Below are positions 1-45,954 of a stretch of 45,954 nt of DNA, piece after piece (within the stretch, counting starts at the first letter, position 1; every line of letters begins with the position of its first letter). The notes below the pieces were generated by a model. That model ran no database searches and was not told where the DNA came from. It saw only the letters and a list, made by a program, of their open reading frames with translations. A program made the position numbers and the translations under genes. Origin of the DNA: Candidatus Gottesmanbacteria bacterium (GTDB lineage Bacteria; Patescibacteriota; Microgenomatia; 2-02-FULL-39-11); contig JACPZE010000015.1 of NCBI GenBank assembly GCA_016195685.1, forward strand, positions 1 through 45,954. Reading direction: 5' to 3'.

Positions 1-4
1 CATT

Positions 5-1723
5 ATGTCAAATGAATCTTTAAAATGGCGAAGTAATCTTTTGACCGGCACTCCCGGTGGTCGCGATTGGGTAAAAAGGGCAGCGGCCCGGGCGATGCTG
101 AGGGCTGTAGATTTCAAAGATGAGGATTTCAGAAAACCGATAGTTACTGTAGCTTGCCCTTATACTAACGCTACTCCCTGTAATGATCATATTCAAAAAT
201 TAGGGGAAATAGTTTTTACTGAAGTGGAAAAACACGGCGGTAAACCTTTTATCTTCGGTACCCCAGTTGTCTCCGACGGGGAGTCTATGGGTACTACAGG
301 TATGAAATATTCTCTTGTTTCCAGAGAACTTATAGCAGATTGTATTGAAACTATGCACGAATCATACTCCGCAGATGGCATAATTACACTTTCAGGTTGC
401 GACAAAACTATTCCCGGAACACTCATGCCTCTTGCCCGCAATAACAGCATAGGACTTACTCTTTATGGTGGAAGTATTTTGCCGGGAATATATGAAAAAA
501 AAGATTTAACGATTGTCAGCACTTTTGAAGCGATCGGCGCGCATGCGGCAGGTAAGATCAACGACCGCGAATTTTACGAAATTGAATGCCATTCATGTCC
601 TGGAGCCGGAAGTTGTGGAGGTATGTTTACGGCAAATACGATGTCTTCTGCAATTGAAGCACTCGGTATGAGCATTCCCGGTTCATCTTCCAATTTAGCA
701 GTAGATAGGAATAATAAAGTTTCAAAAGATAAAAAAAATGATTGCATCAAATCAGTTGCGGCGCTTTTTAATCTATTGAAACTTAGGATAAGAGTAAGAG
801 ATATTATGACTAAGGAAGCTTTTGAAAATGCGATAATTGTAGTTTTAGCCCTAGGCGGATCAACTAATGCAGTCCTTCATTTATTGGCGTTGGCTCATGA
901 AGCACAGATAGATCTGAAACTTTCTGATTTTGAAAAAATTGCCAAAAAAGTGCCTTTGATAGGTAATTTCAAACCTTTTGGAAAATATGTAATGGAAAAT
1001 TTACACTCAATCGGTGGAGTACCTATGGTGATGAAGATGCTTTATGACGCAGATTTAATCAATGGAAAATGTCTCACGGTTACAGGAAAAACTGTTGAAC
1101 AGAATCTCAAAAATGCACCCAAAAGACCTAAAAATCAGGATATTATTTATAGCCTTGATGCGCCATTCGCTCCGCCGGAGCATCACCTAGTGATAATGCG
1201 GGGTAATTTAGCCCAAGATGGTGCTGTAATGAAATTAAGCGGTAAAGAAATCGATAAATATAAAGGGAGGGCAAAAGTGTTTGACAGGGAAGAAGATGCG
1301 CTTGAGGCAATACTTTCTGGAAAAATAAAAAAAGGAGATGTACTCGTAATTCGGTATGAGGGACCCAAAGGAGGACCTGGAATGCGAGAAATGTTGTCCC
1401 CATCATCTGCACTAATGGGATCGGGGTTAGGAAAAGATGTTGCTTTAATTACCGATGGAAGATTTTCCGGAGGTACTCACGGAATCATGGCAGGTCATAT
1501 CTCACCGGAAGCCCAAGTAGGCGGGAGATTGGCATTGGTTGCCGATGGTGATCAAATCTGCATAAATCTGGCAACGCGAAGAATTGATCTGTTGGTTTCA
1601 GAAAAAGAAATAGTAAGAAGGCAAAAAAAATGGAGAGTACCTGAAGAAAAATATAAGAGGGGAGTTTTGGCAAAATATTCAAAATTAGTAGGAAGTGCAT
1701 CATATGGAGCAGTTACTAGTTAA
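5..1723 (+). CDS. ilvD: Dihydroxy-acid dehydratase
   Basis: This enzyme dehydrates 2,3-dihydroxy-isovalerate and 2,3-dihydroxy-3-methylvalerate to the 2-oxo acids that precede valine/leucine and isoleucine. The 572-residue length is normal for the IlvD/Edd family. The three iron-sulfur ligands are visible: Cys59 in NATPCN, Cys132 in GCDKT and Cys204 in AGSCGGM. The C-terminal signatures [11 protein letters not shown] and [11 protein letters not shown] are also intact. The start ATG is four bases from the window edge, so the ribosome binding site and promoter cannot be seen. It is the first visible gene of a + strand operon and is separated from ilvB by a 92-base gap that holds a palindromic repeat. 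Identity is near certain; only the cluster type ([2Fe-2S] or [4Fe-4S]) is open. Confidence 0.97.
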
Positions 1724-1732
1724 TTTTAATTT

Positions 1733-1801
1733 ACGGGTCCTGCCCCTTCGAAGACTCGGGGCTAGCACGTTTACCATGAGCGAAGTCGAAGGGTTACCCG
1801 T
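1733..1801 (+). repeat. Palindromic repeat family A, copy 1 (upstream of ilvB)
   Basis: A 69-base element is bounded by the inverted hexamers ACGGGT (1733-1738) and ACCCGT (1796-1801). It contains an inner hairpin, GCCCC (1742-1746) with GGGGC (1758-1762), and a second imperfect hairpin in the GC-rich segment TGAGCGAAGTCGAAGGG. It fills most of the ilvD-ilvB gap and ends 14 bases before the ilvB ATG. A diverged copy sits at 30725-30818, 15 bases before gltX, and a partial inverted copy lies at about 15838-15866. It could be a dispersed REP-like palindrome or a cis-acting RNA leader. Confidence 0.7.
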
Positions 1802-1815
1802 CAGTAAAAAAATGT

Positions 1816-3522
1816 ATGAAAACTAGACTTAAAGAAGGACAAAAAGTGCAAGGAGCAGATATAGTTTGTGAAATGCTGGTAAGACATGGTATTTCCGTGA
1901 TATTTGGTTATCCTGGGGGAGCAAACATTCCTATCTATGATGCTTTGTACAAATACCCCAAGCTTCATCATGTTTTGGTCAGACATGAACAGGGAGCAGC
2001 TCATGCGGCTGAAGGATATGCTTGGGCAACAGGAAGGCCGGGAGTATGTTTTACTACAAGCGGTCCTGGCGCTACCAATTTAGTTACTGGACTAGCTGAT
2101 GCTATGTTGGATAGCATTCCGATGGTTTGTATCACAGGGCAGGTTCCTTCACCTTTGATAGGAAGCGATGCTTTTCAGGAAACTGACGTATTAGGTGTCA
2201 CATTGCCGGTTACCAAACATAATTATCTGATTACCAAAACAGAAGATATTGCTCCTGCTTTGCACGAAGCATTTTATCTGGCTACACATGGCAGGCCGGG
2301 TCCTGTTCTTGTAGATATTGCCAAAGATGCACAAACAAATTTTGCTGAATTTCAAAGTCCTAAAGAAAGAGATTATTTAAAAAATAAAATCAAACATAAA
2401 GCAACGATAGAAGAAGTGGAGAAAATTGCTGAATTTCTAAATAATGCTGAAAAACCACTTATAGTCGCCGGACACGGTATGCTTCTAAGTGGAGACGGTA
2501 AAACACTTCTAGCAATTGCCCAAAAGCAGGATATTCCTATCACTCTAACGCAACTTGGACTTTCTACAATTCCTTCAACTCATAGGCTTTTTATGGGTAT
2601 GCCGGGTATGCATGGAAATGTAGCCGCAAATAGGGCTCCAAATAGGGCTGATGTACTTTTGGCCGTAGGTATGAGATTTCATGATAGGGTAACTGGTAAA
2701 GTATCTACGTATGCTCCTCAAGCAAAAATCATCCATATAGATATAGATCCTTCAGAAATAGGTAAAAATGTGAAACCTACTTTAGGCGTAGTGGGGGACG
2801 CGAAAATAGTTTTACAGCAAATTCTTCCAAAATTGAAAAAACTAAAAAGAGAAAGCTGGCTTGTTGAGTTGAAAAACTGGAAAAATGAAGAAAAAGAAAA
2901 GGTTTTCGATAAAGAACTGAATTCAACCAAACTTAAATCAGCTCAAGTAGTTGCCGAAATATCAAAACAGACAGAAGGTCTTGCTACAATTGTTGCCGAT
3001 GTAGGGCAAAATCAGATGTATGCGGCCCGTTATTCCACATTCAGAAAATACAACACACACTTCACTTCCGGTGGTTTGGGCACTATGGGATTTGCTGTTC
3101 CCGCAGGGATGGGCGCAAAGTTTGGCGATCCAAAAAGAGAAGTTTGGATAGTGGTTGGAGACGGTGGAATACAGATGACGATACAAGAACTGGCAACCAT
3201 TGTGCAAGAAAATTTAGAAGTGAAAATTGCTCTACTTAATAATAATTATCTAGGGATGGTGCGGCAATGGCAAGAACTTTTTTACAAAGGAAATTACTCG
3301 GCGGTATCTCTGAAAAATCCCAATTTCCAAAAATTGTGCGAAGGATTTGGAATAAATTCTATGAAAGCAGAGAACTTTAAACGTGCCCGTGAAGCTATTA
3401 AAATAGCCAGAAGGACAAAAGGGCCATTTTTGATTGAATTTGTAGTGGAGGCTGAGGAAAATGTATTTCCAATGATTCCGGCAGGAGCAGGAATCGATGA
3501 AATGATTGTTTCTAGAGAATAA
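1816..3522 (+). CDS. ilvB: Acetolactate synthase, large (catalytic) subunit
   Basis: This ThDP-dependent enzyme condenses pyruvate with pyruvate (valine/leucine) or with 2-oxobutyrate (isoleucine). The 568-residue length fits the family. The N-terminal ThDP domain has the catalytic glutamate Glu58 in RHEQGAAHAAEGYA. A central FAD/DHS-like domain follows, and the C-terminal domain carries the GDG...NNNYLG ThDP/Mg motif at about residues 448-480. The ATG at 1816 is used because the ATG at 1812 meets a stop after four codons. No clear Shine-Dalgarno is present; the start follows the palindromic repeat and an A-tract. The regulatory subunit gene begins one base after the stop. Confidence 0.97.
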   Translation: MKTRLKEGQKVQGADIVCEMLVRHGISVIFGYPGGANIPIYDALYKYPKLHHVLVRHEQGAAHAAEGYAWATGRPGVCFTTSGPGATNLVTGLADAMLDSIPMVCITGQVPSPLIGSDAFQETDVLGVTLPVTKHNYLITKTEDIAPALHEAFYLATHGRPGPVLVDIAKDAQTNFAEFQSPKERDYLKNKIKHKATIEEVEKIAEFLNNAEKPLIVAGHGMLLSGDGKTLLAIAQKQDIPITLTQLGLSTIPSTHRLFMGMPGMHGNVAANRAPNRADVLLAVGMRFHDRVTGKVSTYAPQAKIIHIDIDPSEIGKNVKPTLGVVGDAKIVLQQILPKLKKLKRESWLVELKNWKNEEKEKVFDKELNSTKLKSAQVVAEISKQTEGLATIVADVGQNQMYAARYSTFRKYNTHFTSGGLGTMGFAVPAGMGAKFGDPKREVWIVVGDGGIQMTIQELATIVQENLEVKIALLNNNYLGMVRQWQELFYKGNYSAVSLKNPNFQKLCEGFGINSMKAENFKRAREAIKIARRTKGPFLIEFVVEAEENVFPMIPAGAGIDEMIVSRE

Positions 3523-3523
3523 A

Positions 3524-4006
3524 ATGAATAAAGAATTGTCAAATATCATTATTTGGACTGAGAACAAACCGGGTGTATTTTTCCGGATACTTTGGCTATT
3601 CAGAAGAAAAATGTTTAATATCGAATCTGCCACAGTGGGGCATACAGAAATTCCCGGAATTACTAGATTTACAATCACAGTGACAGGGGATAAAGATCAG
3701 GTAAGAAATATGTGCAAGCAGGTTTATAAATTGATAAACGTAGTGAAAGTTGAGGATGTGTTAGATGAAAAGTTGGTATCCAGAGAATTAGCAATGATAA
3801 AAGTATCGACCAAAAATCGGGCAGAAAAATTGGAGATTTTAGAAGTAGTAAAACATTTCCGCGCCAGAGTAATCAATATGGCTTTGGACAAACTTATGAT
3901 AGAAATAACAGGTGGGGAAGAAAAAATAGATGCTTTTTATGAAAATATGAAGCAATTTAGAATATTAGAATTTGTCAGAACCGGAAGGACGGCTTTGTTT
4001 AAATGA
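3524..4006 (+). CDS. ilvN: Acetolactate synthase, small (regulatory) subunit
   Basis: This is the 160-residue regulatory partner of the large subunit encoded just upstream; the family confers valine feedback inhibition. An N-terminal ACT domain (about residues 1-75, ENKPGVFFRILWLFRRKMFN) and a second small-subunit domain (about 85-160) are both present. The start is taken as the ATG at 3524, one base after the ilvB stop; a TTG at 3506 in frame would add six residues that do not match the family. The stop overlaps the next gene by ATGA (4003-4006), which indicates translational coupling. Confidence 0.94.
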   Translation: MNKELSNIIIWTENKPGVFFRILWLFRRKMFNIESATVGHTEIPGITRFTITVTGDKDQVRNMCKQVYKLINVVKVEDVLDEKLVSRELAMIKVSTKNRAEKLEILEVVKHFRARVINMALDKLMIEITGGEEKIDAFYENMKQFRILEFVRTGRTALFK

Positions 4007-5877
4007 AAAACAATAATTTTTACTATTTACAATGTGTGTTGTGTAAAAGAAAAACTACAGAGAAAGAAACAGTTTCTGTGTGTTTATCTTGCAGTGGGCC
4101 GCTTGACGTGGTTTATGATTATGACGCTCTCAGACTAAAACTTAATACATATCTTCTGCGAAGCGCCCCACCGAAAACTATGAAGTATCTGGATTTTTAT
4201 CCACTGGCTCGAGATAGAGAATTGATTACTCTTGATGAAGGGGGTACAACGCTTCATAAAGCACGAAATCTTGCAAAAAAATTAGGTATAAAAAAACTAT
4301 TTATAAAAAATGAAGGACTCAATCCTACAGGAGCATTTAAAGACAGAGGGAGTTTTGTGGAAATAAATAAAGCAAAAGAATTAGGTTTCAAATCCGTGGT
4401 TGTTGCTTCTACAGGGAATATGGCAGCATCAGTTTCTGCATATTCTGCCCAGGCAGGATTAGCTTGTTATGTATTTGTACCGGAAAATACGCCACGTGCT
4501 AAATTAGCACAATCTCTTTCTTACGGAGCAAAAGTGATCCAAATAAGGGGAACATATTATGATGCAGCAAATTTAGCAGAAAAAACTTCAGAAAAATACG
4601 GGTTTTATCTTGCAGGCGATTATGTCTTTCGGGCAGAAGGGCAGAAATCATGTGGTTACGAACTGGCAGAACAGATGTGGAGGGAGGATATAGATTGGAT
4701 TATAGTGCCGGTAGGTATGGGAACTAATTTGTCGGCAATTTTTAAAGGTCTCTGGGAATATTATAAAATGGGACTTATAGATAAATTACCAAGAATGGTT
4801 GCTGTACAAGCCCAAAATTGTAATTCGATTAAAAAAGTAAGCGGAGAATATAAAGTAACATTTATTGAAAAACCAAATACAATATGTTCTGCTATATCAT
4901 GCAATAAGCCCTTGGATGGCTCCAAAGTGATTCGGGCACTGAAAGAAACTAAAGGAGAGATTGTTACTGCTTCTGACGACGAGACTTTAATTATGCAGCA
5001 GTTACTTTCCCACTCGGAAGCCCTTTATGTCGAGCCATCGGCAGCTACAACAATAGTAGCCTTACAGAAACTTCTTAGAAAGGGAGTAATTAAAGCCTTG
5101 GAAACTGTAGTGTGTGTAGCAACCGGTATAGGGTTGAAGGATCCGGCTGCGACGCTAAAAGTTTTATCAGATCCACCGACAATTGAACCGGATATAAATG
5201 AAGTAACACGGGTTATAAGTGGTAAATTATTTTCCATAAGGGCACAGGGCGTAAAGGAAAAGGAAAAAATTATCTTCAACCGTGTTCCGACTGATAAAGA
5301 AGTAAAGAAAATAGTAAAAAAAGAATTTACGATTGATCTTTCAGCCGTCAATTTGAAATTAGTAGCAGGTGATATAAAAGATTTCATCAAGAATAAAGGG
5401 AAGACGATAGCCAAAGCAGACTTACAATCTATACTGGAAAATGTTATTCAACAGGAATCTCATAAAAATTATTTGGAGCTGATAGATTTTCACATCGAAG
5501 ATTCAAAACAAAAAAGACCAACCGCAAGGGTAGAAGTAAAACTCAATGGTAAAACTTATATGTCAGAGGGTGAAGGCGTAGGACCTGTAGATGCAGCTAT
5601 CAATGCAATAAAAAAAATTATTGCAAAATATGATGGTATTGATTTCAATATTGCAGATTTCAACGTAGAAATTCCTACAACTGGTTCTGATGCAACTGTC
5701 GAGGTGACGATGGTGCTTCTGGAAAAAAGAGGAAATCAAGTAGTGGAAAAAGGTACTTCACCTGATATAATCGTAGCATCGATGAATGCATTTGTAGCAG
5801 GATACAATGAATTAATTTATCAATTTAAAAACCCGACGTCGTCTAAATCACGAGGGTTAGGGAGGAAAAAATTATGA
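4003..5877 (+). CDS. Threonine synthase/dehydratase-like PLP enzyme fused to a LeuA-type allosteric domain
   Basis: This 624-residue two-part protein starts with a zinc-ribbon-like segment (Cys11, Cys14, Cys27, Cys30) and a fold-type II PLP domain of the threonine synthase family. The Schiff-base Lys113 lies in NPTGAFKDRG, with the STGNMAAS loop at 136-143 and the phosphate-binding VGMGTN at 237-242. The PLP part ends near residue 390. Residues about 490-608 match the alpha-isopropylmalate synthase dimer/allosteric domain, with GEGVGPVDAAINAIKK and TGSDATVEVTM followed by GTSPDIIVASMNAF. The split leuA in this window has the equivalent [15 protein letters not shown]. Its place between ilvN and ridA, with no separate ilvA visible, suggests it makes 2-oxobutyrate from threonine with isoleucine feedback. 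A threonine synthase role is the alternative. Confidence 0.85.
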   Translation: MKNNNFYYLQCVLCKRKTTEKETVSVCLSCSGPLDVVYDYDALRLKLNTYLLRSAPPKTMKYLDFYPLARDRELITLDEGGTTLHKARNLAKKLGIKKLFIKNEGLNPTGAFKDRGSFVEINKAKELGFKSVVVASTGNMAASVSAYSAQAGLACYVFVPENTPRAKLAQSLSYGAKVIQIRGTYYDAANLAEKTSEKYGFYLAGDYVFRAEGQKSCGYELAEQMWREDIDWIIVPVGMGTNLSAIFKGLWEYYKMGLIDKLPRMVAVQAQNCNSIKKVSGEYKVTFIEKPNTICSAISCNKPLDGSKVIRALKETKGEIVTASDDETLIMQQLLSHSEALYVEPSAATTIVALQKLLRKGVIKALETVVCVATGIGLKDPAATLKVLSDPPTIEPDINEVTRVISGKLFSIRAQGVKEKEKIIFNRVPTDKEVKKIVKKEFTIDLSAVNLKLVAGDIKDFIKNKGKTIAKADLQSILENVIQQESHKNYLELIDFHIEDSKQKRPTARVEVKLNGKTYMSEGEGVGPVDAAINAIKKIIAKYDGIDFNIADFNVEIPTTGSDATVEVTMVLLEKRGNQVVEKGTSPDIIVASMNAFVAGYNELIYQFKNPTSSKSRGLGRKKL

Positions 5878-6302
5878 AAGAAGAAGTTAAAACAAAAAAA
5901 GCACCAGAAGCAATTGGTCCATACTCACAAGCGGTTAAATTCGGTAATCTCGTTTTTTGTGCAGGTCAGATAGGTCTAGATCCAAAAACCAACAATTTAG
6001 TTGAGGGGATAAAGAAACAAACCAAACAAGCTTTTGCAAATATCAAAAATGTGCTGGAGAGTGTAGCCTCATCTCTAGAGAAAGTATTAAAAATGAATGT
6101 GTATCTTAAAAATATGGATGATTTTGCCGTAATGAATGAAATTTATGCAACATATTATAAAAAACCCTATCCGGCGCGGGCTACCGTTGAAGTAGCAAGA
6201 CTTCCCAAAGGAGCTCTTATAGAGATTGAATGCGTTGCATATATCCAAAAAGAAGATGAGGAAAATTGTTGCGGTGGAGGATGTGGAGGCGACTGCCGTT
6301 AA
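5874..6302 (+). CDS. ridA: RidA family enamine/imine deaminase with a Cys-Gly tail
   Basis: RidA proteins hydrolyse the reactive enamine/imine intermediates released by PLP dehydratases such as threonine dehydratase, giving 2-oxo acids. The 142-residue protein has the family core (EAIGPYSQAVKFGNLVFCAG) and the catalytic arginine (Arg102 in PARATVEVARLPKGALIEIE). The start overlaps the PLP fusion gene by ATGA and has a strong GGGAGG ribosome binding site. Directly following the PLP enzyme supports a dehydratase role for that enzyme. The C-terminus is odd: after the usual end it carries NCCGGGCGGDCR with four cysteines (132, 133, 137, 141), possibly a metal site. Confidence 0.93.
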   Translation: MKEEVKTKKAPEAIGPYSQAVKFGNLVFCAGQIGLDPKTNNLVEGIKKQTKQAFANIKNVLESVASSLEKVLKMNVYLKNMDDFAVMNEIYATYYKKPYPARATVEVARLPKGALIEIECVAYIQKEDEENCCGGGCGGDCR

Positions 6303-6304
6303 AT

Positions 6305-7228
6305 ATGAAAAATCTTGAATATTTACCATACGCATTTTTTGAAAGGAAAATAGTGCCTACAGAGGAAGCAAAAGTGAGTATTATGACCAATGCTCTTCAG
6401 TACGGAACTGGGGTTATAGGCGGTATAAGATGTTATTTGGCAGGTGATAAAAAAACGATGAATATATTCCGTCTGGTGGATCATTATAAGAGGTTTCTAA
6501 ATTCATTAAAAATCTTGAATGTTTCTATACCGTTTAACCATCAAAAATTAGTTGAGTTAACTCTTGCTTTGGCCAGAAAAAATAAACCACAGACAGATTC
6601 TTATATTCGTCCTTTCGCATATGCAGCCAATATCGGTTTATCACCGGATTTAAGCCACGCTGAAATGGATTTAGCAATTTATATGATTCCATTGGGTGAA
6701 TATTTACCTCTAAGTCGAGGATTAAAATTAGCCGTTTCCAACTGGATGAGGATTACAGACAGGATGATTCCTGCCAGAGCAAAAATATCAGGAGGATATA
6801 TCAATTCCGCCATGGCCAGGGGAGATGTGGCAAGACTGGGTTTTGATGATGCCTTGATGATGGATGATAGAGGGCATATCACTGAAGCATCCGCAGCAAA
6901 TATTTTTATCGTCAGAGACGGAGTACTTATTACTCCATCCAAATACTCAGATGTTTTGGAGGGAATGACCAGAAGGACTATAATCGAACTTGCATCTGAT
7001 TTAAAGATAAAAGTAGAGGAAAGAGAAATAGATAGATCAGAAATATATGTAGCAGATGAAGTGTTTTTGAGTGGAACCGGCGTTCAGGTGGCATGGATAG
7101 ATGAAGTAGATGGGAGAAAAATAGGCAAAGGCAGAATCGGCCCTATCACACATAAATTGCAAAAATTATTCTTTGATATTGTGCGAGGTAAAGAAAAAAA
7201 ATATTCACATTGGCTAACAAAAGTTTAA
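6305..7228 (+). CDS. ilvE: Branched-chain amino acid aminotransferase
   Basis: This fold-type IV PLP transaminase carries out the last step to valine, isoleucine and leucine. The chosen ATG at 6305, two bases after the ridA stop, gives 307 residues starting MKNLEYLPYAFFERKIVP; an upstream in-frame start would lie inside ridA and adds only an arginine-rich tail. Family signatures are present: the PLP lysine in PARAKISGGYINSAMARGD, then GHITEASAANIF and FLSGTGVQV. Context in the ilv operon fits IlvE rather than D-amino acid transaminase or aminodeoxychorismate lyase from the same fold. Confidence 0.93.
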   Translation: MKNLEYLPYAFFERKIVPTEEAKVSIMTNALQYGTGVIGGIRCYLAGDKKTMNIFRLVDHYKRFLNSLKILNVSIPFNHQKLVELTLALARKNKPQTDSYIRPFAYAANIGLSPDLSHAEMDLAIYMIPLGEYLPLSRGLKLAVSNWMRITDRMIPARAKISGGYINSAMARGDVARLGFDDALMMDDRGHITEASAANIFIVRDGVLITPSKYSDVLEGMTRRTIIELASDLKIKVEEREIDRSEIYVADEVFLSGTGVQVAWIDEVDGRKIGKGRIGPITHKLQKLFFDIVRGKEKKYSHWLTKV

Positions 7229-7256
7229 TTATTAAACTTTAGCTAAGGAGATCATC

Positions 7257-8315
7257 ATGGCGATCATAAATTTCGGAGGAGTGAAAGAAAAAGTAGTGAC
7301 GCGGGAGGAATTTCCACTGTCGAAGGCAAGGGAAGTTTTGAAAAATGAAATTTTGGCAATACTTGGTTACGGAGTTCAAGGACCAGGCCAAGGATTGAAC
7401 ATGAGAGATAATGGAACCAGGGTAATTGTAGGACAACGCAAAGGATCTGCTACTTGGGATAAGGCAGTGAAAGACGGATGGGTACCGGGTAAAACCCTTT
7501 TTGAATTGGAAGAAGCTGCAAACAAAGGAACAATTATTCAATATTTGTTATCAGATGCAGGCCAGAAAACTTTTTGGCCGACACTGAAGAAATATTTGAC
7601 TGCAGGGAAAACGCTTTGTTTTTCACATGGATTTTCCATCACTTATAAAAATTTGACTGGAGTGATTCCGCCGAAAAATATAGATGTGGTACTTATCGCT
7701 CCAAAAGGGTCTGGGTTATCAGTAAGACGAAATTTTTTAGAAGGAAGCGGAATCAATAGTAGTTATGCTGTATTTCAAAATTCCAGCGGACATGCAGAAG
7801 AAAAAGCGTTGGCTATGGGTATAGCGATAGGTTCAGGTTTCCTCTTTCCTACTACTTTTGAAAACGAAGTGTTTAGCGATTTGACAGGAGAAAGAGGAGT
7901 CCTTCTAGGAGCTATCGAGGGCATATTTGAAGCTCAATACAATGAACTTAGAAAACACGGCCACGCGCCATCAGAAGCATATAATGAAACAGTTGAGGAA
8001 TTTACTCAGAGTCTTATCAAACTTGTTGCTGAAAAAGGCATGGATTGGATGTATGCGAATTGTTCAACTACAGCACAGCGTGGCGCTTTGGATTGGAAAG
8101 ATAAATTCCGAAAGGCGGTAGAACCTGTATTTAGCCAGCTTTATAAAAAAGTAGCAGATGGTACAGAGGCAAAAAGAGTGCTTGAAAAAAATAGTCAGCC
8201 AAATTACCGAGAAGAGTTGGATAAAGAGCTGGCAGAGATGGCTAATTCTGAGATGTGGAAAACTGGAGACAAAGTACGAGACTTGCGTCCGGAGAATTGG
8301 AAAAGACAAGCATAG
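7257..8315 (+). CDS. ilvC: Ketol-acid reductoisomerase
   Basis: This NADPH- and Mg-dependent enzyme converts acetolactate and acetohydroxybutyrate to the dihydroxy acids used by IlvD. The 352-residue protein has the Rossmann motif GYGVQGPGQG (37-46), followed by NMRDNG and a knotted all-alpha C-terminal region with CSTTAQRGALDW. The segments DGWVPGKTLF, YLLSDAGQ and VRDLRPENW are typical of the KARI subtype known from Bacteroidetes and fungi rather than the common short class I form, which hints at transfer. A clear AAGGAG site sits 28 bases or fewer after ilvE. The stop codon overlaps the GTG start of the next gene. Confidence 0.96.
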   Translation: MAIINFGGVKEKVVTREEFPLSKAREVLKNEILAILGYGVQGPGQGLNMRDNGTRVIVGQRKGSATWDKAVKDGWVPGKTLFELEEAANKGTIIQYLLSDAGQKTFWPTLKKYLTAGKTLCFSHGFSITYKNLTGVIPPKNIDVVLIAPKGSGLSVRRNFLEGSGINSSYAVFQNSSGHAEEKALAMGIAIGSGFLFPTTFENEVFSDLTGERGVLLGAIEGIFEAQYNELRKHGHAPSEAYNETVEEFTQSLIKLVAEKGMDWMYANCSTTAQRGALDWKDKFRKAVEPVFSQLYKKVADGTEAKRVLEKNSQPNYREELDKELAEMANSEMWKTGDKVRDLRPENWKRQA

Positions 8316-9829
8316 TGAAAAATTCTGATCTTTTTCTAATAGTTGACAATATCTCCGTTGGTTTTGCCGCCAAATTAGTTTTAAAAAATATTACCTGGCA
8401 AATTAAAAATGATGAGCAATGGGCGATATTAGGACCTAACGGTTCCGGAAAAACTACTTTGATGAAAGCCTTGTGGGGCGGAATAGCCACTCGAATTGGA
8501 AACGTACAACTTTTCATAAATAAACATCCGATTGATTCATCCAAATATAAAAAATTCATAGGATATATTTCTTTTGAACTTCATCAAAATCTAGCAACGC
8601 ATGAAGCATTTCAGGAGGAATTGCGAGCTTTTAGTCATAAAGAAAATAAAGCAACAACCGCAAAAGATGTAATTTTATCCGGAATTTCTGTTTATCGAAA
8701 GATTAATGCTGATGACAATAAATTGATGGTTGATATTGCAGAAAAATTAAATATTACCTATTTACTATCCCGGGAAATTACTGCATTATCTTCTGGTGAA
8801 ATGAGAAAAACGTTGATAGCCCGGGCCCTTATGAAATCCCCCAAACTTCTGATTCTTGATGAGCCTTTTGATGGACTGGATGAGAAATCAAAAAATGATT
8901 TATCTAGTGTTATTAATAATCTTGCCAAAGACAATATCCATATAATTTTGATTACTCATAGAGTAGAAGAGATAGTACCAAATATAAGTCATATACTGTT
9001 TCTGAAAAATGGTGAAATATTCGCAAAAGGAGAAAAAGAAAAATTGTTGACAGCGGAAAATTTGAGTAACATTTATGAGGATGATGTTACATCAGATAAC
9101 AAATATTTGTCATCTTCAGTTTCGAATCAATCCGAGCGTAGCGATCCTTATAATATTCCAGATATCTTAATCGAGATGAAAGATGTAAACGTGAAGTATG
9201 GAAAAACTATCGTTTTGAGTCATTTCAACTGGATTATGAAAAAGGGAGAGGATTGGGCGATATTGGGTCCGAATGGAGTAGGGAAATCAACGATAGTGAA
9301 ACTTATTACCGGTGACAACTTGCAAGGGTATGCGAATAAAATAAAAATTTTTGATATAGAAAAAGGAACAGGGGAAACTGTTTGGGAAATAAAAAAGCAT
9401 ATCGGAATTATATCCTCCGAATTACAAATCCAGTATCGTAAAAATATGAACAGTTACGATGTGATTGCTTCTGGATTTTATGACTCAATTGGACTTTATC
9501 ACTATCCCACCAAAGAAGAGGAAAAAAGAGTTGATAAATGGATTGAGATTTTACAAATCTCAGATCTTGCCAAAAGAAATTATTCTCATCTTTCCTATGG
9601 ACAAAAAAGGATGATTCTACTTGCTCGGGCAATGGTGAAGTCACCGACACTTCTTATCCTTGATGAACCGTGTCACGGTTTAGATATGGTAAACAGAAAA
9701 AGAATTTTGGATATTATCGAAACCATAGGTGAAACCGATACCCATCTGCTTTACATCACTCACCACAAAGAGGAAATTTTACCTCCTATCACAAATATTC
9801 TGCATTTAGATAAAAAAATTAAATTGTAG
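8315..9829 (+). CDS. Double ABC ATPase, ModF/PhrA-like
   Basis: The protein has two ABC ATPase domains in one 504-residue chain and no membrane segment. Domain 1 has Walker A GPNGSGKTTLMKAL, signature LSSGEMRK and Walker B LLILDEPFDGLD. Domain 2 has GPNGVGKSTIVKLI, LSYGQKRM and LLILDEPCHGLD. The start is taken as the GTG at 8315, which overlaps the ilvC stop; a further upstream ATG would extend far into ilvC. The arrangement resembles ModF. The substrate or partner is unknown, and no permease or binding protein lies nearby. The linker between domains (about 265-285) is poorly conserved-looking and holds a GAGCGTAGCGA motif. It ends one base before the convergent leuB stop. Confidence 0.85.
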   Translation: MKNSDLFLIVDNISVGFAAKLVLKNITWQIKNDEQWAILGPNGSGKTTLMKALWGGIATRIGNVQLFINKHPIDSSKYKKFIGYISFELHQNLATHEAFQEELRAFSHKENKATTAKDVILSGISVYRKINADDNKLMVDIAEKLNITYLLSREITALSSGEMRKTLIARALMKSPKLLILDEPFDGLDEKSKNDLSSVINNLAKDNIHIILITHRVEEIVPNISHILFLKNGEIFAKGEKEKLLTAENLSNIYEDDVTSDNKYLSSSVSNQSERSDPYNIPDILIEMKDVNVKYGKTIVLSHFNWIMKKGEDWAILGPNGVGKSTIVKLITGDNLQGYANKIKIFDIEKGTGETVWEIKKHIGIISSELQIQYRKNMNSYDVIASGFYDSIGLYHYPTKEEEKRVDKWIEILQISDLAKRNYSHLSYGQKRMILLARAMVKSPTLLILDEPCHGLDMVNRKRILDIIETIGETDTHLLYITHHKEEILPPITNILHLDKKIKL

Positions 9830-9830
9830 A

Positions 9831-10907
9831 TTATTTTAGTTCTTCGCATATTTTGTCTCCTATTTCTTTTGTACCTAGAATTTTATTTTTGGGAGTCTTT
9901 TCAGTTGTGATATCCTTGGTGCGATAACCGCTTTGTAAAACTTTTTCAACCGCTTTTTCCAAAGTATCGGCCTCTTTTTCCAATTTAAAAGATATTCGAA
10001 GCATCATCGCAGCAGAAAGAATAGCACCTATAGGATTTACTTTATTTTGACCAGCATATTTAGGGGCGGAACCATGAATCGGTTCATAAAGATAAGGATG
10101 AGTATTGCCTATACTTGCTGATGGCAAAAGTCCGATAGATGCGGAAAGTACCGCGGCTTCATCAGTGAGGATATCTCCAAACATATTTTCAGTCAGAATT
10201 ACATCAAATTGTTTGGGATTTTTGATAAGCTGCATCGCCGCATTATCAACGTAAAGATGTTCTAGCTGTACAGTGGGAAATTTTTTACCCATTTCAACAA
10301 CTGTTTCCCGCCAAAGTCGTGAGGTTTCTAAAGCATTGGCCTTATCGACGCTTGTGACTTTTTTACGCCTTTTTAGGGCATGATTAAATGCTACAGTTGC
10401 AATTCTACTAATTTCTTCTTTAGAATATTTACTTGTATCGATTGCCGAATTACCTTTATCCCGTCTGCCGCGTGGAGAATTAAAATAGATTCCTCCTGTT
10501 AATTCTCGGACAAAAAGTATGTCGGTATCCTTAACAATTTCCTGTTTTAAGACAGAAAGAGAGCTCAGAGAGGTATACGTTTTTACTGGCCGAAGATTAG
10601 CAAAGACACGAAGCAACTTTCTAATCATTAAGACACCTTGATCCGGCCCGTTAGCTACCGGGACATAATCCCACTTGGGTCCGCCAACCGCGCCTAAAAG
10701 AACTGCGTTAGATGTATTAACACTAGAGAGTGTTTCAGGAGGTAAAGGATTGCCGTAGCGATCTATTGCTTCACCGCCAATTGAGCCATAAACAAAATGA
10801 AGCGAATGTTTAAATCTACCTGCAATAGCTTTTAAAACATTCACTGCCTGTTGTGTAACTTCGGGTCCTATTCCATCTCCTGGTAAAACTGCAATATTTT
10901 TTTTCAT
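9831..10907 (-). CDS. leuB: 3-isopropylmalate dehydrogenase
   Basis: This enzyme oxidises and decarboxylates 3-isopropylmalate to 2-oxoisocaproate with NAD. The 358 residues include the N-terminal LPGDGIGPEV, the substrate-binding region RKLLRVFANLRP, RELTGGIYF, the lysine/asparagine segment VTSVDKANAL and the metal/cofactor motifs FGDILTDEAA and EPIHGSAPKYAG. The start overlaps the leuD stop by ATGA. It is the last gene of the leu operon and its stop faces the stop of the ABC ATPase gene with a single base between them, leaving no room for a normal terminator. Confidence 0.96.
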   Translation of the reverse strand: MKKNIAVLPGDGIGPEVTQQAVNVLKAIAGRFKHSLHFVYGSIGGEAIDRYGNPLPPETLSSVNTSNAVLLGAVGGPKWDYVPVANGPDQGVLMIRKLLRVFANLRPVKTYTSLSSLSVLKQEIVKDTDILFVRELTGGIYFNSPRGRRDKGNSAIDTSKYSKEEISRIATVAFNHALKRRKKVTSVDKANALETSRLWRETVVEMGKKFPTVQLEHLYVDNAAMQLIKNPKQFDVILTENMFGDILTDEAAVLSASIGLLPSASIGNTHPYLYEPIHGSAPKYAGQNKVNPIGAILSAAMMLRISFKLEKEADTLEKAVEKVLQSGYRTKDITTEKTPKNKILGTKEIGDKICEELK

Positions 10908-11506
10908 CTTGAAATAAATATTTGATGTCGTCTTTCAAATGCCGAAATATTTTTTTCGTGTGAAAATATATATCCTAACTCATCAACACCTTTTAATAAA
11001 CAAGTTTTTCTAAAATTATCAATTGGAAAACTGAATATATAATTATCGCCAACGATTACTTCTTGATCGATAAGATCAATAGTGATTTTAGTTTTAGAAT
11101 TTTTTTCAAGAATCTTAAACAATTTATTTAATTCAACTGGTTTTAATACTACGGGCAACAAAGCATTTTTTAGACAATTGTTATAAAAAATGTCTCCAAA
11201 TGATGAAGATATTATCGTTTCAAATCCAAAATCTTGTAAAGCCCATACTGCATGTTCTCTAGAAGAACCACATCCGAAATTATTACCAGCAACTAATATT
11301 TTAATACTTCGATTATTCGAATAATCGAAGTATTTATTTTCCTTTGGTTTCCCATTTTTATCAAATCTCCAATCATAAAAAAGATATTTCCCGAATCCTT
11401 CTCGTGTTGTTATTTTTAGAAACCTAGCAGGTACGATCTGATCAGTATCGATATTTTCTGTTTCTATCGGTAGACACGTTGATGCTATTTTTGTAAATTT
11501 TTTCAT
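10904..11506 (-). CDS. leuD: 3-isopropylmalate dehydratase, small subunit
   Basis: This is the small (swivel) subunit of isopropylmalate isomerase, which works with LeuC. The 200-residue length and the motifs ENIDTDQIVPARFLK and GNNFGCGSSREHAVWAL identify the longer bacterial form rather than the short archaeal one. It overlaps leuC upstream and leuB downstream by four bases each, so all three are translationally coupled. No unusual feature is seen. Confidence 0.96.
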   Translation of the reverse strand: MKKFTKIASTCLPIETENIDTDQIVPARFLKITTREGFGKYLFYDWRFDKNGKPKENKYFDYSNNRSIKILVAGNNFGCGSSREHAVWALQDFGFETIISSSFGDIFYNNCLKNALLPVVLKPVELNKLFKILEKNSKTKITIDLIDQEVIVGDNYIFSFPIDNFRKTCLLKGVDELGYIFSHEKNISAFERRHQIFISR

Positions 11507-12903
11507 AGATATTTCCTGACATCCACAATTTTTCCCTCAATTGCTGCAGCTGCCGCCATGATGGGACTGGCCAAAAATGTTCTTGCCCCTGGACCCTGTC
11601 TGCCTTCATAATTTCTATTGCTTGTAGAAATACAATATTTACCGGCAGGAATTTTGTCGTCATTCATAGCAATACACGCAGAACAGCCGGACCATCGCCA
11701 ATCAAACCCTGCGTCTTTAAATATTTTATCCAGCCCTTCTTTTTCTGCTGCGAGCTTAACTTGTCTGGAGCCTGGGACAACCCACGCATTTACACCATTT
11801 TTGACTTTTCTACCTTTTATGATTTTTGAAGCTTCACGAAGATCTGAAAGCCTGGCATTTGTGCAACTGCCGATGAAAACATAATTGATAGGAAATCCTT
11901 CAAGCTTCATACCGGGTTTTAAATCCATATAAGAGAGTGCGCGCTCCATGTTTTTTCGTTCGTTTTCTGACTTTGCATATTTTGGATTTGGAATTTTCTC
12001 CTTAGTTGTTATACCAGTAGATGGATCCGTACCCCAAGTAATTAGCGGTGCTATTTTTCCGGCATCAATTTTTATAACATTGTCATATTTGGCGTCTTTA
12101 TCGCTTTTTAAAGTTTTCCAATATTTCACTGCCCCATCCCATTTTTTCCCTTTGGGCGAGAATTTTCTTCCTTTTAAATAATTAAATGTAATATCATCAG
12201 GCGCTATCATACCTGCTCTTGCTCCGGCTTCTATACTCATATTACAGATGGTCATGCGTTCTTCCATATTTAATTCTTTGATAGTTTCCCCGGTATACTC
12301 AATACAGTACCCAACTCCTCCTTTGGTTCCGATTTTGGAAATAACTGTAAGGATAATATCTTTAGCACTTACTCCTTTTCCTAATTTTCCATCGATTATT
12401 ATCTTCATAGTTTTCATCGGATTTTGCAGTAAACACTGAGTTGCTAAAACGTACTCCACTTCTGTTGTGCCGATACCAAAAGAAAGATTTCCAAATGCGC
12501 CGTGGGTTGATGTATGTGAGTCACCGCAGACGATAGTCATTCCTGGTTGAGTTATTCCCAGCTCAGGCCCGATTACATGTACTATACCCTGATAAGGACT
12601 GTCTAGACCATAAAGTGGGATACCAAAATCATGGCAGTTTTTATAAAGTGTTTCTACTTGTAGCCTGGAAATTGCGTCGCGTATGTTATGTTGGTCAATA
12701 GTTGAAACATTGTGATCACAAGTGGCGAATGTTAAACCGGCACGTCTAACTTTCAACCCTTTTTTTCTTAAATTTGCAAAAGCCTGAGGGGTAGTAACTT
12801 CATGAAGTATGTGGGCATCAATATATAAAAGAACAGGAGCGCCTTTTTCTTGCGTTACTACATGATTATCCCAAATTTTTTGAAATAGTGTTCTCGACTT
12901 CAT
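11503..12903 (-). CDS. leuC: 3-isopropylmalate dehydratase, large subunit
   Basis: This aconitase-family catalytic subunit isomerises 2- to 3-isopropylmalate. The 466-residue protein has the three cysteines that bind the [4Fe-4S] cluster: Cys347 in GSCTNAR, and Cys407 and Cys410 in GCSACIAMN. Other family signatures are THEVTTPQAF-like LHEVTTPQAF, CGDSHTSTHGAFG and NRNYEGRQGPGARTFLASP. The start ATG overlaps the end of the leuA 3' fragment by ATGA, and the stop overlaps the leuD start. Confidence 0.97.
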   Translation of the reverse strand: MKSRTLFQKIWDNHVVTQEKGAPVLLYIDAHILHEVTTPQAFANLRKKGLKVRRAGLTFATCDHNVSTIDQHNIRDAISRLQVETLYKNCHDFGIPLYGLDSPYQGIVHVIGPELGITQPGMTIVCGDSHTSTHGAFGNLSFGIGTTEVEYVLATQCLLQNPMKTMKIIIDGKLGKGVSAKDIILTVISKIGTKGGVGYCIEYTGETIKELNMEERMTICNMSIEAGARAGMIAPDDITFNYLKGRKFSPKGKKWDGAVKYWKTLKSDKDAKYDNVIKIDAGKIAPLITWGTDPSTGITTKEKIPNPKYAKSENERKNMERALSYMDLKPGMKLEGFPINYVFIGSCTNARLSDLREASKIIKGRKVKNGVNAWVVPGSRQVKLAAEKEGLDKIFKDAGFDWRWSGCSACIAMNDDKIPAGKYCISTSNRNYEGRQGPGARTFLASPIMAAAAAIEGKIVDVRKYL

Positions 12904-13160
12904 ATAAACTTATTTAAGGCATCAATATAAGCAAGTGTTGCTGCTACAATAGTATCCGTATTGATCCCGGTACCATAAAATTCTTTACCGTTATGTTGTA
13001 CTGCTACGTGTACTTTGGCCATCGCGTTTGAACCTACTGTGGTTGCCTGGATGAGAAATTGAGTAAGCTTATATTTCCCCCCGACACAGTTATCGATAGC
13101 TTTAAAACTTGCGTCAATCGGTCCGTCTCCTATTCCCACTGATTCTTTATTTTTTACCAT
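12900..13160 (-). CDS. LeuA C-terminal allosteric domain, separate frame
   Basis: An 86-residue frame begins at an ATG inside the end of the main leuA frame and is shifted by one base. It encodes the rest of the LeuA dimer domain: [15 protein letters not shown], then [14 protein letters not shown] and [19 protein letters not shown]. The first three residues (MVK) are probably not native; homology begins at about NKESVG. Its stop overlaps the leuC start by ATGA, as an intact leuA would. It may be made by re-initiation or by frameshifting. Confidence 0.75.
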
Positions 13161-14400
13161 TGATTATAAGTTTCACTGTCGCAGTGGGAATATTTTTATT
13201 GCCGGATATAGTTTGTATTAAATCCAATTTTATCTTCTTATGATTTTCTTCTTTTCCTTTTCCCAATAGATAAAGTAAGTCGTCTTCATAGATTTCTTTT
13301 TTCAAATCCGCAAGATTTAAAAAATCCTGATAAAATTTGTCCAATTTATCCTGCGTTAATTCTATTCCTATATTTTTTAACTTGTGCCTTATTGCGGCCC
13401 TTCCCGATCGAGCAGTCAATATTATTTGTGAAGAATCATATCCCACATTTTTCGGATCGATAATTTCATAATTCTCTCTTCTTTTCAAAATTCCATCCTG
13501 ATGGATACCAGATGAATGTGCAAAAGCGTTTGCTCCGACAATCGCTTTATTCGGTTGTACCGGAATCCCCATAATTTGGGAAACCATACGTGAGGTTTTG
13601 GATATTTCTTGCGTATTGATATTTGTGAAATAGGAAAGATTGTTACGTCTTGTATAAAGAGCCATAACCACTTCTTCCAAAGAGGTATTACCGGCTCTCT
13701 CGCCGATTCCATTCACCGTCGCCTCAATTTGTGTTGCACCATTTCCAATACCGGCCAAAGTATTCGCAGTTGCGACGCCTAAATCGTTGTGACAATGTAC
13801 AGAAACAATCGCGCGATCAATATTCGGTACATTGTCAAACAGATATTTAATTTTTGTCCCGAATTCTTCGGGAAAACAATAACCAGTTGTATCAGGGATA
13901 TTCACCACGGTTGCACCGGCTTTTATAACTTCGGTAATCATATGCGCCAAAAATTCATTGTCTGCCCTTCCGGCGTCTTCAGCATAAAATTCTATATCGT
14001 TAACAAATTTCTTGGCATATTTTACTGCTCCTACTCCTCTTTGAAGAATTTTTTCTCTTGTTGATTTGAATTTATGTAAAATATGTATATCAGAAGACCC
14101 GATTCCTGTATGGATACGTGGAGATTTGGCGTATATTAATGACTTTACTGCGGCATCGATATCTTCTTTGATAGCCCGTGTTAACGCGCAAATTATACAA
14201 TCTTTTACAACTTTGCTCACTTCAACTATTGATTGAAAATCGCCAGGTGAGGAAATAGGAAAACCTGCCTCAATAACATCAACTCTCAGTTTTTCTAGCT
14301 GTCTTGCTAATTCTACTTTTTGGTGTGTATTTAATTTAGCACCGGGTGATTGTTCACCATCTCGCAAAGTTGTATCAAATACAAAAATTTTCTTTTTCAT
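13147..14400 (-). CDS. leuA: LeuA main frame: catalytic domain and start of the allosteric domain
   Basis: This 417-residue frame holds the whole DRE-TIM metallolyase barrel (about residues 1-280), the linker subdomains and the first strands of the dimer/allosteric domain, ending at [11 protein letters not shown]. The catalytic part is complete, so the fragment could be active but insensitive to leucine if the tail is missing. The ATG directly follows the U-tract of the attenuator terminator, with no Shine-Dalgarno between. Confidence 0.9.
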
Positions 14401-14428
14401 AAAAAAACTCTCTTGGCCTAAGAGAGTT
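14401..14428 (-). terminator. leuA attenuator terminator
   Basis: A perfect nine-base stem, AACTCTCTT (14428-14420) with AAGAGAGTT (14414-14406), has the five-base loop AGGCC and runs into a T-tract that ends exactly at the leuA ATG (14400). It is a Rho-independent terminator; its left arm is shared with the antiterminator pairing. Confidence 0.88.
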
Positions 14429-14464
14429 ATTGGATTGCTTTATTAAATTGTCTCTCTTAAACCA

Positions 14465-14524
14465 TTAAAAGGCTTCTCCAAGAAGGAGGAGTTCATTAAG
14501 GTTTAAAAGAGTGAATTTGCACAT
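14465..14524 (-). CDS. leuL: Leucine operon leader peptide
   Basis: A 19-codon open frame reads MCKFTLLNLNELLLLGEAF and stops with TAA at 14467-14465. Seven of 19 residues are leucine, with four consecutive Leu codons (CTC CTC CTT CTT, codons 12-15, 14491-14480). It lies between a good promoter and an attenuator terminator, directly upstream of leuA. Its ATG is only about ten bases after the -10 box, so translation would be almost leaderless. Frame and codon content match the leucine leader peptides known from other bacteria; no sequence homology is claimed. Confidence 0.85.
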   Translation of the reverse strand: MCKFTLLNLNELLLLGEAF

Positions 14525-14534
14525 GATAGTGTGT

Positions 14535-14564
14535 AATATACATCACCTTTACAGTTTTTGTCAA
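14535..14564 (-). promoter_or_regulatory. Promoter of the leu operon
   Basis: On the minus strand TTGACA (14564-14559) is followed after 18 bases by TATATT (14540-14535). The predicted transcript starts a few bases before the leuL ATG. It overlaps the divergent promoter of the methyltransferase gene. Confidence 0.75.
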
Positions 14565-14577
14565 CAGATGTTATAAT
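14548..14577 (+). promoter_or_regulatory. Promoter of the methyltransferase-cutA pair
   Basis: TTTACA (14548-14553) is followed after 18 bases by a perfect TATAAT (14572-14577). The methyltransferase ATG at 14590 lies 12 bases downstream, so the mRNA would have almost no 5' untranslated region. The two hexamers interleave with those of the divergent leu promoter. Confidence 0.72.
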
Positions 14578-14589
14578 TTGGCCATCTTT

Positions 14590-15222
14590 ATGAGTCGTAC
14601 TTCGAATTTTCGGCTTTTTGACTTTATTTATAAAGTGTTGAATACCTGGCCCGATTTTCAACATAGTCTCACACAGCTGACATCATTGGGACAGTGGGAA
14701 AAATGGCAAGATCGGGTTTTTGAAGACTTGACTGACAAAAAAATATTAGAAATCGGCGTAGGACCAGGTAAATTGCTACGGCGTTTAGCTCAAAAAGGGT
14801 ACTCTGTAACTGGTATAGAACTGCGTCATGGTATGGCAGATGATGCCAGGAGAAGAATTAAAAAGGCCGGATTTGACGTAGATATTCTTACCCAATCAAT
14901 TTATAAACTGCCCTTCAAAAATGAAGTATTCGATTGCATCGTGATGACTTTTATTCTTGGAGAAATAGATCATTTAGATAAGGCTATTTTAGAAATGAAG
15001 AGGGTACTGAAAAAAAGTGGTAAAGTCGTAGTAATTGCTGGAGGCATGCCTCAAGATAAAAACTTTGTTGCGAAATTTCTCTTTATGTTAGTTAAAAGTC
15101 ATACAAGTCTGCGGTTAGAAAGAGATAATGTAGCATATTTTTCTAAACATGGTTTTCAAACAAATAGAGTTGATTTCGGACCTTTTTATGTAATCAATAA
15201 AATTGTAGCTGTGAAACAATGA
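14590..15222 (+). CDS. Class I SAM-dependent methyltransferase
   Basis: This 210-residue Rossmann-fold methyltransferase has SAM motif I ILEIGVGPGKL, an acidic residue at the end of strand 2 (TGIELR), motif-like YKLPFKNEVFDCIV and the late-strand segment GKVVVIAGG. It resembles the UbiE/COQ5-like Methyltransf_11 group, but the substrate cannot be told. The ATG at 14590 was chosen over a TTG at 14578 because the TATAAT box ends at 14577, so a transcript would start after the TTG. The stop overlaps the cutA ATG. Confidence 0.85.
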   Translation: MSRTSNFRLFDFIYKVLNTWPDFQHSLTQLTSLGQWEKWQDRVFEDLTDKKILEIGVGPGKLLRRLAQKGYSVTGIELRHGMADDARRRIKKAGFDVDILTQSIYKLPFKNEVFDCIVMTFILGEIDHLDKAILEMKRVLKKSGKVVVIAGGMPQDKNFVAKFLFMLVKSHTSLRLERDNVAYFSKHGFQTNRVDFGPFYVINKIVAVKQ

Positions 15223-15536
15223 ATATAGTCTATGTACCTTGTAAAAATGAAGAAGAATCCAAAGAAATCGCAAATATAATAATCAAAGAAAAATTGGCTT
15301 TTTGCACAAATATCATTCCAGGATGTTATTCCATATACAGATGGCAAGGAAAAGTTGAAAAATCAGAAGAATCACTACTAATCATCAAAACATTACCTCA
15401 TTTAGTCAAAAAACTCATAAGTAGAATAAAAAATCTTCATTCCTACAAGATGCCTGAAATCATTTCTTGGAAAATTGATGAAGTGAGTCCTGGAATTGTG
15501 AATTGGGCAGTAAATGAGCTTAACATTAAAATTTAA
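15219..15536 (+). CDS. cutA: CutA1 family protein
   Basis: CutA1 proteins form small trimers linked to divalent cation tolerance; their biochemical role is unsettled. The 105-residue length and the segments EKLAFCTNIIPGCYSIYRWQ and HSYKMPEIISWKID (the family motif is HPYEVPEI) are diagnostic. It overlaps the methyltransferase gene by ATGA and is followed by a strong terminator, so the two form a short operon. Confidence 0.94.
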   Translation: MNIVYVPCKNEEESKEIANIIIKEKLAFCTNIIPGCYSIYRWQGKVEKSEESLLIIKTLPHLVKKLISRIKNLHSYKMPEIISWKIDEVSPGIVNWAVNELNIKI

Positions 15537-15558
15537 GTTAATTAATCGCACCTTAACT

Positions 15559-15585
15559 AAAACCCCTCCGTTATAGAGGGGTTTT
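15559..15585 (+). terminator. Rho-independent terminator after cutA
   Basis: A ten-base perfect stem, AAAACCCCTC (15559-15568) with GAGGGGTTTT (15576-15585), has the loop CGTTATA. The A and T flanks make it usable from both strands. Confidence 0.9.
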
Positions 15586-15592
15586 ACGTTTC

Positions 15593-15673
15593 AAATTTTC
15601 ACTGAAAATTTAACCAAATTAGGACGCAACTTGTGCGTCACAAAGAACCGTAATCATCCCACTAATCGGGATG
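15593..15673. repeat. Three consecutive small hairpins between convergent genes
   Basis: After the cutA terminator there are three more inverted repeats: AAATTTTC/GAAAATTT (15593-15611), GACGCA/TGCGTC (15623-15639) and CATCCC/GGGATG (15655-15673). None has a T-tract. They lie downstream of both cutA (+) and the DUF5679 gene (-) and may help 3' end formation or mRNA stability. Nothing else is seen in this gap. Confidence 0.55.
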
Positions 15674-15682
15674 AACGAGTTC

Positions 15683-15823
15683 TTAGCCACCGATCTTGTA
15701 CATGCCAGTTCCACAGACGGGACATTTACCTTTCATAGCTGGTTTTCCGTTTTTCATAGTGACTTTGGTTGCGTTTGGATCTTCTCTCTTTGCTCGACAT
15801 TTTACACAATACATAGTTGCCAT
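15683..15823 (-). CDS. Small zinc-ribbon protein, DUF5679-like
   Basis: A 46-residue protein starts MATMYCVKCRAKRE and ends KGKCPVCGTGMYKIGG. Two CxxC pairs (Cys6/Cys9 and Cys34/Cys37) around a short basic/polar loop form a single zinc ribbon; the pattern fits the DUF5679 family as I recall it from Chloroflexi and candidate phyla. A strong GGGAGGTG ribbon of Shine-Dalgarno bases precedes the ATG. The gene is short and lies opposite longer spurious frames, so it is easily missed. Function is unknown; nucleic acid or ribosome binding is a guess. Confidence 0.85.
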   Translation of the reverse strand: MATMYCVKCRAKREDPNATKVTMKNGKPAMKGKCPVCGTGMYKIGG

Positions 15824-15837
15824 AAATTTCTTCACCT

Positions 15838-15866
15838 CCCTTCGTCGCTTCGCTCCTCAGGGTAAA
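15838..15866 (-). repeat. Partial copy of palindromic repeat family A
   Basis: Read on the minus strand, this segment gives GTTTACCCTGAG, then GAGCGAAGCGACGAAGGG. It matches the right half of the elements before ilvB and gltX (GTTTACCCTGAGCGAAGTCGAAGGG-like) with small insertions. It lies just upstream of the ribosome binding site of the zinc-ribbon gene, so all three copies sit before a start codon. Confidence 0.6.
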
Positions 15867-15912
15867 CCCTTTGAAGTTTATGCTTTAACAATTAAATTAT
15901 TAGATTTCAGCC

Positions 15913-16230
15913 TCATCTCGTGCGTAAGAGGAAATATAACATACCTTGGAGCAGTAAAGCAAATATGCTAAATATAGTTATTTTTATTAGGTCTTTCTTT
16001 ACATAGCCATATGAATAATCAACTTCAGGACTTTTTGTCTTTATGACAGCCTGAGTGACTAAACTAACTGGAGTAGAATAAGTGAGGGTTTGACCATAAT
16101 TCGACTTTTCATTTTGACTCTTGACAAACTCCGTATTTGAACTTAAACCAGATGTTTTTAGAGTATTACTAATTTGGCTTTGCCGATGTAATATAGCTAG
16201 AATTTTTTGCTTTTTAGTTTTCTTCGGCAT
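15913..16230 (-). CDS. Small hypothetical membrane protein
   Basis: A 105-residue protein has a lysine-rich N-terminus (MPKKTKKQKILAILHRQ), a polar Ser/Thr-rich middle and one C-terminal membrane segment (about residues 82-101, IKITIFSIFALLLQGMLYFL) ending in RTR. The layout suggests a tail-anchored protein with its basic part in the cytoplasm. I do not recognise the family. A TATA-like box (TTATAC) lies immediately before the ATG on the minus strand, so the true start could be slightly downstream. It may be co-transcribed with the zinc-ribbon gene 89 bases downstream. Confidence 0.6.
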   Translation of the reverse strand: MPKKTKKQKILAILHRQSQISNTLKTSGLSSNTEFVKSQNEKSNYGQTLTYSTPVSLVTQAVIKTKSPEVDYSYGYVKKDLIKITIFSIFALLLQGMLYFLLRTR

Positions 16231-16251
16231 AAGTATAATTGCTTTTTATTC

Positions 16252-16270
16252 TGTTGAGAATCCCTCAACA
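16252..16270. promoter_or_regulatory. Inverted repeat in a divergent intergenic region
   Basis: TGTTGAG (16252-16258) and CTCAACA (16264-16270) form a perfect seven-base inverted repeat with a five-base spacer. It lies 20-40 bases upstream of the - strand membrane protein start and may be an operator or hairpin. The rest of the 16231-16422 gap holds the + strand promoter and a related CTGTTGAAA sequence near 16292. Confidence 0.4.
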
Positions 16271-16352
16271 AATATTTCACATATTTCAAAACTGTTGAAA
16301 ATGCGATATTTTCCCTTCAGGATAACAGGATAACAAGTGTAGTTCTAACATA

Positions 16353-16381
16353 TTGACACTATCTTGTAAAGTGAGTACAAT
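16353..16381 (+). promoter_or_regulatory. Promoter of the DUF4446-DUF3048 genes
   Basis: TTGACA (16353-16358) and TACAAT (16376-16381) are spaced by 17 bases, close to the sigma-70 consensus. The ATG of the next gene is 41 bases downstream of the -10 box. Confidence 0.75.
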
Positions 16382-16422
16382 GTTGAATACTTAGTTTACT
16401 CAGTTGGAAAAAATTAAAAGCG

Positions 16423-16875
16423 ATGAATGTGTGGGTAATTTTACTGCCCTTTTTTGTTTGGTTAGTAGTATTGACATATTACTTATATAAGACCGTAGAT
16501 CATTATCAAAGACTTGTACAAAGGACGAATAGAGATAATTTAACCGAAATTTTGGATAAAATACTGGAAGAGTTAAATTTAAATAAGACAAAAATTGCCG
16601 AATTAAGAGAAACTTTACAAAAGCAGATAGAACAAAGTATTGGTCATATACAAAAAGTCGGAGTTTTACGGTTTAATCCTTTTGCAGATACGGGTGGAGA
16701 CCAAAGTTTTGTACTTGCTATATTAGACGGAAAAGATTGCGGGGTAGTTTTAACATCACTTCACAGTCGGGGATCAACCCGGTGGTATGCGAAGAATGTA
16801 AAAGACGGGAAAGGAGTCGATCATAAACTATCCGAGGAAGAAGAAAAAGCGATTACAAATGCAAACATTATCTAA
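16423..16875 (+). CDS. DUF4446 family membrane-anchored protein
   Basis: The 150-residue protein has an N-terminal membrane segment (about residues 3-22), a coiled-coil-prone region (about 30-75) and a C-terminal domain with HIQKVGVLRFNPFADTGGDQ, then SFVLAILDGKDCGVVLTS and RWYAKNVKDG. This is the DUF4446 pattern, a family of unknown function found in Firmicutes and candidate phyla. A good promoter precedes it, and the DUF3048 gene follows after 15 bases, so the two are probably co-transcribed. Confidence 0.85.
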   Translation: MNVWVILLPFFVWLVVLTYYLYKTVDHYQRLVQRTNRDNLTEILDKILEELNLNKTKIAELRETLQKQIEQSIGHIQKVGVLRFNPFADTGGDQSFVLAILDGKDCGVVLTSLHSRGSTRWYAKNVKDGKGVDHKLSEEEEKAITNANII

Positions 16876-16890
16876 GAATAAAAATAAAAA

Positions 16891-18072
16891 ATGAAAATTA
16901 GATTACCAATTATTTTAGCAGCATTAGGACTGTATCTTGTTGTTACGGGTATTTCCTATGCAACATTTACTTTTATATTAGGCAAAAGTGGTGGTGTTAG
17001 TATAACTTCTCCCCTTGCGAAAGTATCTCCTGCTCCTAAACTGAAGTCTAAAGTAGATCCCTCCATTCCTAAAGACCAGGTATGTCCTCTAAACGGCATC
17101 AAATATACCAAAAATGAGAAAGAGGTTTGGGATAAAAGAAGGCCTTTGGCAGTCATGATAGAGAATAGTAGTGAAGCAAGACCTCAATCCGGACTTTCAC
17201 GCGCTGATGTGGTTTATGAGGCATTAGCAGAAGGTTGGATAACAAGACTGATGGGAGTTTTTTACTGCAATACTCCGTTTGAGAATATAACTTTTGCACC
17301 AGTTAGATCTGCCAGAACTTATTTCGTAGATTGGGTTTCCGAATATGATGCTCTTTATACTCACGTAGGCGGAGCCAATATGATTGGCGGAAATGAGCAG
17401 GTAACTGATCCAAGAGTAGATGCATTAGGGCAAATTGATAGGTATGGAATAAAAGATATGGATCAATTTGGGATTGGTTTCCCGGATTGTTATAGAAATC
17501 CTGATAGACTAGATCACCCTGTTGCTACAGAGCATACGATGGTTTGTTTTTCCGATAATCTATATAAAATTGGGGAGAAAAGAGGTTGGACAAACGTTGA
17601 TAATAGGGATATTCCATGGGACAAAAATTTTACTGCATGGACTTTCAAAGACGAACCAAAAGAATCTGAAAGAGGTACTGTAAATTCAATGAAATTGATA
17701 TTTACCGAAGGGTATGATGATTATAACGTTAACTGGGAATATGACAAAGTAAAAAACGTTTATAAAAGGATAAATGGGGGAGTACCACATTTGGATTTGG
17801 AAACTAAGGAGCAGATGACTGCCAATAATGTCGTTGTCCAAATTACAAAACTAGTAGGAGTTGTAGATAATCTAGGTCACTTACTTTATGTCACCATAGG
17901 TAGCGGTAAAGCCTTAATTTTTCAGGATGGAAAGGTAATGGTAGGAACCTGGAGTAAAAAAACTCGAGTGAGTAGAACCATATATTATGACTCTATAGGA
18001 AAAGAAATAAAATTTAACAGAGGACTTACCTGGATCGAGATATTAGCAAACGAAAAACAAATTACATATTAA
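16891..18072 (+). CDS. DUF3048 (YerB-like) exported protein
   Basis: The 393-residue protein has one N-terminal membrane segment (about 5-28) followed by an extracytoplasmic domain. The segments KRRPLAVMIENSSEARPQSG, LSRADVVYEALAEGWITRLM and PVRSARTYFVDWVSEYDAL match DUF3048, known from the Bacillus lipoprotein YerB. No lipobox cysteine is seen at the membrane segment, so it is probably anchored as a signal-anchor protein. The C-terminal part (KTRVSRTIYYDSIGKEIKF) is also family-typical. Function is unknown; a cell-envelope role is likely. Confidence 0.87.
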   Translation: MKIRLPIILAALGLYLVVTGISYATFTFILGKSGGVSITSPLAKVSPAPKLKSKVDPSIPKDQVCPLNGIKYTKNEKEVWDKRRPLAVMIENSSEARPQSGLSRADVVYEALAEGWITRLMGVFYCNTPFENITFAPVRSARTYFVDWVSEYDALYTHVGGANMIGGNEQVTDPRVDALGQIDRYGIKDMDQFGIGFPDCYRNPDRLDHPVATEHTMVCFSDNLYKIGEKRGWTNVDNRDIPWDKNFTAWTFKDEPKESERGTVNSMKLIFTEGYDDYNVNWEYDKVKNVYKRINGGVPHLDLETKEQMTANNVVVQITKLVGVVDNLGHLLYVTIGSGKALIFQDGKVMVGTWSKKTRVSRTIYYDSIGKEIKFNRGLTWIEILANEKQITY

Positions 18073-18096
18073 CCTGCCCCACAAAGGAGGAAGTTT

Positions 18097-18672
18097 ATGC
18101 TAGCCGATCTAATCATTTCAAGGGTCAGGGTGAAAATTCTTCAATTGTTTTTTCTATCCCCTGGTAAAATTTTCCATGTCCGAGAAATTGTAAGACGGGT
18201 TGGGGAGGAAATAAATGCAGTCAGGCGTGAGCTTGCTCATCTTGAAAAAGCAGGTATGATGGCAAAAGAAAGACGAGCTAATCGTCTTTTTTACTCGTTG
18301 CGCAAAGATTATTCGCTTTATTTTGACCTTTTGAATTTAATTGCTAAGACTTCAGGTTTGGGTGGTGATATCTTGAAAAACAAAGTAAAATTAGGAAAAA
18401 TTAAATATGCAATGATTTCCGGACGTTTCGCAAGGGGTAATCCTAGGAATGGTAACGATGTAGATTTGCTTATTGTAGGTAAAGTCGTACTTCCAGAATT
18501 ATCGCAAATTGTCAGGCAAGAAGAAATCAGGCGAGAATCTGAATTAAATTACACTGTAATGACTGAGGAAGAGTTTAATTTCAGAAAGAAAAGGAGAGAC
18601 CCTTTCGTTTTGGAAATCTTAAGAAGCTCCAGGATTATGATATTAGGAGATGAAGAGGAATTAGTGCGATAA
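18097..18672 (+). CDS. Winged-helix protein fused to a nucleotidyltransferase-like domain
   Basis: The 191-residue protein has an N-terminal winged helix (about 1-75, with FHVREIVRRVGEEINAVRRE then LEKAGMMAKERRANRLFYSL) of the ArsR/MarR-like type. A minimal nucleotidyltransferase domain follows (about 95-180); SGRFARGNPRNGNDVDLLIV carries the two-aspartate motif of the pol-beta superfamily in place of the usual GSxARG. A perfect AAAGGAGGAAG ribosome site precedes the ATG. Such fusions are known from archaea and candidate phyla with no settled role. The AbrB-like gene two bases downstream suggests a regulatory pair. Confidence 0.8.
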   Translation: MLADLIISRVRVKILQLFFLSPGKIFHVREIVRRVGEEINAVRRELAHLEKAGMMAKERRANRLFYSLRKDYSLYFDLLNLIAKTSGLGGDILKNKVKLGKIKYAMISGRFARGNPRNGNDVDLLIVGKVVLPELSQIVRQEEIRRESELNYTVMTEEEFNFRKKRRDPFVLEILRSSRIMILGDEEELVR

Positions 18673-18674
18673 CT

Positions 18675-18869
18675 ATGAGCCAAAAAATTATACGAAGCGG
18701 TAAACATAGTTTGGCAGTTATTATTCCGGCACCATTTGTTCATTCATTAGGAATTAAAGCAGGAGACAATGTGAACGTTCTTACAAATATTGAGAAAGGA
18801 ATAGTCAACTTAAAATTTACAGGTGCTGTACAGTTACCTCTTTCTTTGAAAAATTACCCTAATAAATAA
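18675..18869 (+). CDS. SpoVT/AbrB-like small DNA-binding protein
   Basis: This 64-residue protein (IIRSGKHSLAVIIPAPFVHS, then LGIKAGDNVNV) has the swapped-hairpin AbrB/MazE pattern: a basic N-terminus, an IP-A segment and the helix-GDxV motif. Such proteins are DNA-binding regulators or antitoxins. It starts two bases after the nucleotidyltransferase gene and ends two bases before secD. No toxin of the usual MazF or PIN type is adjacent. Confidence 0.75.
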   Translation: MSQKIIRSGKHSLAVIIPAPFVHSLGIKAGDNVNVLTNIEKGIVNLKFTGAVQLPLSLKNYPNK

Positions 18870-18871
18870 AA

Positions 18872-20221
18872 ATGAAAAGTTTGAGACTTTTATGGTTTAT
18901 AGCCATAATAACTATTTTTGCTTTCATTACGGATTTACCTCAAAATTACAGATTTAAATTTTCAATTGGATCAATTAAAGTTGATCGATTAATAAGCCCG
19001 CCGATATTAGATTTACGCTTAGGATCCTTAATATTACATAAAGATTTTACAACCAGATATGGTTTGGATCTTTCCGGTGGAACACACTTAGTACTTGAAG
19101 CAGATATGAAAGATGTAGCTACTGTAGACAGAAAAGATGCTTATGATTCTGCACGTAATGTGATAGAAAGAAGGGTAAATCTCTATGGTTTGACAGAACC
19201 TATCGTCCAACAAGCAAAATCAGGTGATTCATACAGAATAATAGTTGAACTGCCTGGAATAACTAATATCAATCAAGCTATAGATTTGGTTGGCAAAACG
19301 GCTCAATTAGATTTCAGGGAGGAAGGTACCCAGTCTGCAAAAGCAACTGAAGCTACAACCGCGGCAATACTTGATATACTTTCCATGCAAAAAACAGGAC
19401 TGACAGGAAAGAATCTGAAAAAAGCTCAAGTAAATATCAATACACAATCAGGAAGACCAGAAGTGGCTCTTGAATTTGATAATGAAGGAGCAAAAATATT
19501 TGAAACTATAACAGGTAGGAATGTAGGAAAACCCTTGGGTATTTTCTTAGACGATCAAATATTGTCGTATCCGGCTCCAATTGTGCAAAGTACTATAAGC
19601 GGCGGTTTAGCGGTTATTTCCGGACAGTTTTCCACAAGTTATGCAAAACAGCTAGCTGTAGCTTTAAATGCCGGGGCGCTGCCAGTTCCAATAAAAGTGA
19701 TCGAGCAGAGAAATATAGGTGCAACATTGGGTCAGGAGTCTATCCAAAAAAGTTTTATAGCTGGAGGCATTGGTCTTTTAATAGTCGGTATTTTTATGAT
19801 AGTAAGTTATGGTCTTCTTGGATTAGTTGCAGATGTGGCGCTCGTAACATATGCACTTTTGGTTTTTTCTATTTTTAGAATTGGGTCAGTTACCTTAACA
19901 CTTGCAGGTATTGCTGGATTTATACTTTCTATCGGTATGGCGGTCGATGCCAATATTTTGATTTTTGAAAGAATGAAGGAAGAAATCCGCTGGGGAAAAG
20001 ACAGAATGACTGCATTATCTTTGGGATTTGATCGTGCATTCCCTTCAGTTCGGGATTCCAATATTTCTTCTCTTATCACATGTGGAATATTATACTGGTT
20101 CGGAAGCGGAGTAGTTCGAGGATTTGCCATCACTTTGGCTATTGGTATATTGGTTTCTTTATTTAGTGCTATAACTGTTACCAGAACATTTTTAAGATTA
20201 ATATACAGAGATAATAATTAA
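18872..20221 (+). CDS. secD: Protein translocase subunit SecD
   Basis: SecD works with SecF to drive the late, proton-powered step of Sec export. The 449 residues include an N-terminal membrane segment, the DLSGGTHLVLEAD motif (periplasmic P1 start), the VVEQARSGD-like IVQQAKSGD, and the C-terminal RND-type membrane block with GAIPAP-like GALPVPIKV and SIGMAVDANILIFERMKEE. The length is at the short end for SecD, as in many reduced genomes. secF begins six bases after the stop. Confidence 0.95.
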   Translation: MKSLRLLWFIAIITIFAFITDLPQNYRFKFSIGSIKVDRLISPPILDLRLGSLILHKDFTTRYGLDLSGGTHLVLEADMKDVATVDRKDAYDSARNVIERRVNLYGLTEPIVQQAKSGDSYRIIVELPGITNINQAIDLVGKTAQLDFREEGTQSAKATEATTAAILDILSMQKTGLTGKNLKKAQVNINTQSGRPEVALEFDNEGAKIFETITGRNVGKPLGIFLDDQILSYPAPIVQSTISGGLAVISGQFSTSYAKQLAVALNAGALPVPIKVIEQRNIGATLGQESIQKSFIAGGIGLLIVGIFMIVSYGLLGLVADVALVTYALLVFSIFRIGSVTLTLAGIAGFILSIGMAVDANILIFERMKEEIRWGKDRMTALSLGFDRAFPSVRDSNISSLITCGILYWFGSGVVRGFAITLAIGILVSLFSAITVTRTFLRLIYRDNN

Positions 20222-20227
20222 CTGCAT

Positions 20228-21130
20228 ATGCTAAATATATTAGGAAAGAAATGGTATTATTTTGTTTTCTCGGGACTTATAATAGTTCCCGGACTAATTT
20301 CCCTCATTTTATGGGGGGTTAGACCTTCCATAGATTTTTCCGGGGGAACATTAATTGAAGTTCAAAGTTCAAAGTTCAAAGTTCAAAGTAACAAGAGTGA
20401 AGTGAAAAAAATCATCGAGAAAGAAAATATTGAAGTAGGATCGATTATACAATCAGGAACAGATACTTATCTTTTGCGTCTTAAGCCAATAGAAAACAAT
20501 CAAAACCAAAAATTGGCAGATGAATTAAAAAAACAATTCCCAGATTTCAAGGAAATTCGGATAGAGACAGTGGGTCCGACTATTGGAAAAGAGACGACAC
20601 AAAACGCAGCTAAAGCAATAATCATTGCATCAATTGTAATAGTACTTTATGTAGCTTGGGCTTTCAGACAAATTCCGAAACCTTATTCGTCTTTCAAATT
20701 CGGCATTTGTGCAGTGGTAGCATTAATTCATGATATTTTGGTTGTGGTTGGTTTATTTTCTATATTCGGACATTTCTATAAAATAGAAGTTGATAGTTTG
20801 TTTATTACGGCGCTACTTACGGTTATGGGTTTTTCAGTACACGATACTATTGTGGTATTTGATAGGATCAGAGAAAATCTTCGCAAAATGGCTGGAGATC
20901 CTTTTACTCAAGTTGTGAATGAGTCTATAGTACAGACATTGGCTCGATCACTCTCAACTTCGTTAACAGTATTGTTTACTCTTTTTGCGCTTCTACTTTT
21001 TGGAGGAGAAAGCATCCGCTGGTTTATAGTGGCATTACTTATTGGTATTGCTTCCGGAACTTATTCATCTATCTTTAACGCCGCACCGCTTTTGGTGGTT
21101 TGGGAGGAGTGGGGAAGAAAGAAAAAATAA
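20228..21130 (+). CDS. secF: Protein translocase subunit SecF
   Basis: This is the 300-residue partner of SecD. It has the N-terminal membrane segment, IDFSGGTLIEV, a periplasmic domain, and five further membrane segments with MGFSVHDTIVVFDRIREN and a conserved late segment. An odd low-complexity insert, VQSSKFKVQSNK, follows the first motif; it is encoded by four perfect tandem copies of GTTCAAA at 20360-20387. The seven-base unit is not a multiple of three, so a change in copy number would shift the frame. Confidence 0.95.
   Translation: MLNILGKKWYYFVFSGLIIVPGLISLILWGVRPSIDFSGGTLIEVQSSKFKVQSNKSEVKKIIEKENIEVGSIIQSGTDTYLLRLKPIENNQNQKLADELKKQFPDFKEIRIETVGPTIGKETTQNAAKAIIIASIVIVLYVAWAFRQIPKPYSSFKFGICAVVALIHDILVVVGLFSIFGHFYKIEVDSLFITALLTVMGFSVHDTIVVFDRIRENLRKMAGDPFTQVVNESIVQTLARSLSTSLTVLFTLFALLLFGGESIRWFIVALLIGIASGTYSSIFNAAPLLVVWEEWGRKKK
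20360..20387 (+). repeat. Tandem heptamer repeat inside secF
   Basis: Four perfect copies of GTTCAAA lie within the secF coding region and encode a Ser-Lys-Phe-Lys-Val-Gln periodic stretch. It is a simple-sequence tract in an essential-type gene, where slippage would break the reading frame. Confidence 0.9.
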
Positions 21131-21152
21131 GATCTAAGGGGTACATCCGTTT

Positions 21153-22517
21153 TCATGATGTAATTTTACTTTCCTTCTTTAAATCATTTATCCTTTTCAA
21201 TAATACTTCTTTTTCGTTTTTCAGTATTCCCTTTACTACATCATCAAAAAGCATCTTTAATACGGCGCCGACTAGAGGTCCGGGGCCGATGCCATAAATT
21301 TTCATCACCGCATGGCCGCTGACTTTCAGATCCGCTACAGTAAACGGTTGTTTCTGTACTTCAACTAAACGCTTCTTATATAGCTCTAATCTCCATGATG
21401 TTTCCCGGGCCCCTCCACCTAGTCTATCACCGGTACGAAGGGCTAACATATCTTCCAAATTTTCTTTCCCTACGTTTCTTAAAAATCTTCGCAAAGCAGT
21501 ATCTGTTTGCCGTTCGTCAACAGTGAATTGATGGTAGCGGACTAGCTTCACCAATAGATCCCGATCTTTTTTGGAAAAATGGAGGCGATCGGCAATGTTT
21601 CTCACAATTGAAGCACCTATTATTTCGTGATTGTAAAAAGTGATTACACCTTCAGGAGTTTTTCCTGCGGTTACTGGTTTTCCGATATCGTGAAGTAATG
21701 TAGCAAACCGGACAATCGGATTTCGTGATGGACAATGTTTCAATGCCATAATGGAATGCGTACCTACATCGTAGATATGATGTCTTTCTGGGCTTTTTTG
21801 CTCAACTCCAAAGCATTTTTCCAATTCCGGCAAGATGATGTTTATAAGTCCAGCGTTTCGAAGTAAAATTATTCCATCAGCAGGGTAATCTGATTCTATG
21901 ATTTTTAAAAGCTCATCTCTTATCCTTTCATGAGAAATTTTCGCAAGCAGAAATGAATTTTCTTTTATCGCAGAAAAGGTTTTTACGTCGATAAGATATT
22001 TCAGATAAGTGGCAAACCTTACAGCCCGCATCATTCGCAGTGAATCTTCTTTAAACCTTAAATCCGGATCTCCTACGGCTTTTATAATTTTATTCTTTAA
22101 ATCTTTTTGTCCGTCGTAAAGATCGATAATCTTTGTTCCGTCTGAAGCCATAGCGTTGATCGTAAAATCGCGTCTTTGTAAGTCTTCCTCCAATGTTTTA
22201 CCCCAGACAATTTTATCCGGGTGGCGATGGTCAGAATAACCTGATTCGCTTCTAAAAGTTGTTATTTCAAAAACATTTGTTTCTTGCCTGCCGTTTTTTA
22301 TTTTCACTCCGACAGTCCCAAATTTGTTATCATAAAAACTGTCAGGGAAAAGTTTTACGATTTGGGAAGGCAATGCATCGGTGGTAAAATCCCAATCTTT
22401 CGTTTCCCTTCCCAGAAGTAAATCACGGACGCATCCGCCGACAATATATGCTTGGAATTTGGCTCTCTTTAGTTTAGTGAATATCTCTTTGACCTCTTCT
22501 GAAAATTTCAGTTTCAT
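21153..22517 (-). CDS. cca: CCA tRNA nucleotidyltransferase with HD domain
   Basis: This enzyme adds or repairs the 3' CCA end of tRNAs. The 454-residue protein has the class II nucleotidyltransferase core (YIVGGCVRDLLLGRETKDWD with its catalytic Asp pair), the RRDFTINAMA motif and DPDLRFKEDSLRMMRAVRF. A C-terminal HD phosphohydrolase domain follows with LLHDIGKP. An A-adding-only role or poly(A) polymerase cannot be excluded, but the RRDFTINAMA and HD layout favours CCA addition. It runs against secF (convergent) and is divergent from recJ. Confidence 0.93.
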   Translation of the reverse strand: MKLKFSEEVKEIFTKLKRAKFQAYIVGGCVRDLLLGRETKDWDFTTDALPSQIVKLFPDSFYDNKFGTVGVKIKNGRQETNVFEITTFRSESGYSDHRHPDKIVWGKTLEEDLQRRDFTINAMASDGTKIIDLYDGQKDLKNKIIKAVGDPDLRFKEDSLRMMRAVRFATYLKYLIDVKTFSAIKENSFLLAKISHERIRDELLKIIESDYPADGIILLRNAGLINIILPELEKCFGVEQKSPERHHIYDVGTHSIMALKHCPSRNPIVRFATLLHDIGKPVTAGKTPEGVITFYNHEIIGASIVRNIADRLHFSKKDRDLLVKLVRYHQFTVDERQTDTALRRFLRNVGKENLEDMLALRTGDRLGGGARETSWRLELYKKRLVEVQKQPFTVADLKVSGHAVMKIYGIGPGPLVGAVLKMLFDDVVKGILKNEKEVLLKRINDLKKESKITS

Positions 22518-22539
22518 AGTACTATATTAACACTTTGAT

Positions 22540-24252
22540 ATGAAGAAGTGGATCATATTAGATAAAAAATCAGGAAATCAAGATCAATCAACTGAAAATG
22601 AAATAATTGATATTCTCCTAAAAAATCGCGGAATAAATACAGAAAAAGAAAAAGAAGAATTTCTAAATCCGAAATTATCCGATTTAACATTAGAGAATAT
22701 CCATCTGCAAAGGAAAGATTTAGATAAGGCTGTAAAAAGGATAGAAAAAGCAATACAAAACAAAGAATCAATTATTGTTTATACAGATTATGACGTAGAT
22801 GGGGTTTGTAGCGGGACAATTATGTGGGAGGCGCTTAATGATCTAAAAGCAAAAGTTATGCCTTATGTTCCTCATAGGATAGAAGAAGGATACGGGTTAT
22901 CGGAAAAAGGGATTGACAAAATTCACAAGGAAGAAAAAGCCAAACTTATCATCACCGTTGATCATGGTGTGACTGCATGGGAAAAGGTTGAGTACGCCAG
23001 AAGATTAGGAATTGATGTTATTATTATCGACCACCACTCGCTCCCTTCAAAATTACCAAAATCGAGTGCCTTGATCCATACTACCAGTCTTTGTGCAACC
23101 GGGGTTGCCTGGTTTTTCGCAAATTATTTAATGCAAAAATTTAATCCGCAGAAATCTATAGAAAATAAAACACAAAATTTAGATTTGGTAGCTTTAGCTA
23201 CAATTGCAGATCTGATTCCCCTGATTGGCATAAACAGAATTTTAGTCAAATATGGATTAGACGAGATGAATAAAACAAAACGGTTAGGATTAAAAGCATT
23301 GGTTAATACATCCAGAGTAAAATTGGGAGAAATTGGTGTTTATGAGGTTGGCCATATGCTTGCTCCTAGAATCAATGCAGCGGGTAGACTTACCCACGCT
23401 TTGGATTCTCTAAGACTTCTATGTACAAGAGATAAGTATAGAGCAGAAACAATAGCTGATGGTCTTTCCCAAACAAATAGGGAAAGGCAGTTAATACTTG
23501 AAGAAACAATACTACATGCTAGAGAACAAATAAATAAGCATAATGATGGAACAATTCCAAAATTAATTTTTCTTGCAAATGAAAGTTATAACCAAGGAGT
23601 TATTGGACTTGTTGCCGGAAAATTAGTAGATGAATTTTATCGTCCGTCAATTGTAATTTCTAAAGGTTCTAAATACTCTAAAGCATCTGCCCGTTCTATC
23701 GGAGGGTTTAATATAGTTGAGGCTATAAGATCATGTTCTGATTTATTGGTAGATGTTGGAGGTCATCCGATGGCTGCAGGATTTACAGTCGAAACCAGTA
23801 AATTGGTATTACTTGAGAAAAGATTACTAAAACTAGCGGAAAAAGAGTTAAATAATAGTAACCTTGAGAGGATTTTAAAAATTGACTGTGAAATAAATTT
23901 AGAAAATACGAATGATAATTTATACAAGGCTATAAAATCTTTTGAACCATTTGGAGCAGGTAATCCTAGTCCCACTTTTGTCAGCAATAACGTAAAAGTA
24001 GCCAAAATGCGTTTAATAGGTAAGGATAAAAACCATTTAAAAATTACGTTACAACCTAATAATCGTTATAATCAATATATCGATGCAATAGGATTTGGAA
24101 TGGGAAGTTTTTTTGAAGATTACGTCATAGATCAACTTATAGATATCGTATATACGATAGATGAAGATAAATGGAATCTTAATCGGAAATGGTCTAATTT
24201 ACATTCCAGTTTGCAATTAAAATTAAAAGATGTTAAGATCTCAGCAAATTAA
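22540..24252 (+). CDS. recJ: Single-stranded-DNA-specific exonuclease RecJ
   Basis: The 570-residue DHH-family nuclease degrades single-stranded DNA 5' to 3' in recombination and repair. It has motif I YTDYDVDGVCSG, motif II VDHGVTAW, the DHH motif IDHHSLP, motif IV with MLAPRINAAGR, and the DHHA1 motif GGHPMAAGFTVE, followed by the OB-fold part (SFEPFGAGNPSPTF). A TATATT box lies 11 bases before the ATG, so the mRNA may be nearly leaderless. The T-box leader of the next operon begins right after the stop. Confidence 0.94.
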   Translation: MKKWIILDKKSGNQDQSTENEIIDILLKNRGINTEKEKEEFLNPKLSDLTLENIHLQRKDLDKAVKRIEKAIQNKESIIVYTDYDVDGVCSGTIMWEALNDLKAKVMPYVPHRIEEGYGLSEKGIDKIHKEEKAKLIITVDHGVTAWEKVEYARRLGIDVIIIDHHSLPSKLPKSSALIHTTSLCATGVAWFFANYLMQKFNPQKSIENKTQNLDLVALATIADLIPLIGINRILVKYGLDEMNKTKRLGLKALVNTSRVKLGEIGVYEVGHMLAPRINAAGRLTHALDSLRLLCTRDKYRAETIADGLSQTNRERQLILEETILHAREQINKHNDGTIPKLIFLANESYNQGVIGLVAGKLVDEFYRPSIVISKGSKYSKASARSIGGFNIVEAIRSCSDLLVDVGGHPMAAGFTVETSKLVLLEKRLLKLAEKELNNSNLERILKIDCEINLENTNDNLYKAIKSFEPFGAGNPSPTFVSNNVKVAKMRLIGKDKNHLKITLQPNNRYNQYIDAIGFGMGSFFEDYVIDQLIDIVYTIDEDKWNLNRKWSNLHSSLQLKLKDVKISAN

Positions 24253-24479
24253 AAGCAATGATGGTGCTGACACACCATGGCTTTGGAAAGAAATCCGTAA
24301 TTAACGGAAATTAGAATCCAACGGGTATGCCCGTGATAGCTGTATTAAGTGTTAGTTGGTTATGAGTTACTTGGTTACTTAGAATATACTAAGTAACAAA
24401 TTAACTAAGTAACCAACTAACTAAATAAAGGTGGTACCACGGTATTCACCGTCCTTAAAAGATAAAGGACGGTTTTTTT
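24253..24479 (+). promoter_or_regulatory. T-box riboswitch, probably aspartate-specific, with a short stem I
   Basis: The diagnostic T-box lies at 24428-24442: AAGG, then the bulge TGGTACC (24432-24438), then ACGG. The antiterminator pairs AAGG with CCTT and CGGT with ACCG around the loop ATTC. Upstream are stem I (AAGC...GCTT and ATGGTG/CACCAT, 24253-24283) with apical loop CTGACA, stem II (GGA/TCC and TCCGT/ACGGA, 24285-24319), a IIA/B-like ACGGGTATGCCCGT (24321-24334) and a long stem III (about 24352-24421). GAC at 24269-24271 is the probable Asp specifier, in line with the Asp genes downstream. The variable T of TGGT expects discriminator A (or G by wobble), a mild conflict with tRNA-Asp. 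Confidence 0.9.
24449..24479 (+). terminator. T-box terminator
   Basis: CCGTCCTT (24449-24456) pairs with AAGGACGG (24465-24472) across the loop AAAAGATA and is followed by seven Ts (24473-24479) that abut the ppcA ATG. The left arm overlaps the 3' side of the T-box antiterminator, so the two are mutually exclusive. Confidence 0.93.
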
Positions 24480-25982
24480 ATGAGAAAAATACCAACAACT
24501 ATGGCAACTCAGCATCCGGATAACGCCGGTAAACCTTACTGGTATGGTCAGTCTTATCTTTCTACATCGGCTGAACTCGAAGAATGTTATAGATGTTTTT
24601 CAGAGTTAGGTATAGATGAATACAATTGGGATTGGGAAGGTAAATTTGTGGATGAGGCAGTCGTGGATAGATTATTGCATCGTTATTTTGCGTATTTCAA
24701 AAAAAATAATCTAGGGAGAGATAAATTTCTCACTTTTCGTATACCTAATCCCAGAGTTGAACGGCAATACAGATTGGCACGGGCTTTTATGGTCATGATT
24801 ACAAGCAGTCAACTTAGTAAAAGTTTGGGATTTGAAAAACCACCGATTTTTGAGACTATTTTACCCCTGACGGAAACAGCTGAGGAAATTCTAGAAATCC
24901 AGAAAGCATTCAAAGATTTAATAGGATTGGAACACAAGCTTCTGAAAATGGGTGATTCAATTCAACATATTGAAATAATTCCATTGTTTGAACAAGTATC
25001 TAAAATTGCAGACAGCGGCAAAATACTCCGTAAGTATATTAAAAAACATAAAGAAGGTTTTGGATTTATACCAAAATATCTTAGGCCCTATGTTGCCAGA
25101 AGTGACCCCGCGTTAAACTCGGGGCTCGTTCCTACAATATTTGCTATCAAATTAGCACTATCTTCATATAGACAAATAGAGGAAGAATTTTCCATGAAAC
25201 TGTATCCTATGTTAGGAGCAGGATCCCTTCCGTTTAGGGGAGGATTATCCCCGGAAAACATACAAAATTCCATAGATGAGTATCATGGAATATCTACAGT
25301 TACAGTCCAAAGCGCTTTCCGATATGACTATCCGAAATCAGCAGTCAAAAAGAGTATAGAAATATTGAAAACCGAATTACCAAAACACAAGGCACAGGTT
25401 ATAGATCCAATTCAAATAAATTTAATTAAAAAAGCAATTCCTATTTTTGAAAATAATTACCGGATCTCGATTGAAAAATTGGCTCCGCTTATAAACGCAT
25501 TAAGCATACAAGTTGCCCGAAGGCGGGAAAGAATGCAACATATAGGATTATTTGGTTATTCCAGGGGTATTGGTCAAGTATCTTTACCCAGGGCGATTAC
25601 TTTTACTGCTGTTTTATACTCTCTAGGTATTCCGCCGGAATTGATAGGTACTGGTAGAGGGATTAAACTAGCAATAGATAATGGATATTGGAAGGAAATT
25701 GCACCTTTTTATCTGCATCTTAGAGATGATTTGATGAAGGCAGGTTATTTTTTAAATAAAGAAAATGTAAAATATCTTACAGAAGATTTTGGAGGAATAA
25801 GTGATATTTATGACGATATTTCATTTATTGAAAAGACACTTAATATCGAATTGGGTCCAAAAACTTCCCTTCATTTTGAACATTACGATATAACAAAAAA
25901 GATTTACAATAATATTAAGGAAAGGAAAAAAGTTTCACAACTTATTACTGACGGAGGAATATTGAGGAAAAGTTTAGGATAA
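24480..25982 (+). CDS. ppcA: Phosphoenolpyruvate carboxylase, archaeal type
   Basis: This enzyme carboxylates PEP to oxaloacetate, the carbon skeleton of aspartate. The 500-residue length and the start RKIPTTMATQHPDNAGKPYW identify the archaeal-type (PpcA) family, about half the size of the usual bacterial PEPC. Other segments include RPYVARSDPALNSG, AGSLPFRGGLSPEN and GTGRGIKLAIDNG. It is the first gene after the T-box; its ATG touches the terminator T-tract and has no Shine-Dalgarno. The family is sporadic in bacteria, which suggests past transfer. The aminotransferase follows after nine bases. Confidence 0.93.
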   Translation: MRKIPTTMATQHPDNAGKPYWYGQSYLSTSAELEECYRCFSELGIDEYNWDWEGKFVDEAVVDRLLHRYFAYFKKNNLGRDKFLTFRIPNPRVERQYRLARAFMVMITSSQLSKSLGFEKPPIFETILPLTETAEEILEIQKAFKDLIGLEHKLLKMGDSIQHIEIIPLFEQVSKIADSGKILRKYIKKHKEGFGFIPKYLRPYVARSDPALNSGLVPTIFAIKLALSSYRQIEEEFSMKLYPMLGAGSLPFRGGLSPENIQNSIDEYHGISTVTVQSAFRYDYPKSAVKKSIEILKTELPKHKAQVIDPIQINLIKKAIPIFENNYRISIEKLAPLINALSIQVARRRERMQHIGLFGYSRGIGQVSLPRAITFTAVLYSLGIPPELIGTGRGIKLAIDNGYWKEIAPFYLHLRDDLMKAGYFLNKENVKYLTEDFGGISDIYDDISFIEKTLNIELGPKTSLHFEHYDITKKIYNNIKERKKVSQLITDGGILRKSLG

Positions 25983-25991
25983 GAAGGAATT

Positions 25992-27188
25992 ATGAAAAAT
26001 ATATCCATTTCTCAAAGGGCTTTAAATACTCCTGCTTCTGCTGTAAGGAAATTGGTTCCCCTTGCTGACGCCGCAAAAAAAAGAGGGATAAAAGTATATC
26101 ATGTCAATATTGGTCAACCTGATCTGCCGACGCCCAAAAAAATAATCAGCAAAATAAAAAATTTCAAAGCGGAAACACTAGAATATGCACCGTCACCGGG
26201 TCTTTTAGAAACAAGAATGGCCTGGCAAAAATTTTATAAAGATAAAGGAATAAATTTTGAGGTAGAAGATCTTTTTGTGACTAATGGAGGATCTGAAGCT
26301 CTCATTTTTGCCTTTGCTGCCATTGCCGATCCTGGTGATGAAATTATTGTATTTGACCCTTTCTATACAAGCTATGCCATAATTGCCGCGATGAATAATA
26401 TAGTTCTTAAACCTGTATTGACTAAAGCAGCAGATGGATTTCATTTACCGGTACAATCCGTAATCGAAAATGCAATTTCAAGAAGAACAAAAGGTATAGT
26501 TATTTGTAATCCAAATAATCCTACAGGTACTCTTTATACGGATAATGAAGTAGAGACGTTAATAAATATATCTATCAAGCATAATCTATATATTATTTCT
26601 GACGAAACATATCAGGAAATAGTTTTTGACGGAAAAAGAGTATTACCATTTGCATCTTTTCCAAAGATTCGAAATCAACTCATCATCACTGACAGTGTTT
26701 CGAAAAGATTTAATAGTTGTGGAGCAAGAATAGGAAGTTTTGTAAGTCGAAATAAAGATTTGATGAGGGCAGTACTTAGATTTGCACAATCCCGGCTTTG
26801 TGTAGCGACAGTCGAACAATTAGCAGTAATACCTTTGTTAAATGATTATAAATCTTATACGGAAAAAATAAGAGATGTTTATGCCAAAAGAAGAAATACA
26901 GTCATGACCGAGCTTAAAAAGATTCCTGGCATATCATTTATTCCACCTGAAGGAGCTTTTTACATTATGCCAAAACTTCCTATCCTTGATAGTGATGATT
27001 TTGCAACTTTTCTTCTAACCAAATTCTCAGATCATGGTGAAACAGTGATGGTTGCTCCGGCTTCAGGATTTTACGCGACGGCGGGTTTAGGAAAAGATGA
27101 AATAAGAATCGCATATGTCTTGGAAGAAAAAAAACTGAGAAGAGCGATGGATCTTTTAGGATTGGCAATAAAGAAGTATAATAAATGA
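25992..27188 (+). CDS. Class I/II aminotransferase, probably aspartate aminotransferase
   Basis: This 398-residue fold-type I PLP enzyme has the segment TNGGSEALIFAF, the cofactor-binding NPNNPTGTLYT and SDETYQEIVFDG, the PLP lysine in SVSKRFNSCGARIGS and a C-terminal arginine in KDEIRIAYV. A subgroup 1-beta type aspartate aminotransferase is the best fit. Standing between PEP carboxylase and AspRS under a T-box, it most likely converts oxaloacetate to aspartate. Aromatic or alanine transaminase activity cannot be excluded from sequence. AAGGA precedes the ATG. Confidence 0.88.
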   Translation: MKNISISQRALNTPASAVRKLVPLADAAKKRGIKVYHVNIGQPDLPTPKKIISKIKNFKAETLEYAPSPGLLETRMAWQKFYKDKGINFEVEDLFVTNGGSEALIFAFAAIADPGDEIIVFDPFYTSYAIIAAMNNIVLKPVLTKAADGFHLPVQSVIENAISRRTKGIVICNPNNPTGTLYTDNEVETLINISIKHNLYIISDETYQEIVFDGKRVLPFASFPKIRNQLIITDSVSKRFNSCGARIGSFVSRNKDLMRAVLRFAQSRLCVATVEQLAVIPLLNDYKSYTEKIRDVYAKRRNTVMTELKKIPGISFIPPEGAFYIMPKLPILDSDDFATFLLTKFSDHGETVMVAPASGFYATAGLGKDEIRIAYVLEEKKLRRAMDLLGLAIKKYNK

Positions 27189-27214
27189 TTCATTAATAGT
27201 TTCGGAAAAATATT

Positions 27215-28612
27215 ATGGATAGATGTTTGGCGGCCGATACTATAAAAAATATTGATACAGAAGTAACTCTTTTGGGTTGGGTAGATACCATAAGAAGCCA
27301 TGGGAAAATTGCTTTTATAGATCTTCGCGATAGAAGCGGGTTAGTTCAGTGCGTAGATACTTCAGGTAAAATTTCCGCTGGCAATGAAGACGTGATCAAA
27401 ATTACGGGTTTAGTGAAAAAACGTCCGGAAAAAATGATTAACCTCAAAATCCCTAGCGGTACAGTAGAGGTATCGATTAAAAGTTTTGAGATTTTAACAA
27501 AATCAAAAGAATTACCGTTTGCGATAGATTGTGACGGATACGATATAAACGAGGAGATAAGAATGAAGTATCGTTACTTGGATATTCGTCGATTGCGAAT
27601 TACAAGAAATCTAAAGATAAGATCCCAAGTGACGACTTTTATAAGAAATTTTTTGACGAAGCGGGATTTTGCAGAAATAGAAACTCCGATGTTGACTAAA
27701 ACCACTCCGGAGGGAGCGAGAGATTTTATAGTTCCTTCAAGACTTCAGAAAGGAAAATTCTATGCATTGCCTCAATCTCCACAACAATATAAGCAGCTTC
27801 TGATGGTTGCAGGAATTGAAAGGTATTTTCAGATTGTAAGATGTTTTAGAGATGAAGATCCGAGAGCTGATCGTGCTTATGGTGAGTTTACCCAACTTGA
27901 TTTGGAGATGTCTTTTGTAAATCAGGAAGATATAATGCGACTTACAGAAGAAATGTTTACAAAGTTGGTGGCGGAAATTTTTCCGGAAAAACATATTTTG
28001 ATTTCTCCATGGCCGAGATTATCCCATAAAGAAGTAATGGAGAAGTATAAAACGGATAAACCTGATTTAAGAAAAAATAAAACTGATAAAAATGAATTAG
28101 CATTTTCTTGGACTATAGATTTTCCGTTGTTTACCGAACAGTCAAAAGAAGATTTTTATCATGGGTCAGGAAAAGCCAAATTTGCGCCATCACATCATAT
28201 GTTCGCTGCTCCTCATCCGGATGATATTCCACTTCTTTCTTCCGATCCTATGAAAGTTAGGGGATTGCAACACGATTTAGTTCTAAATGGATATGAAGTG
28301 GGTGGAGGTAGTATGCGTATACATGAAAAAGAATTACAAGAAAAAATTTTTGATCTGATAGGATTTACCGATAAACAAAAAATGCAATTTGAACACATAC
28401 TGACTGCTTTTACTTTTGGTGTGCCTCCGCATGGAGGAATTGCTCCTGGCATTGATAGGTTTCTTATGGCAGCATTGGGAGAGCCAAGCGTTCGGGAAGT
28501 CATGGCATTTCCTACTTCTTCTTCTGGTCAAACTGCAGTCATGGATGCGCCGTCAAATGTTACCGAAGAACAGCTTAAAGAATTAGAAATTAAAATTGTT
28601 TCCGCCAAATAA
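27215..28612 (+). CDS. aspS: Aspartyl-tRNA synthetase lacking the GAD domain
   Basis: This class II synthetase charges tRNA with aspartate. It has an N-terminal OB-fold anticodon domain (about 1-105), motif 1 in DFAEIETPMLTKTTPEGARD, the bacterial-type FRDEDPRADRAYGEFTQLD (motif 2, about 211-229) and motif 3 GIAPGIDRFLMA. At 465 residues it is about 120 shorter than typical bacterial AspRS. The GAD insertion expected after KTDKPDLR (279-286) is replaced by about a dozen residues before the conserved SWTIDFPLF (298-306). It is the last gene of the T-box operon. Whether it is Asp/Asn discriminating is not clear. Confidence 0.93.
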   Translation: MDRCLAADTIKNIDTEVTLLGWVDTIRSHGKIAFIDLRDRSGLVQCVDTSGKISAGNEDVIKITGLVKKRPEKMINLKIPSGTVEVSIKSFEILTKSKELPFAIDCDGYDINEEIRMKYRYLDIRRLRITRNLKIRSQVTTFIRNFLTKRDFAEIETPMLTKTTPEGARDFIVPSRLQKGKFYALPQSPQQYKQLLMVAGIERYFQIVRCFRDEDPRADRAYGEFTQLDLEMSFVNQEDIMRLTEEMFTKLVAEIFPEKHILISPWPRLSHKEVMEKYKTDKPDLRKNKTDKNELAFSWTIDFPLFTEQSKEDFYHGSGKAKFAPSHHMFAAPHPDDIPLLSSDPMKVRGLQHDLVLNGYEVGGGSMRIHEKELQEKIFDLIGFTDKQKMQFEHILTAFTFGVPPHGGIAPGIDRFLMAALGEPSVREVMAFPTSSSGQTAVMDAPSNVTEEQLKELEIKIVSAK

Positions 28613-28639
28613 ACAGTTCAAACGCATCTTACTGCCAAA

Positions 28640-29605
28640 ATGAAATTTCAAAAGTTGAGTAAAATCTTTAGGAATAATTTAATTAGAATAATATGTTTTG
28701 CTGGATTTGCATTTGTATTGTTTCTTTTCCCTTCACCTAATATATATTTCCAAACTTTTTCTAGTAATTTTACAAGCGGGGATTCTTTCAATATCGATCT
28801 ACCTTCACCGCCGCCAATCCCTATAAATATAACAGGTGCTGTCGTCCCTGATTTAACAGCAGAGGGAGTTCTAATTATTGATCTGCCTTCATATATGATA
28901 ATTCATGAAAAAAACGCGGATGAGAAATTTCACCCTGCATCGACAACTAAAATTATTACTGCATTAGTTGCTCTAGATCATTTTCAGCTTGACGATATTT
29001 TAACCGTGGGTCGGGTTGAAACAGAAGGAAGAGTGATGGGTCTTGTCAGTGGTGAAAAACTTACATTTGAGTCTCTTCTATATGGCGCTTTAGTTCATTC
29101 GGCCAATGACGCAGCCTATGCGATTGCCGAAAATTATCCCGGAGGAGTAGAAAAATTTGTAGAAGCCATGAATCGGAAGACAGTTGCTCTTCATCTGGAC
29201 AATACTCACTTTAACAATCCGATAGGTTTTGATGATGATCAAACTTACACAACACCAAAAGATTTAGCAAAACTTGCAAAAGTAGCTTTGAGTAATAAAC
29301 TTGTCGCGAAAATTGTAAGTACAAAATCAATAACGGTTTCTGATAGTGATTTCACTTATTTTCATGCACTTACTAATGTAAATGAACTTTTAGGTAAAGT
29401 AGCAGGTGTTGCCGGTGTGAAGACCGGATACACGGAAAGTGGGGGTGAAATATTAGTTTCAGAAGTGAAAAAAAATGGTCGATCGGTACTTTTTGTAGTA
29501 CTTAAAAGTGTGGATAGATTTAAAGAAACAAAAGATTTAATTGATTGGGTATTTGGTAACTTTGCTTGGAAAAATATTACCGAAATTATTCCAGCCAATC
29601 ATTAG
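28640..29605 (+). CDS. D-alanyl-D-alanine carboxypeptidase (S11 family)
   Basis: This penicillin-binding protein trims peptidoglycan stem peptides. The 321-residue chain has an N-terminal hydrophobic signal or anchor (about 14-32), a proline-rich linker, and the three serine-enzyme motifs: Ser101-x-x-Lys104 in HPASTTKI, SAND (SxN) and KTGYTESGG. There is no PBP5-type C-terminal amphipathic anchor or extra domain, so the N-terminal helix probably holds it in the membrane. Its last 20 bases overlap the convergent gene. Confidence 0.92.
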   Translation: MKFQKLSKIFRNNLIRIICFAGFAFVLFLFPSPNIYFQTFSSNFTSGDSFNIDLPSPPPIPINITGAVVPDLTAEGVLIIDLPSYMIIHEKNADEKFHPASTTKIITALVALDHFQLDDILTVGRVETEGRVMGLVSGEKLTFESLLYGALVHSANDAAYAIAENYPGGVEKFVEAMNRKTVALHLDNTHFNNPIGFDDDQTYTTPKDLAKLAKVALSNKLVAKIVSTKSITVSDSDFTYFHALTNVNELLGKVAGVAGVKTGYTESGGEILVSEVKKNGRSVLFVVLKSVDRFKETKDLIDWVFGNFAWKNITEIIPANH

Positions 29606-30656
29606 AAACTGCAGGTAAATAGGCGACGAAATCATTATCTCCTTCAAAAACATAAATCGGTTGCAGATAATTCTGCGGTTCATCACTATCGTAATATGCC
29701 AGATAAATATTGCGGATAATAATTTGGTTTTGAGAATTATTATTTCCTATATTGACGACAAATGCATAGCCGTCTGTTAAATCTTGCCATGCGGCCTCAC
29801 TACTTCTGAGAGGATATGTCCCAAAATCATCCAACGCAATAGGCCAGAACGTATAGAATAATTCAATAATCCTTTTATTAATTATCGTAGAAGGAGTATA
29901 AAGAACGAAGTTATAGCTTTCAGAGAATTGAGGTGGTAATACTTTTTTATTATCCATATCGTTGCGGAAAAAATTTATCTTTAAAAGATTAGTGTCTGAT
30001 AAGCTTGACGCTACACTGGCAATTTTCGTTTGTGGGTTGTATGTTAGAAGCGTGGTGGTAACTTTTCCCTTTGCTATGGCGTCATCAAAAAGGCCGTTGA
30101 ACTGGATGTAATTTTTCACTTCTGTTATGGTTTGATCTTTGTTTTGTATAGTATCACCGGCAAATAGAGACGGATTATTTTTATAATCATATTTAAGTTT
30201 GAAATTCTTAGTCGTAGTATCTATTTCCAATGTATGAAGTTTGTCATCTGGATCAGTAAAACGATAATATGTTGAGCTTATGGGTTCTTCTGGATTTGTG
30301 AATCCGAGTTTAACAGCGAAATTACGGGCTCTCTGGGTATCCAAAAGTGTCGGTAATTTCTTGGGCATGGAATAAACTTTCCCGGCTGGAGTCGCATCTT
30401 TTATGGCTAATCCTTCAACATTTTCTAGTTTAAACTTAAGTCCTGAAGAGGAAATAGCTATATGAGTGAATTTCGGAGCAGGAATTTTATTAAATCTGGT
30501 TGCATTGACATAAACTAGAGGTATTGGGTGGGTCTTTTTCCAGTAATCCAAGATTATATTGTACATAAAATTGAGGATAATATAAGCTACAAAAGCAATC
30601 AGTAATCCAAGTGCTAGTTTTTTTGTGACTAGAGAGATTTCAGTTAAATGAGACAT
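29586..30656 (-). CDS. Hypothetical membrane-anchored protein
   Basis: A 356-residue protein has one N-terminal membrane segment (about 12-34, LGLLIAFVAYIILNFMYNII) and a long extracytoplasmic part rich in beta-strand-forming residues. Late segments such as AYYDSDEPQNYLQPIYVFEG resemble the pattern of YycI/PepSY-like extracytoplasmic regulators, but this is a weak impression and no family is claimed. Its 3' end overlaps dacA-like coding sequence by 20 bases on the opposite strand. A recognisable promoter lies 27 bases upstream. Confidence 0.7.
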   Translation of the reverse strand: MSHLTEISLVTKKLALGLLIAFVAYIILNFMYNIILDYWKKTHPIPLVYVNATRFNKIPAPKFTHIAISSSGLKFKLENVEGLAIKDATPAGKVYSMPKKLPTLLDTQRARNFAVKLGFTNPEEPISSTYYRFTDPDDKLHTLEIDTTTKNFKLKYDYKNNPSLFAGDTIQNKDQTITEVKNYIQFNGLFDDAIAKGKVTTTLLTYNPQTKIASVASSLSDTNLLKINFFRNDMDNKKVLPPQFSESYNFVLYTPSTIINKRIIELFYTFWPIALDDFGTYPLRSSEAAWQDLTDGYAFVVNIGNNNSQNQIIIRNIYLAYYDSDEPQNYLQPIYVFEGDNDFVAYLPAVSNDWLE

Positions 30657-30682
30657 GGCAGAAAATAAGGCTCCTTAGATTG

Positions 30683-30711
30683 AGTATAAGTAAATTGCGT
30701 GCTAGAATCAA
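30683..30711 (-). promoter_or_regulatory. Promoter of the hypothetical membrane protein
   Basis: On the minus strand TTGATT (30711-30706) and TATACT (30688-30683) are separated by 17 bases. The gene start at 30656 lies 27 bases downstream of the -10 box, with AAGGAG in between. Confidence 0.6.
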
Positions 30712-30724
30712 TGTATATTAATTT

Positions 30725-30818
30725 ACGGGTCCAGCTCCCTCGTAAGACGGGACTAGCGCATTATTATCTATTAACTCTCGTTTACCCTGAGCGAAGTCGA
30801 AGGGCTCGCGTCACCCGT
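30725..30818 (+). repeat. Palindromic repeat family A, copy 2 (upstream of gltX)
   Basis: A 94-base relative of the element before ilvB has the same inverted ends, ACGGGT (30725-30730) and ACCCGT (30813-30818). It has a diverged inner hairpin (TCCC/GGGA flanked by AG/CT) and the conserved GTTTACCCTGAGCGAAGTCG segment (30780-30799). It carries about 25 extra bases in the middle. It ends 15 bases before the gltX ATG, the same spacing as in the ilvB copy. Confidence 0.72.
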
Positions 30819-30833
30819 TTATAAAATTTAAGT

Positions 30834-32228
30834 ATGAATACAGTCCGCGTTCGTATCGCTCCATCTCCAACAGGTGAAGATCTGCATATCGGAAATGTTT
30901 ATACTGCGCTTATAAATTTTGCATTTGCACGCAAAAATAACGGAAAATTTGTAGTCAGAATAGAAGATACTGATAGGACAAGATTAGTAGAAGGATCAGA
31001 GAAAAGGATATTATCTTCTTTGAAATGGATCGGATTAAATTACGACGAAGGTATTGATGTAGGTGGATCATACGGTCCTTACCGGCAATCAGAAAGGCTT
31101 CAACTGTATAAACGATACGCCTTGGAGCTTATAGAGAAAGGGCATGCGTATTACTGTTTTTGTACTCCGGAAAGGCTAAGTGAACTGCGAAAAGTTCAAC
31201 AAGAAAAAAAAATACCGACAATGTATGACGGCCACTGTAAAGAAATCAAAAATCAAGAATTACGAATTAAGAATGACAAGTACGTAATTAGATTAAATGT
31301 TCCGGATGAAGGAGTGACGGAGTTTAATGATTTGATAAGAGGAAAGATTTCTTTTGAAAATAAACTGCTGGATGATCAGGTATTGCTGAAATCGGATGGA
31401 TACCCCACATATCATTTGGGTGTAGTTGTTGATGATTATCTTATGAAAATAAGCCATGTCATACGAGCGGAAGAATGGATTTCTTCTACTCCTAAACATA
31501 TTTTGATTTACAAATTTCTAGGATGGGAACTTCCGATTTTTGCTCACGGGCCGATACTTCGAAACCCAGATAAAAGTAAATTATCCAAAAGAAAAAATCC
31601 AGTTTGGGCATCATGGTATAAAGAGCAGGGATTCTTGCCAGAAGCGATATTAAATTATTTGGCTCTTATGGGTTGGTCCCATCCGGAAGGGAAAGATATT
31701 TTTTCTTTAGAAGAATTTATCGAAAAATTTAGATTAGAAGATCTGAAGGCCGTAGGTCCGGCATTTGATATCAAAAAACTTGAATGGATGAATGGAGAAT
31801 ATATACGTAAATTTAAAAGTCAAAATTTAAAAGTCAAAATTATGGAATTTATCGGAAAAGATTATCCAGAAGAATTAGTAGAGAAAACAATTCCTCTAAT
31901 ACAGGAAAGAATCAAAAAATTATCGGATTATTTACCACTAGCTGGTTTTTTCTTTGAAAGGCCGCAAAGTTATGAAACGGATATAAAAAGTAAAAAGGAT
32001 TTATTAAAAAAAATGATAGAAAGACTTGAATCAATTTCTACTTGGCGAGCGCAAGCGGTCGGAGACCAAATGCAGGTTTTGGCAGTGGAACAGAAGATAA
32101 AAACCGGTGAGTTTTTTATGATTTTACGAGTTGCCCTAACCGGGAAGAAAATTTCTCCACCTCTAAACGAATCAATGGAAATATTGGGAAAACAAGAAGT
32201 TTTAAACCGTCTTAAAGCATTATTATAG
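30834..32228 (+). CDS. gltX: Glutamyl-tRNA synthetase
   Basis: This class I synthetase charges tRNA with glutamate, and perhaps also tRNA-Gln in genomes without GlnRS. The 464-residue protein has the HIGH-type motif SPTGEDLHIGNVYTALIN and the KMSKS-type motif DKSKLSKRKNP. Two low-complexity inserts are visible: KNQELRIKND near residue 143, and KFKSQNLKVKI near 327, encoded by two perfect 14-base tandem copies at 31809-31836. The C-terminal anticodon domain is complete. It heads a four-gene + strand cluster. Confidence 0.95.
   Translation: MNTVRVRIAPSPTGEDLHIGNVYTALINFAFARKNNGKFVVRIEDTDRTRLVEGSEKRILSSLKWIGLNYDEGIDVGGSYGPYRQSERLQLYKRYALELIEKGHAYYCFCTPERLSELRKVQQEKKIPTMYDGHCKEIKNQELRIKNDKYVIRLNVPDEGVTEFNDLIRGKISFENKLLDDQVLLKSDGYPTYHLGVVVDDYLMKISHVIRAEEWISSTPKHILIYKFLGWELPIFAHGPILRNPDKSKLSKRKNPVWASWYKEQGFLPEAILNYLALMGWSHPEGKDIFSLEEFIEKFRLEDLKAVGPAFDIKKLEWMNGEYIRKFKSQNLKVKIMEFIGKDYPEELVEKTIPLIQERIKKLSDYLPLAGFFFERPQSYETDIKSKKDLLKKMIERLESISTWRAQAVGDQMQVLAVEQKIKTGEFFMILRVALTGKKISPPLNESMEILGKQEVLNRLKALL
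31809..31836 (+). repeat. Tandem 14-base repeat inside gltX
   Basis: Two perfect copies of AAATTTAAAAGTCA lie in frame in gltX and encode a lysine-rich stretch between the catalytic and anticodon-binding parts. Confidence 0.9.
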
Positions 32229-32241
32229 TACAATACTTGAA

Positions 32242-33393
32242 ATGATTAAGTTGACTAGATCACAAAATATACAAAAAACAAAAGAATCTAATTTCGATAT
32301 TATTATTGTTGGAGGTGGAATAATTGGTTGTAGTATTGCTCTTGAATTGACAGAAAGAAAATATAAAGTCGCGTTGATAGAACGTGATAAATTAGGATCG
32401 GGCGCTTCATCAGCAGCTACAGGAGGATTAACTCCACAAAGTGATGATTTCTGTAAAGGTCCCCTTCGACTTTTTGCTTTGGCAAGTCTAGAAATGTATC
32501 CTAAATGGCTTAAAAAACTTTATGACATAACAGGTGCTTATGTAGAATATCAAGAGTATGGATTGTTGCGACTTGCATTTACTAAAGAGGTACTTGATCA
32601 GTTGGATGAATCAGCGAAAACATGGGCAAAAGAAGGTTTTTCTTTTAGAAAACTATCCCGGAAGCAAATTTTGCAGATGGAACCGCTTCTTAATCCTGAG
32701 CTTATAGGGGGATATCATTTACCTCAAGAACCATCCATAGATCCTCAAGCTTTGATGGATACTGTAGCTAGAGCAATTAGTTTAACTGGTTGTCATATTT
32801 TTTTGGGTCGCCCTGTTGTTGAACTAATACAGCAACAAAAACGCGCAAAAGGTGTAATATTATCAGATGGCACTATTTTATCTGCAGATTGGGTAGTAAT
32901 CGCTGCAGGAGCTTGGTCTGGCATGATAAAAGGAATTCCTTTTTGCCCAGTAGAACCGGCAAAAGGACAAGTATTACTTGTAAAGACGCATAGAAATCTT
33001 TTTAAATATCATATTTATTCCACACCAGGTTATATAATTCCACGTTTGGATGGCCGTATTACGCTCGGAGTTACTTATGAATTAGCAGGTTATAATAAGA
33101 CTGTTACAGTGGGAGGTATGCACGAAATATTAAATGCAACTATGAAATTATCAGAAGCGATAAAAGATTGTGAGATTTTACGTTATTGGGCAGGACTTAG
33201 GCCAAGAATGCCTGATGAGAAACCAGTACTTGGACTCTCTTCTAAAGTAGAAAGACTAGTATTTGCTACAGGACATTTTGGTTTGGGGATTACCTTAACA
33301 CCTATAACTGCTAAACTCATTTCTGATCTAATTTCAGGTAAGCCATTTAATAAAGAGCTTTCAATTTATTCACCGGATCGTTTTGAGAAATAA
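32242..33393 (+). CDS. FAD-dependent oxidoreductase, DAO/ThiO-like
   Basis: This 383-residue D-amino acid/glycine oxidase family protein has the FAD dinucleotide fold IIVGGGIIGCSIALEL followed by E48-like ALIERDKLGSGASSAATGG, a substrate domain, and the C-terminal WAGLRPRMPDEKPVLG and FATGHFGLGITLTP that are typical of ThiO-type glycine oxidases. The substrate is unknown and no thiamine genes are nearby. It lies 13 bases after gltX and six bases before a 2-hydroxyacid dehydrogenase, so a role in amino acid or hydroxy-acid turnover is possible. Confidence 0.85.
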   Translation: MIKLTRSQNIQKTKESNFDIIIVGGGIIGCSIALELTERKYKVALIERDKLGSGASSAATGGLTPQSDDFCKGPLRLFALASLEMYPKWLKKLYDITGAYVEYQEYGLLRLAFTKEVLDQLDESAKTWAKEGFSFRKLSRKQILQMEPLLNPELIGGYHLPQEPSIDPQALMDTVARAISLTGCHIFLGRPVVELIQQQKRAKGVILSDGTILSADWVVIAAGAWSGMIKGIPFCPVEPAKGQVLLVKTHRNLFKYHIYSTPGYIIPRLDGRITLGVTYELAGYNKTVTVGGMHEILNATMKLSEAIKDCEILRYWAGLRPRMPDEKPVLGLSSKVERLVFATGHFGLGITLTPITAKLISDLISGKPFNKELSIYSPDRFEK

Positions 33394-33399
33394 TTTTTT

Positions 33400-34356
33400 A
33401 TGAAAATATTCATAACAAGACCAATACCAGATAAGTACTTTAATCTATTTAAAAAACATAATTTTAAAGTGGACATCTATGAGAAAGATGAAGTTTGTCC
33501 GCGGAATATTTTGTTGAATAGAATAAAAGGAGTAAATGCAGTTATTTCACAATGGGAGGATGTGATTGACAAAGAATTTTTTGTTGCGGCAGGGAAAAAT
33601 TTGAAAGTGGTAGCAAATTTTGCCACTGGCTATGATTATATAGATTTGAAAGAAGCCAAAAATAGAAATGTTGTCATTACAAATACGCCAACGCCATTAT
33701 TATATTTTGCTGCGGCAGAATCAGCGCTAGGTTTACTTTTAACTATCGCTAAAAGAGTCACTAAACTATATGTACAAAATAGATCTGGAAACATACCAGA
33801 ATATTCACCAATCGGTGAAATGGGATTATCTCTTCGAAATAAAGTGACTGGTATAGTAGGTATGGGACATATTGGATCAAAAATAGCAGAAATGATGTTT
33901 GGCGGTTTTAATAATAGAATACTATATTTTAACAGAACTAGAAAAAAAGATTACGAGATAAAGTTAAACGCGAAACTGGTTTCTTTAAAGAAGTTATTTT
34001 CTCAAGCAGATTTTGTGTTTATTACTTTACCAAAAAATCTCGGGACAACTAATTTAGTAAACAAATTGGTTTTAGAAAAGGTAAAGTCAACTTCAATATT
34101 AATAAGTACTTCAGCTAAAGAAATTATAGATGAAAAAACCTTGGCGAAATTATTAAAAGAACATAGAATATTTGGTGCTGGACTTGATATTTACTCTAAG
34201 GAACTTAAACTTCTTCCTTCTGATAATTTAATTCTTACATCACATACTGTAGTAACTGAGTTGGATACAACATTAGAAATGACTAGATTATGTGTCGAAA
34301 ACGTAAGAAATGTTTTAAACGGTAAAAAACCAATTACTCCAGTTAAATTTGGTTAA
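33400..34356 (+). CDS. D-isomer-specific 2-hydroxyacid dehydrogenase family protein
   Basis: This 318-residue NAD(P)-dependent dehydrogenase has the Rossmann motif GIVGMGHIGSKIAE (about 151-164). Of the catalytic triad, Glu268 (DIYSKEL) and His282 (LTSHTV) are present, but the arginine of the usual NxARG motif is replaced by Lys240 (STSAKE). That change could lower or alter activity, or mark a divergent subfamily. Substrate (glyoxylate, hydroxypyruvate or another 2-oxo acid) cannot be told. It is in the gltX cluster and is followed by rdgB. Confidence 0.85.
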   Translation: MKIFITRPIPDKYFNLFKKHNFKVDIYEKDEVCPRNILLNRIKGVNAVISQWEDVIDKEFFVAAGKNLKVVANFATGYDYIDLKEAKNRNVVITNTPTPLLYFAAAESALGLLLTIAKRVTKLYVQNRSGNIPEYSPIGEMGLSLRNKVTGIVGMGHIGSKIAEMMFGGFNNRILYFNRTRKKDYEIKLNAKLVSLKKLFSQADFVFITLPKNLGTTNLVNKLVLEKVKSTSILISTSAKEIIDEKTLAKLLKEHRIFGAGLDIYSKELKLLPSDNLILTSHTVVTELDTTLEMTRLCVENVRNVLNGKKPITPVKFG

Positions 34357-34369
34357 AAAAGTTTTCCAA

Positions 34370-34969
34370 ATGCATAAATTACTTATCGCCTCGAAAAATC
34401 CCGGGAAAATTAAAGAAATAAAGGATATTCTATTGGGAATTCCATATGAAATAAAGTCATTAAATGATATTGGACTAGATATTGATGTGGAAGAAACAGG
34501 AAAAACTTTTGCGGAAAATGCCATACTTAAGGCAAAAACTATTGGTGAGAAAACAGGATTAATCACTCTTGCTGATGATTCGGGGTTAGAAGTGGATGCA
34601 TTGAATGGCAAGCCGGGAATTCATTCTGCCCGATATGCAGCAGGAAATGATATGGATCGTATAAATAAGTTACTTAAGGAACTTAGTGGGATACCAAAAG
34701 AAAAGAGGACGGCAAGATTTGTAGCGGTTATTGTTTTGTATAATCCCGAAACAAAAAACACACAAATATTTGAAGGAGTAAGTGAAGGATATATTACCGA
34801 AAAACCAATTGGTTCAAGCGGTTTCGGTTACGACCCGGTATTTTTTAACTTAGGTCTTGGGAAAACAAATGCAGAGTCAACTTCTGAAGAAAAAAATAAA
34901 ATTAGTCACCGGGCAAGAGCATTGAAAAAGTGCAAAGAATTTATTCTAAATAATTCCTTAGGTGTCTAG
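34370..34969 (+). CDS. rdgB: XTP/dITP diphosphatase (RdgB/HAM1 family)
   Basis: This house-cleaning enzyme hydrolyses non-canonical purine nucleotides such as dITP and XTP. The 199-residue protein starts MHKLLIASKNPGKIKEIK and has FAENAILKAK, LADDSGLEVDALNG and GSSGFGYDPVF, the family signatures, plus the C-terminal SHRARALKK. The ATG at 34370 is preferred over a TTG at 34349, which would overlap the previous gene and add seven non-family residues. The last codons form part of palindromic repeat B. Confidence 0.94.
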   Translation: MHKLLIASKNPGKIKEIKDILLGIPYEIKSLNDIGLDIDVEETGKTFAENAILKAKTIGEKTGLITLADDSGLEVDALNGKPGIHSARYAAGNDMDRINKLLKELSGIPKEKRTARFVAVIVLYNPETKNTQIFEGVSEGYITEKPIGSSGFGYDPVFFNLGLGKTNAESTSEEKNKISHRARALKKCKEFILNNSLGV

Positions 34970-35000
34970 CTATCACACACCCGGTGTGGGTGGTGAGTGG
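34961..35000. repeat. Palindromic repeat family B, copy 1
   Basis: A 40-base element includes the end of rdgB and fills the whole 31-base gap to the convergent era gene. Its 18-base core ACACACCCGGTGTGGGTG (34975-34992) recurs exactly at 45748-45765 after the Pif1-like gene, with similar flanks on both sides. It can fold as TCAC, ACCC, loop, GGGT, GTGA. The position at gene ends suggests a role as a 3' hairpin. Confidence 0.72.
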
Positions 35001-35864
35001 TTAAATTAACTGTTCGGGCCAGTGGGGGTCTGCTTCTACAGTTAAATCCAGATAAATTTTTTTATTGGTAGCAGTTTCCAATTCTTTTCTGGCTGCCATA
35101 CCGATTTCTTTGACCATTCTGCCTCTTTCTCCAATAATCATCCTTTTATATTTATCATCAGTTGTGATGATCCTGGCCTTTATATAAACAGTTTTATTTT
35201 CGCGGGTAATAATTTCATCTACAACTGAAGTAAGTGTATAAGGAAGCTCTTTGCGCAAAAAAAGATATGCTTTTTCCCTTATAATTTCTGCAAGAAAAGT
35301 TTTACTGTCTAGATTTAGTATCGGTGTCGGTCTGTCAGAGTTGTCCACAATTTTTTCCCCTTCGGGAAGACAGTCAAAGATAGCATCGATAAGATAATTT
35401 AAATTGGATTTATAAAGTCCGGATATTTCTAAAGTTTTGTCAAATTCTTCTTCCATAAACTTGTAATGAGGTAAAAATGAGGGTTCTTTGATGTCGATTT
35501 TGTTGATTGCCAATATTTTCGGTTTACTAGAGTTCCGCACGATCCCAAAAGTTTTATTTTCCTCAACATCTCTATCTCTAGTGTGATCGACAAGATACAC
35601 AATTACATCAACACCTTCATTTAGAGTTGCTTCTGCCAGAGGATTTATTTTACGAGAAACAGGATCCTCAACTTTGCCGAAAATTCCTGGGGTGTCTATA
35701 AAAATTATTTGTCCTCTATCGTCTTCAAAAACTGCATGGATGGGAAGTCGGGTAGTTTGGGGTTTTGGAGAAGTGATGGATACTTTCTGACCCAGCAAAT
35801 TATTCAGTAAAGTTGATTTACCGCTATTGGGTCTGCCAATTATAGCAACATAACCTGCTTTCAT
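35001..35864 (-). CDS. era: GTPase Era
   Basis: Era is a ribosome-assembly GTPase that binds 16S rRNA near its 3' end. With the ATG at 35864 it is 287 residues. It has G1 GRPNSGKS (10-17), the switch segment PQTTR, G3 DTPG, G4 NKID and a C-terminal KH domain with IIGERGRMVKEIGMAARKEL. A GTG at 35885 in frame lies upstream of the -10 box on the minus strand (TATAAT, 35882-35877) and is not used here. The mRNA would then start about five bases before the ATG. Confidence 0.95.
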   Translation of the reverse strand: MKAGYVAIIGRPNSGKSTLLNNLLGQKVSITSPKPQTTRLPIHAVFEDDRGQIIFIDTPGIFGKVEDPVSRKINPLAEATLNEGVDVIVYLVDHTRDRDVEENKTFGIVRNSSKPKILAINKIDIKEPSFLPHYKFMEEEFDKTLEISGLYKSNLNYLIDAIFDCLPEGEKIVDNSDRPTPILNLDSKTFLAEIIREKAYLFLRKELPYTLTSVVDEIITRENKTVYIKARIITTDDKYKRMIIGERGRMVKEIGMAARKELETATNKKIYLDLTVEADPHWPEQLI

Positions 35865-35869
35865 AGTCC

Positions 35870-35899
35870 TTGACAAATTATACACTGCTACCTTAGGAT
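35870..35899 (+). promoter_or_regulatory. Divergent promoter region of era and a small membrane protein
   Basis: On the + strand TTGACA (35870-35875) and TAGGAT (35894-35899) are spaced by 18 bases; on the - strand TATAAT (35882-35877) lies 12 bases from the era ATG. The two promoters overlap, so the genes may compete for polymerase. Confidence 0.6.
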
Positions 35900-35908
35900 A
35901 TGGGTAGT

Positions 35909-36148
35909 ATGAAGATTTGGTGGGATAAATTCTATAAAGATAACAAATGGATAGTTTGGGCTGCAGGGGTATCTATAGTATTGGCATTGGGAGTACTTTG
36001 GAAAGTAAAAGATGAAGTGACCAGGTTTACTTTGGTGATGCCTATTTTTGCCGGATTTATTCTATTTTCCATTTTAATTACAGCAGATGAAGAGTTTGAA
36101 GGAGAAGAAGAAAAAACAGAAAAACCCAAAAAATCCTCAAAGAAATAA
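35909..36148 (+). CDS. Small hypothetical membrane protein
   Basis: A 79-residue protein starting MKIWWDKFYKDNKW has two membrane segments (about 14-29 and 40-56) and a very acidic-then-lysine-rich C-terminal tail (DEEFEGEEEKTEKPKKSSKK). The ATG at 35909 was chosen over 35900 because the -10 box ends at 35899. I do not recognise the family; it looks like the short accessory membrane proteins common in reduced genomes. Confidence 0.6.
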   Translation: MKIWWDKFYKDNKWIVWAAGVSIVLALGVLWKVKDEVTRFTLVMPIFAGFILFSILITADEEFEGEEEKTEKPKKSSKK

Positions 36149-36162
36149 CTTCTCTTATTGTG

Positions 36163-36168
36163 TATAAT
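36163..36168 (+). promoter_or_regulatory. -10 box before the nickel-transporter-like gene
   Basis: A perfect TATAAT ends seven bases before the ATG at 36176, so transcription would begin at or next to the start codon. No good -35 is seen. Confidence 0.5.
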
Positions 36169-36175
36169 TTACTCC

Positions 36176-36931
36176 ATGCATAAAGGTGCTTCACTATTTC
36201 TCATAATTGGCTCAAGTTTTCTTTTGGGGCTTAGGCATGGCATAGATTGGGATCATATCGCAGCTATCACTGATATCACAGGATCTTTTGATAACAAAAA
36301 AGAAGGGATTCTTTTAGGTTCACTTTATGCTCTTGGTCACGCCGCGGTAATCATCACACTAGGATTAGCTGCAGTTTTGGTAGGGATCAGTTTGCCTGGA
36401 TGGGTGGATTCTGTCATGACGCCAATTGTAGGAGTAACACTGATTCTGTTAGGAGTATGGTTGATTTCTTCAATTATTATTCATGGAAAGAATTATAAAA
36501 TTAAAAGTCGCTGGATGCTGGTTTTTGCCTTGATTAATAAACTATATAATTACGTGTACCAAAAAATTTCTCATAAACATCATCACCCGCATATAGCATA
36601 TCCAGAAACCTACGGAATGAAAGGCGCATTTACAATAGGTTTAATTCATGGAATAGGTGCGGAGACACCTACTCAAGTTCTGTTATTTATATCAGCCGCA
36701 GGTGTAGGCGGAAGCTTTATTGGTTCTATTTTAGTATTTACATTCGTGATCGGTCTTTTTTTATCAAACACTGCAATTGTTTTAGCTTCTGTAACAGGCT
36801 TTAGTGAAACACACGGACAACCATACGCAAGATTAATTTTAGGATCTGTAGCGGCTGTTTTTAGTATAGCGGTGGGTATTTTATTTCTCACAAATAAAGT
36901 GAGTTTATTGCCCGTGTTTTTTGGAGGATAA
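36176..36931 (+). CDS. NiCoT/UreH-like metal transporter
   Basis: This 251-residue membrane protein has about six hydrophobic segments. The first carries RHGIDWDHIAAITDITG, which contains the H-x4-D-H motif of nickel/cobalt permeases. A second conserved segment is GLIHGIGAETPTQVLL. A cytoplasmic or periplasmic loop holds the histidine cluster KHHHPH. Metal identity is not determined by sequence. The gene stands alone, convergent with the RnfD-like gene. The upstream TTG at 36158 precedes the -10 box and is not the start. Confidence 0.82.
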   Translation: MHKGASLFLIIGSSFLLGLRHGIDWDHIAAITDITGSFDNKKEGILLGSLYALGHAAVIITLGLAAVLVGISLPGWVDSVMTPIVGVTLILLGVWLISSIIIHGKNYKIKSRWMLVFALINKLYNYVYQKISHKHHHPHIAYPETYGMKGAFTIGLIHGIGAETPTQVLLFISAAGVGGSFIGSILVFTFVIGLFLSNTAIVLASVTGFSETHGQPYARLILGSVAAVFSIAVGILFLTNKVSLLPVFFGG

Positions 36932-36937
36932 AAATCT

Positions 36938-37690
36938 TTATTTAGTGGTAATTCTGACTAATAAATTTGCAAAAAGCAAAGGTAAAAGTAGAGGATCGGC
37001 AAAAGAGATTTTTAAAAAATAACTAATAATTACACCGGCCAACACCACAGGTCCAAATCCCCATTTCCAAAATTTAGTTATACTAGAACCCATTGGCTCT
37101 GTTAACATTATGAAAGAAAAAAGGAAAACTGTGCCGTCCAAAGTGAGAGATGAAGCTGCGTTGATACCGTTGATAATAGTGAAAAAAAGAAAATAGCCAA
37201 CCAAAAAAAATATTGGGTATTGAAGACGTCGTAGTTTATACAAAACATAAATTACTGGAAGTATAAATACCAGTGATATTCCTCCCGAAGCAGTAGCCCA
37301 CCAGGAAACATTTGAGCCAAAAATCATAGTTGATAACACCGTGCCAAATGCAGCAGGATTAAATATATGGCGGTGCTTAAATTTCAAGAATTGCTTGGAG
37401 ATAAAAGCAAGTAATACCGCAACAGTTAATATTATTATTCCCTGTGAATAATGGATGAGAAATCCGATAAGTAGTCCTGAAACCGCTGATGAAAATGGAT
37501 AATACCATTTTTGGGTTTTAAGAAAGGTGAATCCAAGATCAAGTGCAATAAGGAAAAGTACTGAGTATAGAGGATATACAACTGCCTGCCATGAAAAGTC
37601 TTTTACTATTGTGGCAATCCAGAGTAATAATAATACTGCCAATACTTGTGCTCGGGCATCCCGTATGATAGATTTGAACGACTTGTTCAC
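36938..37690 (-). CDS. RnfD/NqrB-family membrane protein (orphan)
   Basis: This 250-residue protein has about eight membrane segments and motifs of the RnfD/NqrB family: FSSAVSGLLIGFLIHYSQG, HIFNPAAFG and SFIMLTEPMGS. RnfD and NqrB bind covalent FMN in electron-transport complexes, but the usual flavinylation threonine motif is not clearly recognisable and no other Rnf or Nqr gene is in the window. The start is a GTG; a perfect TATAAT (37703-37698) ends seven bases upstream, implying a leaderless mRNA. Confidence 0.8.
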   Translation of the reverse strand: MNKSFKSIIRDARAQVLAVLLLLWIATIVKDFSWQAVVYPLYSVLFLIALDLGFTFLKTQKWYYPFSSAVSGLLIGFLIHYSQGIIILTVAVLLAFISKQFLKFKHRHIFNPAAFGTVLSTMIFGSNVSWWATASGGISLVFILPVIYVLYKLRRLQYPIFFLVGYFLFFTIINGINAASSLTLDGTVFLFSFIMLTEPMGSSITKFWKWGFGPVVLAGVIISYFLKISFADPLLLPLLFANLLVRITTK

Positions 37691-37697
37691 AATATTT

Positions 37698-37703
37698 ATT
37701 ATA
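37698..37703 (-). promoter_or_regulatory. -10 box before the RnfD-like gene
   Basis: TATAAT on the minus strand ends seven bases before the GTG start at 37690, the same spacing as for the nickel-transporter-like gene on the other strand. Confidence 0.5.
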
Positions 37704-37745
37704 TAACAGTAAATACTTTTATCTTCATCATTGTACTAATTGTTT

Positions 37746-40097
37746 ATGCGAAAAATTAAAAAAACTATTATTGCCAATTTTCATTCGCCGCAGGAACTAC
37801 TTTCTCATCATGCGAAACAATATAGTGGAAAAGAGGCAATTATTGCCTACAATCCAGACACAAATGAAATCCAAAAAATATCATATGTAGAACTTTACGA
37901 ACTTGTCCAAAAAACTGCTGCATTCCTGTATAGTTGCTGGATCAAGAAAGGCGATCGGTTTGCCATTCTCATGCACAATAACCTTGAGGTGCTACTTTTT
38001 GAACTCGCGGCCGCATTAATCGGTGTGGCCACTGTACCTCTGGATTATAAGAGAGACACACTTGACCGCAAGATTTATAAACTGAAAGAAACGAAATCAA
38101 AAGCCTTGTTTGTAAGAAATGATAATTCTTCGCAACAGGATATTTCTGAAATAAAAAAAGAAATTCCAAAACTGCAAATTTTCACTTGGGCTAATTTTGA
38201 AGAATACTTAAAAATTATTAATCAAGCAAAAAAGTTTTATAAAATTCATGCAGTTGATGATTTTGAATCCACTTATGTCGTACTTTATACTTCTGGTACT
38301 ACAGCTCATCCCAAAGGTGCCATTCTTTCTTTAAGAGCATGTTTACTGAATGCAGAAGGGATATCTAATTGGCAAAAATTTAACCATTCTGACCGCTTCA
38401 ATATCATTTTGCCCCTTCATCATATCAATTCAACTATTTTTTGCTTGAGCATGATACTAAAAGGCGGGACGATAATATTAAATTCACGTTATTCTGCAAG
38501 CCGTTTTTGGGAAGTAATAGAAAAATTTAAAGTTACAAACACAAGCGTGGTCCCCACAATCCTTCATGATCTATTGATGCGATTTGAAGAATTTAAAAAT
38601 AAAAATCTGGATATATCATCCTTGAAAAGGATTTGTATCGGTTCAGCACCGGTTTTGCCCGAGGAAACCCTGAGGTTTTATAAGACATTTGGAGTAAAGG
38701 TAGTTCAAGGTTACGGTCAGACAGAGACAGCCCTTCGTGTTGCCGGAGTACCGGTAGATGTGACTGAAAAATCCTACATCGCGATGGTAAAAAATAATAC
38801 CATAGGTAAGCCACTCACGAATAATGAGTTAGCGATAATGGATGAAGTCAATAATTGGCGAAAGGAAAATGAGGAAGGAGAGATATGTATCAGAGGGCCT
38901 ATATTGGCAGATAGTTATCTGAATGACAAAGAAGCGACTAAACACGCATTTAAAAATGGTTGGTTCCATTCTGGAGATTTGGGTAAATATAAGATTATGA
39001 ATAGAGAAAAATTCTATTTCATTATTGGCAGAATAAGAGAAATCATTATCAAAGGGGGAGTTAATCTTTCTCCATCTGCAATTGAAGATGCGTTGATGAA
39101 AACATTTCCAGAGATCGATGAAGTAGCAGTGATTGGTTACCCAGATACTCGAATGGGTGAAGAGATTGCAGCGGTGATCATACCCAAAAAAGAGTTAGCA
39201 GATAAAGCAATAAATAATCTGATACGAAAAATCCTCTTGGGAAATCAGAAAAAGCTATTACAAAATATTTCGAACTATGAATCGCCCAAAAGAGTTTTTA
39301 CCCTCAAAGAATTACCAAAAACATCCACCGGAAAAATCCAAAGAGTGATTGTGAAAAAAATGATTTCTGAAATAATAAGTAAAGAAGTTGCCAAAAAATA
39401 TTTCATAAGAAAAATTAATTCAAATGAAAAAGTAATTCTGAAAAAAGCAGTAGAAATAAATAACAGCAGATTTCTAGGATTACCCGCTGCTTTATCAGAG
39501 TTTAAAGGGAGGGCAAAAAACGGGATATTACTGGGAGCGTTTGAAGAAAAAGAAGGATTAGTGGGATCTATATCATGTTTACGAATAGATTTGGAAAAAG
39601 TAAAAAAATACAAAACGTGGATGGAAGCCACAAATAATGGGACATTGAAAAATAATAATTCCAAAGGTGACTCAATTTTATGCGTGGCAATTTCGATGAA
39701 AACAAATCACAGACAACAGATAACAAATAACAAGCAGAAAATAAAAAATAACAAATTAGAGAAATTGGCTAAGCAATATATTAAATTTTATGTAACGTCG
39801 GGAAAAGATTACGTTATAAATTTCCATATGAAACCAAAAGGGGGATTACCTGGAGCAACTGTCTGGAAAATATTAGAAAATGGAAGAAAAGATGATAAAG
39901 AATCTATGGGTTATAACGTCATTATGGAGTATCCTAAACCAGGGAAAAATCAGAAAATTATCAAATCAAAAAATACTGCGCCAAGCGTCACGTTAATCGA
40001 AGAAGTTTTGTCTTATGCCCAAAAACAAGGAATAAAAAACGTAATCGCTTTCTCCCGTCCTTCGGGTTATCGCGAATATCTCCTTTCAAAGATTTAA
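37746..40097 (+). CDS. Acyl-CoA synthetase-like adenylating enzyme with a C-terminal acyltransferase-like domain
   Basis: The 783-residue protein begins with an ANL-superfamily ligase (about 1-545). It has the P-loop YTSGTTAHPKGA, the aromatic motif GYGQTETALR, the hinge GRIREIIIKGGVNLSP and the catalytic lysine in PKTSTGKIQR. Residues about 560-780 resemble a GNAT-type acyltransferase (GILLGAFEEKEGLVGSISCL, then YVINFHMKPKGGLPGATVWK and MGYNVIMEYP); this part is less certain. A low-complexity asparagine/lysine insert lies near 655-672. It may activate and transfer a scavenged fatty acid. The ATG at 37746 was taken; a TTG lies six bases upstream. Confidence 0.8.
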   Translation: MRKIKKTIIANFHSPQELLSHHAKQYSGKEAIIAYNPDTNEIQKISYVELYELVQKTAAFLYSCWIKKGDRFAILMHNNLEVLLFELAAALIGVATVPLDYKRDTLDRKIYKLKETKSKALFVRNDNSSQQDISEIKKEIPKLQIFTWANFEEYLKIINQAKKFYKIHAVDDFESTYVVLYTSGTTAHPKGAILSLRACLLNAEGISNWQKFNHSDRFNIILPLHHINSTIFCLSMILKGGTIILNSRYSASRFWEVIEKFKVTNTSVVPTILHDLLMRFEEFKNKNLDISSLKRICIGSAPVLPEETLRFYKTFGVKVVQGYGQTETALRVAGVPVDVTEKSYIAMVKNNTIGKPLTNNELAIMDEVNNWRKENEEGEICIRGPILADSYLNDKEATKHAFKNGWFHSGDLGKYKIMNREKFYFIIGRIREIIIKGGVNLSPSAIEDALMKTFPEIDEVAVIGYPDTRMGEEIAAVIIPKKELADKAINNLIRKILLGNQKKLLQNISNYESPKRVFTLKELPKTSTGKIQRVIVKKMISEIISKEVAKKYFIRKINSNEKVILKKAVEINNSRFLGLPAALSEFKGRAKNGILLGAFEEKEGLVGSISCLRIDLEKVKKYKTWMEATNNGTLKNNNSKGDSILCVAISMKTNHRQQITNNKQKIKNNKLEKLAKQYIKFYVTSGKDYVINFHMKPKGGLPGATVWKILENGRKDDKESMGYNVIMEYPKPGKNQKIIKSKNTAPSVTLIEEVLSYAQKQGIKNVIAFSRPSGYREYLLSKI

Positions 40098-40120
40098 CCA
40101 CAAATAAGAAATGCCTCTAT

Positions 40121-40654
40121 TTATTTTAATATCGTGATACTTGGATCACCAACAGGCATGTCACCTTTACTTGGATCCCAGAGTAAATATATTTTTCCGT
40201 AGGTTTCTTCGAGTCCTTTCATCACTTTCATTGCTTCTTCCTCGGATAAATCAGGCATTTTAGCATTCACTTTGGGTATCTCCCATTTATGATAGTGCCA
40301 ATAAGCTTTTTCCTTGGCATTAAACTTATTGTAAGTATCAGTGGGTACTACCATCTCCACTCCTACTAGTTTGGCGTCAGGGTTATCGCTATCATATAGC
40401 TGACATTCGGTTAAACCTCCGGAAACTGGTTTACAAAAATGATGCGCTACCTTTTTTGCATCCCCGGGGAAATGCATTTCAGCATCGATATGCAAATCAT
40501 ATCCCTGATGCGGTTTGGTGGCCTGATTGGTTTGACTGGTTTGATTAGTTTGAGTAGCAGGAGAGACTGTTGTCTGGTTTCCTTTCACATAGTAACCGAC
40601 TGCTAATCCTAGAATTAAAGCTCCGATTACAAAAGACCAAAAATTTTTTTCCAT
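40121..40654 (-). CDS. Exported DUF1264 (OBAP-like) protein
   Basis: A 177-residue protein has an N-terminal membrane segment (about 5-22), a Gln/Asn/Thr-rich repeat linker (QTNQTSQTNQATKP) and a domain with HHFCKPVSGGLTECQLYDSD, followed by KLVGVEMVVPTDTY and EKAYWHYHKWE. This matches DUF1264, the family of plant oil-body-associated proteins, also found in bacteria. A strong AGGAGGTGA ribosome site precedes the start. The function in bacteria is unknown. It lies downstream of the unknown 240-residue membrane protein gene on the same strand. Confidence 0.82.
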   Translation of the reverse strand: MEKNFWSFVIGALILGLAVGYYVKGNQTTVSPATQTNQTSQTNQATKPHQGYDLHIDAEMHFPGDAKKVAHHFCKPVSGGLTECQLYDSDNPDAKLVGVEMVVPTDTYNKFNAKEKAYWHYHKWEIPKVNAKMPDLSEEEAMKVMKGLEETYGKIYLLWDPSKGDMPVGDPSITILK

Positions 40655-40755
40655 GATTTAGTTTTCACCTCCTCTCTTTTAGATTTTTCTAGCACAGATT
40701 ATCACTAATGATTTATTGCGTCAATGAAGAAAATAAATAAAATTAGCTCCAAGTA

Positions 40756-41478
40756 TCAATAGTCTTCTATTACTGTCTCACTTGCTTTTCCAAAACCACA
40801 GCCGCCTGGATCGGAGATAGTATTGCCATTTACATCTTTGGCGGCTATGTGATTTAAGGCATGATAATGGGAAATGGCAGCATTGTTCACAGTACAATCT
40901 GGACCTGTCCGAACTTGAACTTCCGTTAAAGGAATTTTCTTATCAACAAAAACTAAAACCTTAATTTTTTCTTTGGTTGGGGAAACGCTGATATTTGTTG
41001 TAGTATTTTGTGTTTTATTACGAGTTAAAAAAACTGTTCCACCCACTATAATTATGGCTGCTAAAGTCACAATACCAAAAGGACCTTTTGCAAGAGTTAT
41101 AATTCTTCCGATACTTGTTACTTGTTCTGTTGTAGTTTTTTGCTTACCAAAATTATCTAATTCATTTTTGACTCGATTCACTTCACTTCGTAACTGTTTC
41201 CAAGAGTGAAGAAAAACCAGCAGAAGTTTTTTTCGCTTTTTTTCCTCTTCTGTTCTTTCGGGAAGAGCTTCGCTACCAAGCTCGATAATTTTGCCTTTTT
41301 CCAGTTTGGAAAATTTATTCAGAATTTTTGAGCAGGACTCAAGAGTTTTGTCGATGCGAGGATTGATGCCTTTTAATAGCGTTCTTATCGACTCGAATTT
41401 ATCTTTCGACGTTGATTCTTTCCGAAAGAGACTATCCGCCGCTAATATTCGTTTTTTTATTTCTTCAGGATTAAGCAT
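40756..41478 (-). CDS. Hypothetical single-pass membrane protein
   Basis: A 240-residue protein has a charged, helical N-terminal cytoplasmic part (about 1-130, likely coiled coil), one membrane segment (about 132-152, GPFGIVTLAAIIIVGGTVFL) and an outer C-terminal part with CTVNNAAISHYHALNHIAA and DPGGCGFGKASE. The Cys/His spacing in the outer part could bind a metal or form a disulfide. The family is not recognised. An AAGGAA site precedes the ATG. It follows the ABC exporter gene by 42 bases and may be part of the same transcript. Confidence 0.65.
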   Translation of the reverse strand: MLNPEEIKKRILAADSLFRKESTSKDKFESIRTLLKGINPRIDKTLESCSKILNKFSKLEKGKIIELGSEALPERTEEEKKRKKLLLVFLHSWKQLRSEVNRVKNELDNFGKQKTTTEQVTSIGRIITLAKGPFGIVTLAAIIIVGGTVFLTRNKTQNTTTNISVSPTKEKIKVLVFVDKKIPLTEVQVRTGPDCTVNNAAISHYHALNHIAAKDVNGNTISDPGGCGFGKASETVIEDY

Positions 41479-41520
41479 TAATTATTCCTTCTTTTCAACC
41501 ACCAATTTTTTAGGATTCCT

Positions 41521-43302
41521 TTATCGCAATGGAACTCTTTGTTTCAGGAAATCTTGAAATAGCCCCTTTTTATTTGTGAGTTCATCGTAACTTCCTTCTT
41601 GTACAATTTTACCTTTATCAAAAACTAAAATGCGATCAGTATTTTTAAGGGTAGTCAACCGGTGAGCAATAGTAATTATAGTTTTATTTTTGAATAGCCT
41701 TTCAATATTTTCCTGTATCACAATTTCATTTGTATTATCAAGTGCGGAAGTTGCTTCATCAAATATAAAAAGTTCCGGTGATTTCAGAATTAATCTTGCA
41801 ATTGCTAATCTTTGTTTTTGTCCTCCGCTTAGGTTATTTCCATTTTCACTAACTTTTCCCTCCATACCTCCAAGAGAATCCATGATTTCTACATAAACAT
41901 TAGCTTTTTTAGCAGCTTCAATTATTTCATCTTGTTTAATATTTTTTCTCATACTTCCATAAACAATATTTTCTTTTATAGTTCCAGAAAAAATAAATGT
42001 TTTTTGAGGGACATATGCTATATTCTGAGCGATCTCTTCTCTAGAAATATCTTGCAGATTTCTACCAAAGAGATAAATCTCTGCCGAATAATCATGTAAT
42101 AATCTCAATAGAATTCTTATTAAAGTGGTTTTTCCGCAACCAGATGCCCCAGCAATTCCAATCTTTTCTCCATAGTTGATGCTAAGATTTATATTCTTCA
42201 ATGCATTCAAAGATTTGTTTGGAAAAGAAAAAGAAAGATTTTTGATTTGAACAATTTTATTTAATCCTGTGAAAGAATCAATTTTTTTATCACCGAGTTT
42301 TGACTCATATGATTTATCTTCCGGTTCATTGAGTAAACCATATAAATCATTCACCAAAATAGAACTCTCGTGTGCTTGGTCAAGTATTCGATGGATTTCT
42401 CGTAAAGGACCGGTAATGCTTAAGAAAAGAATTGAATATACAAGGATATCTCCTCTAGAGATTACTCCTTGAGCGGATAATAAGATTGATAAACTTATTA
42501 CTAGTATGTAGAAGAATCCCTCATTTAAATATTTACCTGAATCAAATAAAGCCATAAAAATATGATGCCTTATCTCTTTTTTCCGTAATTCCTCGGCTAC
42601 CTCTTCAACTTTTTCTACTTCTAGTGCAGTGGTATTGAGAACTCTCACCGTCTCTATGCCACCGAGCATTTCGACTACTGTTCCATCAATTTTCTCTTTT
42701 CCTCGCAAAAGTGCTACACGAATGCCTTTTTGTGAAGAAATTTGTTTGATGATGATAAATAATCCTGTTGGAATAACGAGAGCCATTACTGTGGCTAAGA
42801 TAGGTTTTTGAGTAAGCGCAATGGCGAGCGCTGCACCTGCGCTAAAAATAGTGGGGAGAAATTCAAGGAAGCACAGCTTGATCATATGTACTAAACCCTG
42901 AATGGAACGGAAGATTCTTCCGTGTAAAGACCCAATTTGTTGTTGGTTGATAACTGCAACATCTGTTTTGAGAAGATGTTCAATTACTGCAATAGTCTGT
43001 TTTTTCTCTGTGTGGGTTGCAATATTCTCAACTAAATATTTTCTTGCGACAGTTAACGCTTCGCGAATAATAATAATTAATATTATTAAACCGATAAATG
43101 GTAGGGCTATGTCGAATTTTAAATTATTTGCGTTTACTAATTTGTCTACTAATTGTCCTAGTATTACCGCCGGAAGATTAGTTAAGATACCAGCGATAAG
43201 CATCAAAAAGGAAGCAAAAATAAGTGAGGTTTTTTCTGGCTTCTCAATCAGTTGTAAAGCGCGTCGAAAACCTAAAATTATTTCGGAAAATTCTTTATTC
43301 AT
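41521..43302 (-). CDS. ABC exporter, fused membrane and ATPase domains
   Basis: This 593-residue half-transporter has about six membrane segments (roughly 30-310) followed by an ATPase domain: Walker A GASGCGKTTLIR, Q-loop YVPQKTFIF, signature NLSGGQKQRL, Walker B LFIFDEATSALD and the switch IAHRLTTL. It is of the MsbA/lipid-multidrug type and would act as a homodimer. The substrate is unknown. It is divergent from the desaturase gene with a 64-base gap, and the unknown membrane protein follows it. Confidence 0.92.
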   Translation of the reverse strand: MNKEFSEIILGFRRALQLIEKPEKTSLIFASFLMLIAGILTNLPAVILGQLVDKLVNANNLKFDIALPFIGLIILIIIIREALTVARKYLVENIATHTEKKQTIAVIEHLLKTDVAVINQQQIGSLHGRIFRSIQGLVHMIKLCFLEFLPTIFSAGAALAIALTQKPILATVMALVIPTGLFIIIKQISSQKGIRVALLRGKEKIDGTVVEMLGGIETVRVLNTTALEVEKVEEVAEELRKKEIRHHIFMALFDSGKYLNEGFFYILVISLSILLSAQGVISRGDILVYSILFLSITGPLREIHRILDQAHESSILVNDLYGLLNEPEDKSYESKLGDKKIDSFTGLNKIVQIKNLSFSFPNKSLNALKNINLSINYGEKIGIAGASGCGKTTLIRILLRLLHDYSAEIYLFGRNLQDISREEIAQNIAYVPQKTFIFSGTIKENIVYGSMRKNIKQDEIIEAAKKANVYVEIMDSLGGMEGKVSENGNNLSGGQKQRLAIARLILKSPELFIFDEATSALDNTNEIVIQENIERLFKNKTIITIAHRLTTLKNTDRILVFDKGKIVQEGSYDELTNKKGLFQDFLKQRVPLR

Positions 43303-43351
43303 AATTTATCGTATTCTACATGATGGATATATCGAACTCAATTCCTTCTGG

Positions 43352-43357
43352 TATAAT
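43352..43357 (+). promoter_or_regulatory. Extended -10 box before the desaturase gene
   Basis: TGGTATAAT gives an extended -10 (TATAAT at 43352-43357) that ends nine bases before the ATG, again with little or no 5' untranslated region and no clear -35. Confidence 0.55.
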
Positions 43358-43366
43358 ATAAAATGA

Positions 43367-44410
43367 ATGGCAATTAAAATTAAAAAGTCTACTGATCTTA
43401 GTAATATCCGGATACTTTCCCCACAAGATGGCGCCAAAATATATACACAGCTCAGATTTCAAGTTACAAAAGCAGGTATTTTGGATAGAGACTATTTTTA
43501 CTATATATTTCAATCAACAATAGATATCTCGGGTTTCGTTTTCTTCCTCACGGAATTCTTTTTACAAAAAAATCCTGTTTTACTCATTTTTATCTGTATA
43601 GGGATATCGTTTTTTTCAGTCCGTCTGGGCGGACTTATCCATGATGCCGGTCATAGGGCAATTTTTAAATCTACACTGCTGAATGATATTTACGGTTACA
43701 TCTGTTCTTTCGTGATTGCTTTTCCTTTTATAGTTTGGAAGTATAAACACAACGCCCATCATGCTCACACAAATGAAGAGGGGGTAGATCCCGATCTTGA
43801 TGTACCTTTATCTTTTACAGAAGATATGGTCAACAGGAGGGGTTTCTTGGTAGGAATTATGAGAAAGTACCAAGTTTGGCTTTATTACCCATTCGGGTCA
43901 TTGGTTTCCTTCACTATGAGGTTGAAGGCTTATAAATATTATTTTCAAAATTTAAGTAAAAAAGCAATTCTGCTTATGATATGTCAGGGATTAGGAATGT
44001 TCCTTTGGTATATTTTGCCCTTTTTTATTTTTCCATTTTGGAAAGCATTCTTATTTTTTATACTCACCAATGAAGTGGCTGGTTTTTATATGTTAAATAT
44101 TTTTGCTCCAAATCATAAAGGTATGCCACAGATGGAGAAAGAAGTAAAGATTTCTTTTCTAGAACATCAGATCATGACAGCTAGAAATATTTACGGTCAT
44201 TGGCTTACAGATTATCTATATCTGGGATTAAATTATCAGATAGAGCATCATCTTTTCCCAAACTGTCCTAGGAATAAATTAAATAATATCACTCCTTACG
44301 TTCGGGCAATTTGTAGAAAGTATAAATTGAGTTATGCACAGATGGGTATAATAGAATCCAATCGTTTCATCCTCTCGGAATTAAAAAAAACATCACAGCT
44401 TACAAAATAA
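43367..44410 (+). CDS. Membrane fatty acid desaturase
   Basis: This 347-residue integral membrane di-iron desaturase has all three histidine boxes: HDAGH (92-96), HNAHHAH (128-134) and QIEHH (291-295). The QxxHH form of the third box is typical of front-end and related acyl-lipid desaturases. Several hydrophobic segments (about 48-85, 108-124 and 198-250) fit the family. There is no N-terminal cytochrome b5 domain, so an external ferredoxin or b5 donor would be needed. It needs oxygen, which is notable for a reduced genome. The helicase gene follows after six bases. Confidence 0.92.
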   Translation: MAIKIKKSTDLSNIRILSPQDGAKIYTQLRFQVTKAGILDRDYFYYIFQSTIDISGFVFFLTEFFLQKNPVLLIFICIGISFFSVRLGGLIHDAGHRAIFKSTLLNDIYGYICSFVIAFPFIVWKYKHNAHHAHTNEEGVDPDLDVPLSFTEDMVNRRGFLVGIMRKYQVWLYYPFGSLVSFTMRLKAYKYYFQNLSKKAILLMICQGLGMFLWYILPFFIFPFWKAFLFFILTNEVAGFYMLNIFAPNHKGMPQMEKEVKISFLEHQIMTARNIYGHWLTDYLYLGLNYQIEHHLFPNCPRNKLNNITPYVRAICRKYKLSYAQMGIIESNRFILSELKKTSQLTK

Positions 44411-44416
44411 TTTTCT

Positions 44417-45733
44417 ATGAAACAAACAGAAGCCCTAGAGATTATGAAAATGGGGCATAATGTATTCCTGACAGGTGAACCAGGAACTGGGAAAACTTAT
44501 GTTCTCACGAAATATATAGAATTTCTTCAGAAAAAAGATGTTCCTTTGGGTATTACCGCTTCCACCGGAATTGCCGCTACACATATAGATGGCGTAACGA
44601 TCGATTCCTGGTCCGGATTAGGGATAAGAGATGATATCTCCCCAAGTGATATAGAAAATTTAAAACAAAAATACCATTTGCGGCAAAGACTTCAAAAAAC
44701 AAAGGTTCTCATAATTGATGAAATTTCCATGATATCGGGTAAACGATTGGATATGATAAATAAAATTCTAAAATCTATGAGAAATAACGATAATGCTTTT
44801 GGAGGGATGCAAGTTATACTTTCGGGAGATTTATTTCAACTACCACCGGTAACCAAAAACAGAAACGACATAGATTTTATTTTTACATCGAAAGCATGGC
44901 AGGAATTGGATCTTCGCATCTGTTATCTTACGGTTCCATTCAGACAGAAAGACAAAAAATTATTGGATGTACTTTCTGCGATACGAGAAAATAAAGTTGA
45001 TGCAAATGTCGTTGATATACTTAAAAATACTCTTACTCAACCATTTGAAAAAAGAATCATTCCAGCCAAACTATATACCCACAATATCGATGTTGATGGT
45101 ATAAACAATCAGGAGTTAGATAAATTGTCGGATGAATCGCGTGAATTTTATATGCAGGTATTGGGTGAGGAAAAGTTAGCGGAAGCTTTAAAGAGAACTT
45201 GTTTGGCTCCGGAAATTTTGCGACTAAAGAAAAATGCTGTCGTGATGTTTGTAAGAAATAATTATGAACAGGGATATGTAAATGGAACCATGGGGAAAGT
45301 GATGGGTTTTAACCATAATGGAGATCCGGTGATAGAGCTGTACTCAGGAAAAAAAGTTACGGTTGTACCTACTCATTGGACGATCATGGATCGGGATAAA
45401 ATTATTGCCCAACTGACACAGTTGCCTCTGAGATTGGCTTGGGCGATCACTGTCCACAAAAGCCAGGGGATGACGTTGGATGCTGCCGAGTTGGATCTTT
45501 CCAAATCATTTTTACTCGGGATGGGTTATGTGGCTTTATCTAGAGTAAGATCTCTTTCCGGCCTTCGTCTTTTGGGATTTAACGATATGGCCTTGAGGGT
45601 AAATCCTCTAATTTCTACAATTGACCATGATTTGAGAGAATTATCCTCTGAAACAGCAAAAAATCTGCAAAAAATGAACTTAATTAATAAATGGATGAAA
45701 AGAAGAAAATTTATGTATAAACTTACCTCCTGA
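44417..45733 (+). CDS. Pif1-like superfamily 1 DNA helicase
   Basis: The 438-residue helicase has Walker A GEPGTGKTYVLT (20-31), motif Ia ASTGIAATHIDG, Walker B IDEISMISG, motif III LSGDLFQLPPV and the C-terminal VHKSQGMTLDAAELDL with ALSRVRSLSGL. This is the bacterial Pif1/RecD2-like group, which moves 5' to 3' and can unwind structured DNA. No extra WYL or HRDC domain follows. It lies six bases after the desaturase gene, and its end is followed by repeat B. Confidence 0.9.
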   Translation: MKQTEALEIMKMGHNVFLTGEPGTGKTYVLTKYIEFLQKKDVPLGITASTGIAATHIDGVTIDSWSGLGIRDDISPSDIENLKQKYHLRQRLQKTKVLIIDEISMISGKRLDMINKILKSMRNNDNAFGGMQVILSGDLFQLPPVTKNRNDIDFIFTSKAWQELDLRICYLTVPFRQKDKKLLDVLSAIRENKVDANVVDILKNTLTQPFEKRIIPAKLYTHNIDVDGINNQELDKLSDESREFYMQVLGEEKLAEALKRTCLAPEILRLKKNAVVMFVRNNYEQGYVNGTMGKVMGFNHNGDPVIELYSGKKVTVVPTHWTIMDRDKIIAQLTQLPLRLAWAITVHKSQGMTLDAAELDLSKSFLLGMGYVALSRVRSLSGLRLLGFNDMALRVNPLISTIDHDLRELSSETAKNLQKMNLINKWMKRRKFMYKLTS

Positions 45734-45734
45734 T

Positions 45735-45773
45735 GTGTCTATCTACTACACACCCGGTGTGGGTGAGTGGGTG
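45735..45773. repeat. Palindromic repeat family B, copy 2
   Basis: This copy has the exact 18-base core ACACACCCGGTGTGGGTG (45748-45765) and the flank GTGTCTA found also at 34963-34969. It starts two bases after the helicase stop codon and can form a hairpin with ACCC/GGGT. Confidence 0.72.
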
Positions 45774-45780
45774 ATATAAT

Positions 45781-45825
45781 GACCTATTAATAGGTCTTGA
45801 CAGATGACCTAAACAATGTTATATT
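45781..45825 (+). promoter_or_regulatory. Promoter and operator of the antitoxin gene
   Basis: TTGACA (45797-45802) and TATATT (45820-45825) are spaced by 17 bases. A perfect 16-base palindrome, GACCTATTAATAGGTC (45781-45796), abuts the -35 box, and a further TGACCT lies in the spacer. This is the expected layout for auto-repression by a Phd/YefM-type antitoxin. Confidence 0.75.
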
Positions 45826-45834
45826 ATTTCTGAT

Positions 45835-45954
45835 ATGGACACAATTTCTATTTCTCAACTCAAAACTCATCCATCTAAGATTATTGAGGAAGCCGCAGAT
45901 TACCCTGTGAGTATAACAAATAGAAATAAAACAGAGGCTTATATTTTGGGTGCG
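45835..45954 (+). CDS. Phd/YefM-type antitoxin, N-terminal part cut by the window edge
   Basis: The first 40 codons begin MDTISISQLKTHPSKIIEEA and continue with PVSITNRNKTEAYIL. The short helix-strand pattern and the V-x-ITNRNK-xx-AYIL segment are those of the Phd/YefM antitoxin N-terminal DNA-binding domain. The C-terminal toxin-binding part and any toxin gene lie beyond the window. The ATG is nine bases after the -10 box, so the mRNA is nearly leaderless. Confidence 0.82.
   Translation, partial: MDTISISQLKTHPSKIIEEAADYPVSITNRNKTEAYILGA

Follow-up and report, generated by a model that had tools for sequence, protein, structure and literature searches.

A predicted threonine dehydratase of Patescibacteria that joins a threonine-synthase-lineage catalytic domain to a LeuA-type regulatory domain

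In the ilv operon of a Candidatus Gottesmanbacteria genome, the slot that threonine dehydratase (IlvA) occupies in sister families is filled by a single protein that joins a threonine-synthase-like PLP enzyme to a LeuA-type allosteric domain. The host belongs to a group of tiny uncultured bacteria. We consider it likely that this fusion is an L-threonine dehydratase acting in the IlvA role, at the first committed step toward isoleucine, and that a branched-chain amino acid, with isoleucine the best candidate, controls it by feedback. It would probably match IlvA in function, although neither of its modules is of the IlvA type.

RESULTS

Architecture and operon context of the fusion gene

The window, that is, the whole stretch of DNA analyzed (45,954 nucleotides), contains the gene order ilvD, ilvB, ilvN, fusion, ridA, ilvE, ilvC (Table 1), in agreement with a preliminary description of the sequence that had placed the fusion in an ilv operon next to ridA. 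The fusion gene overlaps each of its neighbors by 4 nucleotides, its start (4003) with the end of ilvN (4006) and its stop (5877) with the start of ridA (5874). The true start of ilvN is probably the ATG at 3524. Genes of the leuABCD type come after the ilv operon on the opposite strand.

TABLE 1. Positions in the window of the fusion gene, its domains and its operon partners
Feature	Position	Strand	Basis or remark
ilvD	5..1723	+	Operon partner kept in relatives
ilvB	1816..3522	+	Operon partner kept in relatives
ilvN (acetolactate synthase small subunit, ACT + ALS_ss_C)	3506..4006	+	Pfam, sequence
Fusion gene (threonine-synthase-like PLP enzyme + LeuA-type allosteric domain)	4003..5877	+	624 aa, ATG to stop, uninterrupted
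N-terminal Cys4 zinc-ribbon-like segment, residues 1-60, C11xxC14...C27xxC30	4003..4182	+	Sequence
PALP catalytic domain, residues 75-375	4225..5127	+	K113, STGNMAAS, GDY-x-F-R-x-EGQKS, G-x-GT
LeuA-like linker subdomain, residues 405-468	5215..5406	+	IPMS HMM matches; alignment with the LeuA subdomain
LeuA_dimer regulatory domain PF08502, residues 469-604	5407..5814	+	Pfam
ridA (enamine/imine deaminase)	5874..6302	+	PF01042, 144 bits
ilvE (branched-chain aminotransferase)	6305..7228	+	Operon partner kept in relatives
ilvC	7257..8315	+	PF01450

The two domain families that had been expected in one chain, PF00291 and PF08502, are both found there by Pfam. The first (E = 2.3e-71) identifies the catalytic part as a fold-type II PLP enzyme. 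The second (E = 6.2e-29; 101 bits against a cutoff of 24.9; model positions 2-130 of 131) is far above chance; a LeuA-type domain had been proposed at about residues 490-608, and the domain is indeed present, with an earlier start at residue 469. The PLP enzyme is complete, as claimed: the PLP lysine, Lys113, lies within FKDRG, the loop S136-TGNMAAS-143 is present, and both are invariant in 9 family members and in a set of 14 that includes distant ones. The four cysteines of the zinc-ribbon-like segment are invariant in the 9 family members and are not kept in the distant L133. NCBIfam models for isopropylmalate synthase (IPMS) begin to match at residue 419, so that the LeuA-like linker apparently came along with the sensor. 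An AlphaFold2 model based on a 29-row alignment (mean pLDDT, 82.8) shows strand-strand-strand-helix repeats at residues 491-609; it superseded a model from 9 sequences, which was too weak (pLDDT 67). The best Foldseek matches in the PDB are threonine synthases (2zsj, TMt 0.84).

Conservation across the 14 fusions is 50-69% in the PALP domain and 40-69% in LeuA_dimer, with a more variable linker. This pattern bears on whether the C-terminal domain could be a dead or purely structural add-on that binds no ligand. LeuA_dimer also serves dimerization, which such an add-on would retain, but G525, G527, D530, A531, D552, V555, I557 and S586-P587-D588 are invariant in the 14 aligned homologues, down to 40% identity, and we regard a ligand-free domain as improbable.

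Distribution of the fusion

Of 15 genomes sampled from the host family (Gottesmanbacteria-like), 10 have the architecture, against 0 of 359 others in a class-wide sample. Eight named relatives (7 Candidatus Gottesmanbacteria, 1 Patescibacteria) carry it at 58-66% identity, always within an ilv operon. One copy (L013, genome G119) is broken by a frameshift and another (L023, G041) has one reported internal TGA, although L103 shows the open reading frame of this copy intact, with 624 aa. The confinement to one family that the class-wide search had suggested was overturned by a profile of the C-terminal region, which recovered from 380 genomes of the phylum 5 further full fusions, from four families that do not belong to the class. 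These distant fusions have 43-49% identity, with PF00291 and PF08502 both above cutoff, and four of them (L147, L148, L149, L151) lie within ilv operons. The fifth (L150, in G391) is the sole fusion without a visible ilv operon; it is near a contig end, with only ridA adjoining. Because the same architecture recurs in many independent genomes, we ruled out an assembly chimera or a chance match. None of 72,556 plasmid records had a match over 80% of the fusion query.

The IlvA slot and other routes to 2-oxobutyrate

Within the class, ilvC is present in 34 of 374 genomes, and 14 ilvC loci from outside the host family were taken for comparison of the IlvA slot. Half of these loci (7) encode a canonical, HMM-confirmed IlvA of 414-415 aa (PF00291 plus PF00585; PRK08639, 560-630 bits) among ilvD, ilvC and ridA. 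Four others (L118, L125, L126, L128) have an IlvA-like open reading frame, recognized by BLAST and start sequence only and cut at the end of the fetched stretch at L118, and the remaining three (L119, L120, L122) have no IlvA in the stretch examined. In the host family, the slot is filled by the fusion. Pfam found PF08502 in it and no ACT-like PF00585, as anticipated for a threonine-consuming enzyme in which a LeuA-type domain replaces the ACT-like one. IlvA models score at most 100 bits against the catalytic domain, with cutoffs of about 380-800 (TIGR01127, 99.9 bits against 378.75; TIGR01124, 71.3 bits against 411.3). Adjacency to ridA alone is weak evidence, since two fragmented assemblies of the host family (G109, G130) keep ridA-ilvE-ilvC with neither the fusion nor an IlvA. 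In G158, of the same family, the contig shows ilvC-ilvD only.

A separate IlvA elsewhere in the host genome, which the preliminary description had named as part of the evidence that would refute its reading, was not found; the genome has only two PALP proteins, the fusion and one of 286 aa. It also has no CimA, its HMGL-like proteins being LeuA and one distant protein, and the fusion is the sole candidate for 2-oxobutyrate supply, positioned within the ilv operon. The one PALP protein found in G447 (99% complete) is the fusion.

These observations also bear on the idea that the fusion is a serine dehydratase or other PLP beta-eliminase, linked to ilv for pyruvate supply or amino-acid breakdown. 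RidA also acts on 2-aminoacrylate (PMC9127364), and related PALPs without the sensor, which in other Microgenomates families immediately follow a histidine-ammonia-lyase-type gene, suggest general amino-acid deamination. The slot, however, is that of IlvA in sister families, no other 2-oxobutyrate route was seen, and an allosteric domain of the branched-chain amino acid type better suits a committed biosynthetic step, so that we think a beta-eliminase of this kind very unlikely.

The second host PALP (L002, 1483-2343) is divergent and threonine-synthase-like and lies between Mur-ligase-like and ATP-grasp-like genes. Short PALPs resembling it are found throughout the host family.

The catalytic domain compared with threonine synthase

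By HMM name, the catalytic domain is a threonine synthase: TIGR00260 scores 222.8 bits, above its cutoff of 167.1, and PRK08197 scores 284.8 bits, slightly below its cutoff of 303. With threonine synthases as the best matches in sequence and in fold, the fusion could be a true threonine synthase that makes threonine from O-phosphohomoserine and is tuned by a downstream branched-chain amino acid. Several lines of evidence stand against this. In the PALP tree, the fusions form one clade (100/99) outside the true threonine synthase clade (100/97), which took in pathway-linked ThrCs, and IlvA is far away. Judged by sequence, then, the catalytic domain is of threonine-synthase lineage, in a clade of its own outside the true threonine synthases and far from IlvA. 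The earlier proposal that the sensor module alone had been swapped does not hold, as the catalytic domain too differs from IlvA and the IlvAs of the class are another protein.

The motifs differ as well. N-S-x-N-x-x-R-x-EGQKT and GN[A/L]GN occur in all five of the solved threonine synthases compared and in the pathway-linked ThrCs, whereas all 14 aligned fusions have GDY-x-F-R-x-EGQKS and G-x-GT, with N-S-x-N replaced by GDY. We take N154, S155 and R160 of Thermus threonine synthase, a numbering that agrees with the sequence of that enzyme, to contact the substrate phosphate; at these positions, the fusions keep the Arg and lose the Asn-Ser.

Genome content points the same way. Homoserine dehydrogenase (PF00742) was found neither in the host (93% complete) nor in four further genomes that carry the fusion (G023, G058, G072, G091), all at least 92% complete. 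No homoserine kinase was found among the five GHMP kinases of the host; judged by sequence and context, three look like a mevalonate-type cluster, one like a galactokinase, and one is pantoate-kinase-like. Relatives that do have the pathway have, in addition to the fusion, a separate ThrC beside hom/asd (L100, L101, L104); G041, G119 and G082 contain aspartate-to-threonine clusters with their own ThrC and still keep the fusion in ilv. G168 has lysC-hom-asd and no adjoining ThrC. The fusion itself is linked to ilv and not to thr genes. On the strength of the missing homoserine pathway, the separate ThrC of relatives and the lost motif, we rejected threonine synthase as the main function, and we assign the regulated threonine synthase as a whole a low probability.

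The ligand of the sensor domain

A sequence comparison of the fusion sensor with the PDB yielded only the regulatory domain of citramalate synthase from Leptospira (LiCMS; 3F6G/3F6H), an enzyme listed as isoleucine-regulated (PMC10464499); for a genuine LeuA C-domain, phmmer found no match in the PDB. All 14 fusions contain D-[FY]-x-V-x-I (D552, V555, I557), which in the alignment is common to citramalate synthases and is not a feature of LeuA. LiCMS carries this stretch, as does L135, a Leptospira-type CimA homologue that scores 642 bits, below the TIGR00977 cutoff of 950; L144, a TIGR00977 CimA (657 bits), agrees with it in the V and the I. Where the fusions have I557, 17 LeuA domains have mostly A, with S in two. 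Set against this, the sensor as a whole scores 86 bits with IPMS models against 46 and 32 with citramalate-synthase models, compared with 134 bits against 21 and none for a genuine LeuA. In the C-domain tree, the LeuA domains form their own clade (97/91), from which the fusion domain is excluded, and the fusion sensor does not group with the citramalate synthases, near which resolution is weak; the ligand assignment does not rest on this tree.

A threonine dehydratase that senses leucine or valine, and thereby balances one pathway against another, has to be weighed against isoleucine sensing. The domain family is best known from the leucine-inhibited isopropylmalate synthase, the IPMS HMMs score highest on the sensor, and leu genes are close by in many relatives. 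On the other side, G023, which is 100% complete and has the fusion and ilv genes, has no LeuA or other HMGL-like protein, D-[FY]-x-V-x-I matches the citramalate synthases and not LeuA, and the direct end product of the step is isoleucine. We think sensing of leucine or valine unlikely. Isoleucine is favored over leucine because of the CimA-like stretch, the LiCMS match and the absence of LeuA from G023, and we consider it the most likely ligand, with moderate confidence.

Two observations concern leuA itself. The leuA gene of the window (minus strand) has a six-A run and then TAA at 13147-13158, which stops the frame after 417 aa; the remainder of its LeuA_dimer domain lies in another frame, reaching about 12900. 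As relatives have an intact LeuA of about 500 aa, the split would be a sequencing or assembly error, a recent mutation or slippage. In three genomes (L083, L085 and L086, from G138, G158 and G168), the LeuA open reading frames have only 382-395 aa and apparently stop short of the allosteric domain; the fusion may then be the only remaining carrier of LeuA_dimer in G168.

DISCUSSION

In the mechanism that we propose, the catalytic domain of threonine-synthase lineage would use PLP to convert threonine to 2-aminocrotonate, giving 2-oxobutyrate and ammonia. RidA, the product of the adjoining gene, would finish the hydrolysis of the enamine, in keeping with its known chemistry (PMC9127364), and IlvBN, IlvC, IlvD and IlvE would take 2-oxobutyrate on to isoleucine. 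The C-terminal LeuA-type domain, together with the linker, would dimerize and bind a branched-chain amino acid, with isoleucine the likeliest, at the dimer interface. The ligand-bound sensor would then pass feedback inhibition to the catalytic domain, a direction of regulation predicted by analogy with CimA and with LeuA, for which the loop logic of regulation is described in the Mycobacterium abscessus enzyme (PMC11057210). In fusion genomes without a threonine pathway, we assume that threonine is supplied by uptake.

The fusion resembles IlvA (TIGR01124/TIGR02079/PRK08639, EC 4.3.1.19) in operon slot and neighbors, including ridA, in its PLP fold-type II, in having a C-terminal allosteric domain and in the presumed step. 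It differs in the lineage of its catalytic domain and in its regulator, PF08502 in place of the ACT-like PF00585 of IlvA. ThrC (TIGR00260; PRK08197; PDB 2zsj, 2d1f, 1uim, 6cgq) is the nearest relative in sequence and fold for residues 61-405, and the zinc-ribbon-like N-terminal segment is as in PRK08197-type proteins; unlike ThrC, however, the fusion lacks N-S-x-N and GNxGN, is linked to ilv rather than thr genes, has a regulatory domain and coexists with a true ThrC. With CimA (TIGR00977; Leptospira CimA, PDB 3F6G/3F6H), it shares the kind of regulatory domain, D-[FY]-x-V-x-I and, as predicted for the fusion, feedback from isoleucine at the step that opens the way to 2-oxobutyrate, whereas the catalytic domain of CimA is an HMGL TIM barrel with other chemistry. 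With LeuA (TIGR00973), it shares the LeuA_dimer domain and part of the linker subdomain, without the TIM barrel. The bifunctional ThrC of Microcystis aeruginosa shows that a protein of threonine-synthase fold can deaminate threonine (PMC12172450), an activity that is only predicted for the fusion; that enzyme is still primarily a threonine synthase, and no LeuA-type domain is reported for it.

On balance, we favor the view that, on one or more occasions, Patescibacteria built a second allosteric threonine dehydratase, independent of IlvA, from threonine-synthase-derived catalysis and an isoleucine-sensing domain of the isopropylmalate/citramalate-synthase kind. Such an enzyme would have converged with IlvA on the step, the place in the operon and the feedback logic, but its catalytic lineage and its sensor fold would both be different. 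As the preliminary description had supposed, no account of a PF00291-PF08502 fusion was found in the literature searched, which mostly lay outside subscription papers and included no proteome-wide survey of architectures; a survey of archaeal fusions names a cysH-thrC fusion only (PMC11237513).

Isoleucine feedback on threonine dehydratase was among the first allosteric controls described. If our reading is correct, its natural rebuilding from non-homologous parts offers a clean test of the portability of allosteric modules, because one sensor would then serve both a TIM-barrel synthase and a fold-type II PLP enzyme. Automatic annotation would be corrected as well: HMMs call the fusion proteins threonine synthase, a name that would falsely suggest threonine synthesis and isoleucine auxotrophy in many Patescibacteria.

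A few other genes deserve mention. A small P-loop kinase-like gene adjoins ThrC in three genomes (L100, 7741-8361; L101, 8536-9261; L121, 3491-4129), with a weak AAA_33 match and no NCBIfam match; in L101, it separates asd from ThrC, and no GHMP thrB adjoins it. We regard it as a candidate non-homologous homoserine kinase. In the other Microgenomates families (L095, L096, L097, L098, L099), the PALP without the sensor that directly follows the histidine-ammonia-lyase-type gene is threonine-synthase-like and of the GDY type, and in L098 the pair is followed by ridA; this conserved gene pair possibly has a role in amino-acid breakdown. Finally, two haloarchaeal plasmid genes annotated thrC (L145, 6001-7260; L146, 5977-7236), near amidohydrolase genes, match the catalytic part of the fusion only, at about 37% identity. 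They have neither GDY nor NS-x-N and carry a third version of the motif, AAINPFQVEGKRT; perhaps they are not threonine synthases.
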